A model generated the notes under the pieces. The model saw nothing but the letters and a program-made list of their open reading frames with translations. It made no database searches and had not been told where the DNA came from. Positions 1-64,000 of a DNA stretch of 64,000 bases are shown piece after piece; the stretch's first letter is position 1; the number at the start of each line of letters is the position of its first letter. Source of the DNA: Echinarachnius parma (Eukaryota > Echinodermata > Echinoidea > Clypeasteroida > Echinarachniidae); contig JBAMJV010001335.1 of assembly GCA_037951105.1 (NCBI GenBank), positions 62,001 to 126,000 on the forward strand. The letters run 5' to 3'. Position numbers and translations under genes: made by a program.

Positions 1-1411
1 AGTCACCTACATGTACTTAATGAATTCTTGAGTATTTTTTTTTTAGCCAATGAGTAAAATACTCTAATCTACCATCCAAGATTTGGAAGAAATTCTGTCC
101 TATCCTCGGGACCTTGCATCAGCATATTTTTAACTGTATGCTAGCCAGCGTGTTGAGCTATGGTGAAATGTTCAACTTGAAGAATTCTAGAGTCATTCAT
201 TTTAGAGCGAAGCCTAGCTTACCGTCCAAGAATAAGAATTTCTGTCCCAACTAAGGTTCCATATCATAAGATAAATAACTAGTTCTATGAAATAATAAAT
301 TTGTAAATCTTTGTTACAGGGCCCTTATATGAACCTCTTGTAGGCAGTGTATCTGTATGCTCAGTATCAGAAAATTCTGAGCATCGCAAGAATTGTCGGC
401 TCAATGAAACTTAGTTCAAAATGTATGAATCAGAACTCTAGCTAGCGTTCAATATTAGAAATGCTTTCCAATAATTTCTGATTGAATATCTCCTTCCAAA
501 ACCTCCAAAGATTAGAGAAAGTGTGGTGACACATTCTATCAGTTTCCAATGCACAGAACTACAACCATCCACAATCAGTCACACAAACTATATATCATAT
601 TTTTAGTTAAGGCAGTACTTTGGTGTAAATGTACAACTTATCAGTATTTGTATTATAGTCAGTACGTGTACAGAATTTTTATACAAAACTATTTAAAATG
701 AAATATTTGCATATTTGTACATGGGTGTTAATGATTAATTATTGAATTTGTATTAATGTTGTATATAATCATGACAAAAATGGATAATTATTGAAAAATT
801 TGAAAAGTACTGTTGCCTATTAAGAGAAATTAAGCCCAAAATGAATTTGACATTTTCAACCTTGTGAAAAAAAGGGAAGTACATGTATATGAAATGAAAA
901 TAGCAAAACTAGATATGCATTGAAATACTCTAAAATGTTGAGTCAGTTTTCAAAAAAATGCTAGTGAGATAAAAGAGTACCAAAGTGTCACGTCACAGCT
1001 GTTAATTGACATAAGAAATAGTTCTAAACAATTGTCAGGCAAGCCCAGAACTTGTGACCTAGCGGTTGCTAAGTAAGAAGTCAATCGGCCAGCTATAATT
1101 AATTCAGTGCATGTTAATTTTTGGCTTAATATAAAAATTGCGTGATAGCGGAGGCATAATTTTTGACTGCGCGCAGTCGAAGATCCATCTAGTTTTTAAA
1201 TAATCAATTTCTGATTAATATTAATTAATGAAGGTGATGAAGGTGATGAAGGTAATGAAGGTACCTACTTAACTTTATATGCTTAACATTTTGAGGTAGC
1301 TTCATGAGTCGATTCCAGTTACAAAAAGGCCTACGATTCTTGCAAATGATGATTACATTGTAGGAAATGTTATGAGTTGAAGAAAAATCAAAGAAATCTA
1401 ACAAAGTCAAT

Positions 1412-1750
1412 GGCCCGTATTCACAAAGGAGGTTTGTAGGAGGTTTGTACAAACCATGGTTTATCCATGGTCTACATCTATGGAGTGCCATTTGTAAACT
1501 GATGGAGAAAGAATGTAAACTCCTTACTTGTTAACAATGTTAATGGTACACATTTACAAAATGCACCAAATAAACGTTTGTCTTCTCACATGGTGAAATT
1601 TGCTGGTTAGCGCTTGCTAACCAGCAAATTCCACCAACAGTCATATCATTAGAAATTATAAATTGTTTTACTTGTATACGATCAGCACTCCATAGATGTA
1701 GACCATGGATAAACCATGGTTTGTACAAACCTCCTTTGTGAATACGGACC
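1412..1750. mobile_element. 339-bp foldback MITE (GGCCCGTATTCACAAAGGAGG type)
   Basis: Arms of about 65 bp share CGTATTCACAAAGGAGGTTT, CAAACCATGGTTTATCCATG and CTACATCTATGGAGTGC in inverted orientation. A second internal palindrome TTGCTGGTTAGCGC/GCTAACCAGCAA lies in the centre. Confidence 0.85.
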
Positions 1751-2460
1751 TACATGTGTATGTCGGTATCAGACAGTCAAAATACATGTCCAAATGTTAT
1801 TGTTTTATTTTCAAATTTCAATGATGTGATTTGTATCTATTCTTTGTCATTTTCAAATTTCAGTAAATTCTGTAAATTCATTCGAAAAGAAAATGCAACT
1901 AAATGCCAGTATTATTTAAGCAATACATATAACATATAATGTACATTTCTGTAAAAAAAAAGGGGTACAATTTATTATCATTACGTTTCACCCAAGTTAG
2001 AAAATAACCGCTTCTCAGGCCTGAGGAGAGGTTGAGAGATTCGTGCCTCTAGTAGAATTGTATCACCGTTTACACCGTTCTTATCGGTTTACTGCGTGTA
2101 ACAGGAGGAGATTATCTCTATAATACCACTAGGTCTCGGGGGGCAGTTAACAGGGCATGGAATGTTGACGAAAGCTATTAAAATGGTTGAGTTGATTTCC
2201 ACCGTGGTGGAGATCACAGCTAACTTAGTGAAACGTAATGTGGAATTTGGATTTATTTTGTAATTTGAAATAATGTTATCAATGTGTTTCTTTCCTTTTT
2301 CAAACAGAATATAGTTATTGTTCTGAAACTTCCTGTACATTGTAAAGTGAATAGTACTTGATGACTGGGCATATGCATAAAGCAGCTCTTTGCTTTTCTA
2401 GCTTTTTGCTTTTCTAGGCTTCATGAAAATAATCATTATAAGGTTTCTTGTTATACTGTA

Positions 2461-3190
2461 ATGACTGGCTATAGCAAAAACCCTGCATTTTCATACCATT
2501 ATAAAGGCCTCATCACAAGCTTTCATTTGATGCTTTGTTCTAAAATGCCAATTTCTTCAAAACATGAATTACCGACAAGTGCCGGGTTTTGCTAAAGCTG
2601 GTCAAATATGATGGGGGAAAAAACAAGAATATGAGTTGGAACCAGCTATTAAATATACCTTCTTATAAGAGCTCTTTACAATGAGTTGCCACTCTACAAG
2701 TTGTTATGCATGTGTACAGCCTTGGTGTGCATGTACATACTGTACCTGCTGCAGGTGCTACATAGACATGCTCTGTATATTTTGCTATTGAAAGTGCTTT
2801 ATCTTCATTTTTTCACCAATGTTCTCCCCTTTATTTTATTTTCCAGTAATTAATAACAGCTCTATAAATGTATATTCCCGATGGTCAAGTAGAATAGAGG
2901 TGTTAAACCATTGGGACTAGTCCCTGTATGTTTAATTATGTGACCCGCTATAGCAAAACCCAGCACTTGTCAGTAAAAATCAAAATGTAGATTTTCATAC
3001 CATTACAAGGCCTCATCACAAGCTTTCATTAGATGCTTTGTTCCAAGAAATTGGTCAATACTTAACAAAGATATGATTGTTTCAATTTTACAATCATAGG
3101 TTTTTTACACACATTGAGTGAACTTAAAATGCCCATTTCTTCAAAAAATGAATTACTGACAAGTGCTGGGATTTGCTATAGCCGGTCACA
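2461..3190. mobile_element. Two related MITEs ending in GTGACCGGCTATAGCAAA
   Basis: At 2939-3190 the ends TGACCCGCTATAGCAAAAC and TTTGCTATAGCCGGTCACA are inverted. A relative at 2461-2608 shares the interior CATTATAAAGGCCTCATCAC and CAAGCTTTCATTTGATGC. Confidence 0.75.
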
Positions 3191-3369
3191 TACAAATGTA
3201 CGTCAGCAGTAAAGCACTTTAATGGTTAGAAGCCTACTAATCCACAAAATTACCCCCTTCCATTTTGATATAAATGTGGAATTTCTTAGATATTGTAAAT
3301 GTAATAATTTGTATACCCTATTACTGCACTTATTTTGCACATTATACTGGTATCATTTGTTTGTTTAGG

Positions 3370-3757
3370 TTAAAGGGATCTAGTAACTTTGTTGACATGT
3401 GCAAAAAGTGATGAATGGTTGATGCAATGTATATTGTTGTTATCTCATATGTCCACAGGGTATTGTGTGAAAATTTCAAGTCAAATGGACATTGTATGGC
3501 CAAGTAATGAGCCAAAAAATGCAAATTGATATTCAGTAACTCACTGCACTCACTTTGTACACGGAAGAAAAACTCGCCCGGAGTTTTTCTTATCTGAATA
3601 CTTCAATCATACATATCTTTGTAATGAAAGGGAAATTAGAAAAACCGAAACCTGTCTCATGATTTTATTGTTAATACGAATACAACAAGATATGAGGGAA
3701 CCGCTAGAATGAAAATTTTATTTTGAGGATTTGGACAATGTTACTAAGTCCCTTTAA
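3370..3757 (+). mobile_element. TTAA-flanked MITE, copy 1
   Basis: Inverted ends TTAAAGGGATCTAGTAAC and GTTACTAAGTCCCTTTAA, 388 bp with the TTAA duplications. Interior has GACATGTGCAAAAAGTGATG, GGGTATTGTGTGAAAATTTC and CCGCTAGAAT. TTAA target duplications suggest mobilisation by a piggyBac-type transposase (inference). Confidence 0.85.
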
Positions 3758-4676
3758 TATTGATGCACATTAACAATTTTTCTGTTAACCTGTTTGATAT
3801 TAAGCATTTTCAAAGAATATGGCAAGTTGTTGTGTTTTTAATGAATTATCATTGTTAAGAGCAATGCAATGAGAGTAATATTCTATATTCTATTTATTAA
3901 CACTCTTATACGCTCCTCACACTACCATAGATCTGTAAAAACAGTACAAATTGATGATGATATGATTATTGTACATTTATATACATATGTATGGTTCCAT
4001 TACATTAATGTGCCAATTTTCATTGTTATAATGAACCAATAAATTGACTCTTTTTTACTGAAAATGGAGAATTTGTTATCAGAATTTGTTTTCTTTTGGT
4101 AATGTTGGGTTTACATGTTGTATGTCAAAGTGATGAATGTAGGCCATTGATGTTTACATCAAAACAAATCATTTTGCCAGTACTACTTCTAGTACATGTA
4201 GAAACTACTCAAATCCTTTATTACAGTGATTGGCTCGTTTCCATCTCTAGAAAAGTCATGAAAAGATGAAGCCATCTTGTTTGTTATTAACACTTTAAGT
4301 GCCAGGAATTTCAATGCTCTATGGCAATTGTGTATATTGTAACTCGCAAAAATGCGAGCTTGGCACTCAAGGAGTTAACCAACAATTTAATGACATGTTG
4401 GGCATTGCACATGTTCCTAAAACAAGAGTAAAGTAATGATAACCAAGCAATGCAAGTAATTAACTTGTTATCCTTTTTGCCCAGTTGGGCAAGTAAAACA
4501 AGAACTTTTTCACATACAAAGACAAATATTTGAATTAAGTTGCATCTGATAACCCATGCATTGATGACAAATTGTATTGCCCAAAGCCATTTATAGTAGC
4601 CCAAGGCCAGTGTTACTTATTTCGAGCATTGGGTTAACTGATAACCAACCAGATTTGAAAATAATGGAAATACTAC

Positions 4677-4781
4677 AGGGGGTGGTGCATAGATAGTTGC
4701 GATCAATAGCAAATGTGACTATTTTCTTACTTGCGCACAACTTTTTGATTGATTGCAACTATCTATGCAACACCCCCCAGG
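4677..4781. mobile_element. 105-bp foldback MITE
   Basis: GGGGGTGGTGCATAGATAGT and ACTATCTATGCAACACCCCC form inverted arms. Related in its ends (a G run then GTTGCATA) to the 36461 element. Confidence 0.75.
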
Positions 4782-5308
4782 ACTATCTCACTCAAAATAT
4801 TGCAATGGGTCACACAGATTGAAAATATTTTGTTATCCAAATTTTTATTTCAAAATAAATTTTGCTTTTCTTTACAGTTATGCAATAATGTACACAAACT
4901 GAAAGAACGAAAGCTACATATTCAGCCACATTTTCATAACAAAATATTCACAGTAACAGGAATGTGATTTTCCTTGGAACATTATAATTATTTTGACGAT
5001 GAATCGGTGGCATAGCTACGGGGTGGGGCACATTATTTATTTGACAAACAATACAATACAAAAATATGGGTAACAATTCTTTAAAAGAATCATTAAATTC
5101 ATAGTGTGCCCCCAATTTTTTCACCTGCCCCCCTCGCCATAGTCTGCCAAACCACACTGCCCCACAACGATGATAATGATGACGATGATGAAGGTGATGA
5201 CGATGATGATGATATGTGATGGTGATGGGGAGGTTGATGATGACCTTAGACCACAGTTGTAATATCGTTCCAAAAGTATGTGACAATCAATGAAATGATA
5301 GTGCTATA

Positions 5309-5430
5309 CACGGCCTCCCATAGAATTAGCTGTACAGAAGAACCGCATGACTGCTTTCCCTTTGATAAGGATTGTCTTCTTTATCAAAGGGAGAGCAGTC
5401 ATGCAGTTTTTCTGTCTATGGGAGGCCGTG
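5309..5430. mobile_element. 122-bp foldback MITE
   Basis: CACGGCCTCCCATAGA and TCTATGGGAGGCCGTG are perfect inverted ends; GCATGACTGCTTTCCCTTTG pairs with CAAAGGGAGAGCAGTCATGC. Confidence 0.85.
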
Positions 5431-5749
5431 GGGCGAGAATGTCTCAGTGTTCAGAGGATCGCTGGAGACGAAAAAGTAGCAAATTTAGGAAACGACATTG
5501 CCTAAGAAAAATGGCCCCAGGATCCAAACGCCGGACCCAAAATAAATGCTTATAGTATCATTTTGTTGGAAAAAGAATGTTCTACCCAATCAAACAAAAA
5601 ACAATGACATTTGGTCGATGATGTTGATTAAATTAACGATCGTAGGTGTTGCATTCTTTCTGAGACACCCTATATAACAGCCTTTTGTAAAGCAAGAATA
5701 TATCTTTGTTGTTTGGTCTGCATTAATCTGTCTGTTTTAATATGATTAT

Positions 5750-5815
5750 CTTTCATCAATGATAATGGATGCTTTCCCAGTGAGCTCCACCCGATCATCT
5801 CCCAGTATGGTAGCT
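5750..5815 (-). pseudogene. Partial copy of the PBLD last exon
   Basis: On the minus strand this reads GGAGATGATCGGGTGGAGCT and onward, almost the same as the exon 9 region encoding LGDGRVELAGKASIVIEG. It would read LGDDRVELTGKASIIIDER and then stop. The upstream half of the exon with its acceptor is not recognisable. It lies about 110 bp beyond the true stop codon, consistent with a short tandem duplication. Confidence 0.8.
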
Positions 5816-5927
5816 GTTACACGTGGCCACATAGCCTAGGTTTGACTACAATGTATGACATGGTAGTGCTATAAAACTTAGTTTTGTGAAAGACACAAAT
5901 ATTTTATTTTGACAGTCCTGTCTATTT

Positions 5928-6040
5928 TCATAAGTTGATCTTCCCTTCAATGACGATGGATGCTTTCCCAGCGAGCTCCACCCGACCATCTCCCAGCAGG
6001 GTGATCCTCATATCACCTCCTCGCTTTGAACACTGGCGAG
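5928..6040 (-). CDS. PBLD: PBLD last coding exon (exon 9)
   Basis: Acceptor CTTTATAG|CTCGCC. Encodes RQCSKRGGDMRITLLGDGR then VELAGKASIVIEGKINL and stop TGA at 5930-5928. Matches the family C-terminus (a QCS.RGG pattern). An AATAAA on this strand lies at 5908-5903, just 20 nt past the stop, and may be the polyadenylation signal. Confidence 0.93.
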
Positions 6041-9000
6041 CTATAAAGGGGGACAAAAAGAGAGAAAAGGGGAGATTTTTTGTACAGTCTCATTGAAAAT
6101 CCACACACTTTTAACAGTTCATAGAAAGTTGATAATTGTAATCTTTTCAGGACTACACCAACAGTCCTTTTTTCAGGACTACACCAACAGTCCTTTCTGG
6201 GACTACCATAGTCCTTTTCAGGACTCACCAATCCTCCCCTCTCACATTGTACAACCGCAAACCACGCGTATTATAATAATTGTAATCTTGTAACAGAAAA
6301 AAAGTATAATGCTATCACTCAAGTACAGACGTACAGTATGTACGTATACATGTATCTCCCCTAAACATACCGGCCAATATGTTGCAGAGGCATATTTAAA
6401 GGAATGTTATATAAGATTTTTTTTTTTTTAATAACAAGATTTCATGGAGAATAGGAATACTAAAACATTTTCATTTTCATGTGCACTTAATGTGCAGGAA
6501 TGATTGCAGTGTGTATCCGTTGACCGGGGTAATAATAATCATATAAAGCGCTATGATCCCCATGGGAATAGCGCTATAAAAATAGCCATTATTATTCATT
6601 ATTATATTCCACATACTAAGAATCTTGCTCTACGATTGGTCAAAAGTTAATCACATGATGAAACATAGTTTCGCCCATCATTGATGGGAGAAGAAAATTT
6701 TGTTACACTGTGTAGATATCTTGGGTGAAAGTGCGTTGCACTCACTAGATATTTGGTAACGTACTATCTTCACCCTGCGGTTGCATTGAATTGACATGGA
6801 GTGTGTGGCTATTCAAATTCCGTACTAAATGCAGCATACCCACTGACCTCTACTATACTATGAGCAGACCTACCGTACGGTACCGGGTACGGTAGGTCTG
6901 CTGCATTTAGTACGGGATTTGAATAGCCACACACTCCACAGTCAATTTAATGCAACCGTGGGGTGATGTGTGGCACGAATTACAAATGTAATGTATAAGT
7001 TGCGTATACGTACCATGCACTGTATGTATCATACACCATTTGCCATGACTCTATTTGCGCGTTTAGAACGTTGACTTTTGAACTGTTTAGTGTTTCATCA
7101 TCATTAATTACAATTTTCTTGGAGTTCACAAAGTTTCAATGGGAGTTTTCTGACTTGGAGTTGGAGTTCCCTTTCATTTTAGACCCAAGTTTTCATGGAA
7201 TTAATTGGAATAGCATTGTTGGTAAGTAGATCAATGTTGGTAGTGAAATGTTTCAAATGTGGAATATAAAGCAAATAATCACCTTTTGGTTTCAGGCGAT
7301 GGCAAACCATCACTTCCTCGGCGATCTGAATGTATACGCTATCTTTCCGAAGCGAAACATCCAGATCGCCTCGGAAGTGATAGTTTGTCCCATCACCTTC
7401 ACCAAAGGTAATTATTTGCTTACTATTAGTAGTATAAGTATTAACCTACCCTTCATCAAAAGGCAATAAACCAACAACACATGTTCCTATTTTGATCAAC
7501 AAAGGAATTCAGGACCAGTCATGGGTCCCGTTGCAGAAAGAGATACAATTGATTGTAAGTTCAGAAAATTGGCGCGTTTCACCCAATCAGATTTGCGCAT
7601 TTAGAACATATGATCTGACTTACAATTGATTGTACATGTATCTCTTTCTGTAACAGGGCCCTGGTATCATACTTATACCTACCAAACATAGTGTCCTTCC
7701 CCAGGACTCTGCCCCAGTAGTCTGACAGGACTGTGTGTGCTGCTCCTGTAGAGAATCAACAAAGATCAGTTAGAAAATTAACTTGTTAAACAAGACATTG
7801 CCAATTGCCCCCTGGCTATAACAGGGTCACCAAAATTGAGCTTCAGTCGAACAAAACATTATCATGCAACCCAATATTTGATTTGTCCAATGATTAAAGA
7901 ACTAGAGGTACTGTAATGATGTCATGTATATAAAGAAACAATAAGAATATCTCTGGTGGCACACGACAACCAACAATGAGCTAGTGAAATTCCACGGTTG
8001 TGAAACAGTTTAACTGTTTGCTGGTAATATTTGTCTTTTTAGCCTGTAAAGTTGTGACACAGATGAGAATTTGGGCCTGTAGTTTTAAAATGCACAATTG
8101 TAGATATATTTACCTGTAACAGGATCTTCCGGAATGCCGTTCCACGGAGCGAAGTAGCGGGAGAAGAAATCGTATGGATGACCGTCCTCACTGACCTCTC
8201 CGTTTGCTTTCACCGTGACGATGACCCCTCTGACCTCCCCTGTGTTGTGATGACCTATGAACTTGTCAATGTTAGGCGCCAGGCCCTCGAGTGTAGCTCT
8301 GCAAGAGTAAAATGGAAAACAAGATACTATTGAGTTCTAATGATTCAATTAACAATATTATTAGTAACATTTCCTTACGGCACTGCTATTGGCATCCTCA
8401 CATAGTTTTAATACCCTGGGATAAACATTATTTGTGCAAGACTGGTCTAAGCTTTCTGAAAATATAACCTTTTTTAATTGATTGGTGATAATGACACTGA
8501 TGAAATTGATACTGACTGCAGTAATGCAAATATTATTTCTGAATTATTTGTTTTTACATACATGTAGGTTTTCTATAGAAATAACCAAAATCTTTCTAAA
8601 ATTGTTACAAATGATGATCATGAAATAAGTTCATTTATGGAGAACTGTGCCTCATTTAGTTAATACATTATATACAGTCAAACCTGTCTATAGTATGTGA
8701 CTGCCTAAGAGAAACACAAAATGTGGCCACTAGACAAAGGTTTCATAAAACTGTTTTTCTCTGCAAGAGATCGCTTTTGGTGGCCACTATAGGCAGGTTG
8801 ACTGCTATAGACAGGTGGCCACTAAGACAGGTTTGACTATAGGTTTTGAAAAGAAATAACCTCTTTTTAATTCATTGTTCAACAATTAATGATGATCATG
8901 ATATTGATGACTACCTTCCAGCTTCATCTGCCAGCCTGACTAATAGTTCTATATCCCCCCCTGGAGCATGCTGAATATCAACGGGATGAATAGACCCGAG

Positions 9001-12000
9001 AGCTTCCTAGGAAAGTTGAAAGATACAAGAAAGCCTTAGCCCCCAAAGTGTCCCACTGCTAAAGCATATTCATGCACTATACAGAGTGTTTCGAAAAAAA
9101 CGGAACCCAACTTTCACCAGCAGTATCTCGTCTAATAAACATAATTATGTTTATGGCAATATGTCATATGAAAGGTGAATTCACAATCTTTAGTTTGATA
9201 CCAAATATGTTTCGATAGCGTCATGCATGAATGAATATGAATGTCCTTAACAGATTTATGTAAAAAGTAGTTTGCGCACAAGAGTAGAAAGTTATTGTTT
9301 AATGAAATGCAAATCATGAAACAAAGACAAAGTCAAGTGATATTTCATGACGTTTCTGTATTCATAGCTTGACATTTATTCAACTTCGAAAAGAGTTCAG
9401 GGTCCATAATTATCCCCAATGTCCTTCCACATGACCCGCTTGTCTGTCCGCACAGGTTTGTGCTCGTGTCACCATGGCTCTCATAGCCCGTCTGACATGT
9501 CTGACCACATTCCCCTGCTGGCAAAAGGAACTCCCTGATGATGCGATTGCGGATGTCTAAATGTATCTTTCGGCCGAGTGATGTAGACCTTCGTCTTCAT
9601 ATGATCCCAGTGGTGTCCGAATGGACCTCCTCCTCTCAGAACAACCCTTGTTTAGATTTAGACTAGTCCCTTCCATTTCATACTTCCTCATATTCCCCCA
9701 AATTGTGGATTTTGAGGGTGCATTACAATCGGGGAAATTATGGTAAAAAGCCTCAGCAACTTGCTGGAGACTCCCAGAGCAATTCCACTTAATAACTAAA
9801 AAAACGCGCTGTTCAGTAGTCAGTTGCATGGTCAGGCAAGGCACTGACCCGGGGGGGGGGGCACTCGAATTATTTTTTGACGGGGGTGTGCCTCACGGAA
9901 CTCTGAAATGGGGGTCTGAAGAGCGGACTACAAGCACAAAATATAGGGTCTTTGGAGCTACAAAAGCCCTGAAACGGGAGTTAAGGGGTCTAAGGAGCAG
10001 ACTAAAACTACAAAAAAATAGACATGGAGCTACCAAAGACCTACGGAAACCCTCAAAAAGGCTCAAATGGTGGTCCAAGGAGCCGAACTAGAAGAGAAAA
10101 TGGACTTGGCGCTAGTCAAATACATAGCCAAGTCATTCCGGGGGACTATGGAGCCAAACTACAAGAAGAATAATGGACTTGGCGCTACTCAACTACTTAG
10201 CCAAGTCATTCCGGGGGTCTATGGAGCGGCAATTTTTGAAAATCGGGTATCTTTAGAGCTGCGATTGGATGTAAAAAAGGGGTTCTTTTAAGCGGCACAT
10301 ACCCGTCTTACATTATACATGAGTGCCCCCCCCCCCCCCCCCCCCCGGGGGCACTGATTTAGCAAGTATCTCCATGTCCATTTGTGTACAGTTTAAGAAC
10401 GATTGAAACAATAGGATTATAAGACAATATAACAAAAGGAAAGGTTTCAATGAATTATCATTATTTGCGACTGTGTTAATCAGTATCTCATGCGCAAAGC
10501 AATTAGAGCATTGCTTATTCAAAATGTTTGCAGTTTGATAACCACAAGCTAAATAATTACGAATATGGTATCATATGAAAGAGTAATAAATTATCTTTGC
10601 GATGGCATATTGCGATAAACATAATTATGTTTATTAGATGAGATATTGCTAGTGGAAGTTGGGTTCCGCTTTTTTGTAACCACTCTGTATATATATCATA
10701 ATTATACCTTCCAGCTTCATTTGGCAGCCTGACTATGAGATCTACATTCCCCCCTGGAGCAAGCTGAATATCAATGGGTTGAATAGACCCGAGTGCTTCC
10801 TAGGAAAATTGAAAGATACAAAAGAAACCAGAGATGGAAAGCCAAAGTTTCCCATTTGTCAAAGTAACTTGACATATAGAAGATAAGAAAGTTGTCATGT
10901 AGACTAGATAACCAAGAGAAACAAAGATAGAAAACCTTCAAAGACCAAAGTCTCCCATCACAAAGGGCAGATGGTTACTGTAAAGTTACTCAAATCACCT
11001 GGAAATGTCATTGTTTAGTCTTAGCATCAGTTTATTTGATCCTGGGGAGAACTCCATCTCTTGGACCAGCAAATCATGCACAACTTCCTAGAATTTATTA
11101 AATATACAAATAAAAAATAACATGATTTTAGAGGGAACAGGAACTTCTCAAAGAAATAAAGATTGAGAATGAACAAAAAAGAAGCTGAACATTTGATAAC
11201 CAATAATGAAAATGAATAACCAAAGCAAATTGACAGGTTGAAATCTTAAAAGATGTCTCAGCTTATGACCTAATAACCCCCAAATCTAATAAGATCTAAG
11301 ATTGTTATTTATTGACTCTCAAGATCTAAGATTCCCAGTTCGTAGATCATTGAGACATGAACACGAGTATGAGAACAGGACGGTCCATACAGACGGATGG
11401 ACAACCTAAAACATACATTCCTATCTAACACTTCATGGCAGGAGGCATAATGAAACACATTTATTACACATTTGATGTCTTTATTAATTTTACAAGTAAA
11501 TAAAATAAATCACGAAAAGTATGCATGTTTGTATCATTTTAACCAGTTCCCTTCAAGATTCTGAAGTCCCCATACACTTTGTACATAGCCCACTCTGTTC
11601 CCGTAAGCAAGGGGTTAAGTGTGCATATTACTGTATATACTTTTGACATTTAAGAGAAGGAATGAGTCAATTTATAGAATACCTTTATTAGGGGTTCCAG
11701 TCCTTCTGGCACCTGTACAAAGATAAGGGATATTGAAATATAAAGTCACTTCTAGGTTACACTGTAAAGATGCAGCTAGGTAAGGAAAGAGAACAGGAAG
11801 AGAATAAGGGACAAACAATATAAATACAAAAGAAAGACCAAAGAATGGAAGGAAAATGAGCAACACAACAAAATAATCATCATTATCATCCCCTTCCTAA
11901 ATATTATTATCACCATCACCCCCATCAGCATCATCATCAACACCACCACCAACACCACCAAGGTCGTCAGCATCATCACTACCATCATCTTTATAATCAT

Positions 12001-12153
12001 CACCATCATCATCATCACTATCATTTTCATCATCATCATCACCAACATCACCACCATCATCCTTATTATCATCATCCTCATCACTATCATTTTTATCATC
12101 ATCATCATCATCACTATCATTTTTATCATCATCATCATTATCATCATCATTAC

Positions 12154-12209
<56 letters not shown>

Positions 12210-14642
12210 CCACCACCACCATCATCACCATTACTATCATCATCATCACCACCACCACCATCACCACCACCACCACCATCATCATCCTGCTCTCACCTTA
12301 GGACTACATGGATTAAGAGGCAGGTTCAATGTGATCAAGTCTCCATCTCTCCTGGCAACCAGCTGGCCACTCAGTGTGTTGAACCTCAACTCATCTCCCC
12401 GATTCCCTGCAGAATAGGGAAGTTAAAGATATGTTTTACTGGTTTCTTGTTCTAAAGGAATGTTTGGGATGCTGGTTTATTTCTCTTTTATAAATGTATT
12501 ATTATTTTTTTTTACAGAGATCTTTGCTTTCAATCAATTATGATTATTTATGTCTGGGTCCTCTCTTTATCGTCACCATACGAGAGATGCAACCTTGGTT
12601 CCAACCCAGGCCGATAAGTGTGAAGAGTAGAGCTCGGACCACTAGACAAGAACACCTCTTCATTGCCACCCCCCCCCCCCCCCCCCCCCCCCCCCCCACT
12701 ACTGCCAGTGGGGCAAGGGGGCACATAACCCCTACCCCCTAATTAATTTGCCCAAAACAATACAAAACTTGAGGGGAAAATCTGTATCAAAATAAAGTTA
12801 AACATAAGGCAAGCCCCCCCCCCCCCCCCCCACAATCAGCCCAACCATGCCACTGACTCCTGCCCCAGGTTGACCATGTTTATGCCATGTACTGCTGTAA
12901 ACTCACCTAGAGCTCTGAAGATGACAGTTGCGGTTGCCATGGTAGCATGTCCGCACAGCTTGACCTCATTGGTAGGGGTGAACCAGCGAAGGTTGAACTG
13001 TTGAGCTGATTATAAAGGTGGATGAAAAACAATTACATTATTGTGATTTAACAACCAAAGTACAATATCTCAAGGATCACAAAATTATAATTTGATATTC
13101 GACTTAATTGACTTATTATTAGACTTATTATTCGAGAGATTTCCATTCCCCCTAAAACTTTAATTTCATCATCCCTCCCCCTCCCCTCATGACACAAACA
13201 ATGACAACCATATATGCCTAGAGATAGATAAACCAAACAACCACAATTGTGTTGCCTTATCTGTTCAGAGAATGTAATGCTTTTCTTTGGTGGTGATAAG
13301 AAATATATTGCAGGAGAGCAGGATCAAGGGGCATCCTGATAGTGATAGCAGACTGACGTCTTTAAGGCGTCGTAAACTGGTAAACACGTTGTAGGTCATA
13401 TGTACGACAAAAGAGTATAGTTTTCGCCAATTTGTGTCGTTTGAACGACCTTATTATGGCGTCTATAACGACGACGTACACAGGTGCAAGTTTATGTCTT
13501 ATTGACGTCAAGTTAGTCGTCTTAAAGCAAAATACACATGTCTTAAATAAGACGTCATTTTTACCAGTTTCTGCTCTCAGGGTAGGAGTGATCAAGCAGA
13601 TCAAGCAGAGTATGCACATTTTCAACCAAAGTGTGGACTTTTGAGGGCAACTGCAAGCCTGGGCAAACTCTATATTTACAAAACGTTTTGTTCTGGACCT
13701 GATGATACTTGCCATTTTCAAATGTTTCCCCCGAGTTTGCTGGATGCACAAATGCTGTTTCAGAGATATTCATCTCCATGGCGATCTTCAACTTCAGCTC
13801 ATCAGGAATGTCCTGTATTTTTTAACAAGTGATACAAAAGGAAAATTAGGATGAATTTCTCTCTTCATAATTTTCATTTTTGTCCAAAAAAACCCCGACA
13901 CCGTTGGCAACATTGCAACATCACCAAAACTAAAGGTCTTCAAATCTAAATTAAAAACACAATGCCAGTTAATGCATTTGTCTCCATCCTGTTAATTCCT
14001 TAACGCATTGTTATTGTATCCTCTAATTAATTGATCATCCAAGTTAATAATTGTCCAATTACAGAATTATATGAACGTCTTATAACATATTCTAAGTCAA
14101 ATAAGTTCTCTCACCATCACTCACTCTCTCTTAAAACTCACAGCATTATACATATGTATTTCTCATGGGGAAGTGCATTACATACTTTGAAAAAGTCAAA
14201 AAAATTACATTACAACAATAATATGTAGGTGCATGTTTCAAAATTGATTTATAAATGTTTTTGAGAAAATCAGAAAAAAATACTTGGAATTGAAATTGTA
14301 AAATTGTCTAGTTCATCTTTTTACTAGTATGTCGATCTAAATTATGTTCTTTTATGTAATGTTATATATTTAGATGGTTATGTTTATTGCAATCATTTAT
14401 ATTCTTCAACAATGTAAAATTATGAACCCAAAACTATTTTCCTTTATGAATTATGTTTGACCATTGAATCGCCGTCGGCCAGCGGCCGCCGGTCCCCGCC
14501 GGCCTAGCGCCTCTCCAGCTCTACCCACCTGACTGGCGTCTGCTACCGGGCACACAGCGGCTGGATTCCCAGCGAAAGGGGTGCTTGCGAAGGCGTCCAC
14601 TGTAAATATGGGCAAGGATTTCCGCTCATTACTGTCCCCCAT
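5928..14642 (-). CDS. PBLD: PhzF-family protein, PBLD-like (phenazine biosynthesis-like domain protein), spliced gene
   Basis: Coding exons on the minus strand: 14642-14529, 13812-13713, 13005-12907, 12406-12297, 11712-11683, one of three alternative exons (11087-10999, 10799-10708 or 9007-8916), 8298-8114, 7745-7683 and 6040-5928. All junction phases agree and the product is 300 residues (301 with a 92-nt alternative), close to the usual PBLD length of about 290. Seen: N-terminal PIFTVDAFAS and GNPAAVC, the SETAF segment (residues 55-59) with Glu56 at the PhzF catalytic position, LRWFTP and CGHAT (89-93), FFSRYFAPW, EDPVTGAAH (238-246) and a C-terminal VELAGKA strand. Known: PhzF proteins are two-domain isomerase-like enzymes; the substrate of animal PBLD is unsettled. 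The start ATG at 14642 was chosen because family members begin just before the PIF strand; an in-frame upstream ATG at 14729 would add 29 residues. The gene is head to head with eIF4E. Confidence 0.93.
6771..6965. mobile_element. 195-bp foldback MITE in PBLD intron 8
   Basis: CACCCTGCGGTTGCATTGAA pairs with TTAATGCAACCGTGGGGTG; GGAGTGTGTGGCTATTCAAA pairs with TTTGAATAGCCACACACTCC. The centre contains the palindrome GGTACCGGGTACGGTAGGTC. Confidence 0.8.
7272..7418. mobile_element. 147-bp foldback MITE in PBLD intron 8
   Basis: AAATAATCACCTTTTGGT and ACCAAAGGTAATTATTT are inverted ends; ATCACTTCCTCGGCGATCTG pairs with CAGATCGCCTCGGAAGTGAT. Confidence 0.8.
7527..7667. mobile_element. MITE of the GGGTCCCGTTGCAGAAAGAG family, copy 1
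   Basis: Inverted ends CCGTTGCAGAAAGAGATACA and TGTATCTCTTTCTGTAACAG, interior AATTGATTGTAAG and CAATCAGATTTGCGCATTTA. Two relatives lie at 32384 and 55888. Confidence 0.85.
7683..7745 (-). CDS. PBLD: PBLD exon 8
   Basis: 63 nt, phase 1 at both ends. Encodes G-AAHTVLSDYWGRVLGKDTMF, continuing the EDPVTG motif into the GSAH-like helix of PhzF proteins. A 140-bp foldback MITE ends a few bases past the donor. Confidence 0.92.
8114..8298 (-). CDS. PBLD: PBLD exon 7
   Basis: 185 nt, phase 2 in and phase 1 out. Encodes ATLEGLAPNIDKF, then GEVRGVIVTVKANGEVSEDG, then FFSRYFAPWNGIPEDPVT. The FxSRxFAPW and EDPVTG blocks are hallmarks of the second PhzF domain. It starts in phase 2, matching any one of 6a, 6b or 6c. 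Confidence 0.94.
8677..8846. mobile_element. MITE with CAGTCAAACCTGTCTATA ends, copy 1
   Basis: ACAGTCAAACCTGTCTATAG pairs with TAGACAGG and AGACAGGTTTGACTATAGG. In the PBLD intron after exon 6c. Confidence 0.75.
8916..9007 (-). CDS. PBLD: PBLD alternative exon 6c
   Basis: 92 nt, phase 0 in and phase 2 out, acceptor CTTTCCTAG|GAAGCTCTC, donor GGAAG|GTAGTC. Encodes EALGSIHPVDIQHAPGGD then IELLVRLADEAG. A close duplicate of 6b; the intron just upstream is also alike (TTGTATCTTTCAA before both acceptors). The reading frame is open, so selection has probably preserved it. Confidence 0.85.
9082..10687 (-). mobile_element. Mariner/Tc1-like DNA transposon remnant, 1606 bp
   Basis: Long terminal inverted repeats of about 75 bp start CAGAGTG and contain GGAACCCAACTT and AACATAATTATGTTTAT at both ends; a TA flanks each side (9080-9081, 10688-10689). 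The minus strand at 9844-9557 encodes a 95-residue helix-turn-helix segment (LTTEQRVFLVIKW, then SKSTIWGNMRKYE) resembling the DUF4817-type N-terminal domain of mariner-like transposases; the catalytic domain is not found. It lies between PBLD exons 6b and 6c and is itself interrupted by a nested element. Confidence 0.85.
9848..10349. mobile_element. Nested 502-bp hAT-like nonautonomous element with poly-G ends
   Basis: Termini are CCC then a G run then CACTC, perfectly inverted at the other end (GAGTG, C run, GGG). An 8-bp duplication GGCACTGA flanks it (9840-9847 and 10350-10357), as expected for hAT insertions. The interior has two imperfect copies of a segment containing GGACTTGGCGCTA and CCAAGTCATTCCGGGGG. 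No coding capacity is seen. Confidence 0.82.
10708..10799 (-). CDS. PBLD: PBLD alternative exon 6b
   Basis: 92 nt, phase 0 in and phase 2 out, acceptor TTTTCCTAG|GAAGCACTC, donor GGAAG|GTATAA. Encodes EALGSIQPIDIQLAPGGN then VDLIVRLPNEAG. It shares with exon 6a the spacing P-G-x-N/D followed by L-x-RL, and with 6c about 75 percent of residues. Splicing it after 6a causes a frameshift and an early TAG, so it should replace 6a and not follow it. Confidence 0.85.
10999..11087 (-). CDS. PBLD: PBLD alternative exon 6a (canonical-like)
   Basis: 89 nt, phase 0 in and phase 2 out, acceptor TTCTAG|GAAGTT, donor TCCAG|GTGATT. Encodes EVVHDLLVQEMEFSPGSNK then LMLRLNNDIS. Of the three alternatives this is closest to the vertebrate sequence in the same place (an 'LVQ....SP...KL..RL' pattern). 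Confidence 0.88.
11540..11618 (+). repeat. Short 75-80-bp palindromic repeat family (four copies in window)
   Basis: Shared core CTTTGTACATAGCCCACTC and GTTCCCGTAAGCAAGGGGTT. Other copies: 41940-42016, 62440-62518 (plus) and 46252-46326 (minus). The ends TTAACCCCTTGACTAC and GGGAACGTGTTAA of the 46252 copy suggest a small MITE. Confidence 0.7.
11683..11712 (-). CDS. PBLD: PBLD exon 5, 30-nt microexon
   Basis: Exactly ten codons, VPEGLEPLIK, phase 0 at both ends, between TTTGTACAG acceptor and a weak GTATTC donor. It corresponds to the helix that precedes the alternatively encoded segment. Too short for ORF-based detection; found by following frame and family alignment. Confidence 0.85.
11870..12290. 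repeat. ATC/ATG microsatellite with TCA/CCA variants
   Basis: About 420 bp of (CAT)n with CCA and TTA interruptions. On the PBLD strand it is (GAT/GGT)n beginning about ten bases past the exon 4 donor, inside intron 4. Confidence 0.95.
12297..12406 (-). CDS. PBLD: PBLD exon 4
   Basis: Acceptor TTCTGCAG|GGAATC, donor CCTAAG|GTGAGAG. Encodes GNRGDELRFNTLSGQLVARR and DGDLITLNLPLNPCSPK, matching the 'F.T.SG.L.ARR..' region of PBLD proteins. The donor is followed within about ten bases by a long GAT/GGT microsatellite. Confidence 0.93.
12907..13005 (-). CDS. PBLD: PBLD exon 3, GHAT motif
   Basis: Encodes QQFNLRWFTPTNEVKLCGHA and TMATATVIFRAL, the most conserved PhzF block. Acceptor ATAATCAG|CTCAAC, donor CTAG|GTGAGT, phase 1 at both ends. 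Confidence 0.92.
   Translation of the reverse strand, partial: LNSSTFAGSPLPMRSSCADMLPWQPQLSSSEL
13713..13812 (-). CDS. PBLD: PBLD exon 2, catalytic Glu exon
   Basis: Acceptor AATACAG|GACATTCC, phase 0 start. Encodes DIPDELKLKIAMEMNISETAF, carrying the conserved Glu56. The best-fitting 3' end is AATG|GCAAGT, a GC-AG type donor in phase 1, giving a linker of the same length as other PBLD proteins. The alternative is the weaker GT donor at CATCAG|GTCCAG joined to an acceptor 8 nt inside exon 3, which adds two residues. Confidence 0.85.
14529..14642 (-). CDS. PBLD: PBLD exon 1 (start codon exon)
   Basis: Encodes residues 1-38, from MGDSNERKSLPIF to PVADASQ, ending in phase 0 at CAG|GTGGGT. It carries the N-terminal beta strand and the GNPAAVC segment typical of PhzF proteins. 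GC content is higher than in the surrounding DNA, as expected near a promoter. Confidence 0.93.
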
Positions 14643-14976
14643 ATTTCTGCGATGTTCTCTTCGTCTGTCCTCTCGATCCTCAGACCTCAACTCGATGTAA
14701 ATAATCAACCAGCAATCAATCAGCCGCACCTCGGATGCCCCTTGAACTTGGGAATCCCCAGGCAGTACAGTAGTTAAACGTTAACCACGCCCGAACTAAC
14801 GGCCTAGCTTACGCGGAATTTCCGATACTTTGACTGCGGCTGATATAGCGCGAGTGCATGCTGCACAGTACACGGTACACGTCTATGGTATACACGTGCA
14901 CACATACTGTACAAATTCCACCTGATTTTGTACCACGTGACATTACGATAGTAGGCAAAATTAGAACACAAGGAAA
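14643..14976. promoter_or_regulatory. Putative bidirectional promoter between PBLD and eIF4E
   Basis: 334 bp separate the two divergent start codons. The segment and the flanking first exons are richer in GC and CpG than the window average. No convincing TATA box is visible. Both 5' UTRs must fall here unless there are further non-coding exons. Inference from layout only. Confidence 0.55.
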
Positions 14977-15009
14977 ATGGCTTCCGCCGACAAAGTAAAA
15001 CGTGAAGAG
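14977..15009 (+). CDS. eIF4E: eIF4E exon 1
   Basis: Encodes MASADKVKREE, with ATG in the context GGAAAATGG, followed by donor GAG|GTGAGG in phase 0. Like other eIF4E genes, the first exon codes only the variable N-terminal tail. Confidence 0.88.
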
Positions 15010-17389
15010 GTGAGGTCGAATAATTATGCAATTTTACCAGATTTTCGTTTGTTTAGTTTGAAACTCGAATCCTATCTATCACATGAACTGAAGTTTGGTC
15101 GGGAAAATCATGTATGAATTCTTGAAATCGTTGATTTTGGTGTGATTGTTGTGTCACCGGCCGGAGAGAAACATATGTGAATGAATGAACTGCATAGATA
15201 CTGCATTGCCATTGAATCATGTGCATTATCAATGCCTGGCCATTTCAACTCGAGCTCGATCTCGATGACTTTGATTTTGACATACACGAAGACAAGATTT
15301 ACAATAAATCATGCGATCATTGGTCGCACAATCAGTTAATATGGCATATGTCTGATCGTGATGATGTTTTTTAATGTTTTAGATAAATGTAATTGTAAAT
15401 TGGTTTTAAACTTTTATGTTCAATAAAATATAAATCTGGCAGATTTTTCGAGTGAAACAAACGTGTGAATTTGTTTTGATGTGACAGACGCGCAATGTCG
15501 ACGTCGTCGGTGTGATGTGAATGACAATAAATGGAGTGCAGTCTGCTTGCAATTTTTAAATTCAATGTTATTTTTCATGCCTGGCTATTTAACTTGGTTT
15601 AAACAATTTGATTTGGAGGTGCACAAACAAAAGCGGGTACACTGACATAGCGCCATTGGCATTAGCAATAGAATTAGAAATTAGAATACGTTGGGAGCAG
15701 ATTCAACAACAGCAGTTACATAACATTATTCGGATGGGCATACCACATCTACTTTAAATGGTCCTGATAGGACCATTTACTGCTCACAGTGGTAACAATC
15801 TACGGGACACAATTTGAACTACAAACAGAGAGAAAAAAACAGCATATCTAAAGTAAAAAATTGCATACCTAGATTGAAGCTGATTTTATGATTTATTGTA
15901 CAAAATTTAATTTTCAAAATGATAAGTCATACTTACAAAAATCGTCATATAAGTTCCATTTCTTTCTCTTCCTGCTCGATGTCCCATCGTAAACAAAGAA
16001 AGCCCGCCCGCAACATGCGGAGGCCGCTTATTATTGTCCAAAACAAGCCAACTCGCGATCTGCAAGCATGCCCGCCGTATCCGATTTCGGATACGCCGTA
16101 TCAGAATTCGGATACGCCGTGTCAGAATTCGGATACGGTAACACGTGTGGTGTGGGAAGCTTGCGGGAAATACATGACAGTCATCCAGATAGCAGCAACA
16201 CTTTCGAGAGGGATCACGACTGAGATTTTCTCAGTCTTTTTATTTTCCAAAACTGCAGATTTTCCATTTTTTTCGACATTTGACGAATAATTTGGACCAT
16301 TTTGGTAAGTTCATATAACACTTGTATCATTTTTAGGGCCAGTCATGATTGATTTTGTTGAATTTAAGATAAGAATTTTGTGTGAAATTTTGACAAACTT
16401 TTTTTGTACTGTCCCACATTGTTCCCGTATAGCGCAGCATTACAATGTAGTGTTGTGTGGGGCATACCTCGGCCAATATTTAACATATTTGATTGATTTT
16501 AAACATTTGGACATTATTTTTGAAGCTCTTTCGGAAAATGAAGTTCAAATTTGGAAATTTTAAAAATAGCCTAGGTTTTTGATGACGTAACACTTGACCA
16601 CTCTATAATAAGCAATCTATCCAGAGACAGTCCAGAGGCAGAGGTGTTGATCAAATACCCCCTGGAAAAAAGGGGTCTTTATTGTATGAGTTTTCTATTT
16701 TCTACTCTTGACATTTTGTTCCCAGCGATGTTAAGCCGAGTTTCCCAAGCAGTCTGGAAGAACTGAACGATGTGGTCGGACATGTTACAAGATTACTACA
16801 AGGATGACAACATGGCCTACTAACTACATCATTCTGCAGTTCTGCAGTGCCTACCTCTACAAACAGATGTTTGCCATTCTAGGCTCTGTCTCCAGTTTCT
16901 TATATAAAGTAGTGCTGTAACTGACCTTGATGATCGGATCGTTTGATCGGATCGGCAAAATTTTATCGATCTTCGAAATCGGATCGATGATCGGGATCGG
17001 ATGATCGGCTATTGAATGATCCCCAAAAAACACAATTTGGGAATATAAATGAATACCAAAGCAACATATATCCATATTAATAAGCCCAAGGTAATCTTGT
17101 ACGGGTATGCTTTCATTTCAAACTGATTACCTCTTCTTTTACAAAATTACTCGCGCCGATTTTGAGCTTAGTCCCATGTAATTAATTTGGCGTAACCTTT
17201 CAGAAACACATGGGACTAAGCTCAAAATCGGCGCGAATAATTTTGTAAAAGGAGAGGTAATCAGTTTTAAATGAAAGCATACCCATACAAGATTACCTTG
17301 GGCTTATTAATATGGATATATGTTGCTTTGGTATTCATTTATATTCCCAAAATATGTTTTTTGGGATCATTTTCCAAAGAAAAAAAAAC

Positions 17390-17436
<47 letters not shown>

Positions 17437-20400
17437 CGATCCGATCTTCCGATTTTTTCTGCATGATCGGAAATCGGCAAAAACGGTCCGATCATGTATG
17501 ATCGGATCGTGATCGGCATGCCGATCCGATGATCGGTTACAGCACTAATATAAAGCTAATAATAACTTACATTTCAAAATCTTTTCAATCTACAGGAATC
17601 TGGTCCTGATTCCAAGCAAGTGAAAGAAGGTCCATGCAAATAAGGAGGGCTGGAAGCAATTGAGCTGATAAAACATCCACTGCATACAAAATTGTCTTTG
17701 TGATTATTCAAGAGGTGTTGATAAAACACTCCCATGTTAAACAAGTCATCTATGTGATCTTGAATTTCTCTATACCATAACAGTTTCTTACAATCTCCTT
17801 TATTACCAGGAATCTGGTCCTGATTCCAAGCAAGTGAAAGAGGGTGCAGGAGAACTAGATCAAGATGTGCTCTAGAAGCAATCGATCCTGAGGCATTGAT
17901 CAAACATCCACTGAAAAACAAATGGTCCATATGATCTTGACGTTTCTCTACCTAAACCTTTTCTTATCTAAAGCAAATACTTCAAAATTATTATTACATT
18001 TCAACATCTCAATCTACAGGAATCTGGTGCAGGAGAATCAGGAGCGCTAGAGCTCTATCAATTGAGAGGCGTTGACCAAACATCCACTGCATAACAAATG
18101 GTCCATGTGATCTTGAATTGCTCTTTGTACCATATCAGTTTCTTACAATCTCCTTTATCAACAGGAATCTGGTCCTGATTCCAAACAACTGGCACAAGGT
18201 GCAGGAACAAGGTGCTGGAGCACTAGAAGCAATTAATACAGCTCTAGGCATTGCTCAAACATCCCCTGCATAATAAATGGTCCATGTGATCTTGAAGTTT
18301 CTACATGTATCTTAACAGTTTCCTATTCTTTTCCACATCTTTCCTTTCTATAGGAATCTGGTCCTGATTCCAAGCAAGTGAAGGAGGGTGCACTAGAAGG
18401 TGCGCTAGAAACAATCGATCCTGAGGCATTGATCAAACATCCACTGCAAAACAAATGGTCCATGTGGTTCTTCAAAAACGACAAATCAAAATCCTGGACG
18501 GAAAACCTGAGAATAATCACAGCATTTGACACAGTAGAAGATTTTTGGGCGTAAGTACCAGTAGTCCTAGTCAGTTCATGACATAATTTGGGGGATAAAA
18601 TTCAGTCTGTATTTAAAATTGTATGTACCTTTACTCAAAGAAAAGGCCCATGTAGTTTTTCAAAAGTCTGAGTTAATGACTACTTAAATAATAGTTCTAA
18701 AAAGAATCAGTCTTGACACAAAAAATATTTTTGGCTTTTTAATGGCAATTAGTTTGTTTGATCTTAAATCTTTTTTGATACATTGCAGCTCTTTACAAAT
18801 GAAGATTTTTTTTAGCTCACAAAGTTGTTCATTGCTTTTTTTATTGACACGATTTCACCCAAATATGCTATGATAACATTCCCTATTATGCACAGGAAAT
18901 GTTTGTTTTGAATGATGATCACGGTAACTCTTGATATCTTCCTGTAAGTGACCTTACTGACTTGATTGATAGTATCTTTTATATTTGTTATAATGTGTTT
19001 TCCTACAGATTGTACAATCACATACAAGTCGCTAGCAAGTTGGCCACAGGATGCGATTACTCATTATTCAAGGTAAGAATTGTAGATATTTATAGATATT
19101 TTCAGATTAAACAACACCAATAATTGATGTACATGTATACATGTATGTAAGTTACAGGAATTGGATTTACAAGAATCAAGTTATTTAATGTAAAATTCAT
19201 TTCTAAATTAACACCAGCAAAGAAAATTGGGCTTTGCTGAGATTGAAGCCAAAACCTCAAAATTGCGAGACTGATGCCTTAACCATTGAACCACAAGGAC
19301 TCTTTGATGGTGGTGCATCCTAGAAGCCTTTTTTAATACTCATGCCATGGTGTCCCTATCGCTTATAGATCCATCTGGAAGATTCTGTCATGTTAATAAT
19401 AAAGTTTTTATCTTCATTGGATGATACTTTGAAAGATCAATGTCTGACAAACTTGCCTTTATTTAGATGATGCCAGAATTTAATCAGTCTAATTTATTCA
19501 AAGGGTTGTGGGTTACCAGCTTGGGACCTTCTTCCTGGCTTGAAGGAGAATCTTTGCCCCATTTAATTTGATTCTATTGGAGAGATTCTGTAGCTTGTAG
19601 GCAACTCCGGCCAGGCTGGATCGTTCTCGCTCAAGTTTGGCTGGTAAGTCTGTTCGGATCGTGACGCAGGGACGGGCAGGATTGCAGTCGGCAATCTAAC
19701 CACCCCCTCTGGCTCTGACGATGAGATGATCCAGGCTGGCCTCCCTCCGACCTGCTAACAGCTGGCCCTGTCTCGATGTCGGCAGCCGATGCGCGTTGAT
19801 GATCGGTATGGTGGCAGCTTCTTCAGGGGTGACATCAAGGAAATGGCGGATGGTGTCTCTGGTTGTCCTGATCACATCTTCGTCTTGGGTGTGTGGGATG
19901 CGGTAGAAGAAGAGATTCTGTTTGCGGTTGTGGATTTCGAGCAGTAACAGTTTTTCTTCTAACTCCTCTGTCTCTTTCTGCAACCTCTCGTATTTGTGGC
20001 AATTCCTCTTTCTCAGTGTGCATGATCCTTTCGGATGTGTAGCTCGCGCTGGTTTCGAGGTCAGCCACTTTGGGTTTTGTATTCAGCAAGTCCCCCTTTA
20101 TCGTGTTTAATTCGATGAGCGCGTGATCCAGCTTCGTGTTCACTTGTATCAAAAGGTTTGTAAACAAACTTTTCAACTCACTGATTGCTGCCGTAAACTC
20201 GTGTCTTTGTCCACCCCCTAGCTAGCAGCGTGAGAGGAGCGGGCAGTCGGGGTGTCTGTCCGCTGACGAGCTGCTTTTGGTCCTTTAGGGTTCTGCAGCT
20301 TTGGCGTTTTCGGAGGCATCGAGTTTGAAGGCATCGTTGAAGCAGATTTAGATCTTTTCGGGAACGGTTGATTTCTGAGATTATACAGGTTCATTCCCTG

Positions 20401-23400
20401 TTAGCTGACGGTGGTTGCAGTTGTGGATTTCAGGAAGTGAAAGTTTCTCTTCTAGCTCCTCCCTCTCCCTCAGAGCTATATTAGTGTCTTTTCGCAATGC
20501 GACGGAGTACTGAATACGCGGGATGTAAATCAGCTGTGACCGTCTCCGTACTCTGGCTACCGTCGTGATCTATTTGCAGTTTCGCAGTGAAGAATACGCG
20601 GAACGTCTCCTTGCTCGAGTGGCCAAGCGTGCTCATTGGCTGACCCCACTGACCTCTGGCTGACCCATTGAAGTAGGGCTTAACACACCGCTCCGTAGTC
20701 GCTGTACACACGACGCTATTTCGGCCAACTACCGTCGTAGGTTTGGACGCTACGCGGAAATTTTCGGTCTGAGTGCGACCCCCCGCTAAGATTAGCGTTG
20801 TAGAAGGGCCGCATCGCCGGTTGCGAAAACAGCCTATTGTCCACGAGCGTAAGAGGAGCGGCCTGTTCTGCCGTCCCAAGGAAAAAGGCAGTATCTACAC
20901 GATTCAGCATTTTCTAGAAACTGAGATATTGACCCTTTTGTGTTTTTGCCACAGCCGCTCGGAAATAATAAACTTGTGAAGATAACTTCAGTGTGTGATT
21001 AAAGGCTATATAGGGGTCTATTTTTCTTCATACATGAACAATTGAATTTTTCGTTTAATTTTGAGATTTTCATGAAAATGTAGATACTTTGGGAAAATCC
21101 TTGGTTCGTAACCGATTTCCCCAAGGAAAAAAGCAGTATCTACATAGAAATTCGGAGGGTGTTGAATTATGCCTTACGTTATGGATAAACCAATCGAAAA
21201 TGTTTCGGCATATATTCTGTATGTACTATTAACATACTTTAAAGGGAAAAAAGTTTGACTAATTAAAAAGCGCACTCTCTAGGCGAGTCACACTTTTCTT
21301 AAAAAAGGGACTTATTGGCCCATATTTCCGCAATGAAAGGAAATACGAAGCATGAATTGTATTCATTAACCACGCAAAAATGATTGTTTATACATTTGTT
21401 ATGAAAGTGTATGAGTTAAAGTGAAAACAAAACTTTGTTGATAAAGAGCGCCCTCTCTTATCAAGTCTGAAGTTACTTTAAATATGGAATAATGCATGTT
21501 ACAGTCTGTGCATTGTGTGAATGTGGCAGAGGTACACGCACTTTCATGCATACTTGAATAGCCTTTGTCACAAACTCTGCGCTTTATAGAAGAATGTTGG
21601 TCGTATTGCAAAATGCACTTATATGTTAAATTTGCTTCAATGTTTTGTGCTTCACAATTCATATAAGTAATGAAATTTGTTTATACAAGATATAACTATT
21701 ATAAATGCGCATTATTCATATTTTCTGCTTATAAATAATTTGTTTGTCTTGTGGCGAGACTAGCTGTGTAGATACTGCTTTTTTCCTTGGGGAAAGTGGA
21801 GGTTGACTGTAGATACTGCGTTTGAGGGTTGGGAAAAAATGGTGTTCCCAATTTTTTTTCAGAAAACTGAATGTATCACATGAAAGAGCATTGTTTATTG
21901 AGTATTTTTCTGCAAAAAAGTGAAAATCAACCAAAATGTCAGATACTGCGTTTTTCCTTGGGAGGGCAGTGTTGGGGTACTGATCTTGGTCCATTTGGAT
22001 AAACACTGCGCTATAGCGTTTTGGGTGATGTTGAGTTTGGTGGCATTTTAGAGGTGGATTTGATTCTTTTCTGGTATGATTGGTTTCTTAGATTGCATGA
22101 GCTCTTTCTCTAAATCAAAGTTGTTGCAGGCTTCAATATCCTTGAAATTTATGGTGTACAGTATATATCTCGCATTTCAGAAATTGGCGGGAGCTACAAC
22201 AAAATGCGTACGTAAGATGCTGTGTCGTGTTACTCAAAGTTTACTTCAATTTGCAATGTATTACAGTATAGCAAAATGCCCACGTAGAAAGTTGACCAGA
22301 ACAGAGATGTCGATATTTCAATCTATTTGGCAAATAAAATACAAAAGTAAAACATCAATTTACATTCTATACATTATAACAGGGACCGCGGAGAAGCAGC
22401 ATATGCCTTTGTTTGAGGCCCCAATACAGCAAATTCAATTAACAATTAAAATAATGACATGCAAACATATTGTAAATCACATTATTTTTAATCTAAAAAA
22501 AAATGTTTAGTGCTGCCTAATATTTGCAATACAAAAGGACCAATGTACTAAAATGTAAGTCAAATGGAGTCTTGACTTTCCACCCTATCCGGATCTTTTT
22601 TAAGGCAACAAATGAGAAGTAATACAACTTTTTTTGAAGTTTAATGATTATTTGAGAACGTATATTGTTATGATTTTGTTGTTTTGTTTGTTTTGTATGA
22701 CTAGGACGGAGTAAAGCCCATGTGGGAAGATGACCTCAACAAAGACGGTGGAAGGTGGCTCATCGGATTCGACAGAAAATCAAAACCACAGGACATCGAT
22801 AGGTGTTGGTTAGAAACGGTAAGTTGTCCGTAGTTATTAATTTTAAAAGATTTTAAATGGTACCTATATAGTAGCGACGTATTGATGTCATATTATTTTG
22901 TTAGTGCATACTTTATAGTTCTAAACAATTTTCCCTTTGATTTAGGCTTTTGGTACTGGGTTGAAGCGGGACGATTGCCTTCATAGCAACTGCCATGTAA
23001 CAAATGTCTTGCTTGCTTGCCTGGTATTGATTAGAACCTTTACCCATGGCAATGAATAGCTGTGAGGTCACAATTCAGCACTCTTTGATTGAGGATGAAA
23101 TATCCTTGGAACTGATCTCTTTAGGCGACTAGGCATTGATAAAAAAACTATTGGCTTTGCTGGGCCAGTACAACATTTTCTCTCCCAAATTTTGGTGGCC
23201 CAAAGCAAAAATGTAATGGTGCAAAAACTCATTTCATTTATCAACAATAATAATAGTAATAATAGACCAACATTTATATTGTGCCATCATTCTAGAAATC
23301 AACTGACCAGTGACTACCATTTGACATCCCACTTCCTTATTAATGTTAACTGCCGTTATGGATAAAGGTCATTATAAAAGGTGACAATTTTGTCAGTTTA

Positions 23401-26400
23401 AGAGTCTAGTTGCCTGATCGCTTGGACACCAAAACATTCATGACTTCAGTAAATTTGTACTTGGCCAAAGTTAACTTTTAATGGCCCCGGGCTAGATTTG
23501 TTGCAAACTCTTCATTATGCAGTGCTCGAAATTAGCATAGGCCCGCTGGCCCGGGGCCACTAAAAATTAGCTCCGAGCCACCAAATTTCATTGATCCTAA
23601 ATTCTACTGGACCGTTCGGGCAACCAAATTTAACAGAATTTGTTATGTTTTTCTTTGTTTGGGGGCACCAGATTAAGGTTTCGGGCCACTCAAAGTTGAA
23701 CAATCTTGTTTTACTTGCCCGACTGGGCCACAAGGCAAAAAGGTTCATTTCTAGCATTGCATTATGCCTATTTAAGTAAATGCTACTTGCCTAAGTACTA
23801 TCTATCATTCATTTATTCTTCTAAAAGATATGCTTTGTATGGTCAGAGTTAAAGTTAAAGACCTTCCCGTGCCAATGTTAGCACATAAGGCGGCGCCTAT
23901 CTCCGATTCATTAGCCCTAGGCCACACGTCTACTAAATGTAGCAAGAGCTACAGAAGGGGGCTAGTCCTCTGGTAACTCGTGTGATTAACTTTCCCTTCT
24001 CCATTCTATAAATGCCGAGTGCCTGGTTAGAAGGCAGAGGGTACCATTTTTAAAGTCTTTGGTATGACCCGGTATGGGTTCGAACCCGAGACCTCCCGTG
24101 CATGAGGCGGACAGTCTAACCACTAAGCCACCATGCTTGGTTAGAGAGAGCATTCAAAATCATTTTGATTTAGGGAACAGTGCTTTGGTCAACATCAGCA
24201 ATAAGGGAACCACAATTGCAGAGTTGACCTAGATAAGAACTTCTAGCTCAGTACAAAATTTACTTGTTTCAAAGGCCCCAACATTTCTGTTGACTCTGCC
24301 AAAATTTCTCTAATTTTTCCCAAAGTAGAGACGATTGTTTGTAATTTACAGATGGTCATATGTGGGGAGAAAGAAGCTGTCCATAAAACATAGTAACTAG
24401 ACTAGTTTATGTGCACTACATAACACAGCGCCAGTGTATAATTCTTGCAGTGTGCGAGGTGTTCGTTTGCCATAATTATGGCACTGAATATGAACTACCT
24501 TCAACAGCTTTACATTAATTATTTGTCTTGATTTCATTTTAATTTTAATTTTTGTCGTTGATTAGATGCTTCTGATGGTTGGGGAGTCATTTGACGATGA
24601 TTCGGACCTGGTGAATGGTGCTGTAGTGAACATCAGGAATAAGGGAAACAAGATCGCCATGTGGACGGGCAGCTGGAAGAAAGAGGAGTCAATAGTCAAT
24701 ATAGGGTAAGTCAAGCCTTGGCCTAGGCCTAACCCTAACCCTAACCCTACACTAACTTTCAATAGTCAATATAGGGTAAGTCAAACCTCCAAACTAACTT
24801 TCAATAGTCAACATAGGGTAAGTCAAACCTCCAAACTAACATTCAATAGTCAATATAGGATAGGTCAAACCTCCACACTAACTTTCAATAGTCAATATAG
24901 GGTAAGTCAAACCTCCAAACTAACTTTCAGTAGTCAATATAGGGTAGGTCAAACCTCCACACTAACTTTCAATAGTCAATATAGGGTAAGTCAATCCTCC
25001 AAACTAACTTTCAATAGTCAATATAGGGTACGTCAAACCTCCAAACTAACTTTCAATAGTCAATATAGGGTAAGTCAAATCTCCACTCTAACTTTCAATA
25101 GTCAATATAGGGTGAGTCAAACCTCCACACTAACTTTCAATAGTCAATATAGGGTAAGTCAATCCTCCACACTAACATTCAATAGTCAATATAGGGTAAG
25201 TCAAACCTCCAAACTAACTTTCAATAGTCAATATAGGATGAGTCAAACCTCCACACTAACTTTCAATAGTCAATATAGGGTAAGTCAATCCTCCAAACTA
25301 ACATTCAATAGTCAATATAGGGTAGGTCAAACCTCCAAACTAACTTTCAATAGTCAATATAGGGTAAGTCAAAACTCCAAACTAACTTTCAATAGTCAAT
25401 ATAGGGTAAGTCAAACCTCCAAACTAACTTTCAATAGTCAATATAGGGTAGGTCAAACCTCCAAACTAACATTCAATAGTCAATATAGGGTGAGTCAAAC
25501 CTCCACACTAACATTCAATAGTCAATATAGGGTAAGTCAAACCTCCAAACTAACTTCCAATAGTCAATATATGGTGAGTCAAACCTCCAAACTAACTTTC
25601 AATAGTCAAATCCTCCACACTAACTTTCAATAGTCAATATAGGGTAAGTCAATCCTCCACACTAACTTTCAATAGTCAATATAGGGTGAGTCAAACCTCC
25701 ACACTAACATTCAATAGTCAATATAGGGTAAGTCAAACCTCCAAACTAACTTCCAATAGTCAATATATGGTGAGTCAAACCTCCAAACTAACTTTCAATA
25801 GTCAAATCCTCCACACTAACTTTCAATAGTCAATATAGGGTAAGTCAATCCTCCACACTAACTTTCAATAGTCAATATAGGGTGAGTCAAACCTCCAAAC
25901 TAACTTTCAATAGTCAATATAGGGTAAGTCAAACCTCCAAACTAACATTCAATAGTCAATATAAGGAAAGTCAAACCTCCAAACTAACTTTCAATAGTCA
26001 ATATAGGGTGAGTCAAACCTCCAAACTAACTTTCAATAGTCAATATAGGGTAAGTCAAACCTCCAAACTAACATTCAATAGTCAATATAGGGTAAGTCAA
26101 ACCTCCAAACTAACATTCAATAGTCAATATAGGGTGAGTCAAGCCTCTACACTAACTTTCAATAGTCAATATAGGGTGAGTCAAACCTCCAAACTTACTT
26201 TCAATAGTCAATATAGGGAAAGTCAATCCTCCACACTAACTTTCAATAGTCAATATAGGGTACGTCAAACCTCCAAACTAACTTTCAATAGTCAATATAG
26301 GGTAAGTCAAATCTCCACTCTAACTTTCAATAGTCAATATAGGGTGAGTCAAACCTCCACACTAACTTTCAATAGTCAATATAGGGTAAGTCAATCCTCC

Positions 26401-29400
26401 ACACTAACTTTCAATAGTCAATATAGGGTAAGTCAATCCTCCAAACTAACATTCAATAGTCAATATAGGGTGAGTCAAACCTCCAAACTAACATTCAATA
26501 GTCAATACAGGGTAAGTCAATCCTCCACACTAACTTTCAATAGTCAATATAGGGTAAGTCAAACCTCCAAACTAACTTTCAATAGTCAATACAGGGTAAG
26601 TCAAACCTCCACACTAACTTTCAATAGTCAATATAGGGTGAGTCAAACCTCCAAACTAACTTTCAATAGTCAATATAGGGTAAGTCAAACCTCCAAACTA
26701 ACTTTCAATAGTCAATATAGGGTGAGTCAAACCTCCACACTAACTTTCAATAGTCAATATAGGGTCAGTCAAACCTCCAAACTAACTTTCAATAGTCAAT
26801 ATAGGGTAAGTCAATCCTCCACACTAACTTTCAATAGTCAATATAGGGAAAGTCAAACCTCCAAACTAACTTTCAATAGTCAATATAGGGTGAGTCAATC
26901 CTCCACACTAACATTCAATAGTCAATATAGGGTAAGTCAAACCTCCAAACTAACTTTCAATAGTCAATATAGGGTGAGTCAAACCTCCACACTAACTTTC
27001 AATAGTCAATATAGGGTGAGTCAAACCTCCAAACTAACTTTCAATAGTCAATACAGGGTGAGTCAAACCTCCAAACTAAATTTCAATAGTCAATATAGGG
27101 TAAGTCAAACCTCCAAACTTACTTTCAATAGTCAATATAGGGTAAGTCAATCCTCCACACTAACTTTCAATAGTCAATATAGGGTAAGTCAAACCTCCAA
27201 ACTAACCTTCTATAGTCAATATAGGGTGAGTTAAACCTCCAAACTAACTTTCAATAGTCAATATAGGGTAAGTCAAACCTCCAAACTAACTTTCAATAGT
27301 CAATGTAGGGTGAGTTAAACCTCCAAACTAACATTCAATAGTCAATATAGGGTGAGTCAAACCTACAAACTAACTTTCAATAGTCAATATAGGGTGAGTC
27401 AAACCTCCAAACTAACATTCAATAGTCAATATAGGGTAAGTCAAACCTCCACACTAACTTTCAATATAGTCAATATAGGGTAAGTCAAGCCTCTACACTA
27501 ACTTTCAATAGTCAATATAGGGTAAGTCAAGCCTAGGCCTAGGCCTTACCCTCACCCTAACCCTTACCCTACACTAACTTTCAATAGTCAATATAGGGTG
27601 AGTCAAACCTCCACACTAACTTTCAATAGTCAATATAGGGTCAGTCAAACCTCCAAACTAACTTTCAATAGTCAATATAGGGTAAGTCAATCCTCCACAC
27701 TAACTTTCAATAGTCAATATAGGGAAAGTCAAACCTCCAAACTAACTTTCAATAGTCAATATAGGGTGAGTCAATCCTCCACACTAACATTCAATAGTCA
27801 ATATAGGGTAAGTCAAACCTCCAAACTAACTTTCAATAGTCAATATAGGGTGAGTCAAACCTCCACACTAACTTTCAATAGTCAATATAGGGTGAGTCAA
27901 ACCTCCAAACTAACTTTCAATAGTCAATACAGGGTGAGTCAAACCTCCAAACTAAATTTCAATAGTCAATATAGGGTAAGTCAAACCTCCAAACTTACTT
28001 TCAATAGTCAATATAGGGTAAGTCAATCCTCCACACTAACTTTCAATAGTCAATATAGGGTAAGTCAAACCTCCAAACTAACCTTCTATAGTCAATATAG
28101 GGTGAGTTAAACCTCCAAACTAACTTTCAATAGTCAATATAGGGTAAGTCAAACCTCCAAACTAACTTTCAATAGTCAATGTAGGGTGAGTTAAACCTCC
28201 AAACTAACATTCAATAGTCAATATAGGGTGAGTCAAACCTACAAACTAACTTTCAATAGTCAATATAGGGTGAGTCAAACCTCCAAACTAACATTCAATA
28301 GTCAATATAGGGTAAGTCAAACCTCCACACTAACTTTCAATATAGTCAATATAGGGTAAGTCAAGCCTCTACACTAACTTTCAATAGTCAATATAGGGTA
28401 AGTCAAGCCTAGGCCTAGGCCTTACCCTCACCCTAACCCTTACCCTACACTAACTTTCAATAGTCAATATAGGGTGAGTTAAGACTCCACACTAACTTTC
28501 AAATATCAATATAGGGTGAGTCAAACCTCCAAACTAACTTTCAATAGTCAATATAGGGTGAGTCAAACCTCCACACTAACTTTCAATAGTCAATATAGGG
28601 TGAGTCAAACCTTCAAACTAACTTTCAATAGTCAATATAGGGTAAGTCAAAGCTCCACACTAACATTCAATAGTCAATATAGGGTAAGTCAATACTCCAC
28701 ACTAACTTTCAATAGTCAATATTATAGGGTAAGTCAAACCTCCAAACTAACATTCAATAGTCAATGTAGGGTGAGTCAAACCTCCAAACTAACTTTCAAT
28801 AGTCAATATAGGGTAAGTCAAACCTCCAAACTAACTTTCAATAGTCAGGGTGAGTCAAACCTCCACACTAACATTCAATAGTCAATATAGGGTAAGTCAA
28901 TCCTCCACACTAACTTTCAATAGTCTATATAGGGTGAGTCAAACCTCCAAACTAACTTTCAATAGTCAATATAGGGTAAGTCAAACCTCCACACTAACAT
29001 TCAATAGTCAATATAGGGTAAGTCAAACCTCCAAACTAACTTTCAATAGTCAATATAGGGTAAGTCAAACCTCCACACTAACATTCAATAGTCAATATAG
29101 GGTAAGTCAAACCTCCAAACTAACTTTCAATAGTCAATATAGGGTAAGTCAAACCTCCAAACTAACTTTCAATAGTCAGGGTGAGTCAAACCTCCACACT
29201 AACATTCAATAGTCAATATAGGGTAAGTCAAGCCTAGGCCTAGGCCTTACCCTCACCCTAACCCTTACCCTACACTAACTTTCAATAGTCAATATAGGGT
29301 GAGTTAAGACTCCACACTAACTTTCAAATATCAATATAGGGTGAGTCAAACCTCCACACTAACTTTCAATAGTCAATATAGGGTAGGTCAAACCTCCAAA

Positions 29401-31970
29401 CTAACTTTCAATAGTCAATATAGGGTGAGTCAAATCTCCACTCTAACTTTCAATAGTCAATATAGGGTAAGTCAAACCTCCAAACTAACTTTCAATAGTC
29501 AATATAGGGTAAGTCAAACCTCCACACTTACGTTCAATAGTCAGGGTGAGTCAAACCTCCAAACTAACTTTCAATAGTCAATGTAGGGTGAGTCAAGCCT
29601 CCACACTAACTTTCAATAGTCAATATAGGGCAAGTCAAACCTCCAAAAAGTAAATTCATAAATTGTCTAATTTTGCTTGCCTGCACAGACAATTGACTTG
29701 CCTGTTTACTTCTAGACGAGACTTCCATACAGGAACTACATTATTCTCTTGTAGTTGACCAATAATTTAGTTAACGATGAGGCAACAAAACTAGGTCATT
29801 TATGAAATTTGACTTGCCCGACTTCCATTTTGACTTGCCCTGGGCAATAGGGCAAGTGCTTCAAGGGATCTAGTAACTTTGTTGACATGTGCAAAAAGTG
29901 ATGAATGGTTGATGCAATGTATATTGTTGTTATCTCATATGTCCACAGGGTATTGTGTGAATATTTCAAGTCGAATGGACATTGCATGGCTAAGTAATGA
30001 GCGAAAATGCAAAGTGATATTCACTAACTCGCTGCACTCACTTTGTACACGATAAGAAAAACTCCACCAGAGTTTTTCTTATCTGAATACTTTGATTGTA
30101 CATATCTTTGTAACGAAAGGGAAATTAAAAAAAACGAAACCTGTCCCATGATTTTATTGTTAATACGAATACAACAAGGTATGAGGGAACCGCTAGAATT
30201 CAAATTTTATTTTGAGGATTTGGACAATGTTACTAAGTCCCTTTAAATGTCAAGTCCTTGGTAAGTCCTGTCATATCTAATCCTGTTTTGAGCAGAATGC
30301 TAAAAAGTGCTCCACCATCTCATAGACTTCCCTGGACAGGCGGTGAAAGCCTTTATGTGAACAATCTTCTCAATGCCCGTGAGTCGCTTGGAAGGAATGC
30401 TCCCCAGGGAGTGGAGATGGTGCACACAATGTGTGCTGGTTTGCATTGTATCCTACGACCGGGGTAATAATATCATTGTTAAGCGCCTAGAGATGATTAT
30501 CAATCATATTAGGCGTGATATAAATCAAGAATATTATTATTATTATTATTATCAAGTTGAACTGCTAGAATTTCTATTATCTACTACGGATGGAGATTTT
30601 CTTTGCAGGTATTTGACAGAATAACATTGATTTATTTCTAAATTCATTGTACCTCTTTGTTATTCTTCTTCAGAAAAAAATTCAAGGACAGATTAGGACT
30701 ACCATCCAAGTACGCAATAGGTTTTGAGGTGAGTCATACATCTAGCTTCATTTTATCTACATTTCTTCTGCACCAAAATTTAACCTTATTTTGTTAGAAA
30801 AGGTACTGAAAGAAGCCTAAGAACCTTGTTAATGTTTCTTAGTGGAAAGTCCTGAAAAAGTCATAGTATTATGCAATGCTCCTCATTAAATGTATTTAAA
30901 TCCTCACTGAAAAAGTATTTAATTATGTGTTACGATTAGGTGCATGTATATATCTTGTATAATCGATATACTTATTTATTGTGTACTTTGATTTTTGTAT
31001 ATGAATATATGAATATATAACACTACAGTAAAAATATGCCTCGATGTTCATCCACAGTAATGGCAGAGGGTGGGCGGGCAGGGGTGAGGAGGGGGGGGGG
31101 GGATGCTACGACAAAGATTAATTCAAATAATTTGTTCGTTCAATTGTTCTAGTCATTACAGTTAACAAAGGGATCTGCCTCGACAGGATAGTAATATCCT
31201 TTGCAGATCCCCCACTGTCCACACCACATGTATAACTTGTATTTGTATGTACAGTATGTAATTTGCTGAAATTTGTATATTTTGTGTTTTTAGAGATGTG
31301 AAATAAAATTGAAATTGAAAATTCTACCTGTAGAGGTTATGGAAAGTTATGGAATTTGACTTCAAATATAAAGTGTAGGAAACCTGGTGTAACGTGATTA
31401 CTCATGCAAGCCCAGCTTGGAAAGTAAACCCCATTAAAAAAAGAATAAAAACAAATCAAAAATCAAAATGTTTACCTTAAAGGGATCTAGTAACTTTGTT
31501 GACATGTGCAAAAAGTGATGCGTGGTTAATAAAATCATATGTCTATTGGTGTGATCTGATATGTCCACAAAGTAATGTGTGAAAATTTCACGTTAATTGG
31601 ATGTTTTTTAGCCGATAAATGAGCAAACATGGCAAGCGATATTCACTTACTCATTGCACTTCTTTGCACACAGTTTAAAACGTTCCCGTAGATATTTTAA
31701 CATCCGAACACTTCAAATGTAAATATCTTTTGAACAAAATGGAAATTTGAAAAACCAAAACCTGTTCCATGCTTTTATTGTTAATATGAGTACAACTAGG
31801 TATAAGAGAACCACTAGAGTTCCAAGTAAATATTTAGGATTTGGACAATGTTACTAAATCCCTTTAAATATATTTTGTTTGTTTCTTTTCTTGTCTTCTC
31901 TTGTTTTCAGGCACACAAAGACACGATAACGAAGACAGGATCCATGGCCAAGAGTCGATACACCGTATGA
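14977..31970 (+). CDS. eIF4E: Eukaryotic translation initiation factor 4E, spliced gene
   Basis: Seven coding exons: 14977-15009, 18354-18550, 19009-19072, 22705-22818, 24566-24705, 30674-30728 and 31911-31970. Every junction is GT-AG and phases match, giving 220 residues against 217 in human. The protein binds the mRNA 5' cap and recruits eIF4G in the cytoplasm. Seen: HPLQNKW and WFFKNDKSKSW (39-59), TVEDFWALYNHI (71-82), GCDYSLFKDG, PMWEDD (103-108), GGRWLI, DRCWLET, GESFDD and WTGSW. Cap-stacking tryptophans are Trp59 and Trp105 with Glu106; the eIF4G/4E-BP-facing Trp is Trp76; Ser212 in TGSMAKSR aligns with the phosphorylated Ser209 of human eIF4E. The N-terminus is short and variable as usual. 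Introns hold duplicated exon fragments, a hairpin element, LINE debris and a splice-donor satellite. Confidence 0.97.
16910..17547. mobile_element. 638-bp hAT-type foldback element (long hairpin) in eIF4E intron 1
   Basis: Ends TAGTGCTGTAAC and GTTACAGCACTA, flanked by the 8-bp duplication ATATAAAG (16902-16909 and 17548-17555). Almost the whole element is an inverted repeat: the arms share CGGATCGG-type motifs, the stretch from CCCAAAAAACA to TACAAAATTA, and TGAGCTTAGTCCCATG, with a loop of about 40 bp near 17190. The right arm carries a roughly 40-bp poly-T run (17395-17434). Confidence 0.9.
17596..17700 (+). pseudogene. Degenerate copy A of eIF4E exon 2
   Basis: Acceptor CAATCTACAG then codons ESGPDSKQVKEG as in the true exon, followed by a premature TAA at codon 16. 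The KHPL region is still recognisable (AAACATCCACTGCAT), but similarity to the exon is lost after that. Confidence 0.85.
17810..17925 (+). pseudogene. Degenerate copy B of eIF4E exon 2
   Basis: Acceptor TTATTACCAG then ESGPDSKQVKEGAG in frame; a TAG follows at codon 22. Retains GATCCTGAGGCATTGATCAA and CATCCACTG close to the functional exon, in a shifted frame. Similarity ends at AAATGGTCCAT. Confidence 0.88.
18020..18110 (+). pseudogene. Degenerate copy C of eIF4E exon 2
   Basis: Acceptor CAATCTACAG then ESGAGESGALELYQLRGVDQ in frame and a TAA. Shorter than the others because part of the 5' codons is deleted. Retains AACATCCACTGCATAACAAA. Confidence 0.83.
18165..18285 (+). pseudogene. Degenerate copy D of eIF4E exon 2
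   Basis: Acceptor TTATCAACAG then ESGPDSKQLAQGAG in frame and a TAA at codon 24. Retains AACATCCCCTGCATAATAAA. The functional exon copy follows at 18354. Confidence 0.85.
18354..18550 (+). CDS. eIF4E: eIF4E exon 2 (functional copy)
   Basis: 197 nt, acceptor TTCTATAG|GAATCT, donor GGGC|GTAAGT. Encodes residues 12-76 with the first cap-binding Trp59 and dorsal Trp76. It is the fifth and only complete member of a series of five exon copies; the others lie at 17596, 17810, 18020 and 18165. It contains an internal near-repeat GGTGCACTAGAAGGTGCGCT. Confidence 0.96.
19009..19072 (+). CDS. eIF4E: eIF4E exon 3
   Basis: 64 nt, acceptor TTCCTACAG|ATTGTAC, donor TTCAAG|GTAAGA. Encodes LYNHIQVASKLATGCDYSLF plus K, matching the LYNHIQ...GCDYSLFK block of eIF4E. 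Confidence 0.96.
19240..19322 (-). mobile_element. Degenerate tRNA-like sequence / SINE head
   Basis: Minus strand CTTGTGGTTCAATGGTTAAG resembles a tRNA D-arm/A box, and GGCTTCAATCTC a decayed B box, 33 bases apart. Lies in eIF4E intron 3. Confidence 0.5.
19690..20333 (-). pseudogene. LINE ORF1 remnant (coiled coil plus RRM-like)
   Basis: Minus strand begins ATGCCTTCAAACTCGATGCC (MPSNSMPPKTPKLQNPKGPK) and continues through a coiled-coil region (LDHALIELNTIKGDLLNTK) and EKLLLLEIHNRKQNLFFYRI, the start of an L1 ORF1-type RNA-binding domain, then HRLP. A stop (TAG near 20220) and a frameshift near 19980 break it. It sits in eIF4E intron 3. No matching ORF2 lies next to it. Confidence 0.75.
20870..21965. 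repeat. Recurrent CCCAAGGAAAAAAGCAGTATC motif family, partly inverted
   Basis: The motif CAAGGAAAAAAGCAGTATCT occurs near 20875 and 21120 on the plus strand and in reverse near 21770 and 21940, with a partial one at 21806. The pair 21118 and 21797 forms ends of a 680-bp unit. No coding sequence is recognised here. Confidence 0.6.
22012..22115 (-). pseudogene. Second, diverged copy of the LINE ORF1 start region
   Basis: On the plus strand, AGCGTTTTGGGTGATGTTGA and the following 90 bases align with 20297-20395 (GGCGTTTTCGGAGGCATCGA and onward), roughly 70 percent alike. The two copies are about 1.7 kb apart and enclose unrelated repeats. Confidence 0.5.
22705..22818 (+). CDS. eIF4E: eIF4E exon 4
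   Basis: 114 nt, phase 0 at both ends, donor GAAACG|GTAAGT. Encodes DGVKPMWEDDLNKDGGRWLI then GFDRKSKPQDIDRCWLET. Contains the second cap-stacking Trp105 and the cap-recognising Glu106. Confidence 0.97.
23520..23759. mobile_element. 240-bp hAT-type MITE in eIF4E intron 4
   Basis: Inverted ends CAGTGCTCGAAATTAGC and GCTAGCATTG-type, flanked by a CATTATG duplication (23513-23519 and 23760-23766). Interior contains GGCCCGGGGCCAC and TTGCCCGACTGGGCCA. Similar in style to the element at 54077-54418. Confidence 0.75.
23846..24142 (-). mobile_element. tRNA-derived SINE
   Basis: Read on the minus strand from 24137: GGTGGCTTAGTGGTTAGACT is an A-box-like tRNA 5' half and GGGTTCGAACCCATACC a B box, spaced as in a tRNA. 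The rest, to about 23846, is the SINE body. Lies in eIF4E intron 4. Not a functional tRNA gene because the acceptor stem does not close. Confidence 0.7.
24566..24705 (+). CDS. eIF4E: eIF4E exon 5
   Basis: 140 nt, acceptor GTTGATTAG|ATGCTT, donor AATATAGG|GTAAGT. Encodes MLLMVGESFDDDSDLVNGAV, VNIRNKGNKIAMWTGSWKK and EESIVNIG. The last 16 exon bases plus the first roughly 26 intron bases form the founding unit of the tandem array that follows. Confidence 0.97.
24690..29646 (+). repeat. 42-bp tandem array derived from the eIF4E exon 5 splice donor
   Basis: About 118 units of 42 bp fill most of intron 5. The unit core is CAATATAGGGTAAGTC, identical to the real exon 5 end and donor; most units keep GTAAGT or GTGAGT, a minority have GTAGGT, GTACGT, GTCAGT or GGAAAG. 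Four (CCCTAA)-like blocks interrupt it at about 24729-24750, 27541-27573, 28417-28449 and 29242-29274. One unit frame is free of stops, giving a 14-residue repeat open for 450 codons, but this is not the exon frame and is not considered coding. Confidence 0.97.
26721..28472 (+). repeat. 876-bp higher-order duplication inside the 42-bp array
   Basis: Segment starting at 26721 recurs at 27597 with the same pattern of unit variants and the same telomere-like block (27531 and 28407), offset 876 bp. A third telomere-like block follows at 29232 (offset 825 from the second) with the same flanking variant GAGTTAAGACTCC. Smaller duplication: the CAATAGTCAAATCCTCC variant at 25600 and 25796, offset 196 bp. 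Confidence 0.9.
29861..30246 (+). mobile_element. TTAA-flanked MITE, copy 2 (eIF4E intron 5)
   Basis: Same family as the copy at 3370, very similar along its whole length. The left flank is TCAA instead of TTAA. It lies just beyond the splice-donor array. Confidence 0.85.
30285..30552 (+). mobile_element. SINE-like repeat with (ATT)n tail, copy 1
   Basis: Contains TGGAAGGAATGCTCCCCAGG, GCATTGTATCCTACGACCGG, GGTAATAATA and CGCCTAGAGATGATTATCAA, ending in (TTA)n. Related copies are at 55540-55745 (minus) and 56650-56832 (plus), with tail fragments at 55262-55352 and 6515-6600. In eIF4E intron 5. Confidence 0.7.
30674..30728 (+). CDS. eIF4E: eIF4E exon 6
   Basis: 55 nt, acceptor TTCTTCAG|AAAAAA, donor TTTGAG|GTGAGT. 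Encodes KKFKDRLGLPSKYAIGFE, matching the eIF4E 'ERLGLPP...IGY' block. It must be joined to exon 5 over an intron of almost 6 kb made mostly of copies of the exon 5 donor. Confidence 0.96.
31477..31867 (+). mobile_element. TTAA-flanked MITE, copy 3 (eIF4E intron 6)
   Basis: A more diverged copy with intact TTAA on both sides. Its right end is 44 bp before the acceptor AG of the last eIF4E exon, so it probably supplies or displaces the branch-point region. Confidence 0.85.
31911..31970 (+). CDS. eIF4E: eIF4E exon 7, C-terminus
   Basis: Acceptor TTGTTTTCAG|GCACAC. Encodes AHKDTITKTGSMAKSRYTV and stop TGA. Ser212 is the equivalent of the regulated C-terminal serine. A TTAA-type MITE ends 44 bp upstream of this exon, and a 119-bp tandem duplication of the exon's 3' part lies in the 3' UTR. 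Confidence 0.97.
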   Translation, partial: AHKDTITKTGSMAKSRYTV

Positions 31971-32161
31971 TACAGGCACAACTGACACCCCCTACCAACA
32001 CCCTATATCCATCTGTCCATCATTGCTCCTACACTGCTCCAGCGTACACGAAGACAGGATCCATGGCCAAGAGTCGATACACCGTATGATACAGGCACAA
32101 CTGACACCCCTACCAACACCCTATATCCATCTGTCCATCGTAGCTCCTACACTGCTCCAGT
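31929..32161 (+). repeat. Tandem duplication of the eIF4E terminal exon end and 3' UTR
   Basis: Two 119-bp-spaced copies (31929-32047 and 32048-32161), nearly identical. Each contains the codons TKTGSMAKSRYTV and stop, then ACAGGCACAACTGACACCCC. The second copy lies entirely in the 3' UTR. Similarity stops after ACACTGCTCCAG. Confidence 0.92.
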
Positions 32162-32383
32162 TGCATTACATTAAGGAGTTCTTCATTGCAAATGCAGAAC
32201 TAGAACATGATCTGTCCTTCAGTTCGTTCGCTTCACGTTTGCAGCCCATCCTGTAGGTGTGGACATCTTATAATCCATGTGGCTGTCATCTGTAGGACAT
32301 TTAATGATTATGTCACTCAAGTGTGCATGTAATTTTCCAGTTGGTACGCACCAGAACACGTTTCAACCACAGAAAGGTCCTCC

Positions 32384-32545
32384 ATTGCAGAAAGAGATGC
32401 AATCGATTGTAAAGTTGCAATTAATTGTAAGTCAGATCATGTGACTAAATGCGCAAATCTGATTGGTTGAAATGCGCACATTTTCTGACTCACAATTAAT
32501 TGTAACTTACAATCGATTGCATCTCTTTCTGCGATGGGGCCCTGG
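32384..32545. mobile_element. MITE of the GTTGCAGAAAGAG family, copy 2
   Basis: TTGCAGAAAGAGATGCAATC and GATTGCATCTCTTTCTGC are inverted arms. Same interior ATGCGCAAATCTGATTGG as copies 1 and 3. Confidence 0.85.
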
Positions 32546-33060
32546 GATGTTGACTGGTATGTGCTGTCGTCATGATTAGGCTTTGCCTCCACCTTCAATC
32601 AACGTTCGCTAAATATCCTCTCGTTTAAGACGTCATCAAATCAGTTCAATCCTTGTCGTCATCTGGAAGACATGCTGTGAATATGCAGTGAAATAAGCAT
32701 GTACCATTAAACGTTTCAATCACAGATCCGGAATGTTGACTTGTACGTGTTGATATGATTAGGGTCCCCCTATGTTCACTCCGCGTTCACTACATGTCCT
32801 CCAGAGTCGTCATCAAATCAGTTAAACTCATGTCGTCATCCGGAATACTTGCAGTGCATGCAGTGAAGTCTGCACACACCAGTATAAGTTTTGATTACAG
32901 ATCTAGAATGTTGACTGGTATGTGCTGTCATCATTATTAGGCTTTGCCTCCACCGTACACTACATATCCTCTCGTTTAAGACGTCATCAAATCAGTTAAA
33001 TCCATGGCGACATCTGGTAGACATGCATGCTTAGCCTCCACGTTTACTCCACATTTAAAG
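32530..33060 (+). repeat. Diverged 175-185-bp tandem repeat in the eIF4E 3' flank
   Basis: ATGTTGACTGGTATGTGCTG-like marks at about 32549, 32734 and 32908, each followed by ATTAGGCTTTGCCTCCAC and then AAGACGTCATCAAATCAGTT. May be part of the eIF4E 3' UTR. Candidate AATAAA signals lie at 33432 and 34798. Confidence 0.75.
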
Positions 33061-33605
33061 TTGCTAGTGTAAGACATCATCAAATCACTTTTATGTTCAC
33101 CATATCATGTCCTCTAGCTGAGGACGACATTGGTCAAATCCATGTTGTGTTGTATAGAGAGCAGAAAGTGAATGTTGGGGCAGATCTTAAGCATATGTAC
33201 AATTCCATGTTCCAGTTTTGCTGTTAAAAACTCCCCAAGGGCAATTATTTGTCTCCATTCAACCGAGACAGCATACCTTTTGATATGTGTTTATGGTGTA
33301 CCAATGCTGCATGCATGTTAGACTATGTGTTAGACATTGTGATGTTTTCACCCCCTACCAAATAATCATTGTAATGACGAACACTACACTACTATACCAG
33401 GCAGACATATAAGCACTAACCTACACATGTCAATAAACATACACATATCCACGTAACTGTGCACAGATACACACATACAAGCACACAAACCCATCACTTA
33501 CAATTGTGTAGAAATACTAGATACAGTGAAACTTTGTTATAACGAGCACCTCGGGGCCCATTTAATTTCCTTGTTACATCAGATATCTCGTATCAGGGCT
33601 TAAAC

Positions 33606-33858
33606 ATTATAAAATACATAGAACCTTGACTTGTGAAATAGTCTCGCTATCAGGTACCTCGATAGATAGAACCTTGACTTGTGAAATAGTCTCGCTATCA
33701 GGTACCTCGATAGATAGAACCTTGACTTGTGAAATAGTCTCGCTATCAGGTACCTCGATAGATAGAACCTTGACTTGTGAAATAGTCTCGCTATCAGGTA
33801 CCTCGATAGATAGAACCTTGACTTGTGAAATAGTCTCGCTATCAGGTACCTCGATATA
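33606..33858 (+). repeat. 48-bp tandem repeat, five near-identical copies
   Basis: Unit contains GAACCTTGACTTGTGAAATA and GTCTCGCTATCAGGTACCTC. Starts at 33621, 33669, 33717, 33765 and 33813. It is nested in a MITE-like unit with ends CAGTGAAACTTTGTTATAAC and ATAAAGAGGTTCCACTGT (33523-33893). It is open in all three of the frames that show long ORFs, but this follows from 48 being divisible by three. Confidence 0.93.
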
Positions 33859-34977
33859 ACAGATTTCATTATTTTTATAAAGAGGTTCCACTGTATTTAC
33901 AAAATTATACACACATGTATACAAAAATGAAAATAATGTCTTTATGTCTTATATCATCACGAAAAAGTCATTTTGATTTATTTTTTGGGTTGCAGGAATT
34001 ACCTTATCAAAGTGTTCTGAAATGTTACTGTATTAATTACTTTTTGTGTAGCCTGCATGCGGCAGCTACTAAGATATATCCACCATTTACAGGAAAAAGA
34101 ACACTGCTTTCCTGGTTAAAAAAGCGAAAAATATGCGTCAGCTTTTACAACGGACGTTTATGAGGTTTATGACCGTTTGTTAACGCTTTTGAGCTGAATG
34201 ATAGATATCGTCATACTAAAGGGGCATTTGAAAAAAATCTAACCCTATTGTATTCTTCTCTTACCATAAGCTAAACAACACGGTAGAAGAGAAACGAGGA
34301 AGCTCAAAGTAATTTTCGTGGAGTTAGACACTTTACAGGCCTCACTTTAATCTTTGGAAATAAGGAGTACATAAAATTATAGAAAAAAACAACCAAATAG
34401 ACATTATAATTTCAAAACCTGATTATTAATATACCATAGGTATACTGTTTGTTATCTCTTGAATGGAAGTGAATTCCCTTCTCTTGTTCTTGTGTATGGC
34501 TATAGGAGCTTTACTGAAGTCGGAATGGACAGCGTTTTTTTGAAGTATGCTCACAAATTGTATGAAAAATGTATTGTGTACATAGCATGCAAGAACTTTT
34601 TTTTTCCTTCATTCTATTCGTCTTTAATTATATTTTGTACATGTACAGTTAATATCTTTGTTTCTTTGTTAAACAGAAATTAGGGCGGGAAAGTGATTAG
34701 TTTTTATAGAGGAAGGTTAAGAAAAGAAGAATATGCAGGATGCATGTTTTTTGTGGAGGAATTAAGTGCATGTATCAGAGCGAAATTATGAAAACTAAAT
34801 AAAGGGTAATATTTGGTTGTGATAAATTGAGAAACAAATATAATACAGAAGGTAGCTTTTTTTAATATGATGACATGTGGTCATAATATTGTTATGTGGC
34901 TACTTACAGAAGTTATTAGGATATAAAATAGCTTGGTGAAAAGTTCTGTGTTATTTGAAGGAATAACCTGGTTTATC

Positions 34978-35113
34978 TGGGCCCCATTTTGTGAAACTAT
35001 TTGTAAATGTCCAATTATTGTAACTACTATGGCATGCTGTCATCTTGCTAATTACAATAATTGTACAATAATTTTACATTTACAATTGGACTTCTATGAA
35101 ATGAGGGCCCTGA
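34978..35113. mobile_element. Short MITE with GGGCCCCATTTTGTGAAAC ends
   Basis: TGGGCCCCATTTTGTGAAAC pairs with TATGAAATGAGGGCCCTG. Interior TGTCCAATTATTGTAACTA matches the ends of the 58333-60863 element, of which this may be a deletion relative. Confidence 0.75.
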
Positions 35114-35785
35114 TGTTTTTAAGGAACATAGTCAAGAAAAAAATCTTATAACTAGTAACAATTGCTCAAACACATGGTATGTGAGCATGTTTTGTGGCTA
35201 TGAAAACTATTGTCTTGGAATATTTTGAACACTAATGCAGACATGAGAAAATTGTCTGTTCCATTTTAAATAGCATACATGAAGGTAACGCATAAGAAAT
35301 ATTTGGTTATGAAGAAAATAGAAGTTATTAAGACAAATTTTGAGAATGATTGATGAAGCTTTCTTCTTATTTTAGTCTGCATGGATAAAGAAGAATAGAT
35401 ACATGTATTTTATGTTTTGTCAGATGTTATGCATCGTTTTATGAGTTTCTTTTATTTTTGCATTATCTCTAGGAGAGATCTATGATTCTTGGTGGTAATT
35501 TTTGTCTGTACTTTCGCATGTGTGACTTGTATTTATTGTGATGAATTTCATTTTAGAAACACCTTTTTTTTTTAGCTCATTGAAAAGACTCGAACGAGTG
35601 ATACAATGCCATTTCATTCATTTGCTTGTAACTATTCACGAGGTGTGTTTTGCCTCCGCCAACAAGGTGGCAGGAGGCATTACTATGTCTTGGAAAGCTC
35701 AAAGCTTAACAATCTACCCTTTTGCTTTTTTTTGAAAATTAACACGCTTTTTATGTTGTGTGTTTCTTTTTTTTTAATTTGAAGT

Positions 35786-35874
35786 ACAGTCAAACTTGTG
35801 TAGAGTGGCCACCCAAGGGAAACAAGAAAAGTGCTGCTATAGACAGGTGACCACTAAGACAGGTTTGACTGTAG
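35786..35874. mobile_element. MITE with CAGTCAAACTTGTGTAGA ends, copy 2
   Basis: A shorter relative of the 8677 element, sharing GCTATAGACAGGTG and CCACTAAGACAGGTTTGACT. Confidence 0.75.
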
Positions 35875-36460
35875 TTTCCATTTCCATATCAAAAGATTGT
35901 ATTTTGACTTTCTTCATCATTTAAATGCAAATGTTTGTTTGTAAATCTTTACAGGCAATGTTGGTTACATTCTTGTAATTCTAACAAAAAAGCCATTTAA
36001 TAAGTCATTTGTGTATCAGATACATATTTTAGAAACAAGTCTTTAAGGTGTTAAGATAAAGTTTATCTCATGCATTTTTACTTGGAATATTTTTGTTCCG
36101 TATCCTTTTTCTTTCATTGCGATTGGGGATTGTGGAAATGTTTGTCATTTTTTTTTGTAGATATTATAAAAAATCAGTAAAATCACATTTAACCAATCTG
36201 AACATGGAAACAACCCAAATGTATATACTGTAAAATATGATGATTCACTGAGAAAAAAAAACTTCTGTATGTCATTTAATTGGCAGAAGTTGATGCCAAT
36301 GTTTATTAATGTTATTGTATTTTATATCTAAAAATGACAAAACATGAAAAAACATTATATTAAATGCAAGTTGTTTCCACCTATGGAAAGATTCAAAATG
36401 TAAAACCTCTAATATTGTTTGTGTATGTTGTGTGCGTCACCTGATTACTAGCCTATTGAC

Positions 36461-36569
36461 CTGGGGGGGGGGGGGGGGGGGGGGGTGTTGCATAAAACTC
36501 GAAGTTGCGTTTGATCGAACGCAAAATCAAACGCAACTTGCGTTTTGAGTTTTATGCAACGCCCCCCCA
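36461..36569. mobile_element. Foldback MITE with a 23-bp poly-G end
   Basis: After the G run, GTTGCATAAAACTCGAAGTT pairs with AACTTGCGTTTTGAGTTTTA and GCAACGCCCCCC. Inner arms contain TTGCGTTTGATCGAACGCAA, a self-complementary stretch. Confidence 0.8.
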
Positions 36570-39369
36570 CGCCCCATATTCATGAAACCCTGCTAGCTTA
36601 GTTCCTTGCAAAGTGTATTTTAAATGTGCAGTTCATTGAGCAACAAACAGTTTTCCTAGTCCCCAACTAGGGTCAACTGGGTGCGCCTTAGGTACCCACT
36701 AAGTTAACCCTAGTTAACAACTAAAATATATTGTGTATAATTTGTAGCCATGCATCCATAATAGACTTGGCACGTAACTAAGCTAGCAAGCTTTCATGAA
36801 TATGCCCAGGCTTCACGTCCTGTCCGAATTCTAGAAACGATTGTTGAAAGAATAGTCGCATGTGTGAGAGGAGTGTAAAATCGGTAGTTGTTGATGTTTA
36901 TTTAGTGCTTTTGTGAATGTGTGAGTATTCTGATTTCTGAGATTCAACAGGTCTCTGTGTCCATGTTTCAGCGTCTGAGGGTATATTTGTGCAAAATTAT
37001 ACCAGTGTAAGTGAATGAATGTGTCTTTGTGAGTGTTTGGGTGTGTGAGAATGTAAACATGTTACAGACTCTTTGTATACATGTGACCTTACACCACAAA
37101 ACGACCGTTATGTCACCGTGGTAGTTTGTCTGTTATCAGCTGATTTAGTCAAATTTTGTACAAAATTCAGGATTTTGGTATTTTCTGAATCAGAGTATCT
37201 TAATCTACCTTTCATCACATTTTGAGAGCCAGAAATCATGTTTAAATATAATTTTAATCAAATAAAAATGATCAGATTACAGTGCTTGAATGGACGCCGA
37301 TCTTTGAAGCGGCCCGTTATCTCCCTAACTTTAAAACTGATTCAGCCATGTTCCAAATCGTGGGCGCTCATTTCGAGATGGTTTGCGTAGTCCAAATATG
37401 ACAAATTATATACCCTTTTAAAGGTAATGACTGCTACTTTAATGTCATGTAAAAATTAGCACAATAATTTTTCCAGACTTATTGGTCGTTTTGTGGGGTT
37501 TTGCATGTCTTTGTATATTGTCAGTTGAGAATGAGATTGGCACTATTACCAGTCCCTTTTTGTACATCAGAGGTTTCCATGTTTTACGTTGCCCAGGCAA
37601 TGTTATTTTTGCTAAATATTCCCCAAATTACAAAGTAGTAATTATCTGAAAATGTACCATTACATACATAAGATACATGTAGTCTTTGACCTAAAACAAC
37701 AGAGATCATTATTTATCTCTCTCAAAGAGTGTGTGCTTGTTCGTGCGTGCATGTGTGTGTGTGTGTGTGTGCATGTGTGTGTGCGTGCGTGTACAGACCT
37801 ACACCACAGAGTCGGGACTACTGCATGAAAACACTCCATTAAACTCGGGACATTTTAAAAAGTCGGGACCGAAATCCCGGTCCCCACATTTTTTACCGCT
37901 TATTTTGTGTGCAAAGTGATCTATAGATGGCGCTATTCATTATTAGCTATTAATACTAAAGTGCCGGAAATAATGTGTGTTTTCTTTTTTGTGTGTTTTG
38001 ATGGCACGCTATTGAGAAAGACGCATTCATAGTTTGGAATTTTCCGGAGCCCTTGGTGGAATAACGCCATCTGTGGCGGTAAATGGCCATGCATGGAGCG
38101 TGATCATGGACGGCACTGATATTGGTGATGGATGGTCATGATAAATGAGGATGATGATGGTGATGGACGATAAGTGATGGTGATGAAGGAAGGTGTACCA
38201 CAGGTTCATAATTGGACCCGGGACTACTAATAGAATATGCACGTGAAAGGTGGTCCTCGGATTGTTGTGTAGGTGTGTAGGTGTGTTTGTGTGTTTGTAA
38301 ACACCCCCAAATCGGGGACATACATGTGACAAAACACCATCTAATCGCGGACACACCCCAACTGCGGATGTCCGCGGTTAGAATTACAATGAGAAAGCAC
38401 TGCTTGTCCACGTTTAGAATGTAACTAATTGAACTGCTGCCCGTTCTGAAGCTCATCCCCGATTGGAATGTAAATGTGAAATTTTTGTGTGTATCGGAGT
38501 GTGTGGTTTACATCGTGCGTGTGTCGTGATCGGCAAGAAAACTACTATACCGCCCTCAAGTGATATTACCTGGATATACCCCCCTCCCCCTGGCCTAGAT
38601 TTGCATTAGCTGTATGAGGAACCCCCCTATCCTTTGTTTTTCGCGAGTCCCCATTTTCCAGGTAAAGAGTCAAGAGTCCCCGTTTGCCGGTGCTTACAAG
38701 TATGTGTGCGTGTGTGTGTGTGTGCGTGTTTATGCAGTTTTGTATGTGTGCTTGCATGATGGAATATGTGCACATCCACTTGAAGGTGTGTGTGTATGTA
38801 ACTTGCAGTGACTAGTGTTTGTGCCCTTGGTAAAGGGCCTCTATGCATGAATCACAAGGGGGTCATGTAGCACATGCATAATGCAACAACCTGTTGGCTT
38901 GGCCGGGAATATGGGTCATTTGCCTCCCAATGTAACAGTGAGACCCTATTGAATTTATACCCCAACCTGTAAAATTACCTTGTTATATCAGGTACCTAGT
39001 TATAAAGAGGTTCAACTTTAATATTAGCATATGCATAATGCATTAACCGGCTGTTGACTTGGCTGGGATCAAGTACGGGGTATTTGCCCCCCCCCCCCCC
39101 CCCGTGTATTTTTTTCACTGGAATTTACCTTGTATCGGGTATCGGGTATATTGTTGCATTATGGCACTAATTAGTTATATCTGAGCTCATTATAAAGAGG
39201 TTCTTCTTCTGTAGTATTTCTACATTGTGGTACTGCCACTGCAAATAACACAACCCCACCAAAAATGACATGAACAAATACAAACAATCACAAAAAAGAC
39301 ATTGAATCACGAAAAACTTATTACAGGAAAACAATTTATAAACAACTAGCACAAACATTGAAAAAACTA

Positions 39370-40530
39370 GATGGATCTTCGACTGCGCGCAGTCGAAAAT
39401 GATGCCTCCGCCATTACGCAATTTATTTATGTCAAGCCCAAATCAACATGTACACAGAATTAATTCTGTCAACTTAATTTTGATGGTACTCTGTCTTTTA
39501 GATCTTGACGTATCACAATTATGAGCTATAAGTGACCTTGACCTTTGCCCTCATGACCCCAAAATCTAATGACTACAATTGCTCCCTATTATACATTCAG
39601 GTATCAAGTTGGATTGAAATCTGATATTCAGTTCTTGAGATTTCCAATCTCAAGCTACTTTTACATATAATGAGCCCTGTGACCTTTGACCTTTGACCTC
39701 ATGACCCCCAAAATCTAATCAGTTCATTGGCTCTCCAAGGAACATACATGTACCAAGTTTGGTCAGAATCTGTAAATCTCTTCTTGAGATAACGCGATCA
39801 CGAGCTATTTTTGCATATATAATGAGCTCTATGACCTTTGACCTTTGACCTCTGACCTCATGACCCCAAAATCTAATCAGATCATTGGCCCCCACAAGAT
39901 ACATACATGTACCAAGTTTGGTCAGAATCAGTCAATCCGTACTTGAGATAACGCGATCACGAGCTATTTTTGCAATATAATGAGCTCTGTGACCTTTGAC
40001 CTTTGACCTCATGACCCCAAAATCTAATCAGATCATCGGCCCCCCAAGATACATACATGTACCAAGTTTGGTCAGAATCTGTCAATCCCTTCTTGAGATA
40101 ACGCGATCACGAGCTATTTTTGCATATATAATGAGCTCTGTGACCTTTGACCTTTGACCTCATGACCCCAAAATTTAATCAGATCATTGGCCCCCCAAGA
40201 TACATATATGACCCAAGTTTGGTTAAAATCTGTCAATCGGTTCTTGAGATAACGCGATCACGAGCTATTTTTGCATATATAATGAGCTCTGTGACCTTTG
40301 ACCTTTGACCTCATGACCCCAAAATCTAATCAGATCATTGGCCCCCCAAGATACATACATGACCCAAGTTTGGTGAAAATCCGTTAATCGGTTCTTGAGA
40401 TAACGCGATCACGAGAACGGGACGTACGTACGTACGGACGGACGGACGGACGTACGTACGGACGGACGGACAACCCGAAAACATAATGCCTCCGGCTACT
40501 TCGTTCCGGCTACTTCGTTGCGGAGGCATA
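39370..40530. mobile_element. Repeat element with five 151-bp units and GGACGGAC/GTACGTAC tail
   Basis: Begins with the palindrome TCGACTGCGCGCAGTCGA and TGATGCCTCCGCC, ends with a GACGGACG/CGTACGTA tract (about 40423-40470) and TTGCGGAGGCATAA. Units with TGACCTTTGACCTTTGACC start at 39681, 39833, 39991, 40142 and 40293 and carry GAGATAACGCGATCACGAGC. A second end of the family is at 1139-1199 (GCGGAGGCATAATTTTTGAC, CTGCGCGCAGTCGAAGATCC). A degenerate relative may lie at 11310-11450. Confidence 0.82.
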
Positions 40531-40982
40531 AAAACATACAGGGGCATGAACACGTTTAATTCAGTCACATGTACAATTACAAACTCATATATAGGGTACC
40601 CATGTCAGGCAAGCTAGACATTTGTGACCAAGCAGTTGCCAAGAAAGCAATCATCCAGTTCTAACCCACTACCTGAATAACTATACATGTCAATACTTCA
40701 GTAATCTATATACGTGAATGCACATTTGCACAGCATCAACATTGTCATATTAAAAGAAACACCCTTTTAAACCTTTTAAAAGAAAACCAAATGACACAAT
40801 GTTTTAAGAATGTTTTCATTTTATTACAAACTTCTTGCGAAACTAATCAATTATTACCATGTACACTGTACATATAAAGCGACTAAATTCATGCAATTTC
40901 TCATTACATATAATTATGCATACATATACAATTCTAATTATACAATATTCTTCTTTCACTATATGATAAGTACAACATATCA

Positions 40983-41355
40983 ATAGTTTGACATAATATT
41001 ACAAATAAATAAAAAGTGATGAATGGTTGATTAATTGTTGTTATCTGATATGTCTACTGAGTACGTAATATGTGAACATTTCACATTTAATGGATGTTAT
41101 AAAGTCATGAGTGAAAATGCAAAGTGATATTCACTATTCATTGCACTGACTTTGTACATAGTTTTGACTATCCAGTAGATAGTTACAAATCTGAACACTT
41201 CAAACGTTAATATTTTTGTTAACAAAAGGACAATTTGAAAAACCGAAACCTGTCCCATGCTTCTTTTGTTAATATGAATACAACAAGGAATGAAAGAACC
41301 GCTAGAGTTCCAAGTATGTTTTCAGGATTTGGACAATGTTACTAAGTCCCTTTAA
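40983..41355 (+). mobile_element. TTAA-flanked MITE, copy 4, degenerate left end
   Basis: Recognisable from AAAAAGTGATGAATGGTTGA to GGACAATGTTACTAAGTCCC. The first 30 bases are eroded; the right TTAA is intact. Confidence 0.8.
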
Positions 41356-41536
41356 ATTCTATAGAATACTAATACAGGGTCATCAATTCAGATCAAATTT
41401 AAATGACAATATTTCTCCTGGAAAATTGAGAGAGTTGCAGAAATAGAAATAAAATTGTGGAAACATTTATATATATGTATAATTCATATGATTATTTGTA
41501 ATATTCATTCTACTATTCACTCACATGTTCCTAGAA

Positions 41537-41733
41537 TACTGTAAACGTGGTAATGTTTGCGGTGCATTAATTTTCGCGGATTTTGCGCTGAAGTCGGCGT
41601 CCGCGAATATAAATGCACGATTTGCAATGCGTGTGAACACTTGCTCGGCTGCGAAATTAAAAAGCCGCGAATGTGTTTTTGTGTCGCTCAGCGCGAAATA
41701 TTAATCGTGCAAAAATAACAACGTTTACAGTAC
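41537..41733. mobile_element. 197-bp MITE with TACTGTAAACGTGGTAATG ends
   Basis: TACTGTAAACGTGGTAATGT pairs with ATAACAACGTTTACAGTA. Interior rich in CGCGAA/TTCGCG motifs. Confidence 0.8.
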
Positions 41734-42101
41734 TGGAAGTAATACATGTATAATACAACCTGAATACCTGTTAAATTGCACTTTTGTGGAATATACAACA
41801 TTAATATAATTGGAGAAGACCAAGCTGCTCCCAAGAGAAGTATAAAATGGTTTATTGCAACACTTCTTGAATAAATCTATCTGTCTTTCTCCTTTCTTTA
41901 CTCCTCCATCTATCCTTTGCATCCTCTTACCTTTCTTAACTGATCTACCCGTTCCCTTTGAGCTTCTGAAATCCCCATAGACTATGTACATAGCCTACTC
42001 GGTTCCCGTAAGCAACGGGTTAAATGATTTCACTTCACTAATACGATAAACTGAGTTGAAATTCTTAATAATATTTTGCTTGTTTCATTTATCTGCCTTC
42101 A

Positions 42102-43097
42102 CTACAGGATCACTGTATGACCAAAGGCAGCAACACTTCTCGCTTTCATTCTTCTGTCCCTCTGTCCATTCTGTATTCTTCCACCCACCCCTTGCACCTT
42201 CTCTTTCTCACCATCGTCTAATCTTGACCTTTTGTCCTGTCCGAGGTCAACTTCCACCATGCCATTCCCATTCAAGTCCCCTTCTCTGACTGATGGATTC
42301 GCAAAGACCAAATCCTGTGATGGAGTTGTGGGTTTCTCGGACATCTGTACAGTGACTGACTGCTGTGGGGAGGCAGCGGCCCAAGTGTTGTTGTCATGGT
42401 GACCGAGATAGCTTGGCTTCCGTCTCCACGTGAAGCTTGCCCCGCTGAAGCGCTTGGAGAGGCTACGCCGCTTGCTGTTGTTGGTGAAGTTGTGGTTCAT
42501 GGTGCAGTAGTGGGGCACGATGCCCGCCTGGTAGGGCTGCGCCCCCGCATTCTCAAGCACCCTCTGAGGGGGCAGTTGGCTATCGAACTCCAGAGGGGCG
42601 CTAAAGGGCAGATCTGCGATGCTTTTGCCCCTGAGGGTCACTTCTGCATCATTTTTGTTCCTCAGAGACAGTTCTTCAATAGTGTCTGCCCCTTGGGGCA
42701 TTGGAGTCCTCTCACCTGTAGGGGGAAAATATGAACTATGTCTGCCCTTGCGGTAGAACGTATCTGCCCCTGTGTATGCCCCTGCATTGGAGAGTGTACC
42801 CTCCTTACAAAGAGTTGCTGTTGCTTTTGTCGAATGTACCCTGGAGAGTTGCCCTGAGGGCAGAGTTGAGATCCTTTTAGCGCCCTGCACGGTTCTGACA
42901 ATGTCAGGGGCATTGTTAGCATTGTTCTCCTGGTGCTCCTCTGTTCCAGCGAGTGTAGATTGTGTTCTTGGGATAGTATGAGAGGGCCTCGGGGCAGGTC
43001 TTGGGGGCTCCGTGGCAGGGTGAGGGGGAAGCTGTGTCAGTGCCAACTCATCAGCCGCCATGTGACTCTTTGTCAGCGAGGAGTTCAGAATATTTCT
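42102..43097 (-). CDS. Last coding exon of an unrecognised gene, disordered Pro/Ser-rich C-terminal region
   Basis: 332 codons open to a TAA-type stop at 42104-42102. Start fixed by acceptor TTTTTTTATACAG|AGAAAT. Encodes RNILNSSLTKSHMAADELAL, then a long low-complexity, polar stretch with PPRPAPRPSH, a basic SKRRSLSKRF patch, SEKPTTPSQDLVFANP and a charged end with DKRSRLDDGEKEK. No enzyme motif, membrane segment or repeat domain is visible. It looks like an intracellular tail or an intrinsically disordered protein end. It joins in frame to the exon at 57122-56981 (phase 0). AATAAA on this strand at 41856-41851 may end the transcript. I do not recognise the family. Confidence 0.75.
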   Translation of the reverse strand, partial: RNILNSSLTKSHMAADELALTQLPPHPATEPPRPAPRPSHTIPRTQSTLAGTEEHQENNANNAPDIVRTVQGAKRISTLPSGQLSRVHSTKATATLCKEGTLSNAGAYTGADTFYRKGRHSSYFPPTGERTPMPQGADTIEELSLRNKNDAEVTLRGKSIADLPFSAPLEFDSQLPPQRVLENAGAQPYQAGIVPHYCTMNHNFTNNSKRRSLSKRFSGASFTWRRKPSYLGHHDNNTWAAASPQQSVTVQMSEKPTTPSQDLVFANPSVREGDLNGNGMVEVDLGQDKRSRLDDGEKEKVQGVGGRIQNGQRDRRMKARSVAAFGHTVIL

Positions 43098-43355
43098 CTG
43101 TATAAAAAAAAGAAAGAAAAAAGACAATAAATAAGTATATTGGCATATATATGGTTAAAACTTTGAGGAAACGATGCTACATATACTTGGGTGAAATGAG
43201 CCCCTGAGAATAGCCCTAAAAATATAATTGAGTTCCTTGTATCACCTTGCAGGACCATCACACATTCGAGGGCATGGTTAGGACATTCAGGGTTTGGGCA
43301 TTGTTATGTAGTACTTTGGTGAATATTATTTTAAGATGATGTTTCTATGAGTGAA

Positions 43356-43506
43356 GATCATGTTCTTGTGATGGTGTAGAGGGCCTTGGGGCAGGTCTTG
43401 GAGGCTCTGGGGCGGGTGGAGGGGGGAGCTGCATTCATGCCAATTCTCATCAGGCTACATGTGACTCTTTGTCAGCGACAAATTCAGAATATTTCTCTTT
43501 AAAAAT
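43356..43506 (-). pseudogene. Degenerate duplicate of the 5' part of the 43097 exon
   Basis: Plus-strand GGGCAGGTCTTGGAGGCTC, then CATGTGACTCTTTGTCAGCG and TTCAGAATATTTCTCT closely match 42975-43100, but with indels that break the frame. It lies about 400 bp upstream of the functional exon in transcription order and carries a weakened acceptor region. Confidence 0.85.
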
Positions 43507-44957
43507 GCAAAAAAGAGAATGCAGAAGAAAGATTTATTATTACATTGTAGTACAAGTTCTGCAGATAAGGTGCAGTCATTTTGTGGAACATATCCATGAA
43601 GTTTGATCCTGTGGCACACTTGTAAAAAAGTTTCTCTGTGAAAAGATCAAGCTGTTGGAACATTGCATTTGTATATATGGCTTTTCTGTGAAGAGACATT
43701 GAGAGAGGATGACTAAAGTTAGTAGTCAGAATGTCAGATTTGTATAAAAGGATATTAATATGATTCACCAAAAATTAATTTAATAATATTTGAGTTGTAC
43801 AATGCATTTGCCTGCAAGGGATTACAAATGCGTCGCCTTTAAATGAGAGATGGAAACACATTTAATGAGACTAAAAGAGAGAGAAAAATAGTGTGTGCGT
43901 GTGTGTGGGGGGGAGGGGGGGGGGGGGGGGGGGTTGAGAGGGCGTTAGGGACTTCTAGAAGGAATTCCATTAGAAAAAAATGCAATTATGATTCATACGT
44001 TGTACATGTAAGTGAAACAGTCAAATGAATTGATAGTGAGATCTCCACAAAATTTAATTTGCCACTTACAGGATTCTGAGCTGTAAAATTGAGAACGGAG
44101 AGAAATAGTGAGAGAGGATATCACTGGGAATTTGCAAAAGGAAATTACAACACAATGATTCACAAACAATTAAATCTATAACTGTGTTTGTCTTCAACTA
44201 ATTTAAAACAGTTCTCTCCTCTCTCAAAACAAGAGAGAGAGAGAAACAGATATGACAGAAGTTTATATAGAGTTGTAGGAGGGGCGCAATGCATTAGGAA
44301 GTTGAAAGAGGGAAAGGAGGTGATGAGGGGAGTATGCCCAGTGCCCCCCTCCCCCCCCCCCCCCCTCTGTAGGAAGGGCTGGGAAAGGAATTGGGGAATG
44401 CAATAGTTTAGGTTAAAATTTGGGTGTTGCAAAACAAATGTCAGTGGAAAAATAAACACATTTTTTCATGGATCTGAGATTTGAAGAGGGTAAAGAAAAT
44501 CTATATGACAGAAGTTTAGAGTTGTTTGAGGGGCGCAATGCATTAGGAAGTTGAAAGAGGGAAAGGAGGTGATGAGGGGTGTAGGAAGAGCTGCATGGGA
44601 GAGAATTTGGGGATTGCAATAATTGAGGGGGAAATTAGGGTGAAATTTGATGTGGGTGTTACATTCATCCTCATCAGTCTCCTGGAAACTGTTCAGACGA
44701 TTTGTAAAAGGCGGACACTCCCTTTAAGGAAGCAAAGAGGATGAGCTGGATGTAGAATGAGTGAGGAGAGGGGGGAGGGGCAGAGAGAGAGGTGAAGGTA
44801 ATCGACGTAACACTCTAGCTTCCCTCCAGATATCCCTCAAAGCCAGGATATCAGATGAGACACCAAGGAGAGACCCACACTATTAATAGCATCACAGAGT
44901 ACATTCTCTATCACAATTAAAAGAAGCTAACAAGGGAAATTACATTCCACATCACTC

Positions 44958-45330
44958 TTAAAGGGACTTAGTAACATTGTCATAATCCTCAAAATCCAAT
45001 TGGAATTCTAGCGGTTACCTCATACCTTGTTGTATTGGTATTAACAATAAAGGCATGGGACAGGTTTAGGTTTTTTCTAATTTCTCTTCCATTAAAAAGA
45101 TATTTACGATTGAAGTGTTCAGATGTTAAACTATCCACTGGATAGTCGTAACCGTGGACAAAGTCAGTGCAATGAGTTAGTGAATATCACTTCGCATTTT
45201 TGCTCATTACTCGGCTATATAACGTCCATTTAACTTATTCTTATTAACTTACTCAGTGGACATATCATATCACAACAATATTTGATCAACTATTCATCAC
45301 TTTTTGCACATGTCAACAAAGTTACTAAAT
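44958..45330 (-). mobile_element. TTAA-flanked MITE, copy 5
   Basis: Reverse orientation; begins TTAAAGGGACTTAGTAACA and ends near CAACAAAGTTACTAAAT, where the terminal CCCTTTAA is lost. Inside the large intron of the third gene. Confidence 0.8.
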
Positions 45331-45707
45331 AGGCTGCATATGCATTTCAGAATATACAGTATTTAGCACATCCTACAAGTTTCCTAACTGAAATACATTT
45401 CTATGAAAATCGTAGGCTGGCATAATTCACCCTTCATCATGGAGTACACTTGATTTCCTTTGCCTAATTACTCCCTAGTAAATCTGTTTCCCATTTTGAA
45501 TCTTCGTTTCCTCAATCTTCAAAATTGCAGAGAATAATTATAATACTAATCACTTTCATCCAATCTTATCGTTTCCTTTGATATCAAATCTTCAAATGTC
45601 AAAAGAACTTTTCTTCTTGCACCCATCTTATTTCATATTAAAAAGGACTAGTTCATAGTTATGGACTACAGTTCTAATCTGGAATGCATTTAAAAAAATT
45701 AACCTGT

Positions 45708-45886
45708 TAAGGGGCCATCTACAAAATACGTACGCAAATTATTGTCCGAAATTGACCCCCCCCCCCCCCCCATCCCCCCTGTATGCACTTTTTATGCATG
45801 TGGTTGAATGTATCGTACGCAATAGCGTGAACCCCCCCCCCCCCCCCCCCCCCTCGTGCATACATACTTTGTAGATGGCCCCTAAG
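45708..45886. mobile_element. 179-bp MITE with two poly-C tracts
   Basis: AAGGGGCCATCTACAAAATA pairs with TACTTTGTAGATGGCCCCTA. C runs at 45756-45771 and 45832-45853 interrupt the inner part symmetrically. Confidence 0.82.
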
Positions 45887-46629
45887 GAGTGTTCCATACA
45901 AATACTAGATTTTGGACTGCAAAATCAAATGTCAAAAATTAATTAGTCTTGAATGGGTTAAGAGCATAACTGATCTTGAACAGATAACAAAAAAAACAGC
46001 CAAAATGTTTCCTTAATCAATTAGAGTAGCGGAAATATGCATTCTGATTCCAAGTGATACAAACTATGTGGGCTAATTATAAGTAATTACTTGGGCTCTC
46101 CTTAAAATCGTCAGGGCTCTTTTGGCCCTTTCCAGGGTCAAATGGCTCAAGTCCTTTACATATCATTTTTGTTCACTGCATCTATAATATAGCATTTTTT
46201 CCCCTACTTTCCCCCCTCTTTTTATTCTTTTTTAAATAGTGCCCTGTTAACCCCTTGACTACAGGAACCGGGTGGGTTGTGTACAAAGTCTATGGACATT
46301 TCAGAATCTCAAAGGGAACGTGTTAAAATCAAGTTTTGCCAAGTCAAAACAATCCATACGGATTTAAATAGTCCATTCAAATCATGATATTAAAATCATT
46401 TCATATCTTCATGATATCTACATGTTGCAAAACCCTGTTTATGCAGCTCTGCTAAATGTTGATTATAAATTAAATTACACTTATAATCTTTGCATCATCA
46501 TGGCATTATTCCAAGTCTCTTTAATAAGTTGGTTTATATCCCTTGATATCAAGGCACTTAAATTGCATACACAGGAAGTTGAATTCTGATTCACAGGCTG
46601 TATCTAATACCAAGGTTATCTAATAGCTT

Positions 46630-47007
46630 TTAAAGGGACTTAGTAACATTGTCCAAATCCTCAAAACTTACTTGGAACTCTAGTGGTTCTCTCATACCTT
46701 GTTGTATTCATATTAACAATAAAAGCATGGGGAAATTAAGTTTCGGATTTTCACATTTCCATTTCGTTCAAAAGATATTTACAATTAAAGTGTTCAGATT
46801 ATTTCAGCCTTGTACAAACTTACAAAGTAAGTGCAATGAGTTAGTGAATATCACTTTGCATTTTCACTCATTTCTCGGCCAAATACCATCCAATTAACGT
46901 GAAATTTTCACACATTACTTTGTGGACACATCAGATCACACCAATACACATTTTATTAACCACTCATGACTTTTGCACTTGTCAACAAAGTTACTAGATC
47001 CCTTTAA
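46630..47007 (-). mobile_element. TTAA-flanked MITE, copy 6
   Basis: Reverse orientation with TTAA at both ends (46630 and 47004). Closest in internal sequence to copy 3. Confidence 0.84.
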
Positions 47008-47489
47008 GGAGTAAATCATCACCAGACGACAGACAAAAATTGATCTCTATGAAGAAATTTGAGTTTCCTTTCAAAGCAAAGTTATTTAACAATAATTACA
47101 CACTCATTATCATCATGATTGTGGATGATTATTTATTGGGGCCTCAAATACAAGCTGCTGCTTCACAGAGGTCCCGGCTTTAATTTGTATATGTACATTT
47201 ATTTTGTCATATTTTGTATTTTACTTTTTGCCGAATAAATTCAATTCAATTCAATGATAATTTAATTACAGACCTTGCATATTTCATAATTGATTGAGTG
47301 ATCTTTAAATTAATATAGAAATTAATATGTAAATGCAAATTTCTTATCAATGATAAATGATCCTGATTGAAGAAAAACAAATTATATCAATAAACTATTG
47401 AGTTCCTATAAAAACATATATTATGTAAGAAGACTTTTGAAATCCTCATAGTAACAACATGGCTTCTTAATGTATGAAAGGTGATAAAA

Positions 47490-47490
<1 letters not shown>

Positions 47491-47520
<30 letters not shown>

Positions 47521-50500
47521 CCCCCTCCACAGGGCATTTATTGGTATAAGTAAAACAAAATTAAACATAGCATGACATTTACAAGCATATCATAACAATA
47601 ACAATACATGAACCATAAATGAACCGTCGTATAATTTCTTTGTATAAATATAACTATTTAAACAATATCAGAAAACATACTTCTCAAGGAAAACCATTTT
47701 TTATCAAAGTATTTACCATGACCTTTCAAACTAAATATATATTTTTCATTTTTATAATATGAAATTGAAGCTGATTTAAACTGAGAAAATACAGGTATTT
47801 TATTCACTAGTTTACTTCGAAATATTATTTGCTTACTAACGAACAATAAACAGTTTATTGCTCTATTATTTAAACCTCTTAATCCAAACAATATATTTTC
47901 ATTTGTAAAATGTATGTTACAACCAGCACTTATGTTAATCCATCTTTCTAGTTTTGCCCATATAATTTTAACAAATTGACAATCACAAAATAAATGAGTA
48001 ATTGTTTCAGTATGAGCATTACAAAAGGAACATAATTCAGTTTCAACCATGTTCAATTTAAACAATATGTCGTTTGTAAACAAAATTCTATGTAATATTG
48101 TAAATTGAAACCAACGTAAATTAACATCAATAGAACAATTAAATGCAAGAGCACAATACTTCTGCCATATGGATTCATCAATATTAAAAAACCTTTTCCA
48201 TTTTGTATAGCTTTTACATTCTTCCCTTTTTTGTTGTAATAATAAAGCATATATATGCGAGCATCCTTTTCGAAATTGACAAATAAGGGAAATTAAATCT
48301 AATCTTAAAGGCTGTTCCATTTTCACAAAAATACCACAACGGTTATTGAAACCAGATTTATTAGCTTCACATAGGCCAAAGTATTGCAAAAAATTAACTG
48401 TAATTTGATATTTCAATTTAAATTCATTGAGTGACAAAAAAGTTCCATCTTCATCTAACAAATCGTTAATACATATTATACCCTTTTCGTACCAAGAACT
48501 ATAAAATACACACACGTTATTCACCTGAATATGACTATTAAACCATAGAGGCTGACATGATATATCGCGAAAACTTTTAGACTGTAAAATACTATAAGCC
48601 AAAAAAACATTTTTCCAAAAAGGGTTAGTTGCACCTATTGACAATCTTAAAAAGTGAACATCACCAAAAGTAGGGTTCAATTGACAATTTTTGGGCATAA
48701 ATGTATGCATTAAATTATCAATAAAAGAATCTATATTACCAAAAAAGTATCTTCTCATCCATGATATTTTCAATGAATGAACATGTGAGTATATATCTAT
48801 CATTTTGGCTCCTCCCAAATGATAGGGTTGTATCATTTGTTTCCTACTTATTTTGTCAGGTTTATGATTCCAAATAAATTCAAAAAATGACTTTTGTAAT
48901 AATTTCATAATTTCATCAGAGGGGTTCGGTAATGATAAAAATAAATAATTTAACTTTGATACTAATAAGGATTTTACAACTATTATTCTACCAAACACTG
49001 TTAACGATCTTTTCAACCAGAGAGTCATTTGAGAGTTAATATGTAAAATTTGTGTATAAAAATTATGATCAACCATATCGTGCAAGTCACCCGAGAAATC
49101 GATGCCTAAATATTTAAAATAACCATCAAAAACCCAATCTAAATTTTCTTCCGTACACAAAGAATCTTTCCTTTCTTTATATCTCCCTATCCACATTACT
49201 TTAGTTTTGTGTTTATTTAAACTCAACCCTGATGCAGCTTCAAAAGTATTTAAAATTTCTATCGTTTTCTTCAAATCATCTTCTGTACCATCTAAAGTAA
49301 TTAGAGTATCATCAGCATACTGAATTATTTTGTGCTGAACATTTGCTATTTTTATCCCATTTATACCATCACATTTTCTTACCATTATACTTAATATTTC
49401 TGCACATAAAAGAAAAATGTATGGAGACAGAGGGTCACCTTGATGACATCCTCTTTCTATATTAAATCTGTTTGTCATATGACCATTGACCATAGCGCAT
49501 GACGATGCATTCTCATAAAAAAGTTTAATCCATGATTTTATTGAATCACCAAAATTAAAAAAGTCCAGAGCCTGAAAAATAAAGTCGTGTGATATTGAGT
49601 CGAAGGCTTTTTCAAAATCTATTATCAACAAAAGTCCAGGAATATCATTTAAATCCGTGTATAACATCAAATCAAACAAAAGACGTATATTTTCCCCAAT
49701 AAATCGTCCAGACATGAAACCCTTTTGACTTTCATTAATCACAAAAGGTAATATTTGTTTAATCCGGTTTGCAATACAAGATGAAGCTATTTTATATATA
49801 ACATTTAATAAAGAAATAGGTCTCCAGTTTGATAACAATTTTCTATCTTTATTTCCTTTTGGTATTAATGTAATCACTCCCATTTTATGCGCTTCAGTCA
49901 TATGACCATTAAAATATGCATAATTCAATGATCGAAGTAAAAAATACTTTATACTGCCCCAAAAAAACTTTTAAAATTCAACTGTAAAACCATCCATTCC
50001 TGGAGATTTATTATTTTTCATATTTGTAATAACTTGAAAAACCTCGTCAATTACCAAAGGACCTTCTAAAGAATCTTTCATCTGCACATTCAATTTCGGG
50101 ATGTTTCTTGATTGAAAAAGATCCCAATCAAAGTCGGATACAGGTTTATGCTTATATAATTTAGAGTAAAAAAGATGTACTTCAAATGAAACATTTGGAT
50201 TTTGAATTATATTACCTTGATCATCAATCAGTGTTTTAATTTGTCTATTAATACGATTTTGTTTTTCTAAGTTCAAAAAGAACTTTGAGGGTTTTTCACC
50301 AAACTCCATCCATTGTAACTTTGAACGAAGAATTGCGTCATCGACTTTTTGTTTTCTTAAATCTTCCAAACTATTTTTTTAATCTTCCAATTCTTCAATA
50401 ATATCTTTATTATCTAAAACATAAATAATCTTATTTTCTAAATCACTAATTTCTTTTTCTAATTTAGTTTCATTTTTCATACACCGTTTTCTTTTCATAC

Positions 50501-51461
50501 TTGAATATGATATTGTCTCACCTCTTATCATCATTAATAATGTATTAAAAAATAACTGATCATCTATAGAAAATCTATAATTTTCAAAGTTACATTTATC
50601 TAAGTCTAATTCATCATAAGACACTTCATCCACCGAATACATTACAATATTCTCTTTAATTACATGTTTAACTTTCTGTACATATTCTTCATCTTTCAAC
50701 AACGAATTATTAAATTTCCAATAACCTTTACCTGTATGTATCTTTTCTAAATTCAAAGACAAGCATACTAATGAATGGTCTGTCCTATATCCTGGTAATA
50801 TTTTCAATTTATCTATAACTGACATTAATTCTTTTGTAACAAGAAAAAAATCCAATCTTGCCATTTTTACCGGATTTGGCTGTCGCCAAGAAAAACTTTT
50901 TTTTAAAGGATACAATTCTCTCCAAGGATCAATCAAATTTAAATTCTGTTTTAAATGACTAACTCTATTTTTTGCCAATGGGTTATTAATGCGAATATAA
51001 TTGTAAGTGTCTAAATCAAAATCCTGTACCAGATTCCAATCACCACAAATAATAGTAAATGGGTTTTCAAATTCCAATATACATTTTTCTATCTGACCAT
51101 AAAAAAGGGGACTGTCAGTGTTGGGACCATACAAAGATACTAATGTAATATCATAATCAAATATCCTAATATGGAGTACAACAAAATTTCCATTATCATC
51201 TTCTTTACTATCTAAAATATCGACTGTTATGCCTCCACTAAACAAAATTGCCACTCCTCTTGAGTTTGAAGCTTTACAACTAATAAAACATTGACCACCC
51301 CATTCTTTTTTAAGGTTTTCTCGATCTAAATCAATAAAATGCGTATCTTGTAAGCAACATATATGATATTTATTTAATATTAAAAATTGAAACAATTCAT
51401 GTCTTTTGTCCTTATTTGCTAGACCACGACAATTCATAGAAACAACATCTACCTTAGACAT
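47491..51461 (-). mobile_element. L1/Tx1-like non-LTR retrotransposon, ORF2 plus poly(A) tail
   Basis: A T run at 47491-47520 on the plus strand is the poly(A) tail of a minus-strand element. ORF2 runs 51461 to 47658. Upstream sequence to about 52650 may be 5' UTR or ORF1 debris, but no ORF1 is readable. The element lies in the large intron of the third gene, on the same strand as that gene. Confidence 0.88.
47658..51461 (-). pseudogene. LINE ORF2: endonuclease-reverse transcriptase with two in-frame stops
   Basis: 1268 codons in one frame, broken only by TAA at 50381-50379 and TAA at 49973-49971. The N-terminal part has APE-type endonuclease motifs: NCRGL, QDTHF (Asp where Glu is usual), GDWNLV, ARLDFFL and RTDHSLV. 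The middle has reverse transcriptase motifs: LIPKGNKD, NWRPISLLNV, DFEKAFDS, GCHQGDPLSPYIF, YADDT and KYLGI. The C-terminus has a zinc-binding CSFC...THLFCDC motif near codon 1170. Known: this set and order are those of L1/Tx1-type ORF2 proteins, which nick target DNA and copy their own RNA. With no frameshift in 3.8 kb the insertion looks young. Clade assignment is tentative. Confidence 0.9.
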
Positions 51462-51479
51462 ATATAACTGACATCATAA

Positions 51480-54060
51480 AGGATATAAATCCAATACACC
51501 CTGTGGAGATTTTTACAATTGGCACACACAACATTGAACATACACAAAACACATTTACACATATTACTATTCATACGCAAACTCAAGGAACTTTAAAAAA
51601 AAATTAAAAAGCTCCGCAAATTGACCATGGAATTTTAAAATAAAGGCTTCGTAAAGTCATTTGTATGATAATTCAAGATAACAAAAAATTAAAAATAAAC
51701 CAATTAACAAAAAAAAAAAAAATATTAATTAAAAAATGTTGATAAATAAATGAATATTGGAAAAATAAGGAAATAGAGAAATGAAGAAAAAAGACAAGTA
51801 TCGAAGGAGAAAAGAAGGCAGCAAGGACTAGGAGTAAGCAGGAATATCAAAATATGAATACCCTTCTCTAACATGTCTAAGCTTACCTCTAAATCTGAAT
51901 ACCCTTCCCTAACATGTCTAAGCTTACCTCTAAATCTTCCCATATTATTAGCTTCTTCTTTTTTTTAATGAGGAAAAAATTAATAAAAAATAAAAAATAA
52001 AAATATACACTCGCAATTGTACAAGAATTACAAGTGCCCCAGCATAACTACAATTAGAATCTCGCAGTTATTAGTTGTCAAAAAATCTCAATAAACTTCT
52101 TCCCCCCAACCCTTTTTTTCTTTCCAAATTCAAAAATCATAAAAGAGTATTAATAGCGTTTTAAACAGTCGCATTTAAATAAGCGAATTAAGCAGTATAA
52201 AAGTCATAATAAAAGTTGCATCCCAACCGGTGTACATACGATCGTCTTACATGTCTTTCAATAGACCGATTCGGTAATGCACTCCAACGGTACGCGCATG
52301 ACGGCATCCCCCACGCCGGCTGGCCCAACCATAGCAACCAAGAACAGCAAGTAATAGCTAGTATAGCTTGCCGATCCTAGTCATTACAGCTAATCCCACC
52401 GACAAAGAGTCCGCCACCACAAGCACACCACCCTTATACAACACCGAATCGGTCTATTATATACACGGAGATTAAGAGAAAAAAAGAAAACAAAGAGAGA
52501 GAAAGAAAGCGGGAGCGAAGGAGGTCAACATCATGACTTCTGCGAAAAGGAAGAACTAAACTATAAATAAAGGAATAGAATTATAACGTATAATCAACAG
52601 TAAGATTAACGTATTTCAATCCCGATCCTTACTCATAAAACAGCTGAACCTGTGTCATACATATACGTTTCAGTTGTATAACGGGTATGGTAGCGTAAAA
52701 TTTCAAATTAACAGTCGTAATCTCTCCCAGTGGTATTTGAATGAACACATACACAGTGACAGTTGCCAATGTGTCAGGCCTTCCATAAACCATAATATTT
52801 ACGCAAAATCTATTTATATCAATTTATATTTAAAGGGGCAATTCTATTATATTGAAACTAATTATTTAGAGGTATAACTGTTATATTATACCAACAAATC
52901 ATAATTATAATTCAATAGTGCTAAAAAAAATTAAATAAATGAATATAAAATTCAATGAAATTACTACTTTCTTTCAAAAATAACCACTAAAGAGAAAATT
53001 GAGCAATTAGTATAGAGGGCACTTCACAACATACCCCTTCATAAAACAATATAAACCTGACTATCAAATTTAAAAGAACAAACAATCTTGATAACAAACA
53101 AAAACAAAAAACTCCATTTAATCGAAATCGGCTCAGAAACGGCCGAAATATCCATACCAATCAAAAAATATTTTAACTTTCTAGAGAATTATTATTATTT
53201 TTATTTTTATTTTTTTAAAAACAACTTTTCAACAATTCATTAATAATATCTCCACTGAATCACCACTCCAACAAAATCTTGATGAGTTTAATTAACATTT
53301 AGATATACAGATGTATATATTGAAATACTATGGGCAGGCTCTTAGTACCTGTATATGACATTATACTGTAGTGGTTTACAGAAATACCACGCAGGTATTA
53401 TAGACACTCAATATCTATCTATCTAGCTGTAGGGCCTGGAGGCAGGAATAGCAAGCTGGCTTAGGACTGGATTAATTAGTCACCTTTAGTCTGGCCTGAT
53501 ATATAATCCTATCTGACACTAATATATACCTTGAGGGGGACACTTAAAGACCCATTCCCCATTTTGCACAAGAGCAATACATTTGATGTCCCATTAACCA
53601 TTTTCAGAATGTACAAATGTTGATGTATATTTTAAACATTTTCCATAAATGTAATCCATAATAATATTAATTTCTAATCTTACTGAAATAAATGAAACCA
53701 AGAGGTCTTTGAAACATTCACATGATGGGGCAATAATTGCACTGAGATTGTAAACGATCCTTTCTTTAATGAGTTTATTTTTCTTTATATCGTACCACCA
53801 GAGAGGGGAAACGTATTACCCCAGGGTGCAAATATAAACCCCTCTTGGATTTGCAACTGCATGGGCCCATGCACTCACTCCCACAACAACATGCACGATC
53901 TTTATCAAATCAGTAACATCCCTTGAGATACCATATTGCTATTCTTACAAATATTACTCATGAAAGTACATGAATATGTACATGAATATTCTACATGAAT
54001 ATTGAAGAAAAAAGTGTATATGGGGCTTGAAACAACTCCAGCTGCTTGCTCGTTGCAAAA
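51480..54060. other. AT-rich stretch upstream of the LINE ORF2
   Basis: A 41-bp direct duplication (TAACATGTCTAAGCTTACCT in both copies) lies at 51858-51939. The rest is A-rich with no readable ORF1. Includes the 200-bp MITE at 52260. The 5' boundary of the LINE could not be placed. Confidence 0.5.
52260..52459. mobile_element. 200-bp MITE with AATAGACCGATTCGGT ends
   Basis: AATAGACCGATTCGGT at 52260 and ACCGAATCGGTCTATT at 52443 are perfect 16-bp inverted repeats. GC-rich interior unlike the flanks. Confidence 0.82.
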
Positions 54061-54076
54061 ACTGACACTCGTTAGG

Positions 54077-54418
54077 CAGGGCTCCACACTTACCTTTTTT
54101 GTCAGTGGCCCGGTCGGGCCAGTGAAATGATTTATTCCCCTTTTCTGGTGGCCCGAAAGAAAAATTTACTGGCCAAAAAATTGTATTTCATGAGTAAACT
54201 TTTTATTATTCCAAATATCACTCTTTCCTGATCAAACCTATGATTATAGATGAAGCATGACATGGAAGAAAACAAGATTTTTCTAATTTTGTCAATGTTG
54301 GGTTGAAAATCTGCTTGCCCGATCGGGCAACCAAAATATGACTTTTATACATTTTTGCTGGCCCGAAGTGCATTTTCACTGGCCCCAGGCCAGCGGCCAG
54401 TGCGAGTGTCGAGCCCTG
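54077..54418. mobile_element. 342-bp hAT-type MITE
   Basis: Ends CAGGGCTCCACACTT and AGTGTCGAGCCCTG are inverted repeats. A GTTAGG match flanks both sides, an imperfect 7-8 bp duplication. Interior has GGCCCGGTCGGGCCAG and TTGCCCGATCGGGCAA palindromes. Confidence 0.75.
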
Positions 54419-54439
54419 AGTTAGGGGTGTATACCCACA

Positions 54440-55180
54440 GGGAAACTTCCAATCATAAAGTCCCTTGAGATATCATTACTATTCCTTTAGAAACATATTA
54501 TTTTATGAACATACCTTCCTTATTATTGAGGTGAAAGGTGTGAGTGGGGCTTTAAACAACTCTGCTTGCTCATTGCATCAAAAACTGACACTTGTGAGGG
54601 TCTACTCCCACAGGGAAACTTCCAATCTTTCAGAGATCATCAAAGTCCCTTGAGGTATCATATCATTACTATTCCTTTAGAAACATATCATTCATGAAAG
54701 TACCTTCCTTATTATTGAGGTGAAAGGGGTGAGTGGGGCTTTAACAATCTGCTTGCTTGTTGTATCAAAAACTGACACTTGTGAGGGTCTACTCCCACAG
54801 GGAAACTTTCAATCTTTCAGAGATCTTCCCTTGTATTGACTAGTGATATCATACAAGCATATTACTCAATAAAGTATGCTCTATAATCATTGAGGCTAAA
54901 AATGTGAGTGATGATTTAACAGTCTGGTTGCTCGTTGCGAAGTCAAGGGATGTACTCCAACTGCGACACTCTCAATCTTTCAGGAATCATTAAAGTCCCT
55001 TGAGTTGACTTTTGATATTATTACTATTCTAAAGCACTCAAGAAAGTATGCTCTATAATCATTGAGGCGAAAAGCGTGAGTGGGAACTTCAACATTCTGC
55101 AAAAACTGACACTTGTCGAGGGACACTTTCAATCTTTCAGAGATCATTGAAGTCCCTTGAGGTATCATATAGCGTTTGGT
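54440..55180 (+). repeat. Diverged tandem repeat, about 190-200 bp, four units
   Basis: CCTTGAGATATCATTACTAT, CTTATTATTGAGGTGAAAGG and CTCCCACAGGGAAACTTCCA recur at about 54460, 54650 and 54840, then 55000 in weaker form. An earlier half unit precedes the MITE at 53920-54076. In the large intron of the third gene. Confidence 0.7.
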
Positions 55181-55539
55181 GACAGAAGAGCGATCCTATC
55201 AGGAAATTCAATTACTACTCGCATTTGATCTGTATGTCTGATCTCAGATCATGGATCATGGAGTCGCTTTATATCATTATATATCATTGTAAAGCACTTA
55301 GAGATGATTATCAATCATATTAGGCGTTATATAAATCGAATATCAATATTATTATGTTCATACATAAATTATCAGCAGTGGCTATCTTTATAGAAATTAA
55401 AATGCAAGTTCTCATTTATCAAAATTTTCATAATTATTAGCTATCAAGGGCAAAGCATCGCACATTGATCACATAGTGGGTGTGTCAAGAGTATCTATTA
55501 ATAATAGGTTTGATTTATATAGGGCCGAATATGATACAA

Positions 55540-55745
55540 TATCATCTCTTAGTGCTTTACACTATTATAACTCCGGTCGTAGGATACAATGCAAGCCAGC
55601 ACACATTGTGTGCACCATCTCCACTCCCTGGGGAACATTCCTTCCAAGCGGCTCATGGGCATTGAGATGATCCTTCACATAAAGGCTTTCACCATCTACC
55701 GGGTCCCCATTTATACACCTGGGTAGAGAGCAGTAATTGTGGATA
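55540..55745 (-). mobile_element. SINE-like repeat, copy 2
   Basis: Reverse complement of the 30285 family: CCGGTCGTAGGATACAATGC, CACACATTGTGTGCACCATC and CTCCCTGGGGAACATTCCTT. A tail fragment of the same family in plus orientation precedes it at 55262-55352. Confidence 0.7.
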
Positions 55746-55887
55746 AATTGTCTTGCTGAAGGACAAACACAATTGGAAAGCGCGCACTCTGCCAATCTTG
55801 CCACACCACATCCACTCTTATGCTCTCTGTTCCCTTTTGGACTTACATTTGTTGCCTGAAATACGAATTGGGTGGCCCTTAAAGGTC

Positions 55888-56059
55888 CAGGGTCCTGTTG
55901 TAGAAAAACTTACAATTGATTGTAAGGTTGCAATTAAATTTAAGTCAGATCATTTGACTAAATGCGCAAATCTGATTGGTTCATATGGGCATATTTTCTG
56001 ATTTGCAATTAATTGCAAATTTACAATCGATTGCAACCCTTTCTGCAACGGGACCCAGG
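55888..56059. mobile_element. MITE of the GTTGCAGAAAGAG family, copy 3
   Basis: CCAGGGTCCTGTTGTAGAAA pairs with TTTCTGCAACGGGACCCAGG. Interior ATGCGCAAATCTGATTGG shared with the other copies. Confidence 0.83.
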
Positions 56060-56649
56060 AGTCCAAATGCTTAATTATTTCAGTTTTATTTGTTAGAAAC
56101 AGTTCAAATTAATCAAAAAGATCCCACGTAGACTTGAAATAATAATAATAGTAATAATAATAATAATAATAATAATAGACATTTGTACAGCGCATATTGC
56201 AAAAAAAACCTCTAAGCGCTTACAAATATTGACATAAAATTAACTAAATTATAGGGTATATAGACAGTGGACACACAAGATATTAACCATCACAAAAGGC
56301 TAACTTTAACAAATTATGAGTTTTCAACCTGGACCTAAAAGTATCAACATTATGAGAAGTGCAAATATTGAGGGGAAAATTGTTCCATGGGGAAGAAGTA
56401 GCACAAGAAAAGGATCTTTCACCATATATTTTGAGCTAATTCTAAAAATACTAATTGGGTGCCCCTGTCAGGGAGTACAATTGGCTCAGATATTGCTCTT
56501 TTAGTTGTTAGAATATGTTGCAATGAGCCCCTAAACAGTTTAAGTTAATCAAAGAGACCTCTGAAAGGTTGAGCTATCACAAAAGTGACAAAAACCCTCT
56601 AGGGTCGAAGCACACATTTGGTGTGCTCAGGAGAGCAAACCAGTGCTAA

Positions 56650-56832
56650 TATAAGTGACTGATCTTCTCAATCCCTATAAGCTGCTTGGAAGGAATGCTC
56701 CCCAGGGAGTGGAGAAGGTACACATAATGTGTACAGACTGGCATTGTATCCTATGACCAGGATAATAATCGTGTTAAAAGGTTGAAGATGATAAGTCTGT
56801 TTCATATTTGGTATTACATTTATCAAACCTTG
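56650..56832 (+). mobile_element. SINE-like repeat, copy 3
   Basis: Plus orientation, sharing GCTTGGAAGGAATGCTCCCC and GGCATTGTATCCTATGACCA with copy 1 but more diverged at the tail. Confidence 0.65.
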
Positions 56833-56980
56833 TTAAAATTATTCATTCCTTTATAGATTGTACACCCAGGCACATCAGAAATAATTTAGACCCCCCCCCC
56901 CCCCCCCCCCCCGAGTTGGGTGTATGCCACTTTGAGGCCTCTGCTTATTGCTAACTGAGCAGACTAGCTTGGTACTTTAC

Positions 56981-57122
56981 CTGTATGGTTCCATTTGGTG
57001 CCAGTCCAAGAACTTGTTCGTTTCCCTGGTTGGTACCGAATACAGGGTTTGCGTAGAAGCCACCATAGGCGCTAGGAATCTGGGCTGATTGGCCGCTGGG
57101 GGATTTAGCCTTCGAGTAAAAC
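56981..57122 (-). CDS. Upstream exon of the same unrecognised gene
   Basis: 142 nt between acceptor TCTCTTTCCCAG and donor ATACAG|GTAAAG. Frame compatible with the 43097 exon gives FYSKAKSPSGQSAQIPSAYG, GFYANPVFGTNQGNEQ and VLGLAPNGTIQ. YANPVF fits an [FY]xNPxF endocytic-type motif and FANPSV in the last exon is similar, which would suit a receptor tail, but this is only a hint. Earlier exons are not found in the window. Codon choice and sharp splice sites support a real exon. Confidence 0.7.
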
Positions 57123-57219
57123 CTGGGAAAGAGAAAACGGAAACGAAATGAAAAAGCAAGAGTTAGCCCATTGCGTCAATACTGATAAGGCACAAAAATG
57201 ACAAAGAAAAAAACAAAAG

Positions 57220-57385
57220 GTTTGCAACAACTCCACCATAATTGTGCTAGGAATCTGGGCTGATTGGTCGCAGGGGGATTTAGCCTTCAGGTAAAACCTG
57301 TCAAAAAAAAATAAATGGAAACAAAATGAAAATGTAAGAGTTAGCCTGTTATGTCAAAACTGAAAAGTTACACAAATCAAGGTGT
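57220..57385 (-). pseudogene. Partial duplicate of the 57122 exon and its upstream intron
   Basis: GCTAGGAATCTGGGCTGATT and GGGGGATTTAGCCTTC are shared with 57070-57116, followed by the matching intron stretch GGAAAC(A/G)AAATGAAAA and AGAGTTAGCC. The donor-side half of the exon is not duplicated. Confidence 0.85.
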
Positions 57386-57617
57386 AAAAAGGCTTGCATC
57401 AAAGTCAGCACAATGCAGTCAGAACCAGAATCTAGAGTACTGAAGTAGTGATGTCCCATTAGTTTGTTATAAATATTATGAATGTAATGAATCTAAAAAA
57501 ATAAAATGAAATTTTATACAAACTAAGGTATTTCAATCATTCAATTTCTATAATGGTCCATTTTTTCTGTCAACTCTTTAATTTACAAATGAGTTATGAT
57601 ATATTTATCCACATTGT

Positions 57618-57663
<46 letters not shown>

Positions 57664-58332
57664 ACCAATATTTTTGAGTCTGAAGGGTTTCTCAAAACTG
57701 TTTTTAGCTTTAATTCCATGATGGGATCTTGAGTCCGGATCTGACAACTGCTTCTATGAGGTCCCTCCCGGCCCCTAGTAGACTGATCATGTGGGCTTGA
57801 CAGTATACTGGCTCCTAAACACGTGTCTTATAGTACAGCGGAACTAAAGGAGGCCATCCTAGCATTTTATTTCCCCCAAAAAATTATACACCTAATAAAT
57901 GTCCCTTGACAATTCCTCCAATATCTTAGCATTATTTGTAACCCTTAAAACTGTTGATTTTGCTGTAACCTGCTTTCTCTTTAAACCTCAACCAATTATA
58001 CAGTATTATTGGGAACCAGTCCTGAATGGGTTCAAATATCAATTTCTTTTTCACACATATTCTTCACCTCAATTTGTAGAACTTCAAACATGACTCAAAT
58101 ATATATATATATGGCACTACTAACAGTCATAAAAAAGTCTGAATGGGTATAATAGTTGTTCATAATATGGAAGAATGTGTATAGAAATAATCTTGAATGG
58201 ACTTTGAAAGAATTCCTATAACATCCTGTTACACAGAAAGAAACTCCATCAAGACGAGAGAACAACAGTTTCCAGAAGCCTGACAAATATTAAACAGACT
58301 GAAATGGATGAAGATGCATATTTTGCAGACCT

Positions 58333-60863
58333 GGGCCCCGTTTCATAAATCTTTCGCAATTGTTGTAAGTGTCCAATTATTGTAACTAGAAATTGCGCGC
58401 TCGGGGGGTCGCGCAGCCGAGCACATGTATCCCCCGAACCAATTGCATTGCACTTTTGTGGGTTGTAATATTGTGAACTGAACAAGTTTGGTGGTGTACG
58501 TTGTTCTACTAGGCTGGCAGTAGCCTTTGGGCAAGGCCTCGCGCGCTGTTTGTCCTCCGAGCAGGGTCTGATTAATAGACAAGGCGATGTGCGCTTACAG
58601 CAGTGATCGCTGGACTGAGCCGCGTCAGCGGCGAGGCCTTGCGGAGCTCATTAATATTGGCATATGTAACAGGCTCTTACATTATCTCGCACAGACACAG
58701 TCTCTCCCGGTCTCTCCCGCACCGGTCCCGTCTTATTTATTTCAAGAAAACAACGCTGGCGTTCGTACGTGTACAGCGCATATACGTACGCATGCATGCA
58801 ATTCGCAATTCAAGCGATCCAGTTCTAAAAAAAAATGGTTAAAATGCAGTGCATTTGTGGCCCCAAATCCTCTTAAATAAACCAGATTCCTAAATCAATT
58901 ACTTTTTTGCATTTCTAAAATGATTTCTACGGAAAAATGATATCAAACTGTTCAGATTTACCTCGATTACAAACGCACTGCATTTTAACAATTTTTGTTA
59001 GAACTGGATCGCCAGCGCGGTAGGCGATCCGGCGAGTTACCTTCTCACATACACAGAGCTGATTGTGTGATTGTATGAGTTATGTGTACATGTACGCTAT
59101 ACGATCTCAGAACCGATTCTTCTCGGAACCGAGACATGGGTATGGAATCAGAATCGACTCCAAGCTGGGGCAGAACCGCCCAAGCCTACTTCATACCAAA
59201 TAAGAAAATAATCGGACAAGAATTCGGACCTGTAGAGCGGTCACAAGGTAATCTTAACTATTTCTTTATATCATGGTTACCATGGCAACCATGAATCCGC
59301 CCCACACCAAAATCAATAGGCTTCATCCTCTTTCCTTAATACACCTTCATACCAAATAAGAAAATGATCGGACAAGAACTCGGACCTGTAGAGCGTTCAC
59401 ATGGTAATCTTAACTATTTCTTTATATCATGGTTATCATGGTTACCATGGCAACCAGGACTCTGCCCCACACCAAAATCAATAGGCTTCATCCTCTTTCC
59501 TTAATACACCTTCATACCAAATTAGAAAATGATCAGACAAGAACTCGGATCTATAGAGCGTTCACAAGGTAATCTTAACTATTTCTTTATATCATTGTTA
59601 CCATGGCAACCAGGACTCCGCCCCACACCAAAATCAAAAAGCTTCATCCTCTTTCCTTAATACACCTTCATACCAAATTAGAAAATGATCGGACAAGAAC
59701 TCGGACCTGTAGAGCGTTCACAAGGTAATCTTAACTATTTCTTTATATCATGGTTACCATGGCAACCAGGACTCCGCCCCACACCAAAATCAATAGGCTT
59801 CATCCTCTTTCCTTAAGACACCTTCATACCAAATTAGAAAATGATGGACAAGAACTCGGACCTGTAGAGCGTTCACAAGGTAATCTTAACTATTTCTTTA
59901 TATCATGGTTACCATGGCAACCAGGACTCCGCCCCACACCAAAATCTAAAGGCTTCATCCTCTTTCCTTAAGACACCTTCATACCAAATTAGAAAATGAT
60001 CAGACAAGAACTCGGACCTGTAGAGCGTTCACAAGGTAATATTAACTATTTATTTATATCATGGTTACCATGGCAACCAGGACCGCGCCCCACACCAAAA
60101 TCAATAGGCTTCATCCTCTTTCCTTAATACACCTTCATACCAAATTAGAAAATGATCGGACAAGAACTCGGACCTGTAGAGCGTTCACAAGGTAATCTTA
60201 ACTATTTCTTTATATCATGGTTACCATGGCAACCAGGGCTCCGCCCCACACCAAAATCAATAGGCTTCATCCTCTTTCCTTAATACACCTTCATACCAAA
60301 TTAGAAAATGATCGGACAAGAACTCGGACCTGTAGAGCGTTCACAAGGTAATCTTAACTATTTCTTTATATCATGGTTACCATGGCAACCAGGACTCCGC
60401 CCCACACCAAAATCAATAGGCTTCATCCTCTTTCCTTAATACACCTTCATACCAAATTAGAAAATGATCGGACAAGAACTCGGACCTGTAGAGCGTTCAC
60501 AAGGTAATCTTAACTATTTCTTTATATCATGGTTACCATGGCAACCAGGACTCCGCCCCACACCAAAATCAATAGGCTTCATCCTCTTTCCTTAATACAC
60601 CTTCATACCAAATTAGAAAATGAACGGACAAGAACTCGGACCTGTAGAGCGTTCACAAGAAAATCTCTGCGGCGGACGCGGCGGACGCGGCGGCGGCGGC
60701 GGCGCGACGAGGCCAAATCCATAGTATCCCCCGAAGTGGTTCGGGGGATACAACTAGTAGATCACTACAGCCAATCAGCATAGAGCTTTGCAGCTGTTGC
60801 CATGGTAATTACAATAATTGGACACTTACAACAATTGCAAAAGTTTTATGAAACGAGGCCCTG
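58333..60863. mobile_element. 2.5-kb nonautonomous TIR element containing an X-box repeat array
   Basis: Terminal inverted repeats of about 57 bp: GGGCCCCGTTTCATAAATCT, CGCAATTGTTGTAAGTGTCC, then AATTATTGTAA, repeated in reverse at 60800-60863. Inside are a second foldback (58812-59015, sharing GCGATCCAGTTCTAA and AAAATGCAGTG), a GC-rich segment and ten 156-bp repeats. No transposase ORF seen. Confidence 0.83.
59190..60665 (+). repeat. 156-bp tandem repeat, ten copies, nearly all with an RFX X-box-like palindrome
   Basis: GACAAGAACTCGGACCTGTA-type phase marks fall at 59215, 59371, 59536, 59692, 59846, 60003, 60159, 60315, 60471 and 60627. Spacing is 156 bp with small indels. Units contain GGTTACCATGGCAACC, which fits the RFX X-box consensus GTNRCC N0-3 RGYAAC; the last unit is cut before that point. 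Copies are very alike, so homogenisation is recent. Confidence 0.92.
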
Positions 60864-61070
60864 TGCAATATATTCTGCACCTTTCTTCCCTTGCAGGCTA
60901 TAGTGACATCATGACGAGCTGACGAGAGAAAAACAGTTTTGTCAGAAGCCTGACAAATTAAATTTGATTGAAGTTGACGTCTCGTACTTTGCAGGTGCGC
61001 TATACTCTGCACCTTGTAGTTAGGGGTCTTCCCTTGCACTCTTAAGTGACTGTATTCTTATGAATCATCA

Positions 61071-61915
61071 GGGGGGTGTTTCACAAAGATCCCCAGTTAA
61101 ACTTAAAGTGATCCAGGTAAAGTGTCAGATATTGCACAAAATGACATTTGAGACTTCAATCCTATATCAATATCATTGTAAAATACAATTGAAAGATTTG
61201 TGAAAGTTTGAAGGAAAACGAACACTGTTTACCTAGTGAAAAAAACGAATATTGAGTTCATATATCACCGAATACTGATGGCTTGTCGTAGAATTGCAAC
61301 AGTTATAACTGGCAGCCTATGACGATATATCCGCACCCGTGTATGTTTACATATGCGGTATACGAAATTCCTGGAATTCGCGCACGTGTTGGATCAAAGT
61401 TCTCTAGGTTGGGAATGTTTCCCACGCTCGGACGTAATCAGCTGAAACAAGTTTACTTTTTTTGAAAAGCGTTGATCAACGCTTTTCAAATAATGATAAT
61501 TATCTTCATACTAAAGGGACATTTGAAAAAATCTAACCCTATTTTATTCTTCTCTTACCATAAGCTAAACAACACGGCAGAAGAGAAACGACGAAGCTCC
61601 AATTATTTTTCGTGGAGTTAGACACTTTACCTGGATCACTTTAACACAAAGTTGGACTCATAAATTATGGAAAGCCATTTGTAGCTTTGGAATGAAATAT
61701 AATCAAGAGCCTAAATGCGAATATTTGCAACTTTCCACAAAACTTCACATCAATAACTTGAAGTCTCTTTGATAAAAGAAAATGTTAATGATTTTTATCA
61801 AAATTGGAGGCCTGTTTAAAGAACTTGTTTAACAATTTGACAAAGAAACAAATGGCTTTCCATAATTTTAAAGTCTAACTTAGCGGTCCTTGTTATCTTT
61901 GTGAAACACACCCCA
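61071..61915. mobile_element. About 845-bp TIR element with GGGGTGTTTCACAAAGAT ends
   Basis: GGTGTTTCACAAAGATCC and TTATCTTTGTGAAACACACC are inverted ends. The interior stretch CTAACCCTATTTTATTCTTC to GTGGAGTTAGACACTTTACC is shared with 34236-34350, a fragment of the same family. No ORF of interest. Confidence 0.75.
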
Positions 61916-62639
61916 GACATGAGATCAGGTTGTTGCCTTATTCATACATTTTTGTTGCCAGGAACAACAGCTGATGCAGATCTCATTCTAAATCTGATTT
62001 TCTTGTGGTCTGGGCAGGAAGTGATATCATATTAAATCAGCAGTTTTACAAACTTACATTGTACTTATTATGCTGGTTTGCAACATATTACCATAGATTA
62101 CAAGCACACTAAACAGTTGCACTTGTTAAAAGAACTGAACATACCCCAAATTCAACAAATTGGTAGCTATAAAGTTTATAGCTACCAAGTTGTTGAATTT
62201 GGGGTATGTACAGTTGTATAACAAACTATCAGGAAAAACATCAGAAGCACAAGTTATTTTTTTTTTAGATATAGATCTATGTAATATACACAAGATAATA
62301 TTTGAACTACAGAAGAGATATAGTTTTGCCAAATAGCAAAAAAAAAAATTTTCATATCCTTTCATTCACCCACCCATCCCTCGACCATGGTTCTGATCTG
62401 AATGTACTTATGCTTCAAATATGTACGTCTTGGTAAACCTGTTCCCTACGAGATTCAGAAATCCCCATGCATATACTTTGTACATAGCACACTCGGTTCC
62501 CGTAGTCAAGGGGTTAAGTTAGTTGTTTGTTGGATCAGATTCAGACCCTGTAGTGTGTCGTGGGCTTAATACTATACCCACTGAATCAGGATTGGTTCCT
62601 AGATTGGATGATTCAAAGGGAAAGTGATCCTATCTCATC

Positions 62640-63165
62640 CGAATCATTCCTAGATCAGCTGGGTCAGGGGCAGTTGGGAGTAAGTCTGGCATATCAGGGG
62701 AAGGGGAACTCTAGTGATATCATTTGCCTGGGACATACATTGGAATATCCAAATCATTCCTAGATCAGCTGGGTCAGGGGCAGTTGGGAGTACGTCTGGC
62801 ATATCAGGGGAAGGGGAACTCTAGTGATATCATTTGCCTGGGACATACATTGGAATATCCAAATCATTCCTAGATCAGCTGGGTCAGGGGCAGTTGGGAG
62901 TCAATCTGACATATCAGGGGAAGGGGAACTCTAGTGATATCATTTGCCTGGGACATACATTGGAATATCCAAATCATTCCTGGATCAGCTGGGTCAGGGG
63001 CAGTTGGGAGTACGTCTGGCATATCAGGGGAAGGGGAACTCTAGTGATATCATTTGCCTGGGACATACATTGGAATATCCAAATCATTCCTGGATCAGCT
63101 GGGTCAGGGGCAGTTGGGAGTACGTCTGGCATATCGGGGGGAACGGGAACTACCCCAGTTATAAT
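62640..63165 (+). repeat. 110-bp tandem repeat, five copies
   Basis: CATTCCTAGATCAGCTGGGT starts at 62645, 62755, 62865, 62975 and 63085 (the last two with TGGATC). Copies are almost identical. Flanked on the right by (CAAA)n stretches at 63349-63384 and 63590-63625. Confidence 0.93.
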
Positions 63166-63783
63166 CTTCAGACTGGGATCTACAGTTGAATATTCCATTT
63201 GAAATTATAATTTAGAGGCAATAATTTCAGTTTGTATTTACTGTATTTCTTAATGCTGGAGGGCTGTCTCATATAGCAGGTCAACTTGTAAATAACCTAA
63301 ATGGAACTGAATTAACCTGCTGAATTTTTAAAAAGTTAACAAAAACAAACAAACATACAAGCAAGCAAAAAACAAACAAACAAATTGGGAAATGAATTGT
63401 AGAGATATCCATTGCCTGGGACCTACATTGGAATATTCAAATTGAATAATCTATTAAAAAGGCTTTACTTTCGCTTTTTAATCTGTATTCTTAAAAGTTG
63501 TATTTATTGGCTTACTTGTAGTCTTGTAAGGTGGACTTAATTGGAACTACCCTATTTTTATTCATGTTGATTCAATGAGTTAATAAACAAACAAACACAC
63601 AAATACACAAACAAACAAACAAACAATCAATCCGTCAGTCATTCAAGTTTGCTTGTTCATTTCATCAGATTCGGTATTGATGAGCATTTTTTCAAACCAT
63701 TCAAGACTGATCAGACAACTGGCCTAGGTCTATGTAGAAGTGAGTAACACACAAAAACTCAAATTGTCTTTGAGTGGTTGTAG

Positions 63784-64000
63784 TTAAAGGGACTTAGTAA
63801 CTTTGTCCAAATCCTCAAATAAAATTTCAAATTCTAGCGGTTCCCTTATACCTTGTTGTATTCGTATTAACAATACAATCATGGGACAGGTTTCGGTTTT
63901 TCAAATTTCCCTTTCGTTACAAAGATATGTATGATTGAAGTATTCAGATAAGAAAAACTCCGGGCGAGTTTTTCTTCCGTGTACAAAGTAAGTGCAGTGA
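63784..64000 (-). mobile_element. TTAA-flanked MITE, copy 7, cut by window end
   Basis: Reverse orientation, starts TTAAAGGGACTTAGTAAC. Runs to the end of the window; the internal hairpin AAGAAAAACTCCGGGCGAG is present as in copy 1. Confidence 0.85.

Follow-up and report, generated by a model that had tools for sequence, protein, structure and literature searches.

Why should an intron of a housekeeping gene begin with more than a hundred tandem copies of the exon border that precedes it, where did these copies come from, and do they serve the gene in any way? The question is raised by a locus of the echinoderm Echinarachnius parma, contained in a window of 64,000 nucleotides (contig JBAMJV010001335.1, positions 62,001 to 126,000 of the forward strand), which is the whole stretch of DNA that was analysed and to which all coordinates refer. 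The gene on the + strand of the window encodes eIF4E, as a preliminary description had recognized. Its exons were placed by tblastn with a human eIF4E query, and then by splice borders (AG/GT) and frame. The gene model within the window comprises exons 2-7, which together encode 209 residues and end in a stop codon; no placement was obtained for exon 1. The joined protein matches the Pfam family IF4E (PF01652) with E=4e-58, and its best match in the PDB is the eIF4E chain 1ipb (E=2.9e-85, query residues 7-209). Two loci of eIF4E paralogues (L049, L050) yielded distant partial matches only and carry no information on the array. The exons and the intron concerned are as follows.

18354..18550, + strand: eIF4E exon 2, authentic copy (AG/GT borders, frame, matches of the joined exons to Pfam and PDB)
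19009..19072, + strand: eIF4E exon 3 (borders and frame)
22705..22818, + strand: eIF4E exon 4 (borders and frame)
24566..24705, + strand: eIF4E exon 5, whose last 17 bases agree letter by letter with the consensus of the exon-derived unit columns
24706..30673, + strand: eIF4E intron 5, 5968 nt, phase 2, 83% array
30674..30728, + strand: eIF4E exon 6 (borders and frame)
31911..31970, + strand: eIF4E exon 7, including the stop codon (borders and frame)

The array starts within exon 5, includes the true donor as its first unit, and contains a higher-order duplication.

24690..29647, + strand: 42-bp boundary minisatellite of 116 units, including the true donor (reading, TRF, unit decomposition)
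24703..24711, + strand: true donor, AGG/GTAAGT, in unit 1
26697..28479, + strand: higher-order duplication, 907 bp exact, lag 876 (26697-27603 and 27573-28479)

TRF calls a repeat at 24751-29647 with a period of 42, 118.0 copies and 84% matches; read from the exon, the array begins at 24690 and is 4958 bp long, and its decomposition gives 116 units, in good agreement with the roughly 118 units at 24690..29646 first described. In this decomposition, which counts the real boundary, 103 units are 42 bp long and the others measure 76 bp (three units), 37 bp (three), 28 bp (two), 44 bp (two), and 70, 45 and 38 bp (one each), and there are 55 distinct sequences among the 116. The three 37-bp units are gapped in the unit alignment, their actual letters being AGGGTGAGT. 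The unit consensus reads CTTTCAATAGTCAATATAGG to the left of the boundary and GTAAGTCAAACCTCCAAACTAA to its right, and the 17 bases on the left (TCAATAG onward) repeat the end of exon 5 without a difference. Each standard unit consists of these 17 exon bases, the donor and intron sequence, i.e., it spans the exon 5/intron 5 boundary, as had been described, except that the exon part had been given as 16 bases.

The source of the repeat was sought with a 25-base core of the unit, which was searched in the 1.2-Gb assembly with up to three mismatches and with the reversed pattern as a control. The core has 110 matches in the assembly, all forward and none reverse, and the control has none; the same count on the window is also 110, all of them inside the array in intron 5. 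There is thus no copy of the unit core elsewhere in the assembly, and the repeat most likely arose in place. The earlier view, with the true donor as unit 1 and the exon 5/intron 5 boundary as the origin of the repeat, is upheld, and within the assembly this repeat occurs in eIF4E only. The end of exon 5 encodes ...SIVNIG, which aligns with ...AVTHIG of the best PDB chain. As the final IG residues align with vertebrate eIF4E, the exon end is explained by protein descent, which favours the exon as the source of the repeat, and we infer that copying proceeded from the exon into the array. The opposite history, in which a 42-bp satellite from elsewhere landed in intron 5 and then overwrote the exon end, is very improbable. 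Gene conversion from a satellite into its flanks is possible in principle, and units 2 onward contain CTAACTTT, a stretch not traced to a source, but both the lack of any core copy within three mismatches outside the array in the assembly and the alignment of the exon's IG end with vertebrate eIF4E speak against this history.

Two exact repeats inside the array, one of 907 bp at a lag of 876 and one of 230 bp at a lag of 196 with its first copy at 25472, show that blocks of units have been duplicated recently. The 907-bp copy goes beyond the preliminary description, as do the telomere-like blocks discussed below. One assembled allele of the array was found in the assembly. An exact copy of this length might also indicate that the array length is, wholly or partly, an assembly artefact, and the assembly seems to hold unmerged haplotypes, with many identical paired hits on different contigs. 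However, the 55 distinct units are not what a simple collapse or repetition would leave, their variants being interspersed, and a shorter array would remain the same thing, so that an artefact is an unlikely explanation.

How much of the donor has survived in the copies? GT is kept in 107 of the 116 units, the nine losses being due to deletion in two units and to substitution in seven, and exact GTAAGT or GTGAGT (GTRAGT) is present in 99 units and missing from 17, which confirms that most units retain a donor of this form. On the + strand, GGTRAGT is found 99 times in the 4958 bp of the array (20 per kb) versus 7 times in the other 59 kb of the window (0.12 per kb), and on the minus strand of the array it does not occur. 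The predicted pairing with U1 is -9.7 kcal/mol for the true donor, -9.7 or -9.8 kcal/mol for the common decoys, and between -6.1 and -10.5 kcal/mol for the other donors of the gene. Decoys and true donor are thus equal in predicted U1 pairing, and nothing in the 9-mer itself favours the first donor. When the downstream GTRAGT donors were joined to exon 6 by script, a stop directly after exon 5 resulted in 98 of 98 cases, and in every case it falls in the same codon, lying across or just behind the exon 5 border. The full protein is therefore predicted from the first donor only, as the preliminary description had argued from an immediate TAA. Nonsense-mediated decay is expected for mRNAs with a stop upstream of the last exon junction; since the stop in question lies upstream of the junction of exons 6 and 7, mRNAs made from a downstream donor would be expected to undergo it.

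These features could be taken as signs of a function, and action of the array as a U1 sink, a splicing brake or an agent of telescripting had in fact been put forward as possible. The U1-binding sites would slow or tune the splicing of intron 5 or block early polyadenylation, and the output of eIF4E would follow the array length. The presence of 99 GTRAGT sites in 5 kb, most of them with a predicted U1 pairing equal to that of the true donor, speaks for such a role, and the immediate stop upon use of a downstream site is what a productivity brake would need. However, variation is as free in the donor columns as elsewhere in the unit: the mean divergence by column is 8.8% in the donor hexamer, 1.4% in the exon-derived part and 6.6% in the remaining intron part (Mann-Whitney p=0.41 for donor columns versus the rest, p=0.42 for exon-derived columns versus the remaining intron part). 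Variation in the donor is mostly A/G at +3, and both letters fit U1. There is hence no sign of selection keeping the donors, though the test is weak; some constraint on the exon-derived columns is possible, their mean divergence being lower, with a difference that is not significant. Furthermore, intron 5 contains no AATAAA and a single ATTAAA, at 30124 and outside the array, leaving little for telescripting to suppress, and the comparable 'mirages' of amphioxus have been reported not to disturb splicing (PMC3087553, PMC3902484). Neither selection on the donors (p=0.41) nor telescripting (no AATAAA in intron 5) is thus supported, and a selected role of the array finds no support; a functional decoy is improbable. 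Donor arrays as an enriched class of genomic sequence were also considered, and rejected, because closely spaced GGTRAGT triplets number 835 genome-wide (486 forward, 349 reverse) versus 2021 for the backward-read control pattern. As far as the sequence allows a judgement, the array is most likely a neutral by-product rather than a switch, and would be removed together with intron 5.

An additional element was found inside some of the units.

24714..24751, + strand: stretch of unit 1 with a telomere-like block, containing TAACCCTAACCCTAACCCTA
27531..27572, + strand: telomere-like block stretch of a 76-bp unit
about 28405-28448 and 29233-29274, + strand: further telomere-like block stretches

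Four units, unit 1 among them, hold such a block (CCCTAA type, 28 or 34 bp) between the donor and CTACACTAA, whose flanking letters recur in three further units with no block between them (CAAGCCTCTACACTAA), a pattern that its gain or loss would produce. In the three later blocks (27531, 28405, 29233), the donor core TAGGGTAAG recurs as its exact reverse complement, and the pairing of these blocks with the core is stronger than that of mononucleotide shuffles (fraction <= observed 0.004-0.008). A hairpin between block and donor was considered and rejected, as the block of unit 1 does not pair with the donor better than shuffles (0.10 and 0.33) and the true donor is predicted to be largely paired with or without its block. 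Folding gave z-scores of -0.20 (unit 1), 0.15 (a regular unit), -2.44 (27502-27600) and -1.29 (24686-24800).

Tandem repeats across exon-intron boundaries have been described in amphioxus genes under the name of mirages (PMC3087553, PMC3902484). According to Ebner et al. 2010 (PMC3087553), a study of amphioxus globins that refers to work of 2002 on Adh3, Adh3 units measure 10-72 bp and globin units 150-160 bp, BflGb6 carries 6 units in one haplotype and 3 in another and BflGb9 has one duplicate, RT-PCR suggested that mirages do not interfere with splicing, and a role in intron gain was proposed. A 2013 paper (PMC3902484) deals with boundary repeats of 2-7 copies in lancelet PGBD5 and cites troponin C. 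Allelic and somatic instability is likewise cited for the Adh3 mirages. The eIF4E array resembles the amphioxus mirages (Adh3, BflGb6, BflGb9, troponin C, PGBD5) in being made of minisatellite-like boundary copies inside one gene. Mirages are found on the donor or the acceptor side, their copies lie beside their own boundary in the same orientation, and many but not all of them carry splice signals; the eIF4E copies lie on the donor side, beside their own boundary and in one orientation (110 forward, 0 reverse), and carry GT in 107 and GTRAGT in 99 of 116 units. Whereas mirages have been reported from cephalochordates, the host of the eIF4E array is an echinoderm, and its 116 units in 5 kb stand against 6 and 3 units in BflGb6, one duplicate in BflGb9 and 2-7 copies in PGBD5. 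The mitochondrial contig of the assembly likewise points to an echinoderm: its COX1 is read well with AGR as Ser and ATA as Ile, whereas AAA as Asn (MNNMSFWL), which here distinguishes the echinoderm code from those of hemichordates, is supported by a single codon. The tRNA cluster T-P-Q-N-L-A-W-C-V-M-D-Y-G-L and, behind COX1, tRNA-Arg with an ND4L-like frame next to it correspond to the echinoid/holothuroid arrangement. Amphioxus as the source of the DNA was considered and is disfavoured by this mitochondrial evidence; a search for the GFP family, with no positive control, gave no match.

Two further systems invite comparison. The minisatellite of human IFI6 (G1P3, 6-16) has a 12-nt unit in about 26 copies. 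It supplies several splice donors (Turri et al. 1995, as cited in PMC4526556), and two downstream repeat units serve as donors and give isoforms (PMC4526556). In eIF4E, in contrast, an immediate stop is predicted for 98 of 98 downstream donors. Introners and other intron-creating mobile elements place copies with splice signals in many unrelated genes. The eIF4E array likewise is a copied sequence with splice signals but, unlike introners, its unit was found in this gene only. Among the entries listed by a literature search, at the level of titles and abstract openings and with most subscription papers outside its scope, there was no case in eIF4E and no echinoderm boundary repeat; for sea urchins, they included a paper on short tandem repeats of the Sp185/333 family (PMC5103432). 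No further boundary-repeat case appears in the excerpts of PMC3039753 and PMC3045353, and those of PMC3618361, PMC2915984 and PMC2572611 cite Turri 1995 only and add no further case. The initial statement that no such minisatellite had been described thus holds for eIF4E within this literature, but not for the kind of repeat: new are the echinoderm host and the length, and the kind itself, although seldom noticed, has already been described.

Taken together, it is highly probable that the array represents a mirage-type boundary minisatellite, which arose by duplication in place, grew, is spliced from the first donor and is neutral. Its position, the make-up of its units, its uniqueness in the assembly, the stops and the block duplications can be read from the letters themselves. 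A segment that comprised the final 17 bases of exon 5, the donor and an adjoining piece of intron 5 would have been duplicated in place, the copies would have multiplied through unequal exchange or slippage, and block duplications of 196 and 876 bp would have followed. The array would be transcribed within intron 5 and, in vivo, most likely spliced out from the first donor, presumably without any function of its own, and any use of a downstream GTRAGT would produce an mRNA with an early stop that is expected to undergo nonsense-mediated decay.

The donor of exon 5 is not the only exon edge that has been copied in this gene.

17553..18297, + strand: upstream of exon 2, a tandem series of degenerate copies of its acceptor boundary

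The acceptor boundary of exon 2, AG/GAATCTGGT, occurs five times, in degenerate copies at 17594, 17808, 18018 and 18163 and as the real boundary at 18352, with a spacing of 145-214 bp, and these copies are a second boundary repeat in eIF4E. A weak exon-5-like fragment lies upstream of exon 5 (24134-24220, E=0.13), and the end of exon 7 is copied downstream of that exon (32036-32086, protein match with E=4.9, the letters repeating exon 7). Other tandem arrays of the window are located at 39532-40415 (151-bp unit), 59189-60666 (156 bp), 62637-63151 (110 bp) and 33614-33856 (48 bp).

Beyond eIF4E, the chaperonin family (PF00118) was analysed, which has 63 matches, 30 of which were cut out as loci (L051-L080) and 29 used, L069 being left out as incomplete. 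With a local direct copy defined by a lag of 40-600 bp, the exon match is overlapped by such a copy in 18 of these 29 loci, and the contigs concerned are 10 of the 13 tested. The loci are not independent of each other, some being haplotype or paralogue duplicates. Identical paired matches of families on the contigs C3025/C4211, C713/C1347 and others suggest unmerged haplotypes. Local direct copies cover 25% of the exon-match bases versus 4-15% per 150-bp bin at a distance of 600-1500 bp, and inverted copies over the exons amount to 0%. It has to be considered that exon conservation keeps one copy readable, so that exons are favoured in the detection of copies. The coverage at the two match edges is 9% and 27%, the loci not being turned to the gene strand; edge coverage is not above that of the whole exon, which argues against a special targeting of exon edges. 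In L070 the copy includes the donor signal and in L071 the acceptor signal. Of the copies that overlap chaperonin exons, 16 of 29 have a lag of 164-210 bp, versus 11 of 43 of those that do not; the occurrence of this lag outside exons is a further point against a special targeting of exon edges. In 93.5 kb, comprising the window minus the 42-bp array and three other stretches, 143 direct local copies were counted versus 8 inverted ones, a count in which the other tandem arrays figure several times. By eye, neighbouring partial exon copies were noticed among 150 matches of the Ras family (C7135, C9199/C3158) and 138 matches of kinases (C12035, C7072). At C7135:53709-54286, three Ras-family matches start at the same profile position within 600 bp, and this locus is a probable acceptor-side boundary repeat.

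From the further copies in chaperonin genes, boundary copying seems to be frequent in this genome, and it could contribute to intron gain. A more far-reaching proposal, which is possible but rather doubtful at present, would be that local tandem copying of exon edges is pervasive in this echinoderm lineage, often with the copies about 165-210 bp apart, close to the length of one nucleosome repeat, that it affects a large share of housekeeping exons and supplies decoy splice sites and partial exons, and that it occasionally runs away into a 5-kb satellite, as in eIF4E.

With this array, boundary minisatellites are described not only in amphioxus but also in what is probably a new phylum for them. 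It also offers a natural and extreme test of donor choice, with more than 90 decoys that have the predicted U1 pairing of the true donor and lie directly behind it in a housekeeping gene; if the joining of exons 5 and 6 is clean, exon proximity and context outweigh U1 complementarity. The most interesting lead is that copies of exon edges are apparently abundant in this genome. Pervasive copying of this kind, if true, would continually supply new introns and alternative exons.
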